Of a stretch of DNA of 64,000 nucleotides, positions 1 through 64,000 are shown piece after piece. The DNA comes from Pseudomonadota bacterium (GTDB lineage Bacteria; Pseudomonadota; Alphaproteobacteria; Reyranellales; Reyranellaceae), in the NCBI GenBank assembly GCA_020160955.1, contig JAIUOX010000008.1, positions 1 to 64,000 of the forward strand, written 5' to 3'. Each line of letters opens with the position of its first letter. Position 1 is the stretch's first letter. A program made the position numbers and the translations under genes. Below the pieces are notes generated by a model, which saw nothing but the letters and a program-made list of their open reading frames with translations, had not been told where the DNA came from and did no database searches.

Positions 1-2
1 CC

Positions 3-53
3 GGCCAGACCATCATCGCCGACGCCGGCGTGACCATCGGCAGCGGCGGCTAG
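3..53 (+). CDS. C-terminal end of an unidentified protein (partial)
   Basis: Only the last 16 codons of a plus-strand reading frame are inside the window, ending in TAG at 51-53. The visible peptide is rich in Gly, Ile and Ala and ends in GSGG. It lies 53 bases upstream of a TTT-type receptor and the LigA/LigB genes and reads in the same direction, so it may belong to the same catabolic operon. Sixteen residues are too few to assign a family, and I do not assign one. Confidence 0.45.
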   Translation, partial: GQTIIADAGVTIGSGG

Positions 54-106
54 GAGGGCCCAAACGGCATGCGGCCGCCGACGACAAGGCCGCACGGGAG
101 GAAACA

Positions 107-1081
107 ATGAAGCGCACAAGCGTTCTCGTAAGCGTCCTCGGTATCCTCGGCGTCCTGCTCGCAACGGGCGCCGGGGCTCAGTCCTATCCCACCAAGCCGG
201 TGCGCATCGTCGTGCCGTTCCCGCCGGGCGGCGTCGCCGACGTGCTCGCCCGCGCGATCCAGCCCGGCCTGCAGGAGGCGCTGGGCCAGCAGGTCGTCAT
301 CGACAACAAGCCCGGCGCCGGCGGCAACATCGGTGCCGAGATCGTCGCCAGGGCCGAGCCCGACGGCTACACGCTGCTGCTTGCCTCGGCCGGCATCCTG
401 ACGATCAACGAGTTCCTTTATTCGAAGATGCCGTTCGACACGGCGACGGCCTTCGCGCCGATCACCGTCGTGGGCGACATGCCGAATATCGTCGTCGTGA
501 GTCCCCGGACGGGCATCACCACGCTCAAGGAGCTGATCGACCGGGCCAAGGCCCTGCCGGGCAAGCTCAACTTCGGCTCCGCCGGCAACGGCACCACGAC
601 ACATCTCGCCATCGTGCTGCTGGAGCAGGCCGCCGGCATCCGTCTCGCGCATGTCCCCTACAAGGGCGCCGCGCCCGCGGTGCAGGATCTCGTGGCGGGC
701 CAGATCGACGGACTGGTCGACAATCCGCCTCTGGTTATCGGTCATATCAGGAGCGGGGCGACCAAGGCACTGGCCTGGGCCGCGCCGCAGCGCATGGCCA
801 TCCTGCCCGACGTGCCGACCGCGGCCGAAGCCGGCTTGCCGGGCTTCGAGGCCTCGTCCTGGTTCGCGCTGATCGCGCCGGCCGGGACGCCGAAGGAGAT
901 CGTGGCCCGGCTCAACGCCGAGACGGCGAAGATCCTGCGCGATCCGAAGATGGTCGAGCAGTTCGCCCAGCGCGGCGTCCGGCTGGTCGGCAATTCCGTC
1001 GAGGAGTTCACGGCCTTCATCCCGAAGGAGCGCGCCCGCTGGGCCGACATCGTTAAGGTGTCGGGCGTGAAGCTGGAGTAG
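107..1081 (+). CDS. Tripartite tricarboxylate transporter (Bug/TctC-family) solute-binding receptor
   Basis: Predicted periplasmic receptor of the Bug/TctC family, which binds carboxylates and hands them to TctA/TctB membrane subunits. The 324-residue length is typical. Residues 1-24 form a signal peptide (basic start, hydrophobic core, cleavage near GAGA-QS). They are followed by the family opening YPTKPVRIVVPFPPGG, and later by the VPYKGAAPAVQDLVAGQID segment and the DVPTAAEAGLPGFE segment. The start is supported by a GGAGG-like site just upstream. No TctA or TctB gene is in the window, so this is an orphan receptor here. Its position directly before an extradiol dioxygenase suggests an aromatic or ring-derived carboxylate as ligand; that is inference. 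Confidence 0.92.
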   Translation: MKRTSVLVSVLGILGVLLATGAGAQSYPTKPVRIVVPFPPGGVADVLARAIQPGLQEALGQQVVIDNKPGAGGNIGAEIVARAEPDGYTLLLASAGILTINEFLYSKMPFDTATAFAPITVVGDMPNIVVVSPRTGITTLKELIDRAKALPGKLNFGSAGNGTTTHLAIVLLEQAAGIRLAHVPYKGAAPAVQDLVAGQIDGLVDNPPLVIGHIRSGATKALAWAAPQRMAILPDVPTAAEAGLPGFEASSWFALIAPAGTPKEIVARLNAETAKILRDPKMVEQFAQRGVRLVGNSVEEFTAFIPKERARWADIVKVSGVKLE

Positions 1082-1093
1082 GACGGAGACCGC

Positions 1094-1447
1094 ATGAGCC
1101 TCTATCAGGTCCAGAAGCTGATCTATCGACTGAACCGCGACCCGCGCACGCGGCAGCGCTACGCCGAGGAGCGGGACGCGGTGCTGGGCGAGTACGACCT
1201 CACCCAGGAAGAGACTGGCGCGCTGGTGAAGCCCGACATCGGGTTGCTCTATGTGCTGGGCGTCAACGGCCAGCTTCTCATGCACTTTGCGGCGCTGCAC
1301 CGCATCGAATGGCCGGACTATCTCGAGCGGATGCGGCAGGGGCTCAGGGATCACGGTCCGGTGCGCGAAGGCGTCTATGCCGCCACCGGTTACGAGGGCG
1401 TCGAGGCCCACGACGCCCGCCTCAAGGCGGAACGGGAGATGCGCTGA
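1094..1447 (+). CDS. LigA-like alpha subunit of an extradiol (protocatechuate 4,5-dioxygenase type) dioxygenase
   Basis: Small helical protein of 117 residues matching the LigA subunit family. In the known enzyme LigA caps the active site of LigB in ring-cleaving dioxygenases. Residues 1-70 carry the characteristic pattern with LIYRLNRDP, a YDLTQEE segment and a DIGLLYVLGVNG segment. The gene starts 12 bases after the receptor stop. Its TGA overlaps the ATG of the next gene (TGATG at 1445-1449), which is expected for co-translated subunits of one complex. The pairing with a LigB-type gene makes the assignment firm at family level. The actual ring substrate cannot be read from sequence. Confidence 0.85.
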   Translation: MSLYQVQKLIYRLNRDPRTRQRYAEERDAVLGEYDLTQEETGALVKPDIGLLYVLGVNGQLLMHFAALHRIEWPDYLERMRQGLRDHGPVREGVYAATGYEGVEAHDARLKAEREMR

Positions 1448-2271
1448 TGCCTCTTGTCTATTGCGGCGCCTGCAGTCACGCCCCCGGCATGACGGGCCGC
1501 GCCGAACGGGCGGATACCCAGACGCGTCAGGCCCTGGAAACCGCATTCCGGCGCATGGGCGACGATATCCGCGCGACGAAGCCCGATGCGCTGGTCGTGA
1601 TCGCGGCCGAGCACTTCGCCAACTTCTTCATGGACAACATGCCGGCCTTCGCGATCGGCATGGCCGACGGCTACGAGGGGCCGATCGAGGACGAGGCATT
1701 CCTGCGGATCAAGCGCACGACCGTGCCCGGCAACAAAGCGTTGTCGCGCCGGCTGATCGAGAACGTGATGCAGACGGTCGACGTGGCCTATGCCGAGGAA
1801 TGGAAGTTCGACCATGGCATTTCGGTGCCGCTGCACTTCCTGACGCCCGACTACGACCTGCCGATCGTGCCGGCCAACATCAATTGCCAGGGTCCGCCGC
1901 TGGCGCCGTTGGTCCGCGCCTGGGCCTTCGGCGAGGCTCTGCGCCGCGCTGCCGATTCGGTGCCCGAGCGCATCGCCCTGATCGGTACCGGCGGCCTCTC
2001 GCATTGGCCGGCCACGCCGGACTCGGGGAAGATCAATCGTGAGTGGGACCAGGAGTTCCTGCGCCGCTGGTCGGCCAACGACCGTGAGGCGCTGCTGTCC
2101 TACACGGATGCCGAGACCTATCGCGAAGCAGGGCAGGGTGGCTTCGAGATCCGGACCTTCATCGCGGCCGCGGCGGCCGCGAAGGGCGCGAAAGGCACGG
2201 TCGACTTCTGCGAACCGGTCCCGATCTTCGCCGTAAGCTGCACGCTGGCGCACATGCAGATCACGGCATGA
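1447..2271 (+). CDS. LigB-like catalytic subunit of an extradiol ring-cleavage dioxygenase
   Basis: Class III extradiol dioxygenase catalytic subunit, 274 residues, expected to bind Fe(II) and open a catechol-type ring with O2. Candidate metal ligands by comparison with LigB are His11 (CSHAPGM), His56 (AAEHFANFF) and Glu234 (GGFEIRTF). The catalytic-base His corresponds to His186 in GTGGLSHWP. The start at 1447 is fixed by overlap with the LigA stop; a longer open frame from 1309 would run through LigA and is rejected. A hairpin follows the stop. Together with 107-1447 it forms an uptake-plus-cleavage module. Substrates such as protocatechuate or gallate are possible, but residue-level specificity was not determined. 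Confidence 0.88.
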   Translation: MPLVYCGACSHAPGMTGRAERADTQTRQALETAFRRMGDDIRATKPDALVVIAAEHFANFFMDNMPAFAIGMADGYEGPIEDEAFLRIKRTTVPGNKALSRRLIENVMQTVDVAYAEEWKFDHGISVPLHFLTPDYDLPIVPANINCQGPPLAPLVRAWAFGEALRRAADSVPERIALIGTGGLSHWPATPDSGKINREWDQEFLRRWSANDREALLSYTDAETYREAGQGGFEIRTFIAAAAAAKGAKGTVDFCEPVPIFAVSCTLAHMQITA

Positions 2272-2277
2272 AAAGAT

Positions 2278-2299
2278 AAGGATCCTGCAAAGGATCCTT
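2278..2299. terminator. Candidate hairpin terminator between convergent genes
   Basis: Arms AAGGATCC (2278-2285) and GGATCCTT (2292-2299) form a perfect 8-bp stem with a 6-base loop. It lies between the LigB stop and the stop of the convergent 2OG oxygenase gene. The T-tract is minimal, so termination strength is uncertain. Confidence 0.45.
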
Positions 2300-2303
2300 G
2301 CCG

Positions 2304-3044
2304 TCAGGGCTTCTTCTTGAACGTCACCACCAGCACGTCGCGATAGGCGGGCTGGGCCGGGTTTTCCGGCTCGACGGGGGTCACGCCGTGATAGCAGCGG
2401 GAATCGTCGACGAGGGCGGCGTCGAGCGGGTCGGTGAGGGTGAAGCTGCCCAGCGCGCGCTTGTCGAGATCGTGCACCGTCGTGGTGCCGCTGGCGATGT
2501 TGCGGCGGTTGATCAGCAGCACGAGCACGTAGTCGACGCCGTCGCGGTGCATGCCCTCGGGCGTCGGCTTGCCGGCAATGCCGGTCTTCGCCTCGATGCG
2601 GAACTGATGGACCTCGACGTGCCACTCGTTGGCGTCGGGCGCGAGGCGGCCGAACAGGGCGCGGCAGTATTCGAGGATGGTGCGCATCGAGGCGCCGTTG
2701 CCGACTTCCTCGGTCACCGGCTTGAACCAGCGTTCGATGCCGCCGTTCAGCGTATTGTAGTCGAGCCCCTGATAGTGCGGCTGATGGGGAGCGCGCACGA
2801 TGGCGCCCTGGCGCCCGGCCGCGTAGACGCCGAAACGCCGCCGCCGGTAGCGGCCGCCATCGCCCATGTAGGTGTCGACTTCGAGATCGTTCCAGCTCTC
2901 GGCGAAAGCCGTCCAGTCGCCGAGCGACCCGAAGCGGCCGAGGGCCGTCCGCATGTCGGAGGCTTCGACGAAGGCATAGCCCGCTCGTTCGACGGCGGCG
3001 CGGATGCCCGAGGCGTTCTGCAGGCCGGTACCGATTTCGCTCAT
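2304..3044 (-). CDS. 2OG-Fe(II) dioxygenase family protein (BsmA / L-isoleucine-dioxygenase type)
   Basis: Predicted cytosolic Fe(II)/2-oxoglutarate oxygenase of 246 residues. The iron triad is visible: His166 and Asp168 in GMHRDGVDY and a distal His219 in CYHGVTPV, with Arg235 in YRDVLVV placed to bind 2-oxoglutarate. This pattern and the length fit the family that includes bacterial amino-acid hydroxylases and BsmA-like biofilm/stress proteins. The gene is divergent from the alpha/beta hydrolase at 3135, with 90 bases between the starts. No amino-acid biosynthesis neighbour gives the substrate. Free amino-acid hydroxylation is the family precedent, not something seen here. Confidence 0.8.
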   Translation of the reverse strand: MSEIGTGLQNASGIRAAVERAGYAFVEASDMRTALGRFGSLGDWTAFAESWNDLEVDTYMGDGGRYRRRRFGVYAAGRQGAIVRAPHQPHYQGLDYNTLNGGIERWFKPVTEEVGNGASMRTILEYCRALFGRLAPDANEWHVEVHQFRIEAKTGIAGKPTPEGMHRDGVDYVLVLLINRRNIASGTTTVHDLDKRALGSFTLTDPLDAALVDDSRCYHGVTPVEPENPAQPAYRDVLVVTFKKKP

Positions 3045-3134
3045 GGTGGTTACCTTAGCATTACGGTGCCATCATTCCGCATCCGAGGCGCATGAAGGTT
3101 TCTAGGGATTGGGGCGCCGAGAGGAGATCGACCG

Positions 3135-4019
3135 ATGCCGTACGCGACGACCGACGATGGCGTGAAGCTCTACTTCGAGGAGACGGGAGCCGGGGCGCCG
3201 ATCGTCTTCGTGCACGAGTTCGCCGCGGACCACCGCTCGTGGGAAATGCAGATGCGCCATTTCGGCCAGCGCTATCGCTGCATCACCTACGGCGCCCGCG
3301 GGTATCCGCCGTCGGACGTACCCGAGAAGCCCGAGAGCTACAGCCAGAACCGCGCCACCGACGATATCCTGGCGGTGATGGATCATCTCGAGATCGACAA
3401 GGCCCATGTCGTCGGCCTGTCGATGGGCGGCTTCGCCAGCCTGCATTTCGGCTTCCGCCATCCCACCCGCGCCCGCTCGCTGGTCGTGGCCGGCGTCGGC
3501 TACGGCGCGGAGAAGCACGAGACGGCGAAGTTCAAGGCCGAGGTCGGCATCGTTGCCAGGTCGCTGCTGGAAGAGGGCATGGCCGCCTTCGCGGAAAAAT
3601 ACGCCTACGGGCCCACGCGCGTTCAGTTCGAGAACAAGGATCCGCGCGGCTTTGCCCAATTCAAGAAGGAGCTCGGTGAGCATTCGGCACTGGGTTCGGC
3701 CAACACCCAGCTCGGTTGCCAGGGCGAACGGCCCTCGCTCTACGACCTGGTCGACAAGATGCGGGCGATGACCGTGCCGACGCTGGTTTTGACCGGCGAC
3801 GAGGACTGGCCCTGCCTCGCGCCGTCGATGCTGATGAAGCGCGAGATCCCGTCGGCGGCGCTGGCGGTGATGCCGAACTGCGGCCACACGATCAATCTCG
3901 AGGACCCCGACCAGTTCAACCGCATCGTCGGCGACTTCATCGTCCAGGTCGAAGCCGGCCGCTGGCCGAAGCGCGACCCGCGCGCCATATCGGGCTCGAT
4001 CACGGGGATGAAGAGCTGA
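3135..4019 (+). CDS. Alpha/beta-fold hydrolase
   Basis: Single-domain alpha/beta hydrolase of 294 residues. The nucleophile elbow is GLSMGG with Ser96. The acid is probably Asp222 or Asp224 in LTGDEDWP, and the catalytic His is His251 in NCGHTINLEDP. The family includes 3-oxoadipate enol-lactonases, esterases and C-C hydrolases, and substrate cannot be told from sequence. A GAGGAG ribosome-binding site lies just before the ATG. It stands alone between two minus-strand genes. The nearby extradiol dioxygenase makes a ring-cleavage-product hydrolase conceivable, but they are not in one operon. Confidence 0.82.
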   Translation: MPYATTDDGVKLYFEETGAGAPIVFVHEFAADHRSWEMQMRHFGQRYRCITYGARGYPPSDVPEKPESYSQNRATDDILAVMDHLEIDKAHVVGLSMGGFASLHFGFRHPTRARSLVVAGVGYGAEKHETAKFKAEVGIVARSLLEEGMAAFAEKYAYGPTRVQFENKDPRGFAQFKKELGEHSALGSANTQLGCQGERPSLYDLVDKMRAMTVPTLVLTGDEDWPCLAPSMLMKREIPSAALAVMPNCGHTINLEDPDQFNRIVGDFIVQVEAGRWPKRDPRAISGSITGMKS

Positions 4020-4095
4020 GTTCTTGTCCTGGTGGAGGGGCGCGGGCTCTCGCGCCTCAGAAGGCGCTGCCGCCCGCCGGCGCGTGTGAACGCGC

Positions 4096-4854
4096 CTAAG
4101 CCGTCAATCCACCGTCACACACGAACTCCGACCCCGTCGAAAATGTCGACTCGTCCGAGAGCAGGAACAGGATCATGTGCGCAACCTCGTCGGCCTGGCC
4201 GAGGCGGCCGAGCGGGTGGAGTTCTTCCAGCGCCTGGCGGGCGGTCATGTTGCCCACGGTGCCGTCGAGCCGCGGTGCGATCATCGGCGTGTCGATGTAG
4301 CCCGGATGCACCGAGTTGCAGCGGATGTTGTACTTCTGCTGCGCGCAGTGCAGCGCGACGTTCTTGGTGAGCGTGCGCACCGCCCCCTTGGAGGCGCAGT
4401 AGGCCATGGCGTAGGACGCGCCGCGCAGGCCGAGCACGGAGGAGATGTTGACGATCGACCCGCCGCCTCGCGTCTTCATCGCCGCCACGGCCGCCTTGGC
4501 CCCGAGGAAGGTGCCGAGCGCGTTGATGTCGTTGACCCGCCGGTACTCCGCCAGCGTGCAGTCCTCGATCGAGTTGCGCACGCCGACGCCCGCGGCGTTG
4601 ACCAGACCGTGCAGGCCGCCGAACGCGTCGAGCGTCGCCGCCACCGCGCGGGTCCAGTCGGCCTCCTGCGTGACGTCGAGGGCGACGAAGCGCGCCGCCG
4701 CGCCCAGTTCCTTCGCCAGCGCCTCGCCCTTGGCGGTGTCGCGGTCGGCCAGCACCGCCTTGCCGCCCTCGCGCACGACCTGGCGCGCGGTCTCGGCGCC
4801 GATGCCCGAGGCGCCGCCGCTCAGCAGGACGACCTTGTTCTCAAGACGCGCCAA
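4096..4854 (-). CDS. Short-chain dehydrogenase/reductase (SDR), downstream copy of a tandem pair
   Basis: Classical SDR of 252 residues with the NAD(P)-binding GGASGIG at residues 13-19 and the catalytic set Ser139, Tyr152 and Lys156 (YCASK). Asp36 at the end of the second strand (LADRD) favours NAD(H). It is the downstream member of a tandem pair: its ATG at 4854 lies inside the last 14 bases of the upstream SDR gene, so the two are translationally coupled. Both share CNSVHPG and the DGGLT/DGGMT ending, which suggests an old duplication. The substrate, an alcohol or ketone, is unknown. Confidence 0.85.
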   Translation of the reverse strand: MARLENKVVLLSGGASGIGAETARQVVREGGKAVLADRDTAKGEALAKELGAAARFVALDVTQEADWTRAVAATLDAFGGLHGLVNAAGVGVRNSIEDCTLAEYRRVNDINALGTFLGAKAAVAAMKTRGGGSIVNISSVLGLRGASYAMAYCASKGAVRTLTKNVALHCAQQKYNIRCNSVHPGYIDTPMIAPRLDGTVGNMTARQALEELHPLGRLGQADEVAHMILFLLSDESTFSTGSEFVCDGGLTA

Positions 4855-5629
4855 GGGGAGGTCTCCTCATCAGGCCGGTGGTCATGCCGCCGTCGGCGAC
4901 GAACTCGGCGCCGGTCACGAAGCTCGAGCGGCCGGAGGCGAGGAACAGGATGACCTCGGCCAGTTCGCGCGGCTCGGCCATGTGGCCGATCGGGTGGCGG
5001 GCGTCGAGGAAGGCCTTGCCCGGCTCGCGGCCGACCATCTGCCACAGGTTGTCGAAGATCGGCGTGTCGACGCCGCCCGGGTGCACCGAGTTGCAGCGGA
5101 TGGCGTACTTCTTCTCGGCGCAGTACAGCGCCACGCTCTTGGTCAGCAGCCGCACCGCTCCCTTGCTGGCCGAGTAGGCGATCGCGCCGTTGCCCGCCTG
5201 CAGGCCGGCGATCGACGAGACATTGACGATCGAGCCGCCGGCCGCGGGCTTGCCCGGCCCGGTCTTCTTCATGCCCTCGATGGCGGTCTGGCAGCCGAGG
5301 AACACGCCCTCCGAGTTGACCGCCTGGACCTTCTGCCAGAGGGCGACGTCGGTGCTCTCGATCGAGCCCATGCGGCCCGAGATGCCGGCGTTGTTGACCA
5401 GGATGTCGAGCCGGCCCTCGCGGTCCAGCACGTCGTCGAGCAGGCGACGCCACGCGGCCTCGTCGGTGACGTCGTGGGGGACGAAGCGGCCGGGGCCGCC
5501 GCGGGCTTCCTGGAGGTCGGCCGCGACGACGCGGGCGCCCGCCTCGGCCAGCAGGGCGACCGTCGCGGCGCCGATGCCGGAGGCACCGCCCGTCACGATC
5601 GCCACCTGGCCCTCGAGTTCAGCGTTCAT
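4841..5629 (-). CDS. Short-chain dehydrogenase/reductase (SDR), upstream copy of a tandem pair
   Basis: Classical SDR of 262 residues: GGASGIG near residues 14-20, an acidic residue after the second strand (AADLQ) suggesting NAD(H), NNAG at 79-82, and Ser139, Tyr152 and Lys156 (YSASK). The catalytic residues have the same numbering as in the downstream copy. The C-terminus carries a short extra tail (RRPPLGAS) beyond the usual fold; the last codons overlap the start of the next gene. It is first in a two-gene unit and divergent from the lipoprotein gene at 5696. Fusion of function with the second copy, for example as a heteromeric dehydrogenase, is possible but unproven. Confidence 0.85.
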   Translation of the reverse strand: MNAELEGQVAIVTGGASGIGAATVALLAEAGARVVAADLQEARGGPGRFVPHDVTDEAAWRRLLDDVLDREGRLDILVNNAGISGRMGSIESTDVALWQKVQAVNSEGVFLGCQTAIEGMKKTGPGKPAAGGSIVNVSSIAGLQAGNGAIAYSASKGAVRLLTKSVALYCAEKKYAIRCNSVHPGGVDTPIFDNLWQMVGREPGKAFLDARHPIGHMAEPRELAEVILFLASGRSSFVTGAEFVADGGMTTGLMRRPPLGAS

Positions 5630-5695
5630 GTCGCGGCGATCCTAGCGGCCCGCGCGCACTTGCAGTAGCCTCATTCCACGATACTGGAGGATCGC

Positions 5696-6061
5696 ATGGC
5701 GAAGCTTGGCGTGGGACTCGTGTTGGCGGTGGCCACTCTCGGTGTGGCGGCGTGCCAGACCTCGGGGCAGGGCGGCGGCACGGCCGGCGCGGGCCTGCAG
5801 GCGACGGCGCTGCCGCCGGGCATGACGGCGGCGCAGGGCGCGGCCTACTGCAGTACGCTGGCCCAGACCTACGGCGAGTATGTCGGCACGTTCGGCGGCT
5901 ACCTCGGCGGCGATTCGCGGGGCGGCGCCGGCGCCGACCTCGACGCGCGGGTGGCGATCGCCAACTGCCAGGACGGCAACTACGCGGCCGGCATCCCGGT
6001 GCTGCAGCAGAAGCTGCGCGACGCCCGGGTCACGGTGCCGCCGCCGCCGCCGGCCGGCTGA
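5696..6061 (+). CDS. Small putative lipoprotein of unknown function
   Basis: A 121-residue protein with a hydrophobic N-terminus and a lipobox-like GVAAC, so Cys20 would be lipidated after signal peptidase II cleavage. The mature part has a Gly/Ala-rich linker, then a helical region with two further Cys (YCSTLAQTY and IANCQDGNY) that could form a disulfide, and it ends in a Pro-rich tail. A clear GGAGG-type site precedes the ATG. I recognise no domain. The protein at 22277-22843 has the same general design (lipobox, linker, helical Cys-containing region), but I see no convincing sequence match. Confidence 0.7.
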   Translation: MAKLGVGLVLAVATLGVAACQTSGQGGGTAGAGLQATALPPGMTAAQGAAYCSTLAQTYGEYVGTFGGYLGGDSRGGAGADLDARVAIANCQDGNYAAGIPVLQQKLRDARVTVPPPPPAG

Positions 6062-6085
6062 CCCGGTCGACCGCCGCGACGAAAA

Positions 6086-6112
6086 AAAGGCCCGGGCATC
6101 GCCCGGGCCTTT
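6086..6112. terminator. Bidirectional intrinsic terminator
   Basis: Perfect 12-bp stem, AAAGGCCCGGGC (6086-6097) and its complement (6101-6112), with loop ATC. A run of A precedes it and T-rich sequence follows it. It serves both the lipoprotein gene (plus) and the binding-protein gene (minus), whose stops face each other here. Confidence 0.85.
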
Positions 6113-6134
6113 CTTCTTGGGTGGTTGTAACGGA

Positions 6135-7334
6135 TCAGAAGGACAGGCCGTCCTTAACGAGGACCCAGCGGCCGTTCTTGATCTCCTGCACCTGGGTGAT
6201 GGTGGTGGCCAGGTGGTCGGTCTTGGAGAACTTGGTCGGCGGCGAGCTGAAGATGTCGCGGAATTCCTTGCCGCTCTCCAGCGCGTCGAGGAACTTCTGG
6301 CCGGTCAGGTCCTTGCCCGCCAGCTCGGCGTAGAACGCGAAGGTCATCATCGCGTTGTAGCCGATGACCGCCTGCGTGTTGGGCTCGCTGTTGAACATCT
6401 TGAAGTAGGCCTCGGCCCACTCCTTGACCTTGCCCTTGGCGGTGTCGCGGTAGGGGATCTCGAAGCCGGCGGCGGCGTACATGCCCTCGACGACTTCCTT
6501 GCCCAGCGCCGGGATCTCCAGCACGTTGGTCGGGGTGGCGCCGACGAAGGTCGGGTTGAAGCCGATCTTCTTGGCCTCGGCGATCAGGCCGATGGTCTCG
6601 CGGATGACGGTGCCCAGCACCACCATGTCGCAACCGTCGGACTTCATCTTGGCGGCCTGGGCGCTGAAGTCGGAGGCGCCGCGCTTGTAGGTGGTGACGG
6701 TGCCCGGCTTGAGCTTCATCTGCTCGAGCTGCTGGGTGTAGCCGTCGAACACGTTCTTACCGTACTCGTCGTCCTGGTACATGATGCAGACCGACTTTGG
6801 CTTCTTCCAGTCGATCATGTACTTCATCGCCGCCCGCGTGCTCTCGACGTAGGGCAGCAGGTTGTTGAACTTCAGCCGCTCCTGCGGCTTCTTCGGGTCG
6901 AACTTGTAGGTGAACTCGGCGGCGGTCAGCGGGAACAGCTGTGGCACGCCGGCCTCGAACAGGATGTCCTGCGCCGCCAGCACGGTCGGCGAGCCCATCG
7001 GGCCGATCATGGCGAAGACCTTGTCCTTCTCGACCATCTTCTGGCTGGCCAGCACCGCCTTCTTGGGGTCGTAGGCGCTGTCCTCGGCGATCAGCCGGAT
7101 CTTGCGGCCGAGAATGCCGCCCTTGGCGTTGATCTCCTCGACCGCCAGCTTCATGCCGTTGAGCACCGGCACGCCCCACACCTTGATCGGGCCGGACAGG
7201 TCCTGGTGGGTGCCGAGCACGATCTCGGTCGGCGTGACGCCCTGGTTGGTGACCTTGGTCTGGGACAGCGCCGGCCCCGCGGCCAACGCGGTCGCGGCGG
7301 CAAGCGCCGTCGCGACGAACACTCTCTTCGTCAT
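6135..7334 (-). CDS. ABC transporter substrate-binding protein, branched-chain amino acid (LivJ/LivK) type, paralogue 1
   Basis: Periplasmic binding protein of 399 residues. A signal peptide covers residues 1-25, ending near PALSQ. The mature protein is a two-lobe type-1 periplasmic-binding fold beginning with IVLGTHQDLSGP. The start at 7334 is chosen over an upstream in-frame ATG because GGAGGA lies just before it and the signal peptide begins there. By eye it is about two thirds identical to the paralogue encoded at 7527-8729. It lies after that gene's terminator, so it may be expressed separately. The ligand is probably a carboxylated compound handled by the adjacent CoA ligase rather than a simple amino acid; that is inference. 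Confidence 0.9.
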   Translation of the reverse strand: MTKRVFVATALAAATALAAGPALSQTKVTNQGVTPTEIVLGTHQDLSGPIKVWGVPVLNGMKLAVEEINAKGGILGRKIRLIAEDSAYDPKKAVLASQKMVEKDKVFAMIGPMGSPTVLAAQDILFEAGVPQLFPLTAAEFTYKFDPKKPQERLKFNNLLPYVESTRAAMKYMIDWKKPKSVCIMYQDDEYGKNVFDGYTQQLEQMKLKPGTVTTYKRGASDFSAQAAKMKSDGCDMVVLGTVIRETIGLIAEAKKIGFNPTFVGATPTNVLEIPALGKEVVEGMYAAAGFEIPYRDTAKGKVKEWAEAYFKMFNSEPNTQAVIGYNAMMTFAFYAELAGKDLTGQKFLDALESGKEFRDIFSSPPTKFSKTDHLATTITQVQEIKNGRWVLVKDGLSF

Positions 7335-7476
7335 CCTGTTATCCTCCACTGCAGCGCCTCTCTGGTACCGGCGGGTGGCGCTTGCCCGTCCGTGCCGCCT
7401 TGGGGCGGCTTGGGGCCGATTAAAGCAGGTCTGCAGAAGAATCACAGAGCGAAACGCCGGGTTTCGACCAGAAAAA

Positions 7477-7502
7477 AGGCCCGGGCGTCGCCGCCCGGGC
7501 CT
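7477..7502 (-). terminator. Intrinsic terminator after binding-protein paralogue 2
   Basis: An 11-bp GC-rich stem (7477-7487 with 7492-7502, loop TCGC) is followed on the minus strand by a run of six T. The stem nearly repeats that of the terminator at 6086-6112, so the binding-protein gene may have been duplicated together with its terminator. Confidence 0.85.
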
Positions 7503-7526
7503 CCGGTCCCCCCGCGGGGAGGACGG

Positions 7527-8729
7527 TCAGTTGGTCAGGTCGCGCTTCAGCACGACCCAGCGGCCGTTCTGGACCTGCTGGAGCAGGTAGACCGTGGCCG
7601 ACAGGTGGTTGTCCTTCGAGAACTTGACCGGCGGCGAATTGAAGATGTCCTGGAAGACATCGCCCGACTCCATGGCCGCCAGGAACTTCTGGCCGGTCAG
7701 GTCCTTGCCCGCCAGCTTGGCGTAGTGGGCGAAGGTCATGACCTCGTTGTAGCCCAGCGCCGACTGCGTGTTGGGCTCCATGTTGTAGGTCTTGAAGTAC
7801 TGCTCGGCCCACTCCTTGGCCTTGCCCTTCGAGGTGTCGCGGTAGGGGATCTCCATGCCGCCGACCGCGTAGAAGTTCTCGACCGCGTCCTTGCCGAGCA
7901 GCGGCACCTCGACGACGTTGGCCGCCGTGCTGCCGAACCACAGCGGGTTGAAGCCGATCTTCTTGCCGTCGGCGATCGCGCCCACGGTCTCGCGCACGAT
8001 CGTGCCGAGCACCACGAAGTCGCAGCCGTCAGACTTCATCTTGGCGACCTGCGAGGAGAAGTCCGAGGCGCCGCGCTTGTAGCTGGTCACCGCGACCGGC
8101 TTCATCTTGAGGTCGGCGACCGCCTGGGTGAAGCCGTCGAGCACGTTCTTGCCGAACTCGTCGTCCTGGTACATCACGCAGGGCTTGGTCAGCTTCTTTT
8201 CCTGCATCAGGTGGCGGGCGCCGGCGCGCACGCTCTCGGTGTAGGGCGGCACGTTGTTGAACTTCAGCCGGTCCTGCGGCTTGCCCGGCTCCATCTTGTA
8301 GGTGAACTCGGCCGAGGTGACCGGGAACAGCTGCGGCACGCCGGCCTCGAGCAGGATGTCCTGCGCCGCCAGCACGGTCGGCGAGCCCATCGGCGCCAGC
8401 ATGGCGAAGATCTTGTCCTTCTCGACCAGCTTCTGCGTCGCCAGCACGGCGCGCTTCGGGTCGTAGCCGGAATCCTCGACGATCAGGCGGATCTTGCGGC
8501 CGTTGATGCCGCCGGCCGCGTTGACCTCCTCGACGGCCATCTTCATGCCGTTGGTCACCGGCACGCCCCACGACTTGATCGGGCCCGACAGGTCCTGGTG
8601 GGTGCCGAGCACGATCTCGGTGGGGGTGATGCCCTGGTTGGTGACCTTGACCTCCTGGGCCGCGGCCGGGAGGGCCGCGAGGGCGACGGTGCTGCCCAGA
8701 AGGGCGGCGCGAACACTGAACCACTTCAT
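7527..8729 (-). CDS. ABC transporter substrate-binding protein, branched-chain amino acid (LivJ/LivK) type, paralogue 2
   Basis: Periplasmic binding protein of 400 residues with a signal peptide (cleavage near PAAAQE at about residue 25) and a type-1 periplasmic-binding fold. It is the last gene of the liv/CoA-ligase operon, 39 bases after the ligase start region, and is closed by the terminator at 7477-7502. Strong similarity to the next gene runs through the whole length, including KVTNQG, the THQDLSGPIK block and the YKRGASDFS block. Two receptors for one permease usually mean two related ligands. Differences cluster in the YVEST/YTESV and GATPTNV/GSTAANV regions, which could touch the ligand. 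Confidence 0.92.
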   Translation of the reverse strand: MKWFSVRAALLGSTVALAALPAAAQEVKVTNQGITPTEIVLGTHQDLSGPIKSWGVPVTNGMKMAVEEVNAAGGINGRKIRLIVEDSGYDPKRAVLATQKLVEKDKIFAMLAPMGSPTVLAAQDILLEAGVPQLFPVTSAEFTYKMEPGKPQDRLKFNNVPPYTESVRAGARHLMQEKKLTKPCVMYQDDEFGKNVLDGFTQAVADLKMKPVAVTSYKRGASDFSSQVAKMKSDGCDFVVLGTIVRETVGAIADGKKIGFNPLWFGSTAANVVEVPLLGKDAVENFYAVGGMEIPYRDTSKGKAKEWAEQYFKTYNMEPNTQSALGYNEVMTFAHYAKLAGKDLTGQKFLAAMESGDVFQDIFNSPPVKFSKDNHLSATVYLLQQVQNGRWVVLKRDLTN

Positions 8730-8768
8730 GATGACTCTACCTTTCCTCCACGCTTTCTCTTCTCTCGT

Positions 8769-10613
8769 TCAGGCCGCCTGGGCGCGATACATCGCGTCGA
8801 TTTCGGCCTTGTACTTCTTGTTCACGAAGCTGCGCTTCAGCTTCATGGTCGGCGTCAGCTCCTCGTCTTCCGGCGTGAGCTGCTGTTCGATCAGGTAGAA
8901 GCGCTTGATCGTCTCCACCCGGGCGAAGTTCACGTTGACCTTCTCGATCTCGGCCCAGATCAGGTCCTGCACTTCCTTGGAGCGGCACAGGCTGGCGTAG
9001 TTCGTGAAGGGCACGTCGTTGTCCTGCGCGAACTTCTCGACCGTCTCGCGCTCGATCATGATCAGGCAGGTGAGGTAGGGGCGGCGATCGCCGACCACCA
9101 CCGCGTCGCTGATGTAGGGCGAGAACTTGAGCTGGTTCTCAATCTCCGAGGGCGTGATGTTCTTGCCGCCCGCGGTGATGATGATGTCCTTCATGCGGTC
9201 GGTGATCTTGACGTAGCCCTCGTTGTCGATCGCGCCGACGTCGCCGGTGTGCAGCCAGCCGTCCTTGTCGACGGTCTCGGCCGTCTTCTCCGGCTGGTTG
9301 AGGTAGCCCATGAACACGAAGTCGCCCTTGATCAGGATCTCGCCGACCGGCGAGATCGTCACCTGGCCGTAGGGCACCGACTTGCCGACCGTGCCGAGCT
9401 TGATGCCGTTGGCCGGCATGGCGGTCGCCAGCCCGCAATTCTCGGTCTGGCCGTAGACCTCGAACATGTCGAGGCCGAGGGCGAGGTACCAGCGGATCAG
9501 TTCGGGCGCGATCGGCGCCGCGCCGGTGAACAGCCAGCGGCAGCGGTCCAGCCCGATCATCTTGCGGACGTTGCGCAGCACCAGCCAGTAGGCGACCTGG
9601 AAGCGCGCCTTCTCGAAGGCCGAGGGCTCGCGCCGCTCGATGCGGGCATCGGCGATGGCGAAGCCGGCGTTGATCGCCTTCTGGTAGGCCCACTGCTGCA
9701 GCGGCGTAGCGTCCTTCAGCGCGATCATGATGCCCGAGTAGAACTTCTCCCAGACCCGCGGCACGGCGCCGAACAGGGTGGGCTGCACCTCGCGGATGTT
9801 GTCCGGCACGGTCTCCGGGCTCTCGGCGAAGTTCGAGCAGACGCCGGTCGCGACCGAGTAGTAGCTGCCGGCGATGCGCTCGGCGACGTGGCACAGCGGC
9901 AGGAAGGCCAGCCGCTCGTCGCCCTCGTACCACGACAGCGACAGCTCCGGGTGCATGCAGTTCTTCATCTGGTACACGACGTTGCGATGGCTGTGCATCG
10001 CGCCCTTGGGCGCGCCGGTCGTGCCCGAGGTGTAGACCAGGATGGCGAGGTCGTCGGGCGTGCGCGAGTTGACCAGCTCGTCGAACAGTCCCTCGCGACC
10101 CTGCGCGTAGTTGCGGCCGATCGACATGAACTCGTCCATCGACACGACCATCGGGTCGGCGAAGTCGGAGAGACCCTCCATGTCGAAGACCACGATCTTC
10201 TTCAGGGTCGGGCAGCGCTCGCGCACTTCCAGCGCCTTGTCGAGCTGCTCGTCGTCCTCGACGAACAGCACCACGGTGCGGGAGTCGTTCACCAGGTACT
10301 CGACCTGCTTGGCCGAGTCGGTCGGGTAGATGCCCGACGAGACGCCGCCGGCGCACAGGATGCCGAAGTCGGCGTAGTTCCATTCCGGCACGGTGTTGGC
10401 CAGCACCGAGCCGACGTCGCCCGGCCGGAAGCCCATCTCGTGCAGGCCGAAGGTCACGGCGCGCGCCCGCTCCAGCCACTCGGTCCACGAGATCGCGTTC
10501 CAGATGCCGTAGAGCTTCTCGCGCATCGCCGGCCGGTCGCCGCGCGTCTGGCAGGACAGCACGAAGCTCTTGGGCAGAGTCTCGGCCACCGTCAGCGTCG
10601 CCTTGGTCGCCAT
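8769..10613 (-). CDS. AMP-dependent long-chain-type acyl-CoA synthetase within the liv operon
   Basis: Adenylate-forming ligase of 614 residues, expected to make an acyl-AMP and then an acyl-CoA. The P-loop YTSGTTGAPKG lies at about residues 194-204. YGQTENCG is the A5-type motif, GWLHTGDVG supplies the hinge-region Asp, and Lys591 in TPTMKLKR is the likely catalytic lysine. Length and motif wording resemble the FadD15/bubblegum group rather than short-chain ligases. It sits between livF and the receptor gene with 30-40 base gaps. The operon therefore appears to import an organic acid and activate it at once to a CoA thioester. The acid is not identifiable from sequence. Confidence 0.9.
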   Translation of the reverse strand: MATKATLTVAETLPKSFVLSCQTRGDRPAMREKLYGIWNAISWTEWLERARAVTFGLHEMGFRPGDVGSVLANTVPEWNYADFGILCAGGVSSGIYPTDSAKQVEYLVNDSRTVVLFVEDDEQLDKALEVRERCPTLKKIVVFDMEGLSDFADPMVVSMDEFMSIGRNYAQGREGLFDELVNSRTPDDLAILVYTSGTTGAPKGAMHSHRNVVYQMKNCMHPELSLSWYEGDERLAFLPLCHVAERIAGSYYSVATGVCSNFAESPETVPDNIREVQPTLFGAVPRVWEKFYSGIMIALKDATPLQQWAYQKAINAGFAIADARIERREPSAFEKARFQVAYWLVLRNVRKMIGLDRCRWLFTGAAPIAPELIRWYLALGLDMFEVYGQTENCGLATAMPANGIKLGTVGKSVPYGQVTISPVGEILIKGDFVFMGYLNQPEKTAETVDKDGWLHTGDVGAIDNEGYVKITDRMKDIIITAGGKNITPSEIENQLKFSPYISDAVVVGDRRPYLTCLIMIERETVEKFAQDNDVPFTNYASLCRSKEVQDLIWAEIEKVNVNFARVETIKRFYLIEQQLTPEDEELTPTMKLKRSFVNKKYKAEIDAMYRAQAA

Positions 10614-10643
10614 GGTCGTTCGCCTCCCGATCCGCTCAGTCGT

Positions 10644-11420
<777 letters not shown>

Positions 11421-11429
11421 GGGGATTCC

Positions 11430-12188
11430 TCAGGCGCCGAGATAGGCGGCGACGACGTCGGGATGGGCCTGGACCTCGGCGGGGGTGCCGGTCGCCAGCA
11501 CCTTGCCGTAGTTCAGGGCCAGCACGCGGTCGGACACCCGGTTCACCAGCGACATGTCGTGCTCGACCATCAGCACGGTGATGCCGAGCTCGCTGCGGAT
11601 GTCGCGGATCCAGAACGACATGTCGTCGGTCTCCTCGACGTTGAGGCCGGACGACGGCTCGTCGAGCAGGATCAGCTTGGGCTCCGAGCACAGGGCGCGG
11701 GCGACCTCGATGACCTTGCGCACGCCGTAGGGCAGGCCGGCGATGATCTTGTCGCGGTAGGCCTGGAGGTCGAGGAACTCGATGACCTCCTCGACCTTGT
11801 GGCGATGCTCCTTCTCGGCCCGCCGCACGCTCGGCATGAACAGCATGTCCTGCCACAGCGCCGTCGTCGCGTGGCAGTGCCGGCCGACCAGCAGGTTGGC
11901 CAGCATCGAGGCATTCTCGAACAGCTCGATGTTCTGGAAGGTGCGGGCGATGCCCAGCTTGGCGATCTGGTGCGGCGGCACCTCGGTGATGTCGCGGCCC
12001 TCGAAGAACAGCTTGCCCGAGGTCGGGTTGTAGAGCCGCGAGATGAGGTTGAAGATCGAGGTCTTGCCGGCGCCGTTCGGCCCGATGATGGTGAAGATCT
12101 CGCCCTTGGCGACGCTGAAGCTGACGCTGTCGACCGCCTTGAGGCCACCGAACTGCAGCGAGATCTGGTCGACCGTGAAGAAGTTCAT
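11430..12188 (-). CDS. livG: ABC transporter ATP-binding protein, LivG type
   Basis: Cytoplasmic ATPase of 252 residues, partner of LivF. Walker A is GPNGAGKTS and Walker B is LILLDEPSSGLN. The signature position reads LPYGVRKVIEVARAL instead of LSGGQ. A relaxed signature is common in LivG proteins, so the ATP site may be asymmetric. The start at 12188 is fixed by an ATGA overlap with the livM stop and by the protein start MNFFTVDQ; the longer upstream frame is livM read in another frame. The insertion around residues 90-130 (the WQDMLFMPS region) is the usual LivG helical segment. Confidence 0.93.
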   Translation of the reverse strand: MNFFTVDQISLQFGGLKAVDSVSFSVAKGEIFTIIGPNGAGKTSIFNLISRLYNPTSGKLFFEGRDITEVPPHQIAKLGIARTFQNIELFENASMLANLLVGRHCHATTALWQDMLFMPSVRRAEKEHRHKVEEVIEFLDLQAYRDKIIAGLPYGVRKVIEVARALCSEPKLILLDEPSSGLNVEETDDMSFWIRDIRSELGITVLMVEHDMSLVNRVSDRVLALNYGKVLATGTPAEVQAHPDVVAAYLGA

Positions 12189-13336
12189 CGGTTGCGCTCC
12201 GACTTCACGTACGTCTTCTGCCGCTTGAAGGTCGCGCGCTTGTACAGCGGGAATAGCTGGAAGAAGAGCTTCACCTTGAGCCAGCGCCCGTACAGGCCGT
12301 ACGGCTCGAACAGGATGAACATCATGATGATGAGGCCGTAGATGGCGCCCTTGAGGCCGGCGGCCGAACCCATCGCCGACAGCTTCTCGCGCAGCTGGCC
12401 GGCGGCGTCCTGCGCCATGCCGAACGACTGGGCGATGTTCGAGGCGAACACCGGCACGTCGTCCTTCAGTGCCGTCAGGAAGGGATCGACCATGACGATG
12501 AAGATCGCGCCGAACACCGCGCCGTGCACGCCGAAGGCGCCGCCGATGATGATCACCATGATGAACTCGATCGAGAGCAGCAGGGTGAACATCTCCGGGC
12601 TGATGAAGGTCATCTTGTGAGCGAACAGCACGCCCGCCAGGCCGGTGATCGCCGCGCTGATGCCGAACGACTTCACCTTGTAGGCGGCGAGGTCGATGCC
12701 CATGCTCTTGCCCGCGGTCTCGCTGTCGCGGATCGCGATGAAGGCGCGCCCGGTCGGCGAGCGCAGCAGGTTGAGCGCCAGCAGGATCGAGCCGATCAGC
12801 ACGGCGAGGCAGAGGAAGTAGAAGCCCTCGCCGTCGCGCGGCAGCGGCAGCCCGGCGAGGTCGAGCGTCTTGACCCGCATGCCCTCGTTGCCGTGCGTCA
12901 CGGTCTCCCAGCGGGCGAGGATCTCCTCGACGATGAAGGCGAAGGCGATGGTCGCGATGACCAGGTAGATGCCGGTCAGGCGCAGCGCCGGGAAGCCGAC
13001 CAGCGCGCCGATCACGCCGGTCAGGATGGCGGCGGCCGGGAAATAGACGACGAACGGCACGCCCAGCTTCTGCAGGTAGGCGCCGGTGTAGGCGCCGATC
13101 GCCAGGAAGGCGGCGTGGCCGAGCGAGGCCTGGCCGGTGAAGCCGGTGAGGATCATCAGCGCCACGCCGACGATGGCGTAGATGAAGACGAACACCATCT
13201 GGCTCTGCAGGTAGCTGCCGATCAGGAACGGCGCGGCGACCAGCAGGACCAGCAGCACGCCGTACGACCACCAGTAGCCGGAGTGCTTGAGGATCCGGAT
13301 GTCCTGCTCGTAGTCGGTCTTGAAGACGAAACGCAT
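12185..13336 (-). CDS. livM: ABC transporter permease, LivM type
   Basis: Inner-membrane permease of 383 residues, longer than LivH because of an N-terminal extension and a C-terminal tail. About ten hydrophobic segments can be counted, starting with WWSYGVLLVLLVAAPFLIG. The central region holds the family stretch TGFTGQASLGHAAFLAIGAY and the downstream ATP-ase contact region around SETAGKSMGI. A hydrophilic tail rich in Lys, Phe and Arg ends the protein. The stop overlaps the livG start by four bases and the gene starts three bases after the livH stop, so the four transport genes are tightly coupled. Confidence 0.93.
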   Translation of the reverse strand: MRFVFKTDYEQDIRILKHSGYWWSYGVLLVLLVAAPFLIGSYLQSQMVFVFIYAIVGVALMILTGFTGQASLGHAAFLAIGAYTGAYLQKLGVPFVVYFPAAAILTGVIGALVGFPALRLTGIYLVIATIAFAFIVEEILARWETVTHGNEGMRVKTLDLAGLPLPRDGEGFYFLCLAVLIGSILLALNLLRSPTGRAFIAIRDSETAGKSMGIDLAAYKVKSFGISAAITGLAGVLFAHKMTFISPEMFTLLLSIEFIMVIIIGGAFGVHGAVFGAIFIVMVDPFLTALKDDVPVFASNIAQSFGMAQDAAGQLREKLSAMGSAAGLKGAIYGLIIMMFILFEPYGLYGRWLKVKLFFQLFPLYKRATFKRQKTYVKSERNR

Positions 13337-13339
13337 GGC

Positions 13340-14215
13340 TCAGACCTTCTTGCGCATGCTGAGGCCGAACAGGCCCTGCGGCCGGATCAGCAGCACGATC
13401 AGCAGGACGATGTAGGGCGTGACGTCCTTCCAGCCCTGCGGCAGGTAGAAGCCCGCCAGGGTCTCGATGACGCCGATGATCAGGCCGCCGACCAGGGCGC
13501 CGGGGATCGAGCCGAAGCCGCCCAGCACGGCGGCGGGGAAGGCCTTGAGGCCGAGCGCCAGGCCGACGTTGGAATGGATGAAGGTGATCGGCGCCAGCAG
13601 CACGCCGGCGCAGGCCGCCACGGCGGCGCTGATCGCCCAGATCAGCGAGACCACGCGCTTGACCGGGATGCCCATGTAGTAGGCGGCCAGCATGTTCTCG
13701 GAGGTCGCCCGCATGGCGGTGCCCATGCGGGTGTAGTTGAAGAAGGCGTAGAGCACGACGCACAGGATGACCGTGGCGACGATCACCGACAGCTTGTCGT
13801 GGGCCAGCACGAGGTCGCCGATCTTCAGCACGCCGTTGGAGAACGGCGTCTCGATCTTGAGGTCGTCGGTGCCCCAGATCATGCCGGCCACCGAGCGCAG
13901 GAAGTAGCCGAGCCCGATCGTCGCCATGACGATCGAGAACTGGGGATAACCCAGGATCGGGCGCACCAGGATGCGCTCGGTCGCCATGCCGAACACGGCC
14001 ATGCCGCAGACGGCGAACAGGAAGCCGAGCCAGTAGTCGAGACCCATCAGGCCGATGAAGGTGAAGACGAAGAACCCGCCCAGCATCATCAGGTCGCCCT
14101 GGGCGAAGTTCACCACCTCGGTCGCCTTGTAGATCAGGACGAAGCCCAGCGCGATGAGGCCGTAGACGCAGCCGAGAGCGATGCCGCTCACCAGCTGCTG
14201 GATGAAATCGAGCAT
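13340..14215 (-). CDS. livH: ABC transporter permease, LivH type
   Basis: First gene of the operon: inner-membrane permease of 291 residues with about eight membrane segments. Family stretches are GIALGCVYGLIALGFVLIYK at the N-terminus, the VNFAQGDLMMLGGF segment, and the LGGFGSIPGALVGGLIIGV segment near the C-terminus. It starts 165 bases from the divergent acyl-CoA dehydrogenase operon and therefore probably shares a regulatory region with it. Transport polarity is import, as for all Liv-type systems. Confidence 0.93.
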   Translation of the reverse strand: MLDFIQQLVSGIALGCVYGLIALGFVLIYKATEVVNFAQGDLMMLGGFFVFTFIGLMGLDYWLGFLFAVCGMAVFGMATERILVRPILGYPQFSIVMATIGLGYFLRSVAGMIWGTDDLKIETPFSNGVLKIGDLVLAHDKLSVIVATVILCVVLYAFFNYTRMGTAMRATSENMLAAYYMGIPVKRVVSLIWAISAAVAACAGVLLAPITFIHSNVGLALGLKAFPAAVLGGFGSIPGALVGGLIIGVIETLAGFYLPQGWKDVTPYIVLLIVLLIRPQGLFGLSMRKKV

Positions 14216-14380
14216 TCTCCTACCCTGTACACCGGCCGTTCATGCGGTCGTCGGCGCGCTTGTCGTTTCTTGGCGATTCGTGACGCTGGCGCCATAGAAC
14301 CTTGGCGCCTATCCGGGGTCAATGGATTTTCGTTCCCGGAACGCTACTGTCGTTTGTCCAGACTGCAGACGGAGAAAGCC
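14216..14380. promoter_or_regulatory. Divergent promoter region with two small palindromic motifs
   Basis: This 165-base gap separates livH (minus) from the acyl-CoA dehydrogenase gene (plus). It holds a perfect 13-bp palindrome CGTTCC-c-GGAACG at 14331-14343, 38 bases before the dehydrogenase start. It also holds two copies of the self-complementary GGCGCC at 14288-14293 and 14304-14309. These could be binding sites for a TetR-, GntR- or MarR-type regulator. No regulator gene is adjacent, and I could not identify convincing -35/-10 boxes. Confidence 0.35.
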
Positions 14381-15553
14381 ATGTCGCTGGCCCCCGCGAT
14401 GGAAACGCCGAACGGCCCGCCCTCGCCGTTCTACACCGAGGAGCACGAGGCCTTCCGCCGGACGGTCCGGCGCTTCGTCGACCGCGAGATCATGCCCCAC
14501 GTCGACCAGTGGGACGAGGCCGAGGAGTTCCCGCGCGACCTCTACGCCAAGGCCTCGGCCGCCGGCCTGCTGCAGCTCGGCTTCCCCGAGGCGTACGGCG
14601 GCGTACCCACCGACCCGTTCTTCGGCATCATCAAGGCCGAGGAGATGGCGCGCCACGGCAGCGGCGGCCTCAACGCCAGCCTGAACAGCCACACCATCGG
14701 CGCGCCGCCGATCGCCGCGCTGGGCCCGGAGTGGATGAAGCGCAAGGTCCTGCCCGAGGTGCTGGCCGGCGAGAAGATCAGCGCGCTGGCCATCACCGAA
14801 CCGTCCGGCGGCTCGGACGTCGCCAACCTCAGGACGACGGCGCGGCGCGAGGGCGACCACTACGTGGTCAACGGCTCGAAGATGTTCATCACCTCGGGCA
14901 TGCGCGCCGACTACTACACGGTGGCGGTGCGGACCGGCGGCCCCGGCGCCTCGGGCGTGTCTCTGCTCTTGATCGAGCGCGACCGCGAGGGCTTCGGCCG
15001 GACCAAGCTGAAGAAGATGGGTTGGTGGGCGTCCGACACGGCGCAGCTGTTCTTCGACAATGTGCGCGTACCGGTCGACAACCTGATCGGGCCCGAGAAC
15101 AAGGGCTTCATCGGCATCATGCTGAACTTCAACTCCGAGAGGCTGGGCATGGCGGCCGGCGCCTGGGGCTACGCCAAGGTCTGCCTCGAGGAATCCATCG
15201 CCTACGCCCGCGAACGGCACACTTTTGGCAAGCCCCTGATCGCCAACCAGGTGGTGCGCCATCGCCTCGTCGACATGGCGATGCGCATCCATGCCGTGCG
15301 CTCGACGCTCGAGCTGCTGGCCTGGCGGGTCGGGCAGGGGGAGAAGCCGGTGGCCGAGATCTGCATGCTGAAGAACCAGGCGACCTCGACCATGGAGTTC
15401 TGCGCCAACGAGGCGATGCAGATCTTCGGCGGCGCCGGCTACCTGCGCGGCGCCAAGGTCGAGCGCATCTACCGCGAGACCAAGGTGATGTCGATCGGCG
15501 GCGGCTCGGTCGAGATCATGAAGGACCTCGCGGCGCGCCAGATGGGTTTGTAG
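14381..15553 (+). CDS. Acyl-CoA dehydrogenase
   Basis: FAD-dependent acyl-CoA dehydrogenase of 390 residues, introducing a 2,3-double bond into an acyl-CoA and passing electrons to ETF. The N-terminal helical domain is followed by the beta domain with AITEPSGGSDVANLRTTA, which binds flavin and substrate. The C-terminal helical domain contains the QIFGGAGYLRG segment and the YRETKVMSIGGGS segment, which should hold the flavin and the catalytic Glu. The start was chosen at 14381 because GGAG lies 10 bases upstream and the family N-terminus begins there. The much longer in-frame extension is antisense to the liv genes. It leads a seven-gene acyl-CoA operon. Confidence 0.93.
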   Translation: MSLAPAMETPNGPPSPFYTEEHEAFRRTVRRFVDREIMPHVDQWDEAEEFPRDLYAKASAAGLLQLGFPEAYGGVPTDPFFGIIKAEEMARHGSGGLNASLNSHTIGAPPIAALGPEWMKRKVLPEVLAGEKISALAITEPSGGSDVANLRTTARREGDHYVVNGSKMFITSGMRADYYTVAVRTGGPGASGVSLLLIERDREGFGRTKLKKMGWWASDTAQLFFDNVRVPVDNLIGPENKGFIGIMLNFNSERLGMAAGAWGYAKVCLEESIAYARERHTFGKPLIANQVVRHRLVDMAMRIHAVRSTLELLAWRVGQGEKPVAEICMLKNQATSTMEFCANEAMQIFGGAGYLRGAKVERIYRETKVMSIGGGSVEIMKDLAARQMGL

Positions 15554-15564
15554 TAGGAAGGCGC

Positions 15565-16074
15565 ATGACCAATCCCCTCAAGGACCCGGACCAGCGCATC
15601 GTGCTGTTCCAGTCGCTGTTCTCCGACACCATCCCGCACAACAAGGCGCTCGGGCTGAAGGTCGTCGCGGTGCGCCGCGGCTTCGCCTCGATGCGGCTGG
15701 AGTGGCGCGACGAGCTGGTCGGCAATCCCGAGACCGGCGTTCTGGCCGGCGGGCCGCTGACCGCCATGCTCGACGGCTGCTGCGGCATGTCGGTCGCCAC
15801 CATGCTGAAGGAGCCGAAGCCCTTCGCCACCCTCGACCTGCGCATCGACTATGCCCGGCCGGCGACGCCCGGCAAGGCGGTGATCGCCGAGGCCGAGTGC
15901 TACCGGATCACCAGCTCGGTGGCCTTCACCCGTGCCTTCGCCCACCACGGCGACGCCGCCGACCCGATCGCCGCCGCCGCCGGCACCTTCATGCTGGGCA
16001 CCAAGGGCAAGGCGACGCGGCCGCAGATGATCGGCGCCGAGAAGCTGATCGGCGGCGACGGGGGCAAGGCATGA
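15565..16074 (+). CDS. PaaI-type hotdog-fold thioesterase
   Basis: Acyl-CoA thioesterase-like protein of 169 residues with a single hotdog domain. The helix segment LAGGPLTAMLDGCCGMSVA replaces the usual HGG helix start, with Gly-Gly preserved. LDLRIDYARPATPGKAVIAE is the typical central strand pair. The usual His of HGG is absent here (AGG), whereas the next gene has it, so the two may form a heteromer or have separate activities. It starts 11 bases after the dehydrogenase, and its stop overlaps the next ATG (ATGA). Confidence 0.82.
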   Translation: MTNPLKDPDQRIVLFQSLFSDTIPHNKALGLKVVAVRRGFASMRLEWRDELVGNPETGVLAGGPLTAMLDGCCGMSVATMLKEPKPFATLDLRIDYARPATPGKAVIAEAECYRITSSVAFTRAFAHHGDAADPIAAAAGTFMLGTKGKATRPQMIGAEKLIGGDGGKA

Positions 16075-16529
16075 GCTCGCTTCTCGAACGCCTGGCCGAG
16101 GCGCGCAAGTCGGGCAACGTGGCGCTCCTGTCGGAGGCCATTCCCTATGCCCGCTGGATGCGCATCGCGCCCGAGAACGGCACCGGCGAGCTGCTGACCC
16201 GGATGCGCTTCCACGGCGACCTGATCGGCAACACCTCGCTGCCGGCGATCCACGGCGGCACGCTGGGCGCCATGCTGGAGATGGCGGCGATCTTCCACCT
16301 GCTGTGGGAGACCGACACCGAGACGGTGCCCAAGATCGTCAACATCACGGTCGACTACCTTCGCTCGGCGCGGCCGCTCGACGTCATCGCCAGCGCCAAG
16401 GTGACCAAGCAGGGCCGCCGCATGGTCAATGTCTTCGCCGAGGCCTGGCAGGACGACCGGGCCAAGCCGGTGGCGACCGCCAATGCCCACTTCCTGATCA
16501 AGTCGGACGACGCCCCGCCGTCGTTGTGA
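16071..16529 (+). CDS. PaaI-type hotdog-fold thioesterase, second of a pair
   Basis: Hotdog thioesterase of 152 residues. IHGGTLGAMLEMAAIF carries the HGG helix start characteristic of PaaI-like enzymes, and VNITVDYLRSARPLD is the matching strand. The ATGA overlap with the preceding hotdog gene implies coupled translation and perhaps a heteromeric thioesterase. Such pairs release CoA from acyl or aromatic thioesters. In this operon the likely substrates are the products of the neighbouring dehydrogenase. Confidence 0.83.
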   Translation: MSSLLERLAEARKSGNVALLSEAIPYARWMRIAPENGTGELLTRMRFHGDLIGNTSLPAIHGGTLGAMLEMAAIFHLLWETDTETVPKIVNITVDYLRSARPLDVIASAKVTKQGRRMVNVFAEAWQDDRAKPVATANAHFLIKSDDAPPSL

Positions 16530-16622
16530 CGGGACGGCGTAACGGGGGCTGCCGCCGCCGCATGCGTGGATTGCGCGCGGCGGGTCCTGTCTTTTGCCAC
16601 GGTTTGTCGTAGAGAAGGGCCC

Positions 16623-17372
16623 ATGGATTACGATTCGCTGCGGTCCGGGCGAGACGACGTGGTGCGCGACGCCGCCGCCTTCGAGGCCTATGGCCGGCCG
16701 GCCGCGCTGATCGACTCGGACCATCCCGAGGTCGTCGCCTGGGCGCGCCGCGCGGCGGGCGAGGGCGGCGACCGCGACCGGGCGCTGCGCCTGTACTACG
16801 CGGTGCGCGACGAGCTGCGCTACGACCCCTACAACACGCCGATGAAGGCGGAGGCCTACCGGGCAAGCACCACGCTGCGGGCCGGTCACGGCTACTGCGT
16901 GAACAAGGCCGGCCTGATGGCCGCGGTGTGCCGCGCCGTCGGCCTGCCGGCCCGGGTCGGCTACGCCGACGTGCGCAACCACATGACCACCAAGCGGCTC
17001 TCCGAGCTGATGGGCTGCGACGTCTTCTACTACCACGGCTACACCGAGGTCTGGCTCGACGGCCGCTGGGTCAAGGCGACCCCGGCCTTCAACCGCGAGC
17101 TGACCGAGAAGTTCGGGCTGAAGCCGCTCGAGTGGGACGGCGAGACCGACTCGATCTACCACCCGTTCGACCTCGGCGGCCGCCGCCACATGGAGTACCT
17201 CGCCTACCGCGGCGTCTTCGCCGACATCCCGTTCGACGAGATCCGCGGCGCCTTCCGGCACTACTACCCGCGCATGACGCGCGAGCAGGAGTCGTTGCCG
17301 GTCGAGGGCAGCCCTGGGGCCAGCCTCGGCGATTTCGGCGCGGAAGGTGCGCAAGAAGCGTCCGGCCGGTGA
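16623..17372 (+). CDS. Transglutaminase-like superfamily protein, catalytic Asp position replaced
   Basis: A 249-residue protein with the transglutaminase/protease-like core. The nucleophile is Cys92 in GHGYCVNKAG and the histidine is His138 in YYHGYTEVWLDGRWV. The third catalytic position, normally Asp 15 residues after the His, is Thr153 (KATPAF). No signal peptide is seen, so a cytosolic location is likely. The start at 16623 follows a GAGAAGGG site; an upstream in-frame ATG at 16566 has no such site. The stop overlaps the GTG of the following transporter gene. Cysteine peptidase, amidase or acyltransferase roles are all possible; the altered triad makes the activity uncertain. Confidence 0.75.
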   Translation: MDYDSLRSGRDDVVRDAAAFEAYGRPAALIDSDHPEVVAWARRAAGEGGDRDRALRLYYAVRDELRYDPYNTPMKAEAYRASTTLRAGHGYCVNKAGLMAAVCRAVGLPARVGYADVRNHMTTKRLSELMGCDVFYYHGYTEVWLDGRWVKATPAFNRELTEKFGLKPLEWDGETDSIYHPFDLGGRRHMEYLAYRGVFADIPFDEIRGAFRHYYPRMTREQESLPVEGSPGASLGDFGAEGAQEASGR

Positions 17373-18583
17373 AACTCGTTCCGCGTTCGGCCGGCTACCT
17401 CGCCCTGCTGGTGGCGCTGGGCAGCTTCGGTCCCCTGACCATGAGCATCTACACGCCGGTCATGCCGTCGGTCGGCATCGACCTCGGCGCGCCGTCGGAG
17501 AGCGTCAAGTTCACGCTCACCACCTACATGCTGGGCTTCGCCGTCGGCCAGCTGTTCTACGGCCCGCTGAGCGACCGCTTTGGCCGCCGGCCGGTGCTGA
17601 TCGGCGGGCTGATCTTCTTCTCGGCGGCGACCTTCGCCTGCTCGTTCGCGCCATCGATCGGCGGCCTGATCGGCCTGCGCATCGTGCAGGGACTGGGCGC
17701 GGCGTCGGGCTCGGTGATCGGCCGCGCGCTGACCCGCGACGCCTACAGCTTCCAGGAGATGCCGCTGGTCATGAGCTGGATCTCGCTCGGCCAGAACATC
17801 GCGCCGTCGCTGTCGCCGATCCTCGGCGGCTTCCTCGCCGAGTGGGCGAGCTGGCGCGCCACCTTCTGGTTCGTCGGCGGCTTCGGCACGGTGCTGCTGG
17901 TGGTGACCCTGCTCGGCCTCGACGAGACCAACCGCTACCGCAGCGACCGGCTCAACTTCGGCAGCCTGCTGCGCGGCTCGGGCGAGATGCTGCGCGAGCC
18001 GCAGTTCCTCGGCAACGTGCTGACGCTGGGCTTCGCCTTCGCCATCAACTTCGGCTTCCTGGCCGGCGTGCCCTTCATCCTGCAGGAGAAGCTCGGCTTC
18101 ACGCCGCAGGAGTTCGGCCTGATCGTGCTGCTGTCGGTCGGCGGCTTCACGCTCGGCACGCTGGTCAACAACCGGCTGGTCGGCCGCGTCTCGCCGGTCA
18201 CGATCATGAAGCTGTCGGGCTGGTTCCACGTCGCGGCCCTGTCGGTCATGGCCGCCCTTTCGCTGTCCGGCATTCTCACCTGGTGGGCGATCGTCGGGCC
18301 GCACATGGTGGCGAGCTTCGGCACCGGCATGATCGTGGCCAACGCCAATGCCGGCGCGGTCGGCCTGTTCCCCAAGCTGGCCGGCACGGCGTCGTCGCTG
18401 GCCGGGCTGGCCCAGATGGGCATGGGCGCGATGGGAACGGTGACCGTGGCCCTGCTCAGCATGATCGGCGGCCCCTACGTGGCGATGCCGCTGGTGATCG
18501 GCCTGATGCCGTTCGCCCTGGCGACGGTGCTGAGCGCGCGCCTGTTGCGCGTCCGGCCGCATCCCCCGAAACTGGAATCCTGA
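17369..18583 (+). CDS. MFS transporter, Bcr/CflA-like drug-efflux type
   Basis: Major facilitator of 404 residues with about 12 membrane segments. Motif A is GPLSDRFGRRPVL between segments 2 and 3, and the N-terminal wording LTMSIYTPVMP is typical of the Bcr/CflA 12-TM exporters. The GTG start at 17369 forms a GTGA overlap with the preceding stop; a longer frame from 16928 is rejected because it reads through the upstream gene. Its place in an acyl-CoA operon suggests export of an acid, ester or toxic intermediate; no ligand can be inferred. Confidence 0.88.
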   Translation: MKLVPRSAGYLALLVALGSFGPLTMSIYTPVMPSVGIDLGAPSESVKFTLTTYMLGFAVGQLFYGPLSDRFGRRPVLIGGLIFFSAATFACSFAPSIGGLIGLRIVQGLGAASGSVIGRALTRDAYSFQEMPLVMSWISLGQNIAPSLSPILGGFLAEWASWRATFWFVGGFGTVLLVVTLLGLDETNRYRSDRLNFGSLLRGSGEMLREPQFLGNVLTLGFAFAINFGFLAGVPFILQEKLGFTPQEFGLIVLLSVGGFTLGTLVNNRLVGRVSPVTIMKLSGWFHVAALSVMAALSLSGILTWWAIVGPHMVASFGTGMIVANANAGAVGLFPKLAGTASSLAGLAQMGMGAMGTVTVALLSMIGGPYVAMPLVIGLMPFALATVLSARLLRVRPHPPKLES

Positions 18584-18602
18584 AAGAGGAGAGGACGTAG
18601 AG

Positions 18603-19520
18603 ATGACGGACATGTTGAAGGGCAAGGCCGTGCTGGTGACCGGCGCGGGCGGCGGCATCGGCCGCGAGATGGCGCTGCTGGCGGCGCGCGAGGGTGCGTC
18701 GGTGGTGGTCAATGACCTCGGCGGTGCGGTCGACGGCGAAGGCTCGGGCAGCACCACGCCGGCCCAGAAGGTCGTCGACGAGATCATCGCGATGGGCGGC
18801 AAGGCCGTGGCCAACGGCGACAGCGTGTCCGACCCGGCCGGCGCCGAGCGCATGGTCAAGGCGGCGGTCGAGAACTTCGGCAAGATCGACGGTGTCATCA
18901 ACAACGCCGGCATCCTGCGCGACCGCATCTTCCATCGCATGAGCCACATGGACTGGAAGATGGTGATCGACGTGCACCTCAACGGCGCGTTCAACGTCAG
19001 CCGCGCCGCCGCCAACTACTTCAAGGAACAGAAGTCGGGCGCCTTCGTGCACTTCACCTCGACCTCCGGCCTCGTCGGCAACTTCGGCCAGGCCAACTAC
19101 TCGGCAGCCAAGATGGGCATCATCGGCCTGTCGCGCTCGATCGCCCTCGACATGGCGGCCTTCAACGTCCGCTCGAACTGCATCTCGCCGTTCGCCTGGA
19201 CACGCATGATCGGCACCATCCCCGCCGACACCGAGGCGCAGAAGGCGCGGCTCGAGCGTTCCAAGCGCATGACGCCGGCCAAGGTGGCGCCGATGGCGGT
19301 GTTCCTGCTGTCCGACGCGGCCGACGGCATCTCGTCGCAGATCTTCGGCGTGCGCATGAACGAGATCATGCTGTTCAACGCCAACCGCCCGGTGCGCTCG
19401 GTGCACAACTCCGAGGGCTGGACGCTGGAGGCGATCGCCGAGCACGCGGTGCCGTCGATGAAGCCGTTCTTCACCGACCTCAAGCGCTCGCCCGAGTACT
19501 TCACCTGGGATCCGATCTGA
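18603..19520 (+). CDS. SDR, (R)-3-hydroxyacyl-CoA dehydrogenase (peroxisomal MFE-2) type
   Basis: SDR of 305 residues, longer than the classical 250. The nucleotide site is GAGGGIGRE, followed by VVVNDLGG whose Asp favours NAD(H). NNAGILRDRIFHRM and YSAAKMG (Tyr and Lys of the catalytic set) follow. This wording is close to the N-terminal dehydrogenase of multifunctional enzyme 2, which oxidises (R)-3-hydroxyacyl-CoA. The C-terminal 60 residues (from about VRMNEIMLF) form the extension seen in that subgroup. In the operon it could act after the acyl-CoA dehydrogenase, although a hydratase gene is missing. Confidence 0.85.
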   Translation: MTDMLKGKAVLVTGAGGGIGREMALLAAREGASVVVNDLGGAVDGEGSGSTTPAQKVVDEIIAMGGKAVANGDSVSDPAGAERMVKAAVENFGKIDGVINNAGILRDRIFHRMSHMDWKMVIDVHLNGAFNVSRAAANYFKEQKSGAFVHFTSTSGLVGNFGQANYSAAKMGIIGLSRSIALDMAAFNVRSNCISPFAWTRMIGTIPADTEAQKARLERSKRMTPAKVAPMAVFLLSDAADGISSQIFGVRMNEIMLFNANRPVRSVHNSEGWTLEAIAEHAVPSMKPFFTDLKRSPEYFTWDPI

Positions 19521-20677
19521 TGGCGCAACCGCGCAAGAACGAACCGAAGATCGATGCCGACGAGGTCCTCGCCGGCATCGTCGAGTGGGTGTCGATCGAG
19601 AGCCCGAGCCACGACGCCGGCTCGGTCAACAAGGTGGTCGACCATGTCGAGGGCCAGTTCCGCGACCTCGGCCTGAAGCTCGAGCGCATCCCGGGCCGCG
19701 ACGGCTTCGGCGACATCCTCGAGTGCCGCACGACGCCGGAGATGAGCGAGGGGGAGGGCAAGGGCATCCTCGTCCTCGCCCACCTCGACACCGTCCACCC
19801 GATCGGCATGATCGAGAAGGACCTCAAGATCCGCCGCGAGGGCGACAGCATCTTCGGGCCCGGCATCTACGACATGAAGGCGGGCGGCTACATCGCCTAC
19901 TACGCGCTGCGCCACCTCGTGCGCCAGGGCAAGAAGACGAAGCTGCCGGTGACCTTCCTGTTCATCCCCGAGGAGGAGGTCGGCAGCCCGACCTCGCGCG
20001 CCCGCATCGAGGAAGCGGCGCGCGGCCACAAGTACGCCCTGGTCATGGAGCCGGGCCGCGATGGCGACCGCGTCGTAACCTCGCGCAAGGGCGTCGGCCG
20101 CTTCACCCTGACGGTGAAGGGCCGGGCCAGCCACTCGGGCGTGCGCCACGAGGATGGCCGCAGCGCCATCGCCGAGATGGCGCGGCAGATCCTGCGCATC
20201 GAGGGCAAGACCGACTACGCCCGCGGCATCACCTGCAACGTCGGCCTGATCCAGGGCGGCACCGGCGTCAACGTCGTGCCGGCCGAGTGCCGGGTCGACG
20301 TCGACCTGCGGGTGCCGAGCCCGCAGCTGGCCGAGGAGATGACGCACTGGTTCCTCAACCTCGAGCCGATCGGCAAGGACGTGACGCTGACCGTCGAGGG
20401 CGAGATGAACCGGCCGCCCTACCAGAAGGACGCCGGCATCACGTCGCTGTTCGAGAAGGCGCAGGCGATCTACCGCGAGATCGGCAAGGAGCTGAACGAC
20501 GTGCCCCTGACCGGTGGCGGCAGCGACGGCAACTTCACCGCCGCGCTGGGCATCCCGACGCTCGACGGGCTGGGCGCCGACGGCAAGGGTGCGCACGCCG
20601 CGAACGAGCAGATCTACTACTCGTCGCTGGTGCCGCGGACCTATCTCTGCACGCGCCTGCTCGAGACGCTGGAGTAG
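19520..20677 (+). CDS. M20-family metallopeptidase (glutamate carboxypeptidase / CPG2-like)
   Basis: Zinc-dependent M20 exopeptidase or amidohydrolase of 385 residues. Ligand candidates are His88 and base-adjacent Asp90 (LAHLDTVHP), bridging Asp118 (YDMKAGG), the Glu cluster at 151-153 (PEEEVGS), a Glu in VMEPGRD and a late His in GAHAANE. The dimerisation (lid) domain lies in the middle, around GRASHSGV. It starts by TGATG overlap with the SDR and ends the operon. No signal peptide is seen, unlike CPG2 itself, so it is probably cytosolic. An N-acyl amino acid is a reasonable substrate given the acyl-CoA context, but that is inference. Confidence 0.87.
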   Translation: MAQPRKNEPKIDADEVLAGIVEWVSIESPSHDAGSVNKVVDHVEGQFRDLGLKLERIPGRDGFGDILECRTTPEMSEGEGKGILVLAHLDTVHPIGMIEKDLKIRREGDSIFGPGIYDMKAGGYIAYYALRHLVRQGKKTKLPVTFLFIPEEEVGSPTSRARIEEAARGHKYALVMEPGRDGDRVVTSRKGVGRFTLTVKGRASHSGVRHEDGRSAIAEMARQILRIEGKTDYARGITCNVGLIQGGTGVNVVPAECRVDVDLRVPSPQLAEEMTHWFLNLEPIGKDVTLTVEGEMNRPPYQKDAGITSLFEKAQAIYREIGKELNDVPLTGGGSDGNFTAALGIPTLDGLGADGKGAHAANEQIYYSSLVPRTYLCTRLLETLE

Positions 20678-20691
20678 GAAGGGGCCGTCGC

Positions 20692-21303
20692 CTAGTAGGC
20701 TGCGGTGAAACGCTTTCGGACGTGGTTGGGCTTCTCCAGCTCGTCGACGATCGCGATCGCGAAGTCCTCGCGGCTGATCAGGCTCTGGCCGGCCGCATCC
20801 TCGAGCAGGTGGTCGAGCCCCAGCCGGAACTTGCCCGTGCGCTCGCCGGGCTGGATCGAGGCGGGCGGCGAGATCGCCGTCCAGTCGAGGTCGCCGACCT
20901 TCTGCACCTCGGCCAGCGCCAGCGCGGCCGGCTTCGAGGTCGGCGGCTGGATGCCCTTCTCGGCCATGTGGTCGAAGTGGGTGCGGCCGTCGGCGCGCAG
21001 CAGGCTGCCGGCGCCGACCACGAACAGGCAGCGCTTCAGGCCCGCCTTGCGGATCGCCTCCAGCACCTTGTGGACGTCGTTCTCGTTCCACTTGATCGAC
21101 AGCACCGCGGCGTCGTGGCCAGCCAGCACCTTGGCGAACGCGGCCGGGTCGCTGGTGTCGCCGCGCGCCGGGGTCATGCCGGCCCGCGCGCCGAGCTTCG
21201 CCGGGTCGCGCGAGATCGCGGTGACGGCGTGGCCGCGGCGCAGCGCCTCGTCGAGGACGCGGCTGCCGATGTTGCCGGTGGCGCCGGCGAGGGCGAGCTT
21301 CAT
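20692..21303 (-). CDS. NAD(P)-binding NmrA/SDR-like epimerase-reductase family protein
   Basis: Atypical SDR of 203 residues with the GATGNIG nucleotide-binding loop at 7-13 and the short one-domain architecture of YhfK/NmrA-like proteins. There is no classical YxxxK. VVGAGSLLRADG and WTAISPPASIQPGERTG are typical landmarks of NAD(P)H-binding flavin-reductase-like and redox-sensing members. The ATG overlaps the stop of the upstream alpha/beta hydrolase (ATGA at 21300-21303). The gene is convergent with the M20 peptidase with only 14 bases between stops. Confidence 0.8.
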   Translation of the reverse strand: MKLALAGATGNIGSRVLDEALRRGHAVTAISRDPAKLGARAGMTPARGDTSDPAAFAKVLAGHDAAVLSIKWNENDVHKVLEAIRKAGLKRCLFVVGAGSLLRADGRTHFDHMAEKGIQPPTSKPAALALAEVQKVGDLDWTAISPPASIQPGERTGKFRLGLDHLLEDAAGQSLISREDFAIAIVDELEKPNHVRKRFTAAY

Positions 21304-22199
21304 CGCGGGGTTCCCTTCATGAGTTGGCGCAGGGCGACGACGGTGTCGCCCGGCGCCTCCTGCGGGACGTTGTGGCCGATGCGCGGCAGGATCCGGCGGT
21401 CGTAGGGGCCGGTGAAGAAGCGGGCCTGGCTGTCCTTCTCGGGCGCCGGGCCGACGCCGTCGTGGCCGCCGTGCAGGTTGATCGTCGGCACGCCGATGGT
21501 CGGCTGCTGCGCCAGCCGCGCCTCGATGCCGGCCATCGCCGGGTCGCCAGCGACGTAGCCGTAGCGGTGGCGGTAGGAATGGATCACCACCTCGACGAAG
21601 TCGGGATTGTCGAAGGCGACGGCGCTGCGTTCGAACGTCGCCTCGTCGAACCGCCACTCGGGCGACCACAGCTGCCACAGCAGGCGGCAGATGTCGCGGC
21701 GGTTCCGGGTCAGGCCGGCGCGGCCGCGCTCGGTATGGAAGTAGTACTGGTACCAGAAGCGGTGCTCCTGGGCCGCCGACACCGGCTCGACCGAGGCGGC
21801 GATGTTCTGGACGTTGTAGCCGGTGCAGCTGACGAGGCAGCGCACCTTCTCGGGCCACAGCGCCGCGACGATGCAGGCCGCGCGCCCGCCCCAGTCGTAG
21901 CCCGCGAGCGCGGCGCGCTCGATGCCCAGCGCCTGCATGAACTGCAGGAGGTCGTGGCCGAGCGCCGCCTGCTCGCCCGAGCGCGGCGTCGCGTCGGACA
22001 GGAAGCGCGTCGCGCCGTAGCCGCGCAGCCACGGCACCAACACGCGGCAACCATCCTTGGCCAGCGCCGGCGCGACCTGGTCGTAGGCGCGCACATCGTA
22101 GGGAAAGCCATGCAGCAGGATGACCGGCGGCCCGTCGTGCGGGCCATGCTCCTGGTAGGCGACCTCGAGGAGGTCGGTGCGAACGGTCTTGGTATCCAT
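21300..22199 (-). CDS. Alpha/beta hydrolase with Asp nucleophile (epoxide hydrolase / dehalogenase-like)
   Basis: Alpha/beta hydrolase of 299 residues. The oxyanion loop is LLHGFPYD at about 28-35. The nucleophile elbow GYDWGG places Asp102 where esterases have Ser, as in epoxide hydrolases and haloalkane dehalogenases. The late His is in RIGHNVPQEAP. The cap domain between them contains the FWYQYYFHTERG segment, whose aromatics resemble the epoxide-hydrolase lid. It is the first gene of a two-gene unit with the NmrA-like reductase. Soluble epoxide hydrolase is the best guess. Confidence 0.83.
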   Translation of the reverse strand: MDTKTVRTDLLEVAYQEHGPHDGPPVILLHGFPYDVRAYDQVAPALAKDGCRVLVPWLRGYGATRFLSDATPRSGEQAALGHDLLQFMQALGIERAALAGYDWGGRAACIVAALWPEKVRCLVSCTGYNVQNIAASVEPVSAAQEHRFWYQYYFHTERGRAGLTRNRRDICRLLWQLWSPEWRFDEATFERSAVAFDNPDFVEVVIHSYRHRYGYVAGDPAMAGIEARLAQQPTIGVPTINLHGGHDGVGPAPEKDSQARFFTGPYDRRILPRIGHNVPQEAPGDTVVALRQLMKGTPR

Positions 22200-22234
22200 G
22201 GCGTGACCTTAGCCGAAGCGCCGCGCCACGAAAA

Positions 22235-22256
22235 AGGGCGGCCCGTGGGCCGCCCT
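22235..22256 (-). terminator. Intrinsic terminator of the 22277-22843 lipoprotein gene
   Basis: A 10-bp stem, AGGGCGGCCC (22235-22244) with GGGCCGCCCT (22247-22256), is preceded on the plus strand by AAAAA, so on the minus strand it is followed by a T-run. It lies just after the stop at 22277. Confidence 0.8.
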
Positions 22257-22276
22257 CTCGCTCCGTGCCGCGTCGC

Positions 22277-22843
22277 TCAGCGCGGCGGGCAGGGGTAGAC
22301 GTTCATGTCGGGGCCGAGATCGTACACCGGCGGGATCTGCGACAGCTGCGTGACCTGCGGCGAGTTCGCCCAGTCGAAGGCGCGCAGGAAGCGCGAGCAG
22401 AATTCCTTGTCGACCGGCGCCTTCTGCGCCGTGCGGTTCGCGAACTCGGTGACGACGGTGTCGATGTTGAACCGCTTGGCCCGGCTCAGCGCCGTCAGGT
22501 TGCGCGAGTTGGTGCTGAGCTCGCCCGCGAACTTCGTCGCGTAGGCGTTGTACTGCGACTCGTAGGCCCGGGTGCCGTTCGGGTTCTGGCACTGCAGGAC
22601 CGCCACGACCATCTGCTGGTGCAGCATGCGGCCGTTGTAGGTCGCCAGTTCGGACGAGTCGTAGCAGATGCCGCGAATGGCACCGGCGGCCGGCGGGTTA
22701 CCGGAGCCCGGCGCCTGGTAGTCGGCGGCCGGCGGCTTCTTGGCGGGGGCCGCCGACTGGGCCTGCTGCTGGCCAAGCTGGCAGCCGCTGAGGGCCAGAC
22801 CGCCAGCGACCAGAACGGCCGCCTGCACGAGCTTCGTGATCAT
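22277..22843 (-). CDS. Putative lipoprotein of unknown function
   Basis: A 188-residue protein with a signal sequence ending in the lipobox LSGC, so Cys21 is the likely lipidated residue. A Gln/Ala/Pro linker follows to about residue 55, then an alpha-helical region with four Cys (GICYDSS, VLQCQNP, EFCSRF and YPCPPR) that could form two disulfides. I do not recognise the domain. It is a single-gene transcription unit with its own terminator. Confidence 0.75.
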   Translation of the reverse strand: MITKLVQAAVLVAGGLALSGCQLGQQQAQSAAPAKKPPAADYQAPGSGNPPAAGAIRGICYDSSELATYNGRMLHQQMVVAVLQCQNPNGTRAYESQYNAYATKFAGELSTNSRNLTALSRAKRFNIDTVVTEFANRTAQKAPVDKEFCSRFLRAFDWANSPQVTQLSQIPPVYDLGPDMNVYPCPPR

Positions 22844-22976
22844 CCATCAACTCCCAACGCATTGGCCGGAAACCGCTTGCGGGTACAACACTTAGGGGCT
22901 GGTTTCAAATCCAAATACCGTGTGGGCGCCGCGGCGGGCCCCCTTGGGGCAAGCCGCCGCACCGCGGAAGCGGCCG

Positions 22977-24891
<1,915 letters not shown>

Positions 24892-24954
24892 TTTTGTCCT
24901 CCCGATTCCGTTCTGCCTTGTCGTTGCCACAGGCCGAGCCTAAGATTCAATTCC

Positions 24955-25746
24955 ATGATGGTCATGGCTGCAAAGCCCAAGAAGAGTTCGCGATCCAAGA
25001 TCGCGGTCGTCGTGCACCAGGAGAAGTCGCGGCCCGGCCGGGTCGGCGCGCTCCTCGAGCAGCGCGGCTACCAGCTCCAGCGCTTCTGCCCCAACCTCGG
25101 CTGCCAGCTTCCCCGCGATCTCGACGACTATGCCGGCGTGGTGGTGTTCGGCGGCCCGATGTCGGCCAACGACTGCGGCACGCTGGCCGGCATCAAGGGC
25201 GAGCTGGAATGGATTCCCCGGGTCATCGAGGCCGGCGTGCCGTTCCTCGGCCTGTGCCTCGGCGCCCAGCTGCTGACCCGGGTGGCGGGCGGCCGGGTGG
25301 CGCCGCACCCGCAGGGCCGCATGGAGATCGGCTATGCCCGGATCGTGCCGACCGAGGCCGGCCGGGACTGGTTCCCGGGCCCGATGACCGTCTACCAGTG
25401 GCACCGCGAGGGCATGGACCTGCCCGGTTGCTGCGAGCTGCTGGCGACCAACGACACCTACCCGGTGCAGGGCTTCCGCTGCGGGCCCAACGCCTTCGGC
25501 TTCCAGTTCCACCCCGAGGTGACGCTGGAGATGAAGGAGGCGTGGACGCTGAACTCCGAGCGGCTGCGCGAGAGCGTCGGCCAGCCCGGCGTGCATCCGC
25601 GCGGCGTCCACCTGTCGATGCACGCGCTGTACGACCCGCCGCTCGGCCGCTGGATCGACGGCTTCCTCGATCGCTGGCTGGCCACCGATGCGCGGCCCGA
25701 GGCCGTGCCGGCCCCGGCGTTCGCGTACGCCGCCGCCGCGAGCTGA
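24955..25746 (+). CDS. Class I glutamine amidotransferase-like protein
   Basis: A stand-alone GATase-1 domain protein of 263 residues. The catalytic triad is visible: Cys101 in GLCLGAQ and His186 with Glu188 in FQFHPEV. The fold begins at about residue 15 (KIAVVVHQE), preceded by a basic 14-residue leader. The last 50 residues extend past the domain. The first of three possible Met codons is used here (24955, 24958 or 24964 are all feasible). Similar stand-alone proteins act on gamma-glutamyl compounds or are annotated as GMP synthase-like. It is divergent from the isomerase gene, 63 bases apart. Confidence 0.8.
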   Translation: MMVMAAKPKKSSRSKIAVVVHQEKSRPGRVGALLEQRGYQLQRFCPNLGCQLPRDLDDYAGVVVFGGPMSANDCGTLAGIKGELEWIPRVIEAGVPFLGLCLGAQLLTRVAGGRVAPHPQGRMEIGYARIVPTEAGRDWFPGPMTVYQWHREGMDLPGCCELLATNDTYPVQGFRCGPNAFGFQFHPEVTLEMKEAWTLNSERLRESVGQPGVHPRGVHLSMHALYDPPLGRWIDGFLDRWLATDARPEAVPAPAFAYAAAAS

Positions 25747-25810
25747 TCGTCTTTCGTGACGGGCCTCCGGCGCTAAGCTAGGCTTCACCGCCGCAGCCCC
25801 GGGAGGCCTG

Positions 25811-26776
25811 ATGATTTCCGCTGCCCTGATCTTCGTCATCGCCTTCGTGGTGGTGGCGCTCGTGCTGGTGTTCGCCGGCGTGAAGACGGTGCCGCAGGGC
25901 ACCAACTGGACGATCGAGCGGTTCGGCCGCTACACGCGCACGCTGTCGCCGGGCCTGCACCTCATCATCCCGTTCATCGACTCGGTCGGCCGCCGCATGA
26001 ACATGCAGGAGAGCGTGCTCGATATCCCCGGCCAGAAGGTCATCACCAAGGACAACGCCACGGTGCAGGTCGACGCCGTCGCCTTCTACCAGGTGATCGA
26101 CGCGGCGCGCGCCGCCTACGAGGTGCAGAACCTGCACCAGGCGATGAGCAACCTCGCGGTGACCAACATCCGCAGCGTCATGGGCAACATGGCGCTGGAC
26201 GAGGTGCTGTCGCGGCGCAACGAGATCAACGACACGCTGCTGGCGGTGATCGACCAGGCGACCAACCCGTGGGGCGTCAAGGTGCTGCGCGTCGAGCTGA
26301 AGGACATCGCGCCGCCCGAGGACCTGGTCAACGCCATGGCGCGCCAGATGAAGGCCGAGCGCGAGAAGCGCGCCACCATCCTCGAGGCGGAGGGCGTGCG
26401 CGAGGCGTCGATCAAGCGCGCCGAGGGCGACAAGCAGTCGGCCATCCTGATCGCCGAGGGCAAGCGCGAGGCGGCGTTCCGCGAGGCCGAGGCGCGCGAG
26501 CGCCAGGCCCAGGCCGAGGCCAAGGCGACGCGGGTGGTGGCCGAGGCGATCGCCGAGAACGGCGCGCAGGCGATCAACTACTTCCTCGGCACCAAGTACG
26601 TCGAGGCGCTGGCCAAGATGGGGTCGAGCAACAACGCCAAGATGTTCTTCCTCCCCGTCGAGGCGGCCGGCGTGATGGCCTCGATCGCCGGGATCGGCGA
26701 GCTGGCCAAGGAAGCGCAGGCGCGCTCCGCGCTGGATTCCAACCGGCCACGCGGCTCGGTTCCGAGCTCGGGCTGA
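25811..26776 (+). CDS. qmcA: SPFH/Band 7 (stomatin-like) membrane protein, paraslipin type
   Basis: Membrane-anchored SPFH protein of 321 residues. One N-terminal hydrophobic segment covers residues 4-25. The SPFH core (TNWTIERFGRYTRTLSPGLH onward) contains the ALDEVLSRRNEIN region. A coiled-coil, Ala/Glu/Arg-rich segment spans about 180-250 and the tail is short. These proteins form large oligomeric rings in the membrane and organise lipid domains and protease access. It is followed after nine bases by an NfeD-like gene, the standard QmcA/YbbK-type pair. Confidence 0.9.
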   Translation: MISAALIFVIAFVVVALVLVFAGVKTVPQGTNWTIERFGRYTRTLSPGLHLIIPFIDSVGRRMNMQESVLDIPGQKVITKDNATVQVDAVAFYQVIDAARAAYEVQNLHQAMSNLAVTNIRSVMGNMALDEVLSRRNEINDTLLAVIDQATNPWGVKVLRVELKDIAPPEDLVNAMARQMKAEREKRATILEAEGVREASIKRAEGDKQSAILIAEGKREAAFREAEARERQAQAEAKATRVVAEAIAENGAQAINYFLGTKYVEALAKMGSSNNAKMFFLPVEAAGVMASIAGIGELAKEAQARSALDSNRPRGSVPSSG

Positions 26777-26785
26777 GGCGCCACC

Positions 26786-27217
26786 ATGGTCTTCTGGTAC
26801 TGGTGGGCGATCGCCGCCGTCCTCCTCGTCTTCGAGATGCTGCTGCCCGGCGTGGTGTTCATGTTCGTGGCGTTCGGCGCCGTCGCGGCCGGCTTCTTCC
26901 TGCTGGTCGTGCCCGGCCTGTCGCTCGAGTTCCAGCTGTTCGTGTTCGGCGTCGCGTCGGTCGCCTCGGCCATCGTCCTGCGGCCGACGCTCAAGCGGTT
27001 GCAGCGCGGCAAGGCGCAGGACGAGACGATCAATGCCCGCGGCTCGGCGCTGGTCGGCCGCACCATCGTGCTCGACGCGCCGATCCTGAATGGCCGCGGC
27101 CGCGTGAAAGTGGGCGACGGCAGCTGGACGGTGACCGGCCCCGACATGGCGGCCGGCGCGCGGGTCCGCGTCGCCGCGGTCAACGGCACCGAGCTGTCGG
27201 TCGAACCCGCGCCCTGA
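26786..27217 (+). CDS. NfeD-like (YbbK-type) integral membrane protein
   Basis: A 143-residue protein with two or three membrane segments in its first 75 residues (FWYWWAIAAVLLVFEMLLPG and following), then a C-terminal OB-fold domain beginning at SALVGRTI. This is the short NfeD class, lacking the ClpP-like protease domain. It pairs with SPFH proteins, consistent with the gene directly upstream. The stop at 27217 is three bases from the stop of the convergent TonB receptor gene. Confidence 0.88.
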   Translation: MVFWYWWAIAAVLLVFEMLLPGVVFMFVAFGAVAAGFFLLVVPGLSLEFQLFVFGVASVASAIVLRPTLKRLQRGKAQDETINARGSALVGRTIVLDAPILNGRGRVKVGDGSWTVTGPDMAAGARVRVAAVNGTELSVEPAP

Positions 27218-27220
27218 GCG

Positions 27221-29302
27221 TCAGAACGCCTTGGCCAGCGTCAGGCGGAGCGCCAGCGGCTCGAGTGGGTGGAAGTGGCGGTCGGCGACGCCGCCGGCCG
27301 GCTCGCCGGGCAGCCGCGAGGTGTAGAAGTAGTCGATCTGGCTGGCCTGCGTGTTGAGCAGGTTGTAGGCGTCGAGGTTGAGCTTGATCCCCGACTCGAA
27401 GATGTAGCCGACGCGGCCGTTCAGCGTCGTGGTGAAGGTCGACCAGACGCTGCCGTCGCTGACCAGCGGCCGCGGGCCGAGGCTGCGCAGCCGCAGCGCG
27501 CCGAACCAGCCGGTGTCGCCGCCCAGGGTCATGCCGGCCGAGCCGACGAAGTCGGGCGCGCCGGGGATCAGGTCGCCGTCGGGCGACCAGTCGGTGAAGC
27601 GGGCGCGGGTGAAGGCGAGGTCGAGGTCGAAGCTCGCCCACGCCGCCGGTCGATAGCTGTTGGTCCACTCGACGCCGACGCGGCGGCTCGGCCGGCTGGC
27701 GATCGTGGTGCCGGCGTCGCCGACGAACAGCAGTTCCGAGTTGAAGTCGAGCAGGAACAGGGCGAGCGACGTGTCGTAGCCCTTCAGCGCCTGGCTGCGC
27801 ATGCCGATCTCGGCGCCCTTGGACTGGACCAGCAGCGGCACCGCGGCGACCGGCTGGGTCGGGTCGGCCGGGTTGACCGTGATGGTGGCGCCGCGCGCGT
27901 CGTTGCTGTGATAGCCGAAGCCGCCGTTCAGGTAGAACTCGGTCCGCTCGAACGGGCCGAACACCACGCCGGCCTTGGGGCTGGCGAGGAAGGCCGACGT
28001 GGTGCCCGAGTTCAGCGACTGGGTGGTGCTGTCGACCGAGGCCATGAACAGGTCGCCGCGCACCCCCAGCGTCACCCTCAGCCAGTCGGTCCATTGCGTA
28101 GCGTTGCGGGCATAGAGGCCGACGCTGGTCTCGCTCACCTGGTCGTAGCGGGTGGTGCCGTAGGCGGTGCGCTGGAAGGTCGGGAACAGCCCGACCCCGA
28201 TGTCGTCGTAGCGCACTTGCGTGCCGAGCGTCGTCTCCGAGCGGAAGCCGGCCAGGCCGTGGTTGAACGACTGGCTGGCGTTGAGGCCGAAGACCTTGCG
28301 CTTGTCGCTCTGCTGGAACTGGTCGCCGAGGTCGGGATCGTCGAGGTAGTAGGTGAAGTTGTTGTAGAGATTCAGCGTCGAGTAGATGGCGTAGGCCTCG
28401 ACCAGGCTGGCGCCCTTGTCGCCGCTGCGGCTCCAGCGCATCGACAGCGAGTAGCGCTGGGTGTCGCCGCCGTCGGTCTGGTCGACCGCGCCCCAGCGCG
28501 ACAGGCTGCCGTCGAACACCGCGCGGTTCGGCACCTGGTCGGTGGCGTGCCACGAGTTGGTGTAGGCGAGCGCGGTGATCGACAGGCCGTTGTCCGGCGT
28601 GCCCTCGGAGTAGCGCAGGAAGCCGTTGAACTTGCGCAGCGCGTCCGAGGCCTGCCACGGCCCGTCGTAGAACACCGTCTCGGCGGCGGCGGTGATGAAG
28701 CCGGCGCCGGCGGCGAACGAGCCGGCGGCAAGGCCGCGCCAGTAGCCGAAGCTGCCGCCGGTCGCCAGCACGACGTTGCGCTCGAGCCGGTCGGCATAGG
28801 CCAGGCGCAGCGTCCCGGCCGAGGCGAAGTCGCCTTCCTCGGCCCAGTACGGACCCTTCTTGACCGTCATGCGCTGCAGCAGCTCGGGGATCAGGAAGTT
28901 GACGTCGGCGTAGCCCTGGCCGTGGCCGTGCGTGCGCATGTTGAGCGGCATGCCGTCGAGCCACAGCGCGAGGTCGGTGCCGTGGTCGAGGTTCATGCCG
29001 CGCAGGAAGTACTGGTTGGCCTTTCCCTCGCCCGAGTGCTGCGTGACGATCAGGCCGGGCGCCGCCTCGAGCACCTCGCCCGGCCGCTCGATCGGCCGCG
29101 TGTTCAGCGTCTCGCCGGAGATGCGCTTCTCGCTGGCCGCGTCGGTCGGCTCGGCCTCCAGCGCGCGCGGCGCGATCACCGTCACCGCCGGCAGCGCGGT
29201 CGATGCGCCGGTGCCGGGACCGAACGGTTCGGGGGACTGCGCACGGGCCGCTCCGGCGGCCAGGGCGAGCAGCCCGAGCAGGGCGAGCGGGCGCGTATGC
29301 AT
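27221..29302 (-). CDS. TonB-dependent outer-membrane receptor, probably nickel or nickel-chelate uptake
   Basis: Outer-membrane TonB-dependent transporter of 693 residues from the chosen start (an in-frame ATG at 29320 would add six). A signal peptide (MHTRPLALLG onward, cleavage near GAARA-Q) precedes the plug domain, which contains VLEAAPGLIVTQHSGEGKAN, a His-rich THGHGQGY segment and the VKKGPYWAEEGDF segment. The rest is a predicted 22-strand barrel, ending in the aromatic-final signature LAKAF. The nickel assignment rests on the divergent nikR gene and the shared operator at 29295-29322, not on the receptor itself. A hemophore, siderophore or cobalamin ligand cannot be excluded. No nikABCDE or TonB/ExbBD genes are in the window. 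Confidence 0.88.
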   Translation of the reverse strand: MHTRPLALLGLLALAAGAARAQSPEPFGPGTGASTALPAVTVIAPRALEAEPTDAASEKRISGETLNTRPIERPGEVLEAAPGLIVTQHSGEGKANQYFLRGMNLDHGTDLALWLDGMPLNMRTHGHGQGYADVNFLIPELLQRMTVKKGPYWAEEGDFASAGTLRLAYADRLERNVVLATGGSFGYWRGLAAGSFAAGAGFITAAAETVFYDGPWQASDALRKFNGFLRYSEGTPDNGLSITALAYTNSWHATDQVPNRAVFDGSLSRWGAVDQTDGGDTQRYSLSMRWSRSGDKGASLVEAYAIYSTLNLYNNFTYYLDDPDLGDQFQQSDKRKVFGLNASQSFNHGLAGFRSETTLGTQVRYDDIGVGLFPTFQRTAYGTTRYDQVSETSVGLYARNATQWTDWLRVTLGVRGDLFMASVDSTTQSLNSGTTSAFLASPKAGVVFGPFERTEFYLNGGFGYHSNDARGATITVNPADPTQPVAAVPLLVQSKGAEIGMRSQALKGYDTSLALFLLDFNSELLFVGDAGTTIASRPSRRVGVEWTNSYRPAAWASFDLDLAFTRARFTDWSPDGDLIPGAPDFVGSAGMTLGGDTGWFGALRLRSLGPRPLVSDGSVWSTFTTTLNGRVGYIFESGIKLNLDAYNLLNTQASQIDYFYTSRLPGEPAGGVADRHFHPLEPLALRLTLAKAF

Positions 29303-29322
29303 TTCCGGAAAATTATGCATAC
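29295..29322. promoter_or_regulatory. NikR-type operator, 28-bp palindrome
   Basis: The sequence reads GTATGC-N16-GCATAC, the half-site spacing known for NikR in Escherichia coli (GTATGA-N16-TCATAC). The inner bases extend the symmetry to an 8-bp perfect inverted repeat (GTATGCAT at 29295-29302 and ATGCATAC at 29315-29322). It lies 30 bases before nikR and covers the start of the divergent TonB receptor, so nickel-loaded NikR could repress both. Confidence 0.8.
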
Positions 29323-29339
29323 TCCATGCCGGGCAGCAA
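29312..29339 (-). promoter_or_regulatory. Candidate sigma-70 promoter of the TonB receptor
   Basis: On the minus strand, TTGCTG (29334-29339) and CATAAT (29312-29317) are separated by 16 bases. The -10 box lies inside the NikR operator. The expected transcript start would be only a few bases before the ATG at 29302, so the mRNA may be nearly leaderless. Confidence 0.4.
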
Positions 29340-29352
29340 TCCGGAGTCCGCC

Positions 29353-29823
29353 ATGCAGCGCATTACCCTGTCGATCGACGACGACCTGGCGCAGGTGCTC
29401 GACCGGCACATGACCGACCATCGCTACGACAGTCGCTCCGAGGCGCTGCGGGACATCCTGCGCGCCGTGGCGGTCCGGCAGAAGCTGGAGGACGAGGCCC
29501 GGGGAGCCGACGGCTTCTGCATCGCGACCCTGTCCTACGTCTACGACCACGAGACCCGCGATCTCGGCCGGCGCCTGACCCAGGCGCAGCACGCCCACCA
29601 CGACCTGCAGGTCTCGACCCTGCACGTCCATCTCGACCACGATGCCTGCCTCGAAGTGTCGGTGCTGCGCGGCCCGACTCGCGAGGTGCGGTCGCTGGCC
29701 GACCAGACCATGAGCCAGCGCGGCGTGCGCCACGGCCAGCTGCACGTCATCCCCGCCGAGCGTCAGACGCGGCGCCACCGGCATGGCACCGGCCCGCACG
29801 ATCACGAGCACATCCACGCGTAG
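29353..29823 (+). CDS. nikR: Nickel-responsive transcriptional regulator NikR
   Basis: A 156-residue NikR. Residues 1-50 are the ribbon-helix-helix DNA-binding domain (RITLSIDDDLAQVLD). The C-terminal ACT-like domain carries the high-affinity nickel site at His80 (QAQHAHHD), His91 and His93 (TLHVHLDH) and Cys99. These correspond to His76, His87, His89 and Cys95 of E. coli NikR with a constant offset of four. The C-terminus after VIPAE is an extra tail with six His in the last 16 residues, not part of the standard domain. CCGGAG precedes the ATG by six bases. With nickel bound it should repress the divergent receptor gene and probably itself. Confidence 0.95.
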   Translation: MQRITLSIDDDLAQVLDRHMTDHRYDSRSEALRDILRAVAVRQKLEDEARGADGFCIATLSYVYDHETRDLGRRLTQAQHAHHDLQVSTLHVHLDHDACLEVSVLRGPTREVRSLADQTMSQRGVRHGQLHVIPAERQTRRHRHGTGPHDHEHIHA

Positions 29824-29833
29824 GGCCAGGAAG

Positions 29834-29895
29834 GGTCCCTCGCTACGCTCGGGATGATAGGTCTTTTGCTGTCATCCCGAGCGCAGCGAGGGACC
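29834..29895. repeat. Inverted pair of a 24-base REP-like element, acting as hairpin between convergent genes
   Basis: The left arm 29834-29857 and the right arm 29872-29895 are inverted copies of the same 24-base unit (GGTCCCTCGCT...TCGGGATGA) with one mismatch and a 14-base loop. The same unit recurs at 43640-43668, 43792-43820 and (inverted, variant) 43828-43859. The hairpin sits exactly between the nikR stop and the stop of the next minus-strand gene, so it may serve as a terminator or mRNA-end stabiliser for both. Confidence 0.85.
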
Positions 29896-29897
29896 TT

Positions 29898-30605
29898 TCA
29901 GCGCGCGGCGATCCATTGCTTGATCTTGCCGACGGTGTCGGCCTCGACGCCGTTGTAGCCGTGGTAGGCGTAGGCCTCGCAGTCGTCGCCGGTCGACTTG
30001 CCGCCGTCGACCTGGATCAGGTCGGTGCCGTACTTCTTGTTCGAGGCGACGCCGGACGAGGGCGGCGTCACGCGGCAGGCGTCGCGCACGTGCAGGACGA
30101 CCAGGTTGCGGCTCTTGAGGCCGCGCGGATCGAAGTCCCCGACGGCCTTCATCGACGAACTGTGGACGAAGCCCGCGACGCGGCCGTCGAGCGAACGGGC
30201 GAGCGCCAGGGTGGCCTCGGTGCTGCGACTGGTGCCGATCACGTAGACCGACAGCTTGCCGTAGCGGGCCTCGAGGTCGCGCACGATCGCGAGGATGCGG
30301 TCCGGCGTCGAGGTGGCGTCGGTCGAGGCCGCGACGACGGTGCCGTCGGCGAACAGCTCGCGCGAGCGGATCAGGAAATTGCCGGCCAGCGACATCGTGA
30401 GCTTGCCGTTCTCCATCCGCGGGTTGAGCACGCCGCGTCCGCCGGGCATCAGGATCACCGCGACCGACGGCTGGCCCGGCTTGCTGGTGAGGACGTAGGG
30501 CACGGTCTCGCCGCCGGTGGTGCGGGCGCTGCCGACCAGCTCGTCGGCGGCGTGGCAGGGCAGGGCGACGGCGAGCAGCGCCAGGATCGTGAGCAGGCGG
30601 GTCAT
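29898..30605 (-). CDS. Exported alpha/beta-hydrolase-like protein
   Basis: A 235-residue protein with a signal peptide (MTRLLTILALLAVALPCHA-AD). The mature part resembles a small alpha/beta hydrolase: VAVILMPGGRG fits the oxyanion strand, and VYVIGTSRST holds a Ser at the nucleophile elbow position (GTSRS rather than GxSxG). A late His lies in AYHGYNGVEA. Two Cys (DACRV and DDCEAY) could form a disulfide in the periplasm. It follows the cysteine-synthase-like gene by nine bases on the same strand. The family is otherwise uncharacterised to me, and I give no substrate. Confidence 0.7.
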   Translation of the reverse strand: MTRLLTILALLAVALPCHAADELVGSARTTGGETVPYVLTSKPGQPSVAVILMPGGRGVLNPRMENGKLTMSLAGNFLIRSRELFADGTVVAASTDATSTPDRILAIVRDLEARYGKLSVYVIGTSRSTEATLALARSLDGRVAGFVHSSSMKAVGDFDPRGLKSRNLVVLHVRDACRVTPPSSGVASNKKYGTDLIQVDGGKSTGDDCEAYAYHGYNGVEADTVGKIKQWIAAR

Positions 30606-30614
30606 GCGGACTCC

Positions 30615-31745
30615 TTACGCCGGCGCGAGCCGGCCGCTGTTGCCGTCGAGGAAGGCGTCGAGGGTGGCCTCGTGCGGCGCGAGGTCGAAGCCCTGCGCGG
30701 TGATCCAGCCGTCGTCGTAGTAGGTCTGGCCATAGCGTTCGCCGCTGTCGCAGATCAGCGTGACCAGCGAGCCGGCCTCGCCTGCCGCCTTCATCCGGTC
30801 GGCCAGCACGCACAGCGCCAGGAAGTTGGTCCCGGTCGAGCCGCCGACCCGGCGGCCGAGGCGGCGCGACAGCACGCGCATCGCCGCCAGCGCCTGCGCG
30901 TCCGGCACGCGCATCATGTGGTCGATGACCTGCGGCAGGAACGACGGCTCGACGCGCGGTCGGCCGATGCCCTCGATGCGCGACGGCAGGGCGCAGGTCA
31001 CCGAGCGGTCGCCGGTGGCGTAGGACTCGAAGAAGGCGGAATGCTCGGGATCGGCGCCGCACAGGCGGGTGGCGTAGCGGCGGTAGCGGATGTAGCGGCC
31101 CAGCGTGGCGGTGGTGCCGCCGGTGCCGGCGCTCATCACGATCCACGCCGGCACCGGGTGGGGCTCGCGGCTCATCTGCTCGAAGATCGACTCGGCGATG
31201 TTGTTGTTGCCGCGCCAGTCGGTCGCCCGCTCGGCATGGGTGAACTGGTCCATGTAGACGCCGCCGAGGTCGCGGGCCAGCGCCTCGGCGGCGGCGTAGA
31301 TGCCCTTGCCGTCGGCGACGAGGTGGCACCGGCCGCCCTGGCGCTCGATCTCGCGGATCTTCTCGGGCGAGGTGCTGGCCGACATCACGGCATGGAAGGG
31401 CAGGCCGAGCAGCCGCGCGAAGTAGGCCTCGGAGATCGCGGTCGAGCCGGACGACGCCTCGACGATCGGCGTGTCGTGCCGGATGCGGCCGTTGCACAGG
31501 CCGTAGAGGAACAGCGACCGCGCCAGCCGGTGCTTCAGGCTGCCGGTGGGATGGGTCGACTCGTCCTTCAGGTAGACGTCGAGGCCGGCGAGGCCCGGCG
31601 CGTTGAGGCGCAGCAGGTGGGTGTCCGCCGAGCGCCGCTGGTCGTTCTGGATGGCCTCGATGGCGCGGCGTCCCCAGTCGGCGTCGCTGCGGCCGGTCTC
31701 GGCCTCGCCGAGCAGGAGCGCGGCCGTCAAGACTGTCTCCGCCAC
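30615..31745 (-). CDS. PLP-dependent cysteine synthase family protein (CysK2-like)
   Basis: Fold-type II PLP enzyme of about 376 residues. The cofactor lysine is Lys71 in HPTGSLKHR, the substrate Asn/Ser loop is [13 protein letters not shown], and the phosphate-binding Gly cluster is [14 protein letters not shown]. The late segment [10 protein letters not shown] resembles the CysK2 (S-sulfocysteine synthase) branch more than CysK or CBS. The GTG at 31745 has AGGTGA just upstream. A TTG at 31730 would overlap the preceding stop by four bases (TTGA) and is an equally plausible start, giving 371 residues. It is third in a coupled minus-strand unit starting with the amidase gene. Confidence 0.8.
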
Positions 31746-32119
31746 ACGATCACCTGGCGCCGACCGGTGCCGGGCCGGAAGTCGGCGCCGGTCAGGGTCA
31801 GGCGGTCGCCGTCGAGCTGCAACTCGCGCCGGGTGGTGATGCCGGCCAGCGCGGGATCGCTGGCGATCTCGATGGCGTGGTGGACCGCGCCGTCCGCGAC
31901 CGACCAGCGGCCGGCATAGGCGAGGCTGGCCGGCGGCGGCGTGGTGCTCATCAGGGTGGCGCTCAGTTCGCCGCTCGGCAGGTAGAGCAGCAGTCCCCGG
32001 GCCTGCGGGCCGAGCGGGTACTCGCTCGGCCGGCCGTCGTCGTAGGCGAACGACCAGCTTTCCAGCCGCCATGCACCGGCCAGATCGGACGCGGCGAGGC
32101 CGGCGGCGGCGAGGGTCAC
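31727..32119 (-). CDS. Small lipocalin-like domain protein
   Basis: A 130-residue protein whose pattern fits the bacterial lipocalin-like family: [18 protein letters not shown] at the N-terminus, then [22 protein letters not shown], a [19 protein letters not shown] region, and a strand-rich C-terminus. No signal peptide is visible. It begins with GTG at 32119 as part of a GTGA overlap with the amidase stop, so it is co-translated with that enzyme. A small-molecule carrier or accessory role is possible; nothing in the sequence names a ligand. Confidence 0.72.
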
Positions 32120-33054
32120 CCGCCGATCACCTTCTTGGCCATCATGCAATGCACGCCCTTGTTGCCATCGACCGTCTGGGTGACGTGCAGGTCGCCCTGC
32201 AGGCTGCACAGCATGTAGGCGTCGGCCGCCGACAGGCCGGTCTTGGCGGTGATCAGGCGGATCATGTCGCGCAGCGCTTCCTTGGCGGCGTCGTCGAGAT
32301 CGCTGTCGAAGCCGTGCGTGATCCAGTGCGTCGCGGTCTCGGCGCGCGGGTTGTTCAGCTTCATGTCCTTGCGCACGGTGAAGCGGAAGGTGCCGCTCAG
32401 CGAGGTCTCGAGCGCGGTCAGGTTGACCTCGCCGTCGCCCTGCACGCCGTGGCCGTCGCCGGTCGAGAACAGGCCGCCCTCGGCGAACACCGGCAGGTAG
32501 ACCGTGCTGCCGACCTGGAAGTGCTTGTTGTCGATGTTGCCGCCGAAGGCGCGCGGCTCGACCGAACTGCACTGGCCCCATTCCGGCGGCGGCGCGACGC
32601 CCATGATGCCGAAGAACGGCCGGAGCTCGATCTCGGTGCCCCACGGCATGGTGCAGACGCCGCGGTTCGAATCGATCGGGATGTGGGTCAGGCGGTAGAA
32701 CGGGAAGTCCTCGGGCAGCGTGCCCATCAGCGGCCGCTGCACGTTCCAGCCCCAGTTGGTGCGGAACTTGATGTCGAGCACCTCGATGGCGAGCGCATCG
32801 CCGCGCTCGGCGCCCTCGACGTAGACCGGGCCGGTCAGGATGTGGCGGCCGAGGTGCGGCTTCAGCGCGCCCAGGATCTCGCGGTGCTCGGGCAGCACGT
32901 TGAACGGCTCGCCGGGCAGGATCTCGGCGGCGCCCGAGACGCAATGGATCGACACGATGTCGCCCGACTTGACCCGGAGCGCCGGCTTCAGCTGGCTGTC
33001 GAAGTAGCCCCAGTGACAGGTCTCCGGCGACGATTGCAGTTCGTAGGTGGCCAT
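32116..33054 (-). CDS. Acetamidase/formamidase family protein
   Basis: Amidase of 312 residues of the FmdA/AmdA family, which hydrolyse formamide, acetamide or related short amides to ammonia and the acid. Landmarks include [20 protein letters not shown], the [12 protein letters not shown] segment and [18 protein letters not shown], which holds conserved Asp, Glu and His residues for the metal site. The start at 33054 is preferred because the family N-terminus MATYELQSS begins there. It heads a four-gene minus-strand unit with overlapping starts, divergent from rlmJ. Confidence 0.88.
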
Positions 33055-33114
33055 GGTTCTCCCCTTCGCCCCCGGTTGAAGCACAGACCGTGCCCCGGAT
33101 GCTATAGGAAGGCC

Positions 33115-33981
33115 ATGAACTATCGCCACGGCTACCACGCCGGGAACTTTGCCGACGTCCTGAAGCATGCCGCGCTGTGCGAGCTGCTGCGCCTGCTGAC
33201 CGCCAAGGACAAGAAGCTGTTCGTGCTCGACACCCACGGCGGCGCCGGCGGCTACGACCTCGCGGGCGACGCGGCGCGCCGCACCGGCGAGGCCGAGGCC
33301 GGGATCGGCCGGCTGGCCGAGGCGGCGTCGCGCGAGGCGGCCCCGCCGGCGGTCCAGCGCTACCTCGCCGCGGTGGCGGCGTTCGATCGCAAGTTCGGGC
33401 CGGTCGGGCCGTCACCGCGGCATTACCCCGGCTCGCCTCGGCTGGTGCGCGCCGCGCTGCGCCCGGGCGACCGCTTCGTGGCCTGCGAGCTGCACCCGCA
33501 GGAGGCGCTGGCGCTCAAGCGCGAGTTCGCCGGCGACCGCGCGGTCGAGGTCCGCCAGGCCGACGGCTACAAGGTGCTGAAGGCGCTGTTGCCGCCGCCC
33601 GAGCGCCGCGGGCTGGTGGTGATCGACCCGCCGTTCGAGGCGACCGACGAGTACGAGCGCCTGCTGCGCGCGGTGCGCCACGGCGTGCGCCGCTTCGCCA
33701 CCGGCTGCTACGCGGTCTGGTACCCGGTGAAGGACGAGGCGGCGGCGCTGTTCGCGCGCGAGATGGCGGCGTTCCGGCCGCTGGTGCTGTCATTGTCGAT
33801 CGACGGCCTGGCGCCAGGCAAGCTCGCCGAGTGCGCGGTGGCGGTGATCAACCCGCCGTGGCGCTTCGAGGAGTCGATGCGCGAGGCCCTGCCGTGGATC
33901 GCCTCGGCGCTCGGCCCCGGCGTCAGGAGCCGCGTCGCCGCGCCGCCAGCCAGCGCGCCGGCTCCGGCGTCAGGAGCGTGA
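33115..33981 (+). CDS. rlmJ: 23S rRNA (adenine-2030-N6)-methyltransferase RlmJ
   Basis: SAM-dependent N6-adenine methyltransferase of 288 residues. The N-terminus MNYRHGYHAGNFADVLKHA is diagnostic of RlmJ. DTHGGAGGYDL (39-49) is the SAM loop, and DPPF at 171-174 is the catalytic motif. The enzyme modifies A2030 in 23S rRNA. AGGAA precedes the start. The last 20 or so residues (VAAPPASAPAPASGA) form a Pro/Ala tail beyond the usual end, read from DNA that is antisense to the 3' end of the convergent MFS gene; the two coding regions overlap by 59 bases. Confidence 0.94.
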   Translation: MNYRHGYHAGNFADVLKHAALCELLRLLTAKDKKLFVLDTHGGAGGYDLAGDAARRTGEAEAGIGRLAEAASREAAPPAVQRYLAAVAAFDRKFGPVGPSPRHYPGSPRLVRAALRPGDRFVACELHPQEALALKREFAGDRAVEVRQADGYKVLKALLPPPERRGLVVIDPPFEATDEYERLLRAVRHGVRRFATGCYAVWYPVKDEAAALFAREMAAFRPLVLSLSIDGLAPGKLAECAVAVINPPWRFEESMREALPWIASALGPGVRSRVAAPPASAPAPASGA

Positions 33982-35158
33982 TCGCGAACGAGGCGACGCA
34001 CAGCGCCGCGCCGGCCAGGATCGCGCCGGTGTAGGAGCCGAAGAAGTCGTAGGCGTAGCCCGCGGCCGGGGCGCCGAGCAGCGCGCCGAAGGCGACGCCC
34101 GAGTACAGCGCGCCCAGCACCGAGCCCAGCGCGCGGCCGCCGAAGTAGTCGGCCGCCAGCGACGGCGCGATGGCGACGAAGCCGCCGTAGAACGCGCCGA
34201 ACACCAGCGCGAAGACGACCAGTGCCCAGGCGCTGCTCGACATCGACCACATCACCAGCATGGCGCCGGCGCCGATGTACATCAGCCCGAACGAGTGCTT
34301 GCGGCCGAGCCAGCCGGTGACGCTGGCGAACAGGAAGCGGCCGACCGTGCTGCCGACCCCCAGCAGGACGATCAGCATGACGCCGAACGCCTCGCCCAGC
34401 CCGACGTCGCGGGCGTAGGGCGCGAGGTGGACGAACGGCGCGAACAGGCCGAACGACAGCAGCAGCGCGCCGACGTAGATCGCCCAGAACGGGCCGCTGC
34501 GCACCGCCTCGCCCAGCGTCAGCCCGGCCGGCACGGCGGGCGCGCCGCCGGGCGGCGCGGGATCGCCGTCGGGCGTCAGGCCGTAGCGCTCGGGCGCGGG
34601 ACGAACCAGCAGGCCGGAAATCACCGCGCCGGCCGCCGTGAGGGCGGCCATCGCCAGCCAGGTGTGGCGCCAGCCGACCTGCTGGATCAGGGCGTGCGCC
34701 AGCGGCGCGCCGATCAGCGTGCCGACGCCGATGCCCGCGACCGCGATGCCGCTGGCGGCGCCGCGCCGGCGCACGAACCAGCGCTGCACGGCGGCGACGC
34801 TCGGCACGTAGGAGAAGCCGATGCCGACGCCGACGCCCAGCCCGTAGCCGGCATAGACCTGCCACAGCGCGGTCGCCTGCGAGGCGGCGACCAGGCCGGC
34901 GGCGATCAGCAGCAGGCCGCCGATCACCACCGGGCGCGGGCCGGTCCGGTCGGCGATCAGGCCGGCCGGGAAGCCCAGCAGGAAGTACAGGAAGGCCGAG
35001 ATCGAGAAGACCAGCGCGGTCTCGCCGCGGCGGGCGCCGAACTCGCTCTCCAGCGCGCCGAAGAAGGCGGCGAAGGAATAGGCGACGGCATAGCCCGTGA
35101 GCATGCACAGGAAGGCGCCCGCGACCACCCACCAGCCGGCGAAGACCGGCCGGTTCAC
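33923..35158 (-). CDS. MFS transporter, oxalate/formate or monocarboxylate antiporter type
   Basis: Major facilitator of 411 residues with about 12 membrane segments, beginning FAGWWVVAGAFLCMLTGYAV. The region ADRTGPRP after segment 2 is a motif-A variant and RRRGAASGIAVAGIGVG is typical of the oxalate/formate and monocarboxylate antiporter branch. The GTG start at 35158 forms a GTGA overlap with the PPK2 stop; the reading frame continues far upstream only as a shadow of ppk2. Its 3' end overlaps rlmJ antiparallel by 59 bases. The substrate is probably an organic anion. Confidence 0.87.
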   Translation of the reverse strand: MNRPVFAGWWVVAGAFLCMLTGYAVAYSFAAFFGALESEFGARRGETALVFSISAFLYFLLGFPAGLIADRTGPRPVVIGGLLLIAAGLVAASQATALWQVYAGYGLGVGVGIGFSYVPSVAAVQRWFVRRRGAASGIAVAGIGVGTLIGAPLAHALIQQVGWRHTWLAMAALTAAGAVISGLLVRPAPERYGLTPDGDPAPPGGAPAVPAGLTLGEAVRSGPFWAIYVGALLLSFGLFAPFVHLAPYARDVGLGEAFGVMLIVLLGVGSTVGRFLFASVTGWLGRKHSFGLMYIGAGAMLVMWSMSSSAWALVVFALVFGAFYGGFVAIAPSLAADYFGGRALGSVLGALYSGVAFGALLGAPAAGYAYDFFGSYTGAILAGAALCVASFAITLLTPEPARWLAARRRGS

Positions 35159-35979
35159 TTCCGGTCGCCGCGCTTCTTGGCCCCGTCGCCGGGGCGCCAG
35201 CCCCACAGCTTGCGCGCCGCTTCGACGATGCGCGGGTCGAGCGGCGGCGGCTCGGCGTCGATGCCGCGGCCGACCTGGTCGGCGACGATGCGCAGGCCGG
35301 CGAGCCGGGCGTGCGGCTTGCTGTCGGTGGCCACCACGTGCCACGGCGCGTGCTTGGTGTCGGTGCGCTCCAGCATGTCGCCGTAGGCCTCGATGTAATC
35401 GTCGCGGCGGGCGATGTTGCGGAAGTCCTCGAGGCCGATCTTGTAGTGCTTGTGGGGGCTTTCCAGCCGGTCGATCATGCGCTTCTTCTGCTCTTCGGCA
35501 CTGACATGCACCAGGAGCTTGACGATGCGCACCCCATCGTCCGCCAGTTGACGCTCGAACTCGTTGATCTCGTTGTAGGCGCGCTGCCATGCCGCCTCGT
35601 CGCAGAAGCCCTCGACCCGCTCGACCAGTACGCGGCCGTACCATGTGCGGTCGAAGATCGCCCAGCTGCCGGGCGCGGGCAGGCGGTTCCAGAAGCGCCA
35701 CAGCCAGTGCCGGCCCTGTTCCTCGGGCGTCGGCGCGCCGATCCGCCACACGTGCGTCGACTTGGGCTCCAGCCCCTCGACAAGGCGCTCGATCATGCCG
35801 CCCTTGCCGGCGGCGTCCCAGCCGTCGATGCCGATCAGCACGCGGCCGCCGGTGCGCAGGTGATGGATCTGCAGGTCGAGCAGCCGGTGCTGCAGATCCT
35901 CGAGTTCCTTCTCGTAGGCCTTCTTGTCGATCGGACCGTCGATCTTCTCGATCGCGTCCAGGTTTGGCCATCGCCCCAT
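35155..35979 (-). CDS. ppk2: Polyphosphate kinase 2 family protein
   Basis: Single-domain PPK2 of 274 residues, transferring phosphate between polyphosphate and a nucleotide. Walker A is GWDAAGKGG at 53-61, the lid-type arginine region is RIGAPTPEEQGRHWLWRFW, and Walker B is FDRTWYGRVLVERVEG with Asp110 and Arg111. The start at 35979 follows GGAGGAAAA; an in-frame ATG at 36072 would lie exactly opposite the mlaE start and has no such site. The subclass (ADP, GDP or AMP phosphorylation) cannot be decided by eye. The next gene, an MFS transporter, is translationally coupled. Confidence 0.9.
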   Translation of the reverse strand: MGRWPNLDAIEKIDGPIDKKAYEKELEDLQHRLLDLQIHHLRTGGRVLIGIDGWDAAGKGGMIERLVEGLEPKSTHVWRIGAPTPEEQGRHWLWRFWNRLPAPGSWAIFDRTWYGRVLVERVEGFCDEAAWQRAYNEINEFERQLADDGVRIVKLLVHVSAEEQKKRMIDRLESPHKHYKIGLEDFRNIARRDDYIEAYGDMLERTDTKHAPWHVVATDSKPHARLAGLRIVADQVGRGIDAEPPPLDPRIVEAARKLWGWRPGDGAKKRGDRK

Positions 35980-36071
35980 GCGCCTGTTTTCCTCCACGAC
36001 GAATGGTGCCAGTGCGCGACTCCCGAGGCAATTGACAGAGTCCGGCCGCCCGACGACTAATCGGTCCGACA

Positions 36072-37196
36072 ATGGCCGAAGCCGAACCCACGATTCGCTA
36101 CACGCAACGCGCCGGCAAGCCCGTGATCGAGGTCGCCGGCACGTGGACGGTGTTCAGCCTGCGCGACATCCACCGCAAGGCGCAGGCGGCGCTCAAGGCC
36201 GCCGGGGCGGCGCGCGCCGGCAGCCTGATCGATGCCAGCAAGGTCGAGCGGCTCGACACCGCGGGCGCGCTCGAGATCCTCAAGCTGGGCGGCGACAGGG
36301 GAGCCGAGGTCGCGGCCGCCAACCCGTCGCAGGCCGACCTGTTCAAGGTGGTGCAGGCCAACATGACCCCGGCGCCGCCGGCCCGCCGCGAGGAGTGGGT
36401 GGTGCAGTGGCTGGGGGAAGTCGGCCGCACCGCCGTCCACTTCTACGAGCAGGTCGTCAACCTCCTGTCGTTCTTCGGCGAGATCCTGGTCACCTTCGTC
36501 GAGGCGCTGGCCCGGCCGAAGCGCTTCCGGCCCAACGCCGTGGTCCAGCAGATGTACGAGGTCTGGATCCGCGCCCTGGTGATCGTCGGCGTGCTGTGCT
36601 TCCTGATCGGCGTCGTCATCGCCTACCAGGGCGTCCAGCAGCTGAAGCAGTTCGGGGCCGAGACCTTCACCGTCGAGGCGGTCGGCATCGGCATGTTCCG
36701 CGAGCTCGGCGTGCTGCTCACCGCGATCATCGTGGCCGGCCGCTCGGGCAGCGCCTTCACCGCCCAGATCGGCACCATGCAGGTCAACCAGGAGGTCGAC
36801 GCGATGCGCACGATCGGCCTGAACCCGATCGAGTGGCTGGTCCTGCCGCGCATCTCGGCGCTGGTCATCTGCCTGCCGCTGCTGACCTTCTGGGGCGACA
36901 TGGCGGGGCTGCTGGGCGGCGCGGTGGCCTGCACCTTCTACCTCGACTTCACCTTCGTGCAGTTCTTCGCGCGGTTGCGCGACACGGTCGGCGCCTGGCA
37001 CTTCTACACCGGCATGATCAAGGCGCCGGTGTTCGGGGCGGTGATCGCCACGATCGGCTGCTTCGAGGGACTGCAGGTCCGCGGCAGCGCCGAGAGCGTC
37101 GGCCAGCTGACCACCAAGTCGGTGGTCGAGGCGATCTTCTGCGTGATCGTGCTCGACGCCATCTTCTCGATCATCTTCCTGCTGGCGGGCGTGTGA
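36072..37196 (+). CDS. mlaE: MlaE-type ABC permease with N-terminal STAS domain
   Basis: Lipid-transport permease of 374 residues. The first 110 residues are a STAS-like domain (MlaB-type) with LIDASKVERLDTAGALEIL. The MlaE permease domain follows from about residue 130, with five membrane segments and the conserved ELGVLLTAIIVAGRSGSAF and GTMQVNQEVDAMRTIGLNP stretches. In Gram-negative bacteria this complex moves phospholipids between inner and outer membranes. Fusion of the MlaB and MlaE functions is common in this family. The gene starts 92 bases from the ppk2 start on the opposite strand. Confidence 0.93.
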   Translation: MAEAEPTIRYTQRAGKPVIEVAGTWTVFSLRDIHRKAQAALKAAGAARAGSLIDASKVERLDTAGALEILKLGGDRGAEVAAANPSQADLFKVVQANMTPAPPARREEWVVQWLGEVGRTAVHFYEQVVNLLSFFGEILVTFVEALARPKRFRPNAVVQQMYEVWIRALVIVGVLCFLIGVVIAYQGVQQLKQFGAETFTVEAVGIGMFRELGVLLTAIIVAGRSGSAFTAQIGTMQVNQEVDAMRTIGLNPIEWLVLPRISALVICLPLLTFWGDMAGLLGGAVACTFYLDFTFVQFFARLRDTVGAWHFYTGMIKAPVFGAVIATIGCFEGLQVRGSAESVGQLTTKSVVEAIFCVIVLDAIFSIIFLLAGV

Positions 37197-38065
37197 TGGC
37201 CGATACCGCCGCCCCGGGCTCCGTCCAGGCCGACGAGGAACTGGAGGACAAGCCGCCGACCGCGCCGCTGCTCGAGGGCGGCCAGCTGGTCGACCACCGC
37301 GACGGGCGCGACGTCGTGTTGCGGCTGCGCGGCGTTCGCACCCAGTTCGGCGACAAGGTCATCCACGACAAGCTCGACTTCGACATGTTCCGCGGCGAGA
37401 TCGTCGGCCTGGTCGGCGGCTCGGGCACCGGCAAGTCGGTGCTGTTGCGTACCATCATCGGCCTCAACGGGCACACCCAGGGCACCATCGAGATGCTGGG
37501 CAAGGACACCAGCAAGCTGAACGGGCAGGCCGAGCGGGCGATGCTGTCGCGGACCGGCGTGCAGTTCCAGGACGGCGCGCTGTTCTCGTCGCTGAGCGTC
37601 ACCGAGAACGTGATCGTGCCGATCCGCGAGCACGCCCAGCTCGAGGAACAGACGATGCGCGACATCGCCGCGCTGAAGGTCGCGATGGTCGGCCTGCCGC
37701 CGGACACCGGCGACAAGAAGCCGTCGGAGCTGAGCGGCGGCATGCGCAAGCGCGCCAGCCTGGCGCGCGCCCTGGCGCTCGACCCGGAACTGCTGTTCCT
37801 CGACGAGCCGACCGCCGGCCTCGACCCGATCGGCGCCGGCCACTACGACGAGCTGGTCCGCGGGCTGAGCCGCAGCCTCGGCCTCAGCATCCTGATGGTC
37901 ACCCACGACCTCGACAGCCTGAACGCCATCTGCGACCGGATCGCCGTCCTCCTCGACAAGCGTGTCGTGGTGGGTACCATGCAGGAATTGCTGTCCTACG
38001 ATCACCCGTGGGTCCGGGAGTATTTCCACGGACCGCGCGGTCGCGCGGCGCGGCACGAGGAGTAG
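37196..38065 (+). CDS. mlaF: MlaF-type ABC ATPase
   Basis: ATPase of 289 residues for the Mla-type transporter. A 40-residue acidic N-terminal extension precedes the domain. Walker A is GGSGTGKSV, the Q-loop region is QFQDGALFSSLSV, the signature is LSGGMRKRASLARAL, and Walker B is LLFLDEPTAGLDP followed by THDLDSL. Start 37196 overlaps the mlaE stop (TGATG). The C-terminus YDHPWVREYFHG fits the MlaF tail. Start, motifs and gene order agree, so the role is firm. Confidence 0.94.
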   Translation: MADTAAPGSVQADEELEDKPPTAPLLEGGQLVDHRDGRDVVLRLRGVRTQFGDKVIHDKLDFDMFRGEIVGLVGGSGTGKSVLLRTIIGLNGHTQGTIEMLGKDTSKLNGQAERAMLSRTGVQFQDGALFSSLSVTENVIVPIREHAQLEEQTMRDIAALKVAMVGLPPDTGDKKPSELSGGMRKRASLARALALDPELLFLDEPTAGLDPIGAGHYDELVRGLSRSLGLSILMVTHDLDSLNAICDRIAVLLDKRVVVGTMQELLSYDHPWVREYFHGPRGRAARHEE

Positions 38066-38075
38066 AAACGGCCCG

Positions 38076-39104
38076 ATGGAAAGAAGATCGCCCTACGTGC
38101 TGATCGGCGCCGCGATGATCCTGTTCGTCGCGGCGGTCGCGGGCTTCGTCGTGTGGAAGCTGCGGGCCGGCGACCGCACCGCCTACGCCTACTACAACAT
38201 CCTGTTCTCGGGCGACGTCCAGGGCCTGACCGTCGACTCGCCGGTATTCTACCGCGGCCTGCGCGTCGGCCGCGTGGCCAACATCCAGCTGACCTCGCGG
38301 GTCGACACCCAGCGCGGCCGCGAGCGGCTGGCCGAGAAGATCGAGGTCACGGTCGCGGTCGACTGGAACATCGACATCCGCGAGCGTTCCTACGCCGTGT
38401 TCGAGAAGCCGTTCATCGCCGGCGCGCCGTTCATCCAGATCGTCGGCCGCCTCGACGTCGACCAGGTGAAGCCCAAGCACCGGCTCGGCCAGACGCCCTA
38501 CCCGGAGATCCGCGAGGGCGCGTCGTTCCTGCAGGCGACCTCGACATCGGCGCAGGAACTCCTGACCAAGGCCAGCACCACGGTTGACCGGCTGAACGAC
38601 CTGCTGAGCCCCGACAATGTCAGCGCGGTCGGCGACACGCTGCGCAACCTCGCCAGCGTCAGCAGCGCCCTGAACAAGCAGGAAGGCAACATCCAGCAGA
38701 CCTTCGCCGACCTGCCGGGCGCGATTTCCGACTTCCGCAAGACCATGGACAAGGTCAACGGGCTGGCCGAATCGCTGAACAACATGGCGCTCGAGCTGGG
38801 GCCGCAGGACGCGGCGAGCCGCAAGGCGCTGGCCGGCAAGGAGCCGAGCGAGCTCAACCGGACCATCGCCGAGGCCCGGGTGGCGCTGAAGAACATCGAC
38901 AGCGCGGCCAGCCAGCTCGCCCGGCTGGTCGGCGACATCAAGGGACCGGTCAAGAACTTCTCCGACGTCGGCCTCAGCGAACTGGCCCAGACGATCCGCG
39001 AGCTGCGCCAGCTCACGGCCAATCTCAACGTCATCGCGACCCGACTGGAGCGCGACCCGGCCGGCTTCGTGTTCGGCGGCAAGCAGGGATACTCGCCGAA
39101 ATGA
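38076..39104 (+). CDS. mlaD: MlaD-type MCE-domain protein
   Basis: Inner-membrane anchored periplasmic protein of 342 residues. A single membrane segment covers residues 7-27 (YVLIGAAMILFVAAVAGFVV). The MCE domain follows from about 40 (YYNILFSGDVQGLTVDSPVF, then GLRVGRVANIQL) and helps form the lipid channel. After about 150 comes a long helical tail with repeated Asn/Ser/Leu patterns, longer than E. coli MlaD (183 residues), as in other alphaproteobacterial homologues. The stop overlaps the next start by four bases. Confidence 0.92.
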   Translation: MERRSPYVLIGAAMILFVAAVAGFVVWKLRAGDRTAYAYYNILFSGDVQGLTVDSPVFYRGLRVGRVANIQLTSRVDTQRGRERLAEKIEVTVAVDWNIDIRERSYAVFEKPFIAGAPFIQIVGRLDVDQVKPKHRLGQTPYPEIREGASFLQATSTSAQELLTKASTTVDRLNDLLSPDNVSAVGDTLRNLASVSSALNKQEGNIQQTFADLPGAISDFRKTMDKVNGLAESLNNMALELGPQDAASRKALAGKEPSELNRTIAEARVALKNIDSAASQLARLVGDIKGPVKNFSDVGLSELAQTIRELRQLTANLNVIATRLERDPAGFVFGGKQGYSPK

Positions 39105-39829
39105 TGTCACGCCTGATCGCCGCCGCGGCGGCCGCGCTCGTCCTGTCCGGCTGCCAGATCATCGACGCCGCGACCGAGGTCCAGGACCTCTACACGGTGA
39201 CCCCGAAGAGCACCTTCGATCCCAACCTGCCGGCGGTCTACTGGCAGCTCGCGGTCGAGGCGCCGGCGGCGGCCGCCAACCTCAACACCGGGCGCATCGC
39301 GCTCGCCATGACGCCGACCTCGACCGACTACTACGCCAAGTCGGCGTGGACCGACCGGGCGCCGCTGATGGTCCAGACCCGGATCGTCGATTCGTTCGAG
39401 AACACCCGCAAGATCGTCGCCGTGGCCCGCGAGTCGATCGGCATCCAGCCGAACTACGTGCTGCAGCCCGACCTGCGCAACTTCGAGGCGATGTACTACT
39501 ACGGCAAGCCGCCGATCGTGCGGGTGCGCATCATCTCCAAGCTGGTGCGCATGCCGGAGCGCCAGATCATCGGCGTCTCGTCGTTCGAGCGCTGCGTCCG
39601 CGCCCGCGGCGATTCGGTGCCGCAGGTCGTGCAGGCCTTCGACCAGGCGCTGGGCAGCGTGATCAAGCGGCTGGTGGCCTGGACGCTGCGCACGCCGCCG
39701 GCGCGGCCGCCGGGCGTCGACGCGCCCTACGACATCGAGCGCTTCCGCAACCCGGCCAACATGGTGATCGACAGCGAGAACTGCCCGAAGGGCAACGACG
39801 CCTCGATGGTGCCGCTGACCGACGAGTAG
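39101..39829 (+). CDS. ABC-type transport auxiliary lipoprotein (PqiC-like)
   Basis: Lipoprotein of 242 residues: signal sequence ending in the lipobox VLSGC, Cys18 lipidated. DLYTVTPKSTFDP, the YYAKSAWTDRAPLMVQTRIVD pattern (positions about 77-97) and RVRIISKLVRMP match the auxiliary component of MCE systems (PqiC/MlaD partner family), which sits in the outer membrane or periplasm. It is last in the mla operon, fused by an ATGA overlap. It replaces an MlaA/MlaC pair, which this operon lacks. Confidence 0.88.
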   Translation: MMSRLIAAAAAALVLSGCQIIDAATEVQDLYTVTPKSTFDPNLPAVYWQLAVEAPAAAANLNTGRIALAMTPTSTDYYAKSAWTDRAPLMVQTRIVDSFENTRKIVAVARESIGIQPNYVLQPDLRNFEAMYYYGKPPIVRVRIISKLVRMPERQIIGVSSFERCVRARGDSVPQVVQAFDQALGSVIKRLVAWTLRTPPARPPGVDAPYDIERFRNPANMVIDSENCPKGNDASMVPLTDE

Positions 39830-39835
39830 CCGGTG

Positions 39836-39856
39836 GAAGCGCGCTAGGCGCGCTTC
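39836..39856. terminator. Hairpin between convergent genes, spanning a stop codon
   Basis: GAAGCGCGC (39836-39844) and GCGCGCTTC (39848-39856) form a perfect 9-bp stem with loop TAG. The hairpin contains the stop codon of the minus-strand phosphotransferase gene at 39844-39846 and follows the lipoprotein stop on the other strand. The T-tract is short, so termination is plausible but not assured. Confidence 0.5.
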
Positions 39857-40908
39857 TCGACCATCTTCCAGGCGAGGTCGGCCATCGCCTTGGCGCGGTT
39901 GCCGTACTTGGTCGCCGATTCCGACGAGGCGTTGCCGTCGAGGCCGCGCTTGTAGACGCCCTGCACGATGGCGGCGAGGCGGAACAGCGAGAAGGCCAGG
40001 AAGAAGTCGAAGAACGGCACTTCCTTGCGGCCGGTGCGGCGCGCGTAGGCGGCGAGGTATTCGGCCTGGGTGGGAATGCCGAACGCCTTGAGGTCGACCC
40101 CGGCATAGCCGCCCGAGGCGCCGAAGCCCTCGCCGAAGTGGTACATCATGCAGTTGTAGCCGAGGTCGGCCAGCGGGTGGCCGAGCGTCGACAGTTCCCA
40201 GTCGAGCACGGCGATGACGCGCGGCTCGGTCGGGTGGACGATCGTGTTGCCGAGGCGGTAGTCGCCGTGGTTGATGCGCGTCTCGTCGCCCGGCGGGATG
40301 TTGGCCGGCAGCCACTGCTTCAGCCGCTCCATCGCCTCGATGGTCTCGGTCTGCGCGAGGTCGTACTGGCTCGACCAGCGGGCGATCTGGCGCTGCACGT
40401 ACTGGCCCTCGCGGCCGTAGTCGCCGAGGCCGACGGCGCGGTAGTCGACGTTGTGGATGCGCGCCAGCACGTCGTTCATCGAGTCGAAGATCTTGCCGCG
40501 GTCGGCCGGCGAGATGCCCGGCATCTTCGGGTCGGCGAGGATGCGGCCGGGCAGGAACTGCATGATGTAGAAGGCGGTGCCGATCACGCCGTCGTCCTGG
40601 CACAGCGCGTAGGGCTTGGGCACCGGCACGTCGGTGTGGTCCGACAGCGCCTTGATCACGCGGTACTCGCGGTCGACCTGGTGGGCAGACGGCAGCAGCT
40701 TGCCCGGCGGCTTCTTGCGCAGCACGTACTGGCGGCCGTTGCCGTCGGTCAGGTGGAAGGTCGGGTTGCTCTGGCCGCCCTCGAACTGCAGCACCGACAG
40801 CGGGCCGCGGAAGTCCTCGACGTGGGCGGTCATGTAGTCGGTCAGCCGGGCCACGTCGAACACGTGGGCGGCGCGCACGGGCGTCAGGTTGTCGGGAAGC
40901 TGGGACAT
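39844..40908 (-). CDS. Phosphotransferase (APH/choline-kinase-like) family protein, ACAD10 N-terminal type
   Basis: Protein of 354 residues with an aminoglycoside-phosphotransferase-like kinase fold. Brenner-type catalytic motif RINHGDYRLGNTIVH contains the Asp and Asn; VIAVLDWELSTLGHPLADLGY is the metal-binding DWE region. The wording QFEGGQSNPTFHL and LRKKPPGKLLPSAHQVDREY is typical of the branch found fused to acyl-CoA dehydrogenases (ACAD10/11), which phosphorylate 4-hydroxyacyl-CoA. The upstream neighbour is an acyl-CoA synthetase on the same strand, supporting an acyl-CoA substrate. The start at 40908 follows GAGGAAG; an ATG at 40941 has poorer context. Confidence 0.87.
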   Translation of the reverse strand: MSQLPDNLTPVRAAHVFDVARLTDYMTAHVEDFRGPLSVLQFEGGQSNPTFHLTDGNGRQYVLRKKPPGKLLPSAHQVDREYRVIKALSDHTDVPVPKPYALCQDDGVIGTAFYIMQFLPGRILADPKMPGISPADRGKIFDSMNDVLARIHNVDYRAVGLGDYGREGQYVQRQIARWSSQYDLAQTETIEAMERLKQWLPANIPPGDETRINHGDYRLGNTIVHPTEPRVIAVLDWELSTLGHPLADLGYNCMMYHFGEGFGASGGYAGVDLKAFGIPTQAEYLAAYARRTGRKEVPFFDFFLAFSLFRLAAIVQGVYKRGLDGNASSESATKYGNRAKAMADLAWKMVEKRA

Positions 40909-40945
40909 CGGGAACTCTTCCTCGCTGGCGGTTCGCGGCACGGAC

Positions 40946-42505
40946 TTAATTGACCTGGCGCTGCTTGTCGCCCCAATACGGCTTGCGCAACTCGCGCTTC
41001 AAAATCTTGCCGGTCGGGTTGCGCGGCAGCGCCTCGATGAAGTCGACCGACTTGGGCAGCTTGTAACCGGCGATGCGCTCGCGCGCCCAGTCGATCAGCT
41101 CGCCCTCGCGCAGTTCGGCGCCGGGCTTCCTCACGATCACCGCCTTGACCGCCTCGCCCCAGCGCGGGTCGGGCACGCCGATCACCGCGACGTCGGCCAC
41201 CGCGGGGTGGCCGAACAGGGCGCTCTCGACCTCGGCGGGATAGATGTTCTCGCCACCCGACACGATCATGTCCTTCACCCGGTCGTAGATGAACAGGTAG
41301 CCCTTGTCGTCGAGGTAGCCGGCGTCGCCGGTGAAGAACCAGTCGCCCTGGATGGCGCGCTTCGTGGCGTCCGGCAGGTTCCAGTAGCCGCCCATCACCT
41401 GCGGCGAGCGCACCGCGATCTCGCCGACCTGGCCGGGCGCTAGGTCCTGGCCATCGTCGCCGACAATGCGCAGCTCGACGCCCTCCTGGGCATAGCCGCA
41501 CGACAGCAGCTTCTTCGGGTCGTTCGGGTCGTGGTCCTCGGGCGGCAGCAGCGTGATGGCGCCAGTCGTCTCGGTCAGGCCGTAGACCTGCTGGAAGCCG
41601 CAGGGGAAGATCTGCATCGCCTGGCGCAGCAGCTCCGAGGGGATCGGCGCCGCGCCGTAGACGATCAGCTTGAGGCTCGACAGGTCGGTCTCGCGGATCT
41701 GCGGCGCCTGCACGAGGAACAGGATCATCGCCGGCACCAGGATGATGACCTCGATGCGCTCGCGCTGGATCGTCTCGAGGATCTCGGCCGGCACGAACTC
41801 GCGCATCACGTGGTTGGTCGCGCCGGAATAGAGGCCGGCGATGCCCCAGCCGGCGCCGCCGATGTGGAACATCGGCAGGCAGACGAGGTTGGGCACGCCG
41901 GGGCCGAACAGCCAGGTGCGGGTCCAGCGCGGCATCATCCAGCTGAAGTTGCGGTTGGTCAGCTCGGCGCCCTTGGGCAGGCCGGTGGTGCCGCTGGTGT
42001 AGAACTGGACGGCGGTGTCGTCGGGCGAGGCCGGCAGCATCGGGTCGCTGTCGCCGTGGCGGTCGCGCCACGCCTCGTAGGTCTTCCAGCCGGGGTGGCG
42101 GGCGCCCAGCGTCACCACCGTGCGGACGGTCTTGAGCTCGTCGCGGATCTTCTCGATCACCGGGAAGAATTCCTCGCCGACGAACAGGATCTCGGCGCGC
42201 GCGTCGTTGACGATGTGCTGGACCTCCGGCGCGGCCAGCCGCCAGTTGACCGAGACCATGGCGGCGCCGGCCTTGGAGGCGCCGAACAGCAGCTCGAAGA
42301 ACTGGTCGCTGCTCTTGTCGAGGTGGGCGACGCGGCTGCCGCGCTTCAGTCCCTCCGCGACCAGGCCGTTGGCGACCCGGCTGGCGGCGCGGTCGAGCGC
42401 GCCGTAGCTGGTGGTCCGGCCGGCATGGACCAGCGCCGGAGCGTCGGGACGCTCGGCGGCGTGCCGGCGGACGATGTCGGCCAGGCTGGTGATGGCGTCG
42501 CTCAT
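40946..42505 (-). CDS. Acyl-CoA synthetase (long-chain fatty-acid--CoA ligase type)
   Basis: Adenylate-forming ligase of 519 residues. The P-loop is FYTSGTTGLPKGAEL at about 168-182. YGLTETTG is the A5 motif, GDWFFTGDAGYLDDKG supplies the hinge Asp, and RNPTGKILKREL has the catalytic Lys near the C-terminus. Fatty or branched acids are the probable substrates. The phosphotransferase gene begins 37 bases downstream, so the pair probably channels an acyl-CoA to a kinase as in 4-hydroxyacid catabolism. It is divergent from the UDP-glucuronate decarboxylase gene (143-base gap). Confidence 0.9.
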   Translation of the reverse strand: MSDAITSLADIVRRHAAERPDAPALVHAGRTTSYGALDRAASRVANGLVAEGLKRGSRVAHLDKSSDQFFELLFGASKAGAAMVSVNWRLAAPEVQHIVNDARAEILFVGEEFFPVIEKIRDELKTVRTVVTLGARHPGWKTYEAWRDRHGDSDPMLPASPDDTAVQFYTSGTTGLPKGAELTNRNFSWMMPRWTRTWLFGPGVPNLVCLPMFHIGGAGWGIAGLYSGATNHVMREFVPAEILETIQRERIEVIILVPAMILFLVQAPQIRETDLSSLKLIVYGAAPIPSELLRQAMQIFPCGFQQVYGLTETTGAITLLPPEDHDPNDPKKLLSCGYAQEGVELRIVGDDGQDLAPGQVGEIAVRSPQVMGGYWNLPDATKRAIQGDWFFTGDAGYLDDKGYLFIYDRVKDMIVSGGENIYPAEVESALFGHPAVADVAVIGVPDPRWGEAVKAVIVRKPGAELREGELIDWARERIAGYKLPKSVDFIEALPRNPTGKILKRELRKPYWGDKQRQVN

Positions 42506-42648
42506 GGTGCGTTTCCCTGCAGTCCCTTGCCGCTTCCTGGGCCCTTCCGGTCACGGAAAGGCGGCGGCATCTTCGGCGGTTTCGGCGTGATTTCAAGGCC
42601 TTGATCGCCTAGGGTGACGGCTGGCCCGATGGACGTTCAGAGAGTGAA

Positions 42649-43623
<975 letters not shown>

Positions 43624-43639
43624 CACCGGCTTGGCGAGG

Positions 43640-43820
43640 AAAGGTCCCTCGCTACGCTCGGCATGACACTCTTTGCTGCGCCACGACAGGGCTTTGAAAG
43701 CCAAGAGCGCGCGGGACGCGCGCGGTCCCAACGAGGCGTCTCTCTCGGGACCGCGCGCGTCCCGCGCGCTCTTGTCGACGTTCAGACCGTGAAAGGTCCC
43801 TCGCTGCGCTCGGGATGACA
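43640..43820. repeat. Two direct copies of the REP-like element flanking a large palindrome
   Basis: Copy A at 43640-43668 and copy B at 43792-43820 are near-identical 29-base units (AAAGGTCCCTCGCT...ATGACA, two differences). They are the same unit as at 29834-29857. Between them lies the 27-bp perfect inverted repeat at 43703-43773. The region is the 234-base gap between the UXS and GME stops and contains no gene. Confidence 0.85.
43703..43773. repeat. Perfect 27-bp inverted repeat, 17-base loop
   Basis: Arm 43703-43729 (AAGAGCGCGCGGGACGCGCG...) is exactly complementary to arm 43747-43773. The stem is almost all G and C. It would form a very stable hairpin in either transcript. There is no T-run, so it is not a classical intrinsic terminator. 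It has no coding content and no obvious transposase. Confidence 0.9.
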
Positions 43821-43859
43821 AGGGCTTGTCATCCCGAGGGCGAAGCCCGAGGGACCCTT
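43792..43859. repeat. Inverted pair of REP-like elements abutting the GME stop codon
   Basis: Copy B (43792-43820) and an inverted, four-bases-longer variant copy C (43828-43859) face each other across a 7-base loop, the same arrangement as at 29834-29895. Copy C runs into the TAA of the minus-strand GME gene (43858-43860). The inner part of copy C differs (GGGCGAAGCCC replaces the GCGCAG centre) but the ends are conserved. Confidence 0.85.
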
Positions 43860-44880
43860 ACTGCGCCGCGACGCCCTTCGGCAGGGCGTTGACCACCGAG
43901 CGGCGGCCCGACGTCATCTCGTCGTGGATCCACTTGTAGGTCTTCTCCATGCCGTCCTCGAGACGGATGGACGGCGCCCAGTTCATCAGCTTCTTGATCA
44001 GCGTGTTGTCGCTGTTGCGGCCGCGCACGCCCTTCGGCGCGTCGAGCTTGTAAGAGCGCTTCAGCTTCACGCCGGCGATCTTCTCGACGATGTCGACCAG
44101 GCGGTTGATGCTGACCAGCTCGTCGCTGCCGATGTTCAGCGGCTCGACGATGTCGCTCTCGAGCAGCCGGATCGTGCCGTCGGTGCAGTCGTCGATGTAC
44201 ATGAACGAGCGGGTCTGCTCGCCGTCGCCCCAGATCTCGATCTCGTGCTTGCCCGACAGCTTGGCGGCGATGACCTTGCGGCAGATCGCGGCCGGCGCCT
44301 TCTCGCGGCCGCCGTCGTAGGTGCCCTCGGGACCGTAGACGTTGTGGTAGCGGGCGACGCGGGTGGCGAGGCCGTAATCCTCGCGGTAGTGGCGGGCCAT
44401 GCGCTCGCTGAACAGCTTCTCCCAGCCGTAGCCGTCCTCCGGCATCGCCGGGTAGGCGTCCTCTTCCTTCAGCGCGGTGACGTCGGCGCGGGTCTGCTTC
44501 TCGCCGTTGTAGACGCAGGCCGACGACGAATAGAAGAAGCGCTGGGCGCCGAATTCCTTGGCCGCCACCAGCATGTGGGTGCTGACCAGCACCGACAGCA
44601 TGCACTCGGCCTTGTGGGTCTCGATGAAGCCCATGCCGCCCATGTCGGCGGCGAGGTTGTAGATCGTGTGGGCGCCCTTGGCGGCGACCCGGCACGGCTC
44701 GAGGCGGGCGAGGTCGCCGACCTGGTTCTCGACGCCCGGGGTCTTCTGGTACCACTCGTCGAGCGGCTTGACGTCGACGGCGCGGATCTTGGTGTGTCCC
44801 CGCTGCTGCAGGACGCGGACCAGGTGGCCACCGATGAAGCCACCGGCACCGGTGACGACGACGAGATCGTTCTTCGACAT
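43858..44880 (-). CDS. gme: GDP-mannose 3,5-epimerase-like NAD-dependent epimerase
   Basis: Extended SDR of 340 residues. GAGGFIGGH is the nucleotide loop, SSSACVYN holds Ser/Cys122, and Tyr151/Lys155 (YGWEK) are the catalytic pair. The arrangement NVYGPEGTYDGGREKAPAA, the WGDGEQTRSFMYIDD stretch, and GVRGRNSDNTLI follow plant GDP-mannose 3,5-epimerase closely, including the C-terminal WAPSIRLEDGMEKTYKWI. In plants this enzyme makes GDP-L-galactose for vitamin C and cell walls; in bacteria it supplies sugar precursors for surface glycans. The start at 44880 is the second in-frame Met; it is preferred because it follows AGG at a suitable distance and begins the fold. Confidence 0.88.
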   Translation of the reverse strand: MSKNDLVVVTGAGGFIGGHLVRVLQQRGHTKIRAVDVKPLDEWYQKTPGVENQVGDLARLEPCRVAAKGAHTIYNLAADMGGMGFIETHKAECMLSVLVSTHMLVAAKEFGAQRFFYSSSACVYNGEKQTRADVTALKEEDAYPAMPEDGYGWEKLFSERMARHYREDYGLATRVARYHNVYGPEGTYDGGREKAPAAICRKVIAAKLSGKHEIEIWGDGEQTRSFMYIDDCTDGTIRLLESDIVEPLNIGSDELVSINRLVDIVEKIAGVKLKRSYKLDAPKGVRGRNSDNTLIKKLMNWAPSIRLEDGMEKTYKWIHDEMTSGRRSVVNALPKGVAAQ

Positions 44881-45114
44881 AGACGGGCCTTTCACGCGGA
44901 GAGAGGGCTTTTATCCGGTTTTTCAAAGACTTGCGACGCGGGCCCCGGGGCGTCTTGGACGCTCCGCGACCGGCCGGTCGGCGCGATTGGCGTTCGTTTG
45001 CTCGCCTCGCGCGGTCCCGTCAAGTCATCGGTGCCCTGCAGGCCGTGGGCGATATCGTCCCGATGGCCGGAGACAGGCCGCGGAAATTCAGTGGTTCGGG
45101 CAAAAAAACTCACT

Positions 45115-45120
45115 TATAAC
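45115..45120 (+). promoter_or_regulatory. Possible -10 element of the glycosyltransferase operon
   Basis: TATAAC at 45115-45120 lies 38 bases before the GTG at 45158, in an unusually AT-rich patch (AAAAAAACTCACTTATAAC) of the 277-base gap between GME and the glycosyltransferase gene. No clear -35 box is seen (TGGTTC at 45092-45097 is the nearest). The rest of the gap, 44881-45090, holds no gene or repeat that I can see. Confidence 0.35.
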
Positions 45121-45157
45121 AAACACATAGGCCACTTTCTGGCCCCCACCAGGCACC

Positions 45158-45928
45158 GTGCTGGCCGAGATCACCCCCGTCATCCTGACCTACAACGAGG
45201 CCGCCAACATCGCCCGCTCGCTGGAGCGGCTGACCTGGGCGCGCGAGGTCGTGATCGTCGACAGCCACTCGACCGACGACACCGTGGCGATCGCCGGCCG
45301 GTTTCCCAACGTGCGGCTGGTGCAGCGGCCGTTCGACACCCATGCCCGACAGTGGCGCTTCGCGGTCGAGGAGACCGGGATCGCCAGCGAGTGGGTGCTG
45401 CGGCTGGACGCCGACTACATGGTCGAGCCGGCGCTGCGCGACGAGATCGCCGCCCTGCGGCCCGACCCGGCGACCGCGGCCTGCGAGATCGCCTTCACCT
45501 ACTGCATCGAGGGACGGCCGCTCCGGGCCTCGCTCTACCCGGCGCTGCCGGTGCTGTTCCGCCGCGGCCGCGGACGCTTCGAGCAGGACGGCCACACCGA
45601 GAAGCTCAGGATCGACGGGCCGGTGGTGAAGCTCGTGAACCGCCTGCTGCACGACGACCGCAAGAGCCTCGAACGCTGGCTGCAGTCGCAGGCCCGCTAC
45701 CAGGCCCAGGAGGCGGAGAAGCTGCTGACCCGGCCGTCGTCGGAACTGTCGTGGCCCGACCGCATCCGCAAGACCCGGGTGCTGGGGCCGCTCGCCGTCC
45801 TCGTCCACTGCCTGGTGGTCAAGCGACTGGTATTCGACGGCACGGCCGGGCTTCTCTATACCGCCCAGCGAGTGACAGCCGATATCATCCTTTCCATGCA
45901 GCTCCTGCGACGCGACCTCGATCGATGA
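45158..45928 (+). CDS. Glycosyltransferase family 2 (WaaE/KdtX-like)
   Basis: GT-A glycosyltransferase of 256 residues. [20 protein letters not shown] starts the fold, VDSHSTDDT is the nucleotide-binding loop, and DAD in LRLDADYMV (near residue 87) is the metal-binding DxD. The wording resembles the lipooligosaccharide beta-glucosyltransferase family of GT2. The C-terminus has two hydrophobic helices (residues about 205-245) and may be membrane-associated. GTG start with AGG five bases upstream. The stop overlaps the next ATG, coupling it to the carbamoyltransferase. Acceptor unknown; a surface glycan is likely. Confidence 0.85.
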
Positions 45929-47679
45929 CCTACATTCTCGGCCTCAACGCCTACCACGCCGACGCCGCCGCGTGCCTCGTCAAGGACGGCACGCTGGTCG
46001 CCGCCGTCGAGGAGGAGCGCTTCCGGCGCATCAAGCACTGGGGCGGCTTCCCCAGCGAGGCGATCCGCTACTGCCTGGCCGAGGCCGGCATCGAGCTGGG
46101 CGACGTCGACCACGTCGCGGTCAACAGCGACAACCGCGCCAACCGCTGGCGCAAGCTGCTGTACGTCGCGACCTCGGGCGTCAGCCCGTCCTACGTGCTG
46201 AGCCGGCTGCGCCAGCGCGGCGAGCGCGCCGACATCGCCGGCAACCTCGCGCAGCACCTGCCGGAGCAGGCGTTCCGCGGCACCGTGCACGCCGTCGAGC
46301 ATCACCTCTGCCACCTCGCCTCGGCTTTCCTGGTGTCGCCCTACGACAAGGCGGTGGCGATCTCGGTCGACGGCTTCGGCGACTTCTCGTCGGCGGCCTG
46401 GGGGCTGGGGCAGGGCGGCGAGATCTCGGTCGACGGCCGGGTCTTCTTCCCGCACTCGCTGGGCGTGTTCTACGAGGCGATGACGCAGTTCATCGGCTTC
46501 CCGCACTACGGCGACGAGTACAAGGTGATGGGGCTGGCGCCCTACGGCGAGCCGCGCTTCGTCGACCAGATGAAGGAGATCGTCCGGCTCAACACCGACG
46601 GCCGCTTCGAACTCGACCTGCGCTTCTTCCGCCATGCCTCGGGCGAGGGCGCCAACTACCAGGTCAAGGACGGCATCCCGTCGGGCGGCCGGCTGTGGAG
46701 CGATGCGCTGGCCGAGCTGCTCGGCCCGGCGCGCGATCCCAAGGCGCCGCTCGAGGATCGCCACCGCGACATCGCGCGCTCGGCCCAGGTCACCTACGAG
46801 AACGCCTTCTTCAACCTGCTGGCCGCCACCCACCGCAAGTACGGCAGCGACGCCGTCGTGCTGGCCGGCGGCTGCGCCTACAACTCGGTGGCCAACGGCA
46901 AGGTGCTCGAGCGCTCGCCGTTCAAGAAGCTGTACGTGCAGTCGGCCGGCGGCGATGCCGGCGGCGCGATCGGCGCGGCCTTCGCGACCTGGCACCGGCT
47001 GGGCGGCGCCTCGGCCCGCCGCCACTTCGTGATGGACCATGCCTACTGGGGCCCGTCCTACACGCCCGAGGAGGTCGCGCAGGCGATCGCCGCGCGGCGC
47101 GCCGACTTCGACGCCGAGGGCTGCACCATCGAGCGCATCGCCGACGAGGCGACGCTGTGCCGGCAGACCGCGCTCGAGATCTCGCTCGGCAAGGTGATCG
47201 GCTGGTTCCAGGGCCGGCTGGAGTGGGGGCCGCGCGCGCTCGGCAACCGCTCGATCCTCGGCGATCCGCGCCGCGCCGACATGAAGGACATCCTCAACCT
47301 CAAGATCAAGCGCCGCGAGTCGTTCCGGCCGTTCGCGCCCTCGATCCTGCGCGAGGCGGTGCCGGACTGGTTCGAGACCGACGACGACGTGCCGTTCATG
47401 ATGCAGGTCTTCCGGATCCGCGAGGAACGCCGCAAGGAGATCCCGGCGGTCACCCACGTCGACGGCACCGGCCGCCTGCAGACCGTGACCTGGGCCGGCA
47501 ACCCGCGCTACGCCCGGCTGATCCAGGCGTTCCGCGACATCACCGACGTGCCGATCGTGCTCAACACCAGCTTCAACGAGAACGAGCCGGTGGTCTGTCG
47601 CCCGGAGGAGGCGATCGACTGCTTCCTGCGGACCAAGATGGACGTCCTCGTGCTGGGCGACACGCTGATCCGGCGATGA
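45925..47679 (+). CDS. Carbamoyltransferase, NodU/CmcH family
   Basis: Cytoplasmic O-carbamoyltransferase of 584 residues. The Kae1-like N-terminal domain has HxxxH (His126 and His130, HHLCH) for iron and Asp149 in [19 protein letters not shown] and [20 protein letters not shown] are family hallmarks; [17 protein letters not shown] ends the C-terminal domain. Known members add carbamoyl groups to sugars of Nod factors, antibiotics and glycans. Here the substrate is probably a sugar transferred by the coupled glycosyltransferase. The stop overlaps the start of a molybdenum-hydroxylase gene by four bases, which is unusual company. Confidence 0.92.
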
Positions 47680-48143
47680 TCGCCTTCACCCTCAACGGCC
47701 GCCCGGCCAGCGTCGACGTCGATCCCGACAAGCCGCTGCTCTGGGTGCTGCGCGAGGACCTCAACGTCGTCGGGCCGAAGTTCGGCTGCGGCGTCGCCGC
47801 CTGCGGCGCCTGCACCGTGCACGTCGACGGCCAGGCGGTGCGCTCGTGTTCGCTGCCGGCCAGCGCGGTCGCCGGCAAGACCGTGGTGACGATCGAGGGC
47901 CTGCCGAAGGCCGACGGCACGCTGCATGCCGTGCAGCGCGCCTGGATCGAGAACCAGGTGCCCCAGTGCGGCTACTGCCAGCCCGGCTTCATCATGGCGA
48001 CGGCGGCGCTGCTGGCCGCCAACCCGCGGCCGACCGACCGCGAGGTCGACGAGGCGCTGTCCAACCTCTGCCGCTGCGGCACCTACGGGTCGATCCGCCG
48101 CGCCATCCAGCGCGCCATCGCGCTCCTGCAGGCCGCGCCATGA
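47676..48143 (+). CDS. [2Fe-2S] subunit of a xanthine-oxidase-family molybdenum hydroxylase (IorA-like)
   Basis: Iron-sulfur subunit of 155 residues with eight Cys in the expected two clusters: plant-type Cys38, 43, 46 and 58 ([12 protein letters not shown]) and the helical-domain set Cys98, 101, 132 and 134 (CGYCQ and CRCG). It resembles isoquinoline 1-oxidoreductase and aldehyde-dehydrogenase small subunits. No signal peptide is present; it may travel with the exported large subunit. Both ends overlap neighbours (ATGA at 47676 and 48140), so it is translated with the carbamoyltransferase and the large subunit. Confidence 0.92.
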
Positions 48144-50395
48144 AGTGGACGCGACGCAAGGCGATCGTCGGCGGGATCGTCGCCGGTGGCCTGCTGGGCG
48201 TCGGATTCTGGTTCGCCCGCGAGCGCGACCGGCTGGGCTCGCCGCGGCTGTTCAACGTCGGCGCCGACGAGGAAGGCCTGCACGGCTGGATCAAGATCAC
48301 GCGAGACGACCGCGTCGTCGTCGCGGTGCCGCGCGCCGAGATGGGCCAGGGCGTGCAGACCGCGCTGGCCGCGCTGGCCGCCGAGGAAATGGACGCGCGC
48401 TGGGACCAGGTCCGGGTCGAGGATCCGCCCGAGCACGCGGTCTATCGCAACGTCGAGATCCTGATCGACGGCCTGCCGTTCTCGCCCGAGGAGGCGGGTA
48501 CCGTGGTCGAGGTCGCGCACTGGATGGCCGGCAAGCTGGGCGGCGTGCTGGGCGTGTCGGCGACCGGCGGCTCGACCTCGGTGCGCGATGCGTGGCGGCC
48601 GATGCGGGTCGCCGGCGCGGTGGCGCGCGACCTGCTGCTGCGCGCCGCCAGCACGAAGTCGGGCATCCCGGTCGACGACCTCACCGTGGCCGACGGCGAG
48701 ATCCGCCGCCGCGACGGCACGCCGGTCGCGCGGTTCGGCGAGCTGGTCGGGCTGGTCGGCGACCTCACGCCGATGGCGGTACCGACGCTCAAGAAGCCGT
48801 CCGAGTTCAAGCTGATCGGCAAGCCGCTGCCGCGCCTCGACATCCCGGCCAAGGTGACCGGGCAGGCGACGTTCGGCATCGACGTGCGGCTGCCCAACAT
48901 GCTCTACGCCGCGGTGCTGAACGCGCCGACCTTCGGCGGCGATGCGAGCGGCTTCAAGCTGAGGGGCCCGCAGCCGGCCGGCATCGAGACGGTGACCTAC
49001 GTGCCGGGCGGCATCGCCGCGATCGGCGCGAGCTGGTGGCGCGCCAACAAGCTGCTGGCCGAGGGCGTCGACGTGCAGTGGCAGCCCGGCCCGGCGCCGA
49101 CGCTGGACAGCCGCGCGCTGTGGAACCGCTTCGAGGGCCTGCTGCAGGACGGCGACGTCGCGCTCACCCGCACGCTGGGCGAGGAGCGCAAGGCAGCGAC
49201 GGCGCGGCCGTTCGAGGCGACCTACCGGGCGCCCTACCTCGCGCACACCACGATGGAGCCGATGAACTGCACGGCGCGGGTGCAGAAGCGCGACGGCAAG
49301 CTCCGGGTCGAGGTCTGGATGCCCAACCAGTCGCCGACCCTGGTGCGGCTGGTCGCGGCCAAGACGGCCAACGTGCCGCAGGCGGCGGTCGACGTGCACA
49401 CCACCTTCCTCGGCGGCGGCTTCGGCCGGCGCGCCGAGGTCGACCTCGTGCGCCAGGCCGTGACCTGCGCGCTGGCGGTGCCGGAGCGGCCGGTGCAGGT
49501 GCTGTGGTCGCGCGAGCAGGACATCCAGCACGACTTCTACCGGCCGATGGCGCTGGCCCGCTGGCGCGCCACGCTCGACGTCGCGGACGGCGAGCCGAAG
49601 CTGGTGAGCGTCGCCAAGCGCCAGGTCGCGCAGTCGCCGACCGACCAGTTCCCGGCCCGCATCCTGGGCGTCACTCCGCGCGGCAAGCCGGAGGGCAACG
49701 CGGTCGAGAACCCGCCCTACGCCTTTCCCTTCTACCGGCTGGACGCGGTGGTGCCCGACGTCGCCGTGCCGGTCGGCTTCTGGCGCTCGGTCGGCCATTC
49801 GCACACCGCGTTCTTCGACGAGAGCTTCGTCGACGAGCTGGCGCTGCAGCTGAAGAAGGACCCGCTGGCGTTCCGCCGCGAGCTGCTGGCCGGCAAGCCG
49901 CGTTTCCTCGCCGTACTCGACCGCGCGGCGCGCGAGGCCGGCTGGGGCAGCCCGCTGCCGCCGGCGACCGGCCGCGGCATCGCGTTGCGCGCCTCGTTCG
50001 GCTCGATCGTGGCGCAGGTCGCCCAGGTCACGGTGCCCGACGGCAAGTCGATCCGCGTCGACAAGGTGACCTGCGCGATCGACTGCGGCCCGGTGGTCAA
50101 CCCGGCGATCGTGCGGGCGCAGATGGAGAGCGGCATCATCTATGGCCTGTCGGCGGCACTGTACGGCGAGATCACGATCGCCAACGGCGGCGTCGAGCAG
50201 TCGAACTTCCCCGACTACGACGCGGTGCGCCTGGCCGAGGCGCCGGCCATTGCCGTCCACATCGTCGACAATCCCGCCGGCCCGGTCGGCGGCGTCGGCG
50301 AACCCGGCACCCCGCCGATCGCGCCGGCCGTCGCCAACGCGATCTTCGCCGCGACCGGCAAGCGGGTGCGGACCCTGCCGCTCCGCCTGGCCTGA
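48140..50395 (+). CDS. Molybdopterin-binding large subunit of a periplasmic molybdenum hydroxylase (IorB-like)
   Basis: Protein of 751 residues of the isoquinoline/aldehyde oxidoreductase branch. The N-terminus [20 protein letters not shown] is Tat-like (twin Arg before a hydrophobic core), suggesting export of the folded enzyme. Gly-rich GGGFGRR near residue 430 matches the molybdopterin contact, and [12 protein letters not shown] near the C-terminus contains Glu721, the likely catalytic base. The family uses a water-derived oxygen to hydroxylate aromatic N-heterocycles or oxidise aldehydes. No XdhC-type maturation factor and no cytochrome partner are adjacent. The substrate is unknown. Confidence 0.9.
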
Positions 50396-50405
50396 AGGGG
50401 ACCCC

Positions 50406-50840
50406 ATGCAGGACATCGAGAGCCGTCTCCAGGGCAGCTTCGCGCGCCAGGGGCTGATGACCACGATGGGCGCGACGCTGCGCCTCGTCGGGCCGGGCCT
50501 GGTCGAGATCCTGGTGACGCCGTCGCCGGCGATCAGCCAGCAGCACGGCTTCGTGCACGGCGGCGCGGTCAGCGCGCTGGCCGACTCGGCGGCCGGCTAC
50601 GCGGCGCTCAGCCTGGTGCCGGCCGGCCGCGGCGTGCTGACCACCGAGTTCAAGATCAATTTCCTCGCGCCGGCGATCGGCGACCGCCTCGTCGCGCGGG
50701 CCCGCGTGGTCAAGGGCGGCCAGACCCTGACGCTGGCCCAGGCCGAGGTCTTCGCCGTGAACGGCACCCAGGAGCGCCTGGTCGCGCTGATGACGGCTAC
50801 CATGATGTCGGTCGAGGACCGCGACGGCATCACCGACTGA
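50406..50840 (+). CDS. PaaI-type hotdog-fold thioesterase
   Basis: Thioesterase of 144 residues. [24 protein letters not shown] holds the HGG helix start with the Asp of PaaI-type enzymes (residues about 46-69), and [16 protein letters not shown] is the following strand. It is 10 bases after the hydroxylase large-subunit stop and ends the operon. The gene after it is convergent with galE (6-base gap). The thioesterase may act on an acyl-CoA or simply be a passenger; it does not explain the hydroxylase. Confidence 0.85.
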
Positions 50841-50846
50841 GACTGC

Positions 50847-51821
50847 TTACTTGCGCGGCATCTTGCGCCGCCAGCGCAGCGCGTCCTCGATCTGGGTGGC
50901 GAGGTTGCGGGTCGGGGTCCAGCCGAGCGTCGTCCGGGCGTGCGCGATGTTGCCGACCAGCTTGGGCGAATCGCCCGGCCGGCGCGGGCCGACGCTGTGC
51001 GGCACGGGCTGGCCGACGATGCGCGAGGTTTCCTCGACCAGTTCGCGCACGCTGTAGCCGGTGCCGCTGCCGAGGTTGAAGGCGGCGTGGCCGGGATGGT
51101 CGGCCAGCCAGCCGACGGCGCGCACGTGTGCGTCGGCGAGGTCGTTGACGTGGATGTAGTCGCGCACGCAGGTGCCGTCGGGCGTGTCGTAGTCGGTGCC
51201 GAGGATGGTGAGCGGCTTGCCCAGCCCCAGCGCGGCGTCGATCGCCAGCGGCATCAGGTGCGTCTCGGGATCGTGCGCCTCGCCGATCGTGCCGCCGGGA
51301 TCGGCGCCGGCGGCGTTGAAGTAGCGCAGCGAGGCCGAGCGCAGGCGGTCGCCGGTGGCGACCAGCAGGCGCTCGATCTCGGCCTTGTTCTCGGCGTAGG
51401 GGCTGAGCGGCGCGACCGGGTGGTCCTCGGCCAGCAGGTCGGTCTGCGGCAGGCCGTAGATCGCGCAGGAACTCGAGAACACGAAGGCGCCGAGCCCGTG
51501 GCGGATCGCGGCCTCGATCAGCACGCCGCTGTTCACGACGTTGTTCTTGTGGAAGCGCGCGGGCTCGCGCACCGACTCGCCGACCTCGATGTAGCCCGCG
51601 AGGTGGATCACGGCGAGCGGCCGGTGCCTGGCCATCACCGCGTCGAGCCGCGCGGCGTCGCCGATGTCGCCCTTTTCCAGCGGACCCCACTGCACCGCCC
51701 AGTCATGGCCGCGCTCCAGCGTGTCGTAGGCGACCGGCACGGCGCCCGACGCGGCCAGCGCCTTGCAGACGTGGCTGCCGATGTAGCCGGCGCCGCCGGT
51801 GACGAGAACGGTCTGGGTCAT
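50847..51821 (-). CDS. galE: UDP-glucose 4-epimerase
   Basis: Extended SDR of 324 residues, interconverting UDP-glucose and UDP-galactose. GGAGYIGSH is the nucleotide loop, SSSCAIYG holds the Ser and YAENK the Tyr and Lys, and GTCVRDYIHVNDLADAHV is diagnostic of GalE. It starts 25 bases after the tRNA-Thr on the same strand and so may be transcribed with it. Together with UXS and GME it makes this stretch rich in nucleotide-sugar enzymes. Confidence 0.93.
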   Translation of the reverse strand: MTQTVLVTGGAGYIGSHVCKALAASGAVPVAYDTLERGHDWAVQWGPLEKGDIGDAARLDAVMARHRPLAVIHLAGYIEVGESVREPARFHKNNVVNSGVLIEAAIRHGLGAFVFSSSCAIYGLPQTDLLAEDHPVAPLSPYAENKAEIERLLVATGDRLRSASLRYFNAAGADPGGTIGEAHDPETHLMPLAIDAALGLGKPLTILGTDYDTPDGTCVRDYIHVNDLADAHVRAVGWLADHPGHAAFNLGSGTGYSVRELVEETSRIVGQPVPHSVGPRRPGDSPKLVGNIAHARTTLGWTPTRNLATQIEDALRWRRKMPRK

Positions 51822-51845
51822 GGCAGCAACGTCAGGGGAGGAAAA

Positions 51846-51920
<75 letters not shown>

Positions 51921-51946
51921 TCATGGGTGAGGTCTCTTTCTCTCTA

Positions 51947-52741
51947 TCACGAACCGCGCCGGCGCGCCCATTCGTAGGCGGCGATGGCGGCGGCGTTGGA
52001 GACGTTGAGGGCGGCCAGCCGCGGATCGGTCGGGATCGTCACCAGCCGGTCGCACTTTTCCGCGGTCAGGCGGCGCAGGCCCTCGCCCTCGGCGCCCAGC
52101 ACGATGCAGGCGCGGCCCTTGAGGTCGAGGCCGCCGATCGGCGCGTCGCCGCGCTCGTCGAGGCCGTACAGCCAGAACCCTTCCTTCTTCAGCTGGTCCA
52201 TGGCGCGGGCCAGGTTCACGGCGCGCACCATCGGCACCAGCTCGAGGGCGCCCGAGGCGCTCTTGGCCAGCACGCCGGTGTCGGCCGGGGCGTGGCGCTC
52301 GGTCACGACCAGGCCGGCGACCCCGAAGGCGGCGGCCGAGCGCAGGATGGCCCCGACATTGTGCGGGTCGGTCACCTGGTCGAGCGCCAGGACGAGGGCG
52401 TCGTCGCCGCAGCGGGCCAGCAGGTCCTCGATCTGCGGCTCCTCCAGCGGCGCCACGAGGGCGGCGAGGCCCTGGTGGACGGCGCCGGGCGGCAGGCGCT
52501 GGGCGAGGTCCTCGCGCGACGCGATCTCGACCTTGCGGCCGAGGTCCTTGCCGAAATCGGCGGCGTGGCGGTCAGCGGCCTCCTTCGTGGCGAGAATCCG
52601 GTCGACCCGCCGCTCGGGGTTGGCCAGTGCCGCCAGCACGGCGTGGCGGCCGTAAAGCCACGTGGAAGCGTGTCCGCCACGGGGGGCGCCACGGGGCGCG
52701 CCATGCGGGGAACGGCCGGTTTGCGGGGGGCGATGACGCAT
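51947..52741 (-). CDS. rlmB: 23S rRNA (guanosine-2251-2'-O)-methyltransferase RlmB (SPOUT family)
   Basis: TrmH-type SPOUT methyltransferase of 264 residues that modifies G2251 in the ribosomal P-loop. An Arg/Pro/Gly-rich N-terminal segment of about 30 residues precedes the substrate-binding domain, which starts at WLYGRHAVLAALAN. The knotted domain has the three motifs DQVTDPHNVGAILRSA, IVLGAEGEGLRRLT and LNVSNAAAIAAYEW. The ATG at 52741 is chosen because the fold begins soon after; no good Shine-Dalgarno is seen, and 52780 is an alternative. It is divergent from tRNA-Tyr. Confidence 0.92.
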   Translation of the reverse strand: MRHRPPQTGRSPHGAPRGAPRGGHASTWLYGRHAVLAALANPERRVDRILATKEAADRHAADFGKDLGRKVEIASREDLAQRLPPGAVHQGLAALVAPLEEPQIEDLLARCGDDALVLALDQVTDPHNVGAILRSAAAFGVAGLVVTERHAPADTGVLAKSASGALELVPMVRAVNLARAMDQLKKEGFWLYGLDERGDAPIGGLDLKGRACIVLGAEGEGLRRLTAEKCDRLVTIPTDPRLAALNVSNAAAIAAYEWARRRGS

Positions 52742-52853
52742 GGGGGTTCTATACGGGGATTCGCGCTTGACGTAACCCATTGGATTTGCGAGCAACGCGC
52801 GCCCGTTTTGCGGGCTGAACAGGTCGATCTCGCACCGCGTTTGCCGCAGGTTC

Positions 52854-52940
52854 GGAGGGGTGGCCGAGCGGTCAATGGCAGCAGACTGTAAATCTGCCGA
52901 CTTCGCGTCTACGAAGGTTCGAATCCTTCCCCCTCCACCA
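52854..52940 (+). tRNA. tRNA-Tyr (anticodon GTA)
   Basis: 87 bases with a long variable arm, as expected for tRNA-Tyr. The acceptor GGAGGGG pairs with CCCCTCC, the anticodon loop is CTGTAAA with GTA, the variable arm is CGACTTCGCGTCTACG, and CCA is encoded. It precedes tRNA-Gly and tuf. Confidence 0.96.
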
Positions 52941-52972
52941 GCGCAACGCAGTGCGGGACCCCTGTTCAGAGT

Positions 52973-53046
<74 letters not shown>

Positions 53047-53105
53047 GTTTGGGGCGCCAGTTCGAGGCGTCCGGCGAAGACGGACAGCAAGAGGGTCGCG
53101 ATATC

Positions 53106-54296
<1,191 letters not shown>

Positions 54297-54324
54297 CGCC
54301 GTCGGCGCTGAGCGAGTAAAGACC

Positions 54325-54639
54325 ATGGACAACACGAATATCCGGATCCGGCTGAAGGCCTTCGATCATCGCGTGCTCGACACGTCGACGAGCGAGATCG
54401 TGAGCACGGCCAAGCGGACGGGCGCGCAGGTTCGCGGGCCCATCCCGCTGCCGACGGGCATCGAGAAGTTCACGGTCAACCGCTCGCCGCACATCGACAA
54501 GAAGTCGCGTGAGCAGTTCGAGATCCGCACCCACAAGCGCGTGCTCGACATCGTCGACCCGACCCCGCAGACCGTGGACGCGCTGATGAAGCTCGACCTC
54601 GCCTCGGGCGTCGACGTCGAGATCAAGCTCGGCGCCTAA
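54325..54639 (+). CDS. rpsJ: 30S ribosomal protein S10
   Basis: S10/NusE of 104 residues, first gene of the S10 operon. The pattern [20 protein letters not shown] and the [20 protein letters not shown] loop are diagnostic. Besides its ribosomal role, the protein joins NusB in antitermination. It starts 28 bases after the tuf stop, so both are probably one transcript. The protein ends with DVEIKLGA. Confidence 0.98.
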
Positions 54640-54663
54640 GGGCCTAAGGAAGGAAACAGGACC

Positions 54664-55398
54664 ATGCGTTGCGGTCTCGTCACCCAGAAGGTCGGCATGA
54701 CCCGCGTCTTCAATGACGCGGGCGAGCACGTGCCCGTCACCGTTCTGAAGGTCGACCAGCTCCAGGTCGTCGCCGTCCGCTCCGAGGAGACGGACAAGTA
54801 CACGGCCGTCCAGCTCGGCTACGGCAAGGCCAAGGTCAAGAACGTGACCCAGCCGATGCGCGGCCACTTCGCCAAGGCGAAGGTCGAGCCGAAGAAGAAG
54901 CTGGTCGAGTTCCGCGTCGCCAAGGACGCCGTGCTCGAAGTCGGCGCCGAGCTGGTGCCGAGCCACTTCGTGCCCGGCCAGTTCGTCGACGTGATCGGCA
55001 CCACCATCGGCCGCGGCTTCACCGGCGCCATGGTGCGCTGGAACTTCAGCGGTCTCGAGGCCAGCCACGGCGTGTCGGTCTCGCACCGCAGCCACGGTTC
55101 GACCGGTAACCGCCAGGATCCCGGCCGCACCTTCCCCGGCAAGAAGATGGCCGGCCACTACGGCCACGAGCGCGTGACCACGCAGAACCTGAAGGTCGTC
55201 GCCACCGACGACGAAAAGGGCCTGCTGCTGGTCTCCGGCGCCGTGCCGGGCCCGGCCGGCGGCTACATCATCGTCAAGGACGCCTCGAAGCGCGCCCGCC
55301 CGAAGGACGCGCCGTACCCGGCCGGCCTGCGCAAGGCGGCGGGCGAGGCTGCGGCTCCGGCGGCGGAAGCCCCGGCGGCCGAAGGTCCTGCGGCCTGA
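54664..55398 (+). CDS. rplC: 50S ribosomal protein L3, with C-terminal Ala/Glu-rich tail
   Basis: L3 of 244 residues, against about 209 in E. coli. The core has [17 protein letters not shown] and [23 protein letters not shown], whose Gln is the usual PrmB methylation site. From about residue 222 the sequence becomes a low-complexity tail of Ala, Glu and Pro ([20 protein letters not shown]). Such tails are common in alphaproteobacterial L3. The next gene starts 11 bases later. Confidence 0.97.
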
Positions 55399-55409
55399 GG
55401 ACAGGAATC

Positions 55410-56030
55410 ATGAAGATCGCAGTCAAGACCATCGAGGGCGGCAGCGCCGGCGAGATCGATCTCGCCGACGGCGTGTTCGCCGTTCCCGTCCGCAAGGACA
55501 TCCTGCAGCGTTGCGTGGTGTGGCAGCTGTCGCGCCGCCAGGCCGGCACCCACAAGTCGAAGGGCCGCGCCGAGGTCACCGCGACGGCCAAGAAGATGTA
55601 TGCCCAGAAGGGCACCGGCCGCGCCCGCCACGGCAACGAGGCCGCGCCGCAGTTCCGCGGCGGCGGCAAGGCGTTCGGCCCGGTCGTGCGCAGCCACGCC
55701 AGCGACCTGCCGAAGAAGGTCCGCAAGCTCGCGCTGCGCACAGCGCTGTCGGCCAAGGCGGCCGAGGGTAAGCTGATCGTGGTCGACGCCGCGGCGCTGC
55801 CGGAGCCGAAGACCGCCAAGCTGAAGGCCCACTTCGGCACGCTCGGCATCTCCAGCGCGCTGGTCATCGGCGGCACGGAGATCGACACCAACTTCGCGCG
55901 CGCCGCGGCCAACATCGCTCACGTCGATGTGCTGCCGCAGCAGGGCGCCAACGTCTACGACATCCTGCGCCGCGACACGCTGGTGCTGACCAAGGATGCC
56001 GTGAAGCATCTCGAGGAGCGCCTGCAATGA
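55410..56030 (+). CDS. rplD: 50S ribosomal protein L4
   Basis: L4 of 206 residues. The long exit-tunnel loop is present ([20 protein letters not shown], followed by [10 protein letters not shown]). The N-terminus [20 protein letters not shown] is ordinary. In enteric bacteria L4 also represses the S10 operon; no leader like theirs is visible here. The stop overlaps the rplW ATG by four bases (ATGA). Confidence 0.97.
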
Positions 56031-56338
56031 GCAAGCCCGCCGCCGTTTCGCGCGCCCGCATGTACGAAGTGATTCGCGCGCCGCTGATCACCGAGAAGAC
56101 GACCAACGGCTCCGAGCACGGCCAGGTCACCTTCAAGGTGGCCGCCGATGCGACCAAGCCCGAGATCAAGCAGGCCATCGAGGGCCTGTTCAAGGTCAAG
56201 GTGAAGGCGGTCAACACCGTCACCGTGAAGGGCAAGAAGAAGCTGTTCCGCGGCCGTCCCGGCGTGCGGAGCGACTGGAAGAAGGCGATCGTCTCTCTGG
56301 CCGACGGTCACAAGATCGACGTGACCACGGGCCTGTAG
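56027..56338 (+). CDS. rplW: 50S ribosomal protein L23
   Basis: L23 of 103 residues. The family pattern is [18 protein letters not shown], followed by the [19 protein letters not shown] loop that docks trigger factor and SRP at the tunnel exit. The first ten residues are an extra basic leader before MYEVIRAP. Translational overlap with rplD supports the start at 56027. Confidence 0.97.
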
Positions 56339-56354
56339 GACGGGGGATCTCAAG

Positions 56355-57185
56355 ATGGCTCTGAAGACATACAAGCCGATCACGCCGTCGCTGCGTCAGC
56401 TGGTCATCGTCGACCGGACTGGCCTGTGGAAGGGCAAGCCGGTCAAGGCGCTGACCCGCGGCAAGAAGAAGACCGGCGGTCGCAACAACCACGGCCGCAT
56501 CACCAGCAACCACATGGGCGGCGGTCACAAGCAGCGCCTGCGCACGATCGACTTCAAGCGCCGTCGCTTCGACGTCGCCGCGACGGTCGAGCGCCTGGAG
56601 TACGACCCCAACCGGTCGGCCTTCATCGCGCTGATCAAGTACACCGACGGCGAGCTGGCCTACATCATCGCGCCGCAGCGCCTCAAGGCGGGCGACGAGG
56701 TCGTGTCGGGCGAGCGCGTCGACATCAAGCCGGGCAACGCCATGCCGCTGGCCAACATGCCGGTCGGCACGATCGTCCACAACGTCGAGCTGAAGAAGGG
56801 CAAGGGCGGCCAGCTCGCCCGCTCGGCCGGCACCTACGCCCAGCTGGTCGGCAAGGACGCCGGCTACGCCCAGCTCAAGCTGAGCTCGGGTGAGCTGCGC
56901 ATCGTCCCCGGCGAGTGCCTGGCGACGGTCGGCGCGGTGTCGAACCCGGACAACCAGAACACCGTGATCGGCAAGGCCGGCCGCCAGCGCTGGCTGGGCC
57001 GTCGCCCGGTCACCCGCGGCGTCGCCATGAACCCGGTCGACCACCCGCACGGCGGCGGCGAAGGCCGCACCTCGGGCGGCCGTCACCCGGTCACCCCGTG
57101 GGGCAAGCCGACCAAGGGCAAGAAGACCCGCACCAACAAGGCGACGGACAAGTTCATCATCCGCCGCCGTCACGCGACGCGCTGA
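56355..57185 (+). CDS. rplB: 50S ribosomal protein L2
   Basis: L2 of 276 residues, the normal length. Landmarks are [36 protein letters not shown] and the C-terminal [18 protein letters not shown] containing the peptidyl-transferase-centre His. Spacing to the neighbours is 16 and 14 bases. The protein ends in basic RRRHATR. Confidence 0.98.
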
Positions 57186-57199
57186 CGAGGAGACAGCAA

Positions 57200-57478
57200 G
57201 TGGCACGTTCCGTTTGGAAGGGTCCCTTCGTCGAGGGGAGCCTCATCAAGAAGGCCGAGAAGGCGCGTTCGAGCGTCCGCAGCGAGGTCATCAAGACCTG
57301 GTCGCGCCGGTCCACCATCCTGCCGCAGTTCGTCGGCCTGACCTTCGGCGTCTACAACGGCAAGAAGTTCATCCCGGTGAACGTCACCGAGGAAATGGTC
57401 GGCCACAAGCTCGGCGAGTTCTCGCCGACCCGTACCTTCACGTCCCACGCCGGCGACAAGAAGGTCGGCAAGGAGTAA
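57200..57478 (+). CDS. rpsS: 30S ribosomal protein S19 (GTG start)
   Basis: S19 of 92 residues. [19 protein letters not shown] starts the protein and [20 protein letters not shown] ends the fold. It starts with GTG at 57200, preceded by GAGGAGA nine bases upstream. Translation from an earlier ATG in this frame would read through rplB and is rejected. The next gene follows after six bases. Confidence 0.97.
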
Positions 57479-57484
57479 CGGGCG

Positions 57485-57870
57485 ATGAGCAAGCCGAACA
57501 ACAAGCGCCGCGAGGCGGACAACGAGGCCAAGGCCGTGCTGCGCACCGTGCGCGTCAGCCCGCGCAAGCTCGACCTCGTGGCCGCCACCATCCGCGGCAA
57601 GAAGGCCGCCTCGGCGGTCAACGAGCTGACCTTCTCGAAGAAGCGCATCGCGATCGACGTCAAGAAGGCGCTCAACTCGGCGATCGCCAACGCCGAGAAC
57701 AACCACAACCTCGACGTCGATCGGCTGATCGTGGCCGAGGCTTCGGTCGGCAAGGGCCTCGTCATGAAGCGCTTCCAGACGCGCGGCCGCGGCCGCGCCG
57801 CCGGCATCAAGAAGCCCTTCAGCCATCTCACCATCGTGGTGCGCGAGCGCGCCGAGGCGGAGGACAAGTA

Positions 57871-57871
<1 letters not shown>
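57485..57871 (+). CDS. rplV: 50S ribosomal protein L22
   Basis: L22 of 128 residues. The tunnel hairpin contains [20 protein letters not shown], and [20 protein letters not shown] is the conserved N-terminal helix. The last residue codon overlaps the next ATG: TAA at 57869-57871 shares its final base with the rpsC start. Confidence 0.97.
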
Positions 57872-58590
<719 letters not shown>

Positions 58591-58596
58591 TCCGTC

Positions 58597-59010
58597 ATGC
58601 TGCAACCCAAGCGCACCAAGTACCGCAAGGCCTTCAAGGGCCGCATCCATGGCGCCGCCAAGGGTGGGTTCAACCTCGACTTCGGCGCCTATGGCCTGAA
58701 GGCGATGGAGCCGGACCGCCTGACCGCCCGCCAGATCGAGGCCGCCCGCCGCGCCATCACGCGTCACATGAAGCGTGCCGGCCGCGTCTGGATCCGGGTG
58801 TTCCCGGACGTGCCGGTGTCGAAGAAGCCGGCCGAAGTCCGCATGGGCTCCGGCAAGGGCGCGCCCGAGTTCTGGGCCGCCCGCGTCAAGCCGGGCCGCG
58901 TGCTGTTCGAACTCGACGGCGTGCCGGTCCAGGTGGCCAAGGAGGCGCTCGCGCTCGCGGCCGCCAAGCTGCCGATCAAGACGCGCTTCGTGTCGCGCGT
59001 CGGCGCCTAA
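58597..59010 (+). CDS. rplP: 50S ribosomal protein L16
   Basis: L16 of 137 residues, standard length. [20 protein letters not shown] starts the protein; [20 protein letters not shown], then [20 protein letters not shown], follow. It lies six bases after rpsC. It contributes to the A-site tRNA elbow contact. Confidence 0.98.
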
Positions 59011-59026
59011 GGCAGAGGAGAGAGCC

Positions 59027-59218
59027 ATGAAGGCCAGCGATCTGCGCACCAAGTCACAGGACCAGCTCAAGGAAGAGCTCGGCAACCTGCGCAAGGAAGC
59101 TTTCAACCTGCGTTTCCAGAAGGCCGGCGGACAGCTCGGCAAGACGGCCCGCGTGCGCCAGGTGCGCCGTGACATCGCCCGCATCAAGACGGTGCTGGGC
59201 GCCAAGGCCGCCGGTTAA
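59027..59218 (+). CDS. rpmC: 50S ribosomal protein L29
   Basis: L29 of 63 residues, two antiparallel helices: [20 protein letters not shown], and the second with [27 protein letters not shown] precedes the ATG at 59027. It docks next to L23 at the tunnel exit. Confidence 0.97.
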
Positions 59219-59228
59219 GGAGTCAGCC

Positions 59229-59477
59229 ATGCCGAAGCGAGTTCTCGAGGGCGTCATCGTCAGCGACAAGATGGACAAGACCATCGTCGTGAAGGTGGAG
59301 CGCCGCGTGCAGCACCCGATCTACAAGAAGTTCATCCGCCGGTCGAAGAAGTACCACGCGCACGACGAGTCCAACGCCTTCAAGGGCAAGGTCGGCGAGA
59401 ACGTGCGTATCCGCGAGTGCCGGCCGCTGTCCAAGACCAAGAGCTGGGAAGTTCTGGTCGAGGCTGCGAAGGCCTAG
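59229..59477 (+). CDS. rpsQ: 30S ribosomal protein S17
   Basis: S17 of 82 residues with an OB fold. [20 protein letters not shown] is the N-terminus and [20 protein letters not shown] the C-terminal signature. Ten bases after rpmC; last gene of the S10 operon in the standard order. Confidence 0.98.
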
Positions 59478-59492
59478 GACGGAGCAAGTCAC

Positions 59493-59861
59493 ATGATCCA
59501 GATGCGTACCAATCTCGAGGTCGCCGACAACTCGGGCGCCCGTCGCGTCCAGTGCATCAAGGTGCTGGGCGGCTCGCGCCGCAAGTATGCCAGCGTCGGC
59601 GACGTCATCGTCGTCTCCATCAAGGAGGCGATCCCGCGCGGCCGCGTGAAGAAGGGCGAGGTGCACCGCGCCGTCGTCGTCCGCACGTCGTTCCCGCTGC
59701 GCCGCGTGGACGGCAGCGCGATCCGCTTCGACCGCAACGCCGCGGTGATTATCTCGAAGCAGGACGAGCCGGTCGGTACCCGTATCTTCGGACCGGTGAC
59801 CCGCGAGCTGCGCGCCAAGAAGTTCATGAAGATCATCTCGCTCGCGCCGGAGGTCCTGTAA
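59493..59861 (+). CDS. rplN: 50S ribosomal protein L14
   Basis: L14 of 122 residues. [20 protein letters not shown] starts the protein, and [20 protein letters not shown] is the C-terminal landmark. First gene of the spc operon in the standard order. The 15-base gap from rpsQ leaves no room for a strong promoter, so the S10 and spc groups are probably one transcript here. Confidence 0.98.
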
Positions 59862-59864
59862 CCC

Positions 59865-60188
59865 ATGGCCAACAAGCTCAAGATCCGGAAGGGTGACCGC
59901 GTCAAGGTCATCGCCGGCCGCAGCCGCGGCAAGGTGGGCGACGTGCTGCGCGTCCTGCCGACCGAGCAGCGCGTCGTGGTGGCGGGCGTGAACGTCATCA
60001 AGCGCCACACCAAGCCGAACCGCACCGATGCCGGTGGCATCGTCGAGCGCGAGGCGGCGATCCACGTGTCGAACGTGGCGCTGCTCGATCCGAAGACCGA
60101 CAAGCCGACCAAGGTCGGCTTCAAGTTCCTGGAAGACGGCCGCAAGGTGCGCATCGCGCGCGCCTCCGGCGAAACCATCGACCGCTAG
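59865..60188 (+). CDS. rplX: 50S ribosomal protein L24
   Basis: L24 of 107 residues with the KOW motif near the N-terminus ([20 protein letters not shown]). [20 protein letters not shown] follows. It begins only three bases after the rplN stop. Confidence 0.98.
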
Positions 60189-60199
60189 GAGAACGGGCC

Positions 60200-60742
60200 A
60201 TGCCCGCGCGTCTGCAAGAGCACTACACCACCAAGGTCCGCGAGGCCCTCATCAAGGAGTTCTCCTACAAGAACCCCCTCGAGGTGCCGCGCCTGGACAA
60301 GATCGTGATCAACATGGGCGTCGGCGAGGCGGTCAACGACCGCAAGGCCGTCGACGGCGCCGTGACCGACCTCGCGGCGATCACCGGCCAGAAGCCGGTC
60401 GTCACCAAGTCGCGCAAGTCGATCGCGACGTTCAAGCTGCGCGAGGGCATGGCGATCGGCGCCAAGGTCACGCTGCGCCGCGACCGCATGTACGAGTTCG
60501 TCGATCGCCTGATCAACATCGCGCTGCCGCGCGTCCGCGACTTCCGCGGCCTGAACGGCAAGTCGTTCGACGGCAACGGCAACTACGCCATGGGCCTCAA
60601 GGAACAGATCGTGTTCCCCGAGATCGACTACGACAAGGTCGACCAGGTCCGCGGCATGGACATCATCATCTGCACGACGGCCAAGTCGGACGCGGAAGCC
60701 AGGGCGCTTCTCCGCGGTTTCGACTTCCCGTTCGTGAACTGA
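60200..60742 (+). CDS. rplE: 50S ribosomal protein L5
   Basis: L5 of 180 residues, binding 5S r[43 protein letters not shown] and [19 protein letters not shown] are landmarks. Ordinary length and spacing (11 and 14 bases to its neighbours). Confidence 0.98.
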
Positions 60743-60756
60743 GGCCGGAGAGGCAC

Positions 60757-61062
60757 ATGGCCAAGACGAGTTCAGTCGAGAAGAACAACCGCCGCGCCAA
60801 GATGGCGAAGCAGTACGCCGCCAAGCGCGCCAAGCTGAAGGCGATGGCGGTCGACGACAAGCTGTCGCCGGAAGAGCGTTTCGAGGCGCGCCTCAAGCTC
60901 GCCGAGCTGCCGCGCAATTCGTCGCCGACCCGCGTGCGCAACCGGTGCGAGCTGACCGGCCGCCCGCGCGCGGTCTACCGCAAGTTCAAGCTGTCGCGCC
61001 TCGCGCTGCGTCAGCTGGCCTCGCTGGGCGCTCTGCCCGGCGTCGTGAAGTCCAGCTGGTAA
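60757..61062 (+). CDS. rpsN: 30S ribosomal protein S14, zinc-independent long form
   Basis: S14 of 101 residues. It has the long C-minus form: the zinc-binding CxxC pairs are absent, with only one Cys in [19 protein letters not shown]. The C-terminus [14 protein letters not shown] is standard. The longer frame from 60028 passes through rplE and is rejected. Confidence 0.97.
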
Positions 61063-61078
61063 CGGGAGACCGCAGACC

Positions 61079-61477
61079 ATGGCGATGACAGATCCCGTCG
61101 GCGACCTGCTGACCCGCATCCGCAACGGCCAGTCGGCACGCCTCGACAGCGTGACCGTGCCGGCCTCGCGCCTGCGTTCCAACGTGCTCGACGTGCTGCA
61201 GCGCGAGGGCTACATCCGCGGCTGGTTCGAGGAAGAGCTCCGCCCCGGCGTCAAGGAGCTCCGCGTCGAGCTCAAGTACGACAACGGCCGTCCGGTGATC
61301 CGCGAGATCAAGCGCGTTTCGACCCCGGGCCGCCGCGTCTACTCCAAGATCCGCGAGCTGCCGCGCCACTTCAACGGGCTCGGCATCTCCATCCTGTCCA
61401 CCCCGCGCGGCGTCATGTCCGACGCCGAGGCGCGTGCCGCCAATGTCGGCGGCGAAGTCATCTGCAAGGTATTCTGA
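61079..61477 (+). CDS. rpsH: 30S ribosomal protein S8
   Basis: S8 of 132 residues. MTDPVGDLLTRIRNGQSARL is the N-terminus, and the C-terminal GISILSTPRGVMSDAEARAA contains the rRNA-binding STPRGVM loop. In enteric bacteria S8 represses the spc operon. The gap to rplF is two bases. Confidence 0.98.
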   Translation: MAMTDPVGDLLTRIRNGQSARLDSVTVPASRLRSNVLDVLQREGYIRGWFEEELRPGVKELRVELKYDNGRPVIREIKRVSTPGRRVYSKIRELPRHFNGLGISILSTPRGVMSDAEARAANVGGEVICKVF

Positions 61478-61479
61478 CC

Positions 61480-62013
61480 ATGTCTCGCGTCGGAAAGAAC
61501 CCGGTCGTCATCCCCGCTGGGGTGACGGTCGACCTCAAGGGCCAGCATCTCAAGGCCAAGGGCAAGCGCGGCGAGCTGCAGTTCACGGTGCACGACGATG
61601 TCGAGGTCACCCGGGACGGCGACAAGCTGAACTTCGCGCCGCGCGGCGAGAGCCGGCGGGCCCGCATGCAGTGGGGCACCGCCCGCAACCTCGCCAGCAA
61701 CCTGGTGAAGGGCGTGTCGGACGGCTTCACGATCAACCTCGAGATCAACGGCGTGGGCTACCGTGCCCAGGCCGATGCCAAGACGCTGAAGCTGCAGCTC
61801 GGCTTCAGCCACGACGTCGAGATTCCCATTCCTGCCGGTATCCAGATCAAGGCGGTCAAGCCGACCGAGGTCGAGATCACCGGTGCGGATCGTCAGCGGG
61901 TCGGCCAGATCGCGGCCGAGATCCGCAGCCTCCGTCCGCCCGAGCCCTACAAGGGCAAGGGCATCAAGTACTCGACGGAGACGATTCGCCGCAAGGAAGG
62001 CAAGAAGAAGTAG
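61480..62013 (+). CDS. rplF: 50S ribosomal protein L6
   Basis: L6 of 177 residues with two duplicated domains. MSRVGKNPVVIPAGVTVDLK starts the first; the C-terminal signature RPPEPYKGKGIKYSTETIRR is complete. The tail KEGKKK is basic. Confidence 0.98.
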   Translation: MSRVGKNPVVIPAGVTVDLKGQHLKAKGKRGELQFTVHDDVEVTRDGDKLNFAPRGESRRARMQWGTARNLASNLVKGVSDGFTINLEINGVGYRAQADAKTLKLQLGFSHDVEIPIPAGIQIKAVKPTEVEITGADRQRVGQIAAEIRSLRPPEPYKGKGIKYSTETIRRKEGKKK

Positions 62014-62022
62014 AGGCGCACC

Positions 62023-62385
62023 ATGTCGAAGACCAACGCCCTTTTTGCCCGCCGTCAGCGGCGCACCCGGTACGCGCTGCGCCAGGCGGCCAACGGCCGT
62101 CCCCGCCTCAGCGTGTTCCGCTCGGGCAAGCACATCTACGCCCAGGTGATCGACGACAAGAAGGGGGCCACCCTGGCCGCCGCCTCGTCGCTCGAGACCG
62201 ATCTCAAGGGCAAGCTGAAGACCGGCGCCGACAAGTCGGCGGCCACCGAGGTCGGCAAGCTGATCGCCCAGCGGGCGATCGCGGCCGGCGTCAAGGAGGT
62301 CGTGTTCGACCGCGGCGGCTACATGTTTCACGGCCGCGTCGCGGCGCTGGCCACTGCCGCCCGAGAGGGCGGCCTGTCCTTCTGA
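62023..62385 (+). CDS. rplR: 50S ribosomal protein L18
   Basis: L18 of 120 residues, 5S rRNA-binding. [20 protein letters not shown] is the basic N-terminus; [20 protein letters not shown] and [20 protein letters not shown] are family landmarks. Nine bases after rplF. Confidence 0.98.
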
Positions 62386-62396
62386 GGAGTTAGGAT

Positions 62397-62990
62397 ATGG
62401 CTCGTTCTCCTGCCGGATCCGGCCGTTCCCCGCGCGACCGTGATCGTGGCCGCGATCGCGACCGCGACGAGGAATCGGAACTGACCGACAAGCTGGTCAC
62501 GATCAATCGCGTCGCCAAGGTGGTCAAGGGCGGCCGGCGCTTCGCCTTCGCGGCGATCGTCGTCGTCGGCGACCAGCGTGGCCGCGTCGGTCACGGCGCC
62601 GGCAAGGCGCGCGAGGTTCCCGAGGCGATCCGCAAGGCCACCGAGGCCGCCAAGCGCGGCCTGATCCGGGTGCCGCTGCGCGACGGCCGCACGCTGCACC
62701 ACGACGTCCGCGGCCGCTTCGGCGCGGGCAAGGTGACGCTGCGCGCCGCCCCGGCCGGTACCGGCATCATCGCCGGCGGCCCGATGCGCGCCATCTTCGA
62801 GACGCTGGGCATCAAGGACATCGTCGCGAAGTCGGTGGGCACCTCGAACCCGCACAACATGATCAAGGCGACGTTCGCCGCCCTCGAGCTGCTCAACTCG
62901 CCCCGCATGGTGGCGACGCGTCGTGGCAAGAAGGTCGGCGACCTGCTCGGCCGCCGCGACGAGACCGCCGGCGCCGACGCCGCGGCCTAA
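62397..62990 (+). CDS. rpsE: 30S ribosomal protein S5 with RD-repeat N-terminus
   Basis: S5 of 197 residues. The core starts at about residue 28 ([20 protein letters not shown]) and holds [20 protein letters not shown] and the C-terminal helices. The first 27 residues are a low-complexity extension of Arg-Asp repeats ([15 protein letters not shown]). Charged N-terminal S5 extensions occur in many Alphaproteobacteria, so this is likely natural, though its degree of repetition is notable. Confidence 0.98.
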
Positions 62991-63011
62991 GCCAGGACCA
63001 GGGGACAGACC

Positions 63012-63203
63012 ATGGCGAAGAAGATCAAGGTCACGCAGACCGGCAGCCACATCGGCCGCACGGACGACCAGCGCGCGACGCTGATCGGCCTCGGCCTGAA
63101 CAAGCGCCACCGCAGCCGCGAGCTCGAGGACACGCCCTCGGTGCGCGGCATGATCAACAAGGTGCGCCACCTCGTGCGCGTCGATGACGACAAGGCCGCC
63201 TGA
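63012..63203 (+). CDS. rpmD: 50S ribosomal protein L30
   Basis: L30 of 63 residues. [20 protein letters not shown] and [20 protein letters not shown] match the family; [20 protein letters not shown] completes it. Spacing to rpsE and rplO is 21 and 23 bases. Confidence 0.98.
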
Positions 63204-63226
63204 GCGAGCGGTCGAAGGGACAGACG

Positions 63227-63706
63227 ATGAAACTCAACCAGATCGCCGACAACCCGGGCGCCCGCAAGGGCCGCATGCGCGTCGGCCGCGGCATCGGTTC
63301 GGGCAAGGGCAAGACGTCGGGCCGCGGCGTCAAGGGCCAGAAGTCGCGTACCGGCGTTGCCATCAAGGGCTTCGAGGGCGGCCAGATGCCGCTCTACCGC
63401 CGAATCCCGAAGCGCGGCTTCACGCCGCCGCACCAGAAGTCGTACCAGGTGGTGAACCTCGGCACGCTGCAGAAGGCGATCGACGACAAGAAGCTCGACG
63501 CCGGCAAGCCGATCGACGCCGCCGCCATGCAGGCCGCCGGCCTGTTCAAGGCGGCCCGCGACGGCGTGCGCGTGCTCGGCAAGGGCGAGATCAAGAGCAA
63601 GGTCGAGCTCAAGGTCGCGGGCGCCTCGGCGTCGGCCATCGCCGCGGTCGAGAAGGCCGGCGGCAAGGTCGAACTGCCGCCGCAGCCGGAAGCCAAGGCC
63701 GCCTGA
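63227..63706 (+). CDS. rplO: 50S ribosomal protein L15
   Basis: L15 of 159 residues. The Gly/Arg/Lys-rich N-terminus [20 protein letters not shown] and the [18 protein letters not shown] segment are diagnostic. The C-terminus ends with Glu, Pro and Ala ([10 protein letters not shown]), slightly longer than in E. coli (144 residues). Confidence 0.98.
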
Positions 63707-63729
63707 ACCCAACCCTCGTGTGAGGTTCC

Positions 63730-64000
63730 ATGGCGTCCGCCGCCGAGCAACTTGCATCCAACCTGAACTGGGGTTCGATCGGTAAGGCTACCGAGCTGAA
63801 GAAGCGCCTGTGGTTCACCGTGGGCGCGCTCGTTGTCTTCCGCATCGGCGCCTACGTGCCGGTCCCCGGCGTCGATCCCCAGGCGCTGGCCGAGATCTTC
63901 GCCCAGAACGCCGGCGGCATCGCCGGGCTGCTCGACGTGTTCTCGGGCGGCTCGATCGGCCGCATGTCGGTGCTCGCCCTGTCGATCATGCCGTACATCT
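63730..64000 (+). CDS. secY: Preprotein translocase subunit SecY (N-terminal part, cut by the window end)
   Basis: The first 90 codons of SecY. WFTVGALVVFRIGAYVPVPG is the first membrane segment, and GLLDVFSGGSIGRMSVLALS leads into the plug and second segment. The gene continues past 64000. It follows rplO by 23 bases, the standard place at the end of spc. The protein is the channel of the Sec translocon. Confidence 0.97.
   Translation, partial: MASAAEQLASNLNWGSIGKATELKKRLWFTVGALVVFRIGAYVPVPGVDPQALAEIFAQNAGGIAGLLDVFSGGSIGRMSVLALSIMPYI

Follow-up and report, generated by a model that had tools for sequence, protein, structure and literature searches.

A conserved palindrome at the start of a TonB-dependent receptor gene as a probable NikR operator in a genus of Reyranellaceae

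The locus described here, in which nikR and the gene of a TonB-dependent receptor diverge from a perfect palindrome, bears on the way nickel passes the outer membrane in bacteria other than Helicobacter. The locus lies in a window (the whole stretch of DNA that was analysed, 64,000 nucleotides) from an assembly of 5,075,562 bases, 87% complete and 5.9% contaminated. Its features are as follows:

27221-29302, minus strand: gene of the TonB-dependent receptor, 693 aa when counted from the start codon within the operator (Plug and TonB_dep_Rec_b-barrel domains, orthologs, AF2 model)
28913-28933, minus strand: THGHGQG segment of the plug, residues 124-130; both His are invariant in 38 family members; a low-confidence loop of the model
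29295-29322, no strand: predicted NikR operator GTATGCAT-N12-ATGCATAC, an exact palindrome, found in 17/17 genus genomes with nikR and receptor
29300-29302, minus strand: likely receptor start ATG within the operator; ATG or GTG in 17/17 orthologs, followed by signal-peptide-like sequence
29312-29317, minus strand: putative -10 element CATAAT within the operator; CATAAT, CACAAT or CACTAT in most orthologs
29334-29339, minus strand: putative -35 element TTGCTG, 16 nt from the -10 element, proposed from ortholog comparison
29353-29823, plus strand: nikR, 156 aa (Pfam, NCBIfam and PDB comparison)
29770-29820, plus strand: C-terminal NikR tail rich in His (RRHRHGTGPHDHEHIHA), shared by almost every NikR of the genus and lying past the end of E. 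coli NikR

The 28-bp palindrome reads GTATGCAT-TTCCGGAAAATT-ATGCATAC and is exact: GTATGC and GCATAC stand 16 bases apart and belong to perfect arms of 8 bp each, all of which a first-pass annotation of this DNA had described and a reading of the sequence bears out. The site also conforms to the operator pattern GTATG-N18-CATAC (inverted arms over 28 bp). It had been placed between nikR and the receptor gene; this is right on the nikR side, where the nikR start codon is 30 bp away, but on the other side it extends into the 5' end of the receptor gene. With the 8-bp arms and up to three mismatches, the pattern matches once in the window, against a mean of 0.03 in shuffles. In the whole assembly, GTATGC-N16-GCATAC occurs at one site without mismatches and nowhere with a single mismatch, and the sites with two mismatches resemble chance matches; the scan for further copies that the first-pass annotation had proposed returned no second one in these 5,075,562 bases, and the operator-pattern scan of this 87% complete assembly found no other NikR targets. 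NikR may serve one site in the source genome.

The assignment of the regulator is based on several profiles. PF01402 and PF08753, i.e., the ribbon-helix-helix N-terminus and the nickel-binding NikR_C domain (106.5 bits), are above cut-off, as is NCBIfam NF002815 (182 bits, cut-off 83); the score against TIGR02793 is 165.8 bits, under the cut-off of 175.45. With ligand positions taken from the literature (PMC7055735), the nickel ligands H80, H91, H93 and C99 correspond to His76, His87, His89 and Cys95 in E. coli numbering. Of the DNA-reading residues, R3 and T5 are kept, and S7 replaces T7. A recognition rule by which S7 for T7 goes with GTATGCA for GTATGA fails, as L049 combines T7 with a GTATGCA site. 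Tails like that of the window protein, with 4-8 His in about 12-19 residues, are carried by nearly all genus members and several other Proteobacteria (L048-L064, L120, L134, L161, L178, L181), and a literature search found no description of them.

The product of the divergent gene, for which the ORF tool set the start at 29320 rather than at the likely 29302, matches Pfam Plug and TonB_dep_Rec_b-barrel over cut-off. Its AF2 model (pLDDT 85.8) is good apart from the HGHGQG loop and the N-terminus, and matches the structures of FecA, FhuA and PqqU, in agreement with a plug and a 22-strand barrel. PqqU/YncD is both the nearest solved fold (TM 0.78, 18% identity over the fold) and the best profile match, which falls in the barrel, while a single-protein comparison with this PQQ transporter gives no sequence match; the likeness of the modelled fold is too distant for naming the ligand. 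As to a TonB box, an LPAxTVTAP-like conserved segment was seen by eye near the mature N-terminus. The THGHGQG segment of the plug had been taken as a pointer to nickel. It is indeed present, but it cannot serve as a nickel signature, because it is family-wide and its two invariant His are shared by members behind cobalamin riboswitches; both are likewise invariant in G100, where nickel genes are absent nearby.

The site was also compared across 61 genomes of the genus. Receptor orthologs (62-85% identity) are found in 18 other genomes and nikR in 22 of the 61: 17 genomes have nikR and receptor, two the receptor alone, five nikR alone and 37 neither (Fisher p = 7e-9, not corrected for kinship). 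The site is kept over GTATGCA-N14-TGCATAC in all 17 genomes with both genes, with at most one mismatch over the 7-bp arms in 16 of them and two in G023, while its spacer and surroundings vary freely. It is missing from the two receptor loci without nikR (G017 and G020), and neither a GTATGCA nor a GTATGA box was found in the genomes that have nikR and nikABC-like genes without the receptor. In G024 and G049 nikR is located on another contig and a perfect site stays beside the receptor; the site therefore travels with the receptor. Scanning the 61 genomes with the 7-bp-arm pattern showed exactly one site in most carriers, and NikR may therefore serve a single operator in the genus.

Several further observations concern individual genomes. 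A second GTATGCA site in G004 (L110) lies apparently inside a predicted gene. Imperfect GTATCCGC...GCGGCATAC sequences occur near nikR, at the expected operator position, in L103 (10385-10412) and L104 (6390-6417), whose genomes have nikABC-like genes and no receptor. G024 and G049 have, in addition to the receptor gene, a divergent operon facing the operator (L056 8700-11686 and L059 10756-14640); it includes DUF2946 and a second TonB receptor and might be under NikR control as well.

These data bear on two readings in which the receptor would owe nothing to the palindrome. That the palindrome arose by chance is a practically negligible possibility: only the general frequency of short palindromes speaks for it, and it is ruled out by the conservation of one site per genome within diverged surroundings, together with the genome counts and the near absence of matches in shuffles or in a reversed-pattern control. 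It is also very improbable that the site serves nikR autoregulation alone, with the receptor as a bystander. The short distance to the nikR start codon would suit such a role, but G024 and G049 rule it out as the sole one, since their receptors keep the perfect site away from nikR, and no site accompanies nikR in G024. Furthermore, a NicO/NiCoT permease gene separates site and nikR in G001, G027 and G041, and the receptor start codon lies inside the site in 17/17 loci. We thus return to the proposal of the first-pass annotation, a NikR operator controlling a nickel-uptake receptor, which gains support here from a site that is conserved, follows the receptor and is gone where nikR is gone.

The position of the site within the receptor gene was compared across the 17 loci, which are related to one another. 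In receptor orientation, operator positions 6-11 read CATAAT, CACAAT or CACTAT in most loci, TTG stands 17 or 18 nt ahead of the operator in 16/17 orthologs, and position 21 begins an ATG or GTG in 17/17, after which a plausible signal peptide follows; in the window this start codon (29302-29300, MHTRPLALLGLLALAAGAARA...) sits in the left arm. No Shine-Dalgarno sequence precedes the position-21 codon in the 17 loci, and a consensus promoter scan detected no sigma-70 promoter at the receptor, TTGCTG being a weak -35 element. In L023-L025 the palindrome is broken at position 8 and the purine at position 21 is kept, as needed for a start codon. The simplest reading would be a leaderless receptor mRNA, with NikR covering its -10 box, start site and start codon together. 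With a likely -10 element and the start codon of the receptor both inside the site, Ni-NikR would seem to block this leaderless mRNA directly.

The proposed switch would operate as follows. With enough nickel, Ni-bound NikR would occupy the palindrome and hide the receptor's likely start codon, transcription start and -10 element from RNA polymerase, which could then not start; with the polymerase kept off the promoter, nickel uptake would stop. When nickel is short, NikR would leave and the receptor would be made from its apparently leaderless mRNA. The divergent nikR, with its start codon so close, would probably also be affected by bound NikR. Altogether, the sequence evidence makes it very probable that NikR uses the palindrome as the operator of an outer-membrane nickel-import receptor of the TonB-dependent type, receptor expression being blocked when NikR is nickel-bound. 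The imported form of nickel would probably be a chelate, and cobalt may possibly be taken up too. Points that speak against this account are the sixth base of each arm, which departs from the E. coli operator, the negative promoter scan, and the nickel genes missing from the 87% complete source assembly; the cobalamin riboswitches of some family members weigh against a ligand of nickel only.

Nickel genes accompany the locus in relatives. Besides the permease genes mentioned above, G004 has nikABC-kind SBP_bac_5 and BPD_transp genes next to its nikR-receptor pair, and members of the same clusters neighbor nikR in genomes with nikR and without the receptor. Such NiCoT and nikABC-like neighbors add to the case for a NikR-controlled nickel receptor. 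Nearly all of the genus genomes examined carry urease. In the 87% complete source assembly, urease, UreD and [NiFe] hydrogenase were not seen, nor was a strong NiCoT gene; for the first three this may be an assembly gap. A search of the source genome for a nikA-like importer retrieved only SBP_bac_5 proteins with 23-33% identity. On another source contig (C81; L205 5212-6921), a gene encodes a remote member of the NicO family that has a long His-rich loop; most genus genomes give weak NicO matches that score similarly, whether or not they have nikR.

The receptor belongs to a much wider family, with at least 588 relatives in a scan of named genomes. The best 80 of these, from Alpha-, Beta- and Gammaproteobacteria, were considered with 6 kb flanks: 20 have nikR nearby, 12 a NiCoT permease, and eight [NiFe] hydrogenase genes. 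At 29 of these 80 a GTATGA-type or GTATGCA-type NikR box (at most one mismatch) is present, against 0-1 in shuffled loci, and 38 of the 80 have at least one of these four markers. HupE_UreJ_2 genes occur at six of the 80 loci, all without other nickel markers. In a FastTree phylogeny the window receptor belongs to a clade with good support in which GTATGCA boxes are found, whereas Bradyrhizobium-type receptors have GTATGA boxes; operator letters therefore vary by lineage, with length and outer bases constant. Downstream of family members in Janthinobacterium (L183, L186, L192 and L193), matches to the Rfam family Betaproteobacteria_toxic_sRNA are found near position 10400.

The cargo can be read in more than one way. 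A receptor shared by nickel and cobalt, or used mainly for cobalt, with NikR control as one of several acquired regulatory inputs, is a possibility that we take seriously while leaning against it. In three members from Methylobacteriaceae (L142, L149 and L162) a cobalamin riboswitch immediately precedes the receptor gene, and the receptors of L141 and L142, from two Methylobacterium species, share 96.7% identity, the former standing behind a NikR box with a single mismatch (L141 5687-5714) and the latter behind the riboswitch (L142 5571-5770); the corresponding cluster in the literature is also named for nickel and cobalt. Within the window's genus, however, NikR is the only regulator seen and the site vanishes with nikR, and the window itself holds no cobalamin riboswitch. 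Another kind of cargo (copper, zinc or a PQQ-like cofactor, for instance), with NikR control as a side link, appears quite unlikely. The PqqU/YncD fold would be in its favor, as would the genes of a DUF2946 cluster and a PCu(A)C-like cluster near the receptors of G017 and G020, which have no nikR; identity to PqqU over the fold is nevertheless just 18%, and the association with nikR, NiCoT and hydrogenase genes is repeated across classes. The alternation between NikR box and riboswitch would be best accounted for by a nickel-chelate receptor that also suits cobalt. A broader reading, which we hold with slightly less than even confidence, is that the family carries nickel and cobalt chelates and swaps the NikR operator for a cobalamin riboswitch with the receptor nearly unchanged, and that in the window's genus operator, -10 box and start codon of a leaderless mRNA are united in one element, within a single-site NikR regulon. 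Near-identical receptors under NikR or B12 control offer a clean natural comparison for the receptor cargo, and so does a single conserved NikR site that is gone where nikR is gone.

Comparison with known systems places the receptor among those already predicted. Bll6948, Daro_3944, RPA_4757, pHCG3_081 and Daro_1684 form one nickel/cobalt cluster, cluster 987 (PMC3400609), two members of which are predictions by Rodionov et al. 2006 (PMC7142613), and a predicted Ni/Co receptor cluster is described elsewhere as lacking any experimentally tested member (PMC2771747); Bll6948 and Daro_3944 are listed as TBDTs “known” for nickel in one source (PMC11247825) and marked as predicted in another (PMC7142613). 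The pHCG3 receptor shares 51% identity with the window receptor over 92% of the protein, and its locus has nikR, NikR box and receptor in the same layout, with adjoining hyp genes; we infer that this single family member on pHCG3 is the listed pHCG3_081. Its kinship, together with the NikR site and nikR at the window locus and NiCoT genes in relatives, puts the receptor in the Bll6948/pHCG3_081 family, in line with the first-pass annotation, which had referred to nickel TonB receptors predicted by comparative genomics. On plasmid pHG1 of Cupriavidus necator, a family member lies 4.4 kb from a HoxN-type permease. According to the literature, H. pylori FrpB4 and FecA3 are TonB-dependent nickel receptors repressed by NikR, as proposed here; FrpB4 belongs to a different receptor cluster, with heme receptors (PMC3400609), and its likeness to the window receptor is one of proposed function and regulation. 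The NikR of E. coli (PMC7055735) is of the same protein family as that of the window, with the same nickel ligands, R3 and T5, and its nikABCDE operator GTATGA-N16-TCATAC (PMC7055735) has the same length and GTATG/CATAC ends. The window site does not match these E. coli letters, as the sixth base of each arm differs (C instead of A), a form kept throughout the genus; moreover, the predicted target is a receptor instead of an ABC importer, and the window NikR has the His-rich tail. Taken together, these comparisons support a genuine nickel-uptake switch in the NikR-receptor pair, conserved among relatives and of a type that had been predicted in other bacteria before. What differs here is the operator dialect and the fusion of the predicted operator to the likely receptor start codon: compared with the listed pHCG3/Bll6948 systems, the window locus has GTATGCA instead of GTATGA arms, an operator that holds the start codon, and no hydrogenase genes nearby.
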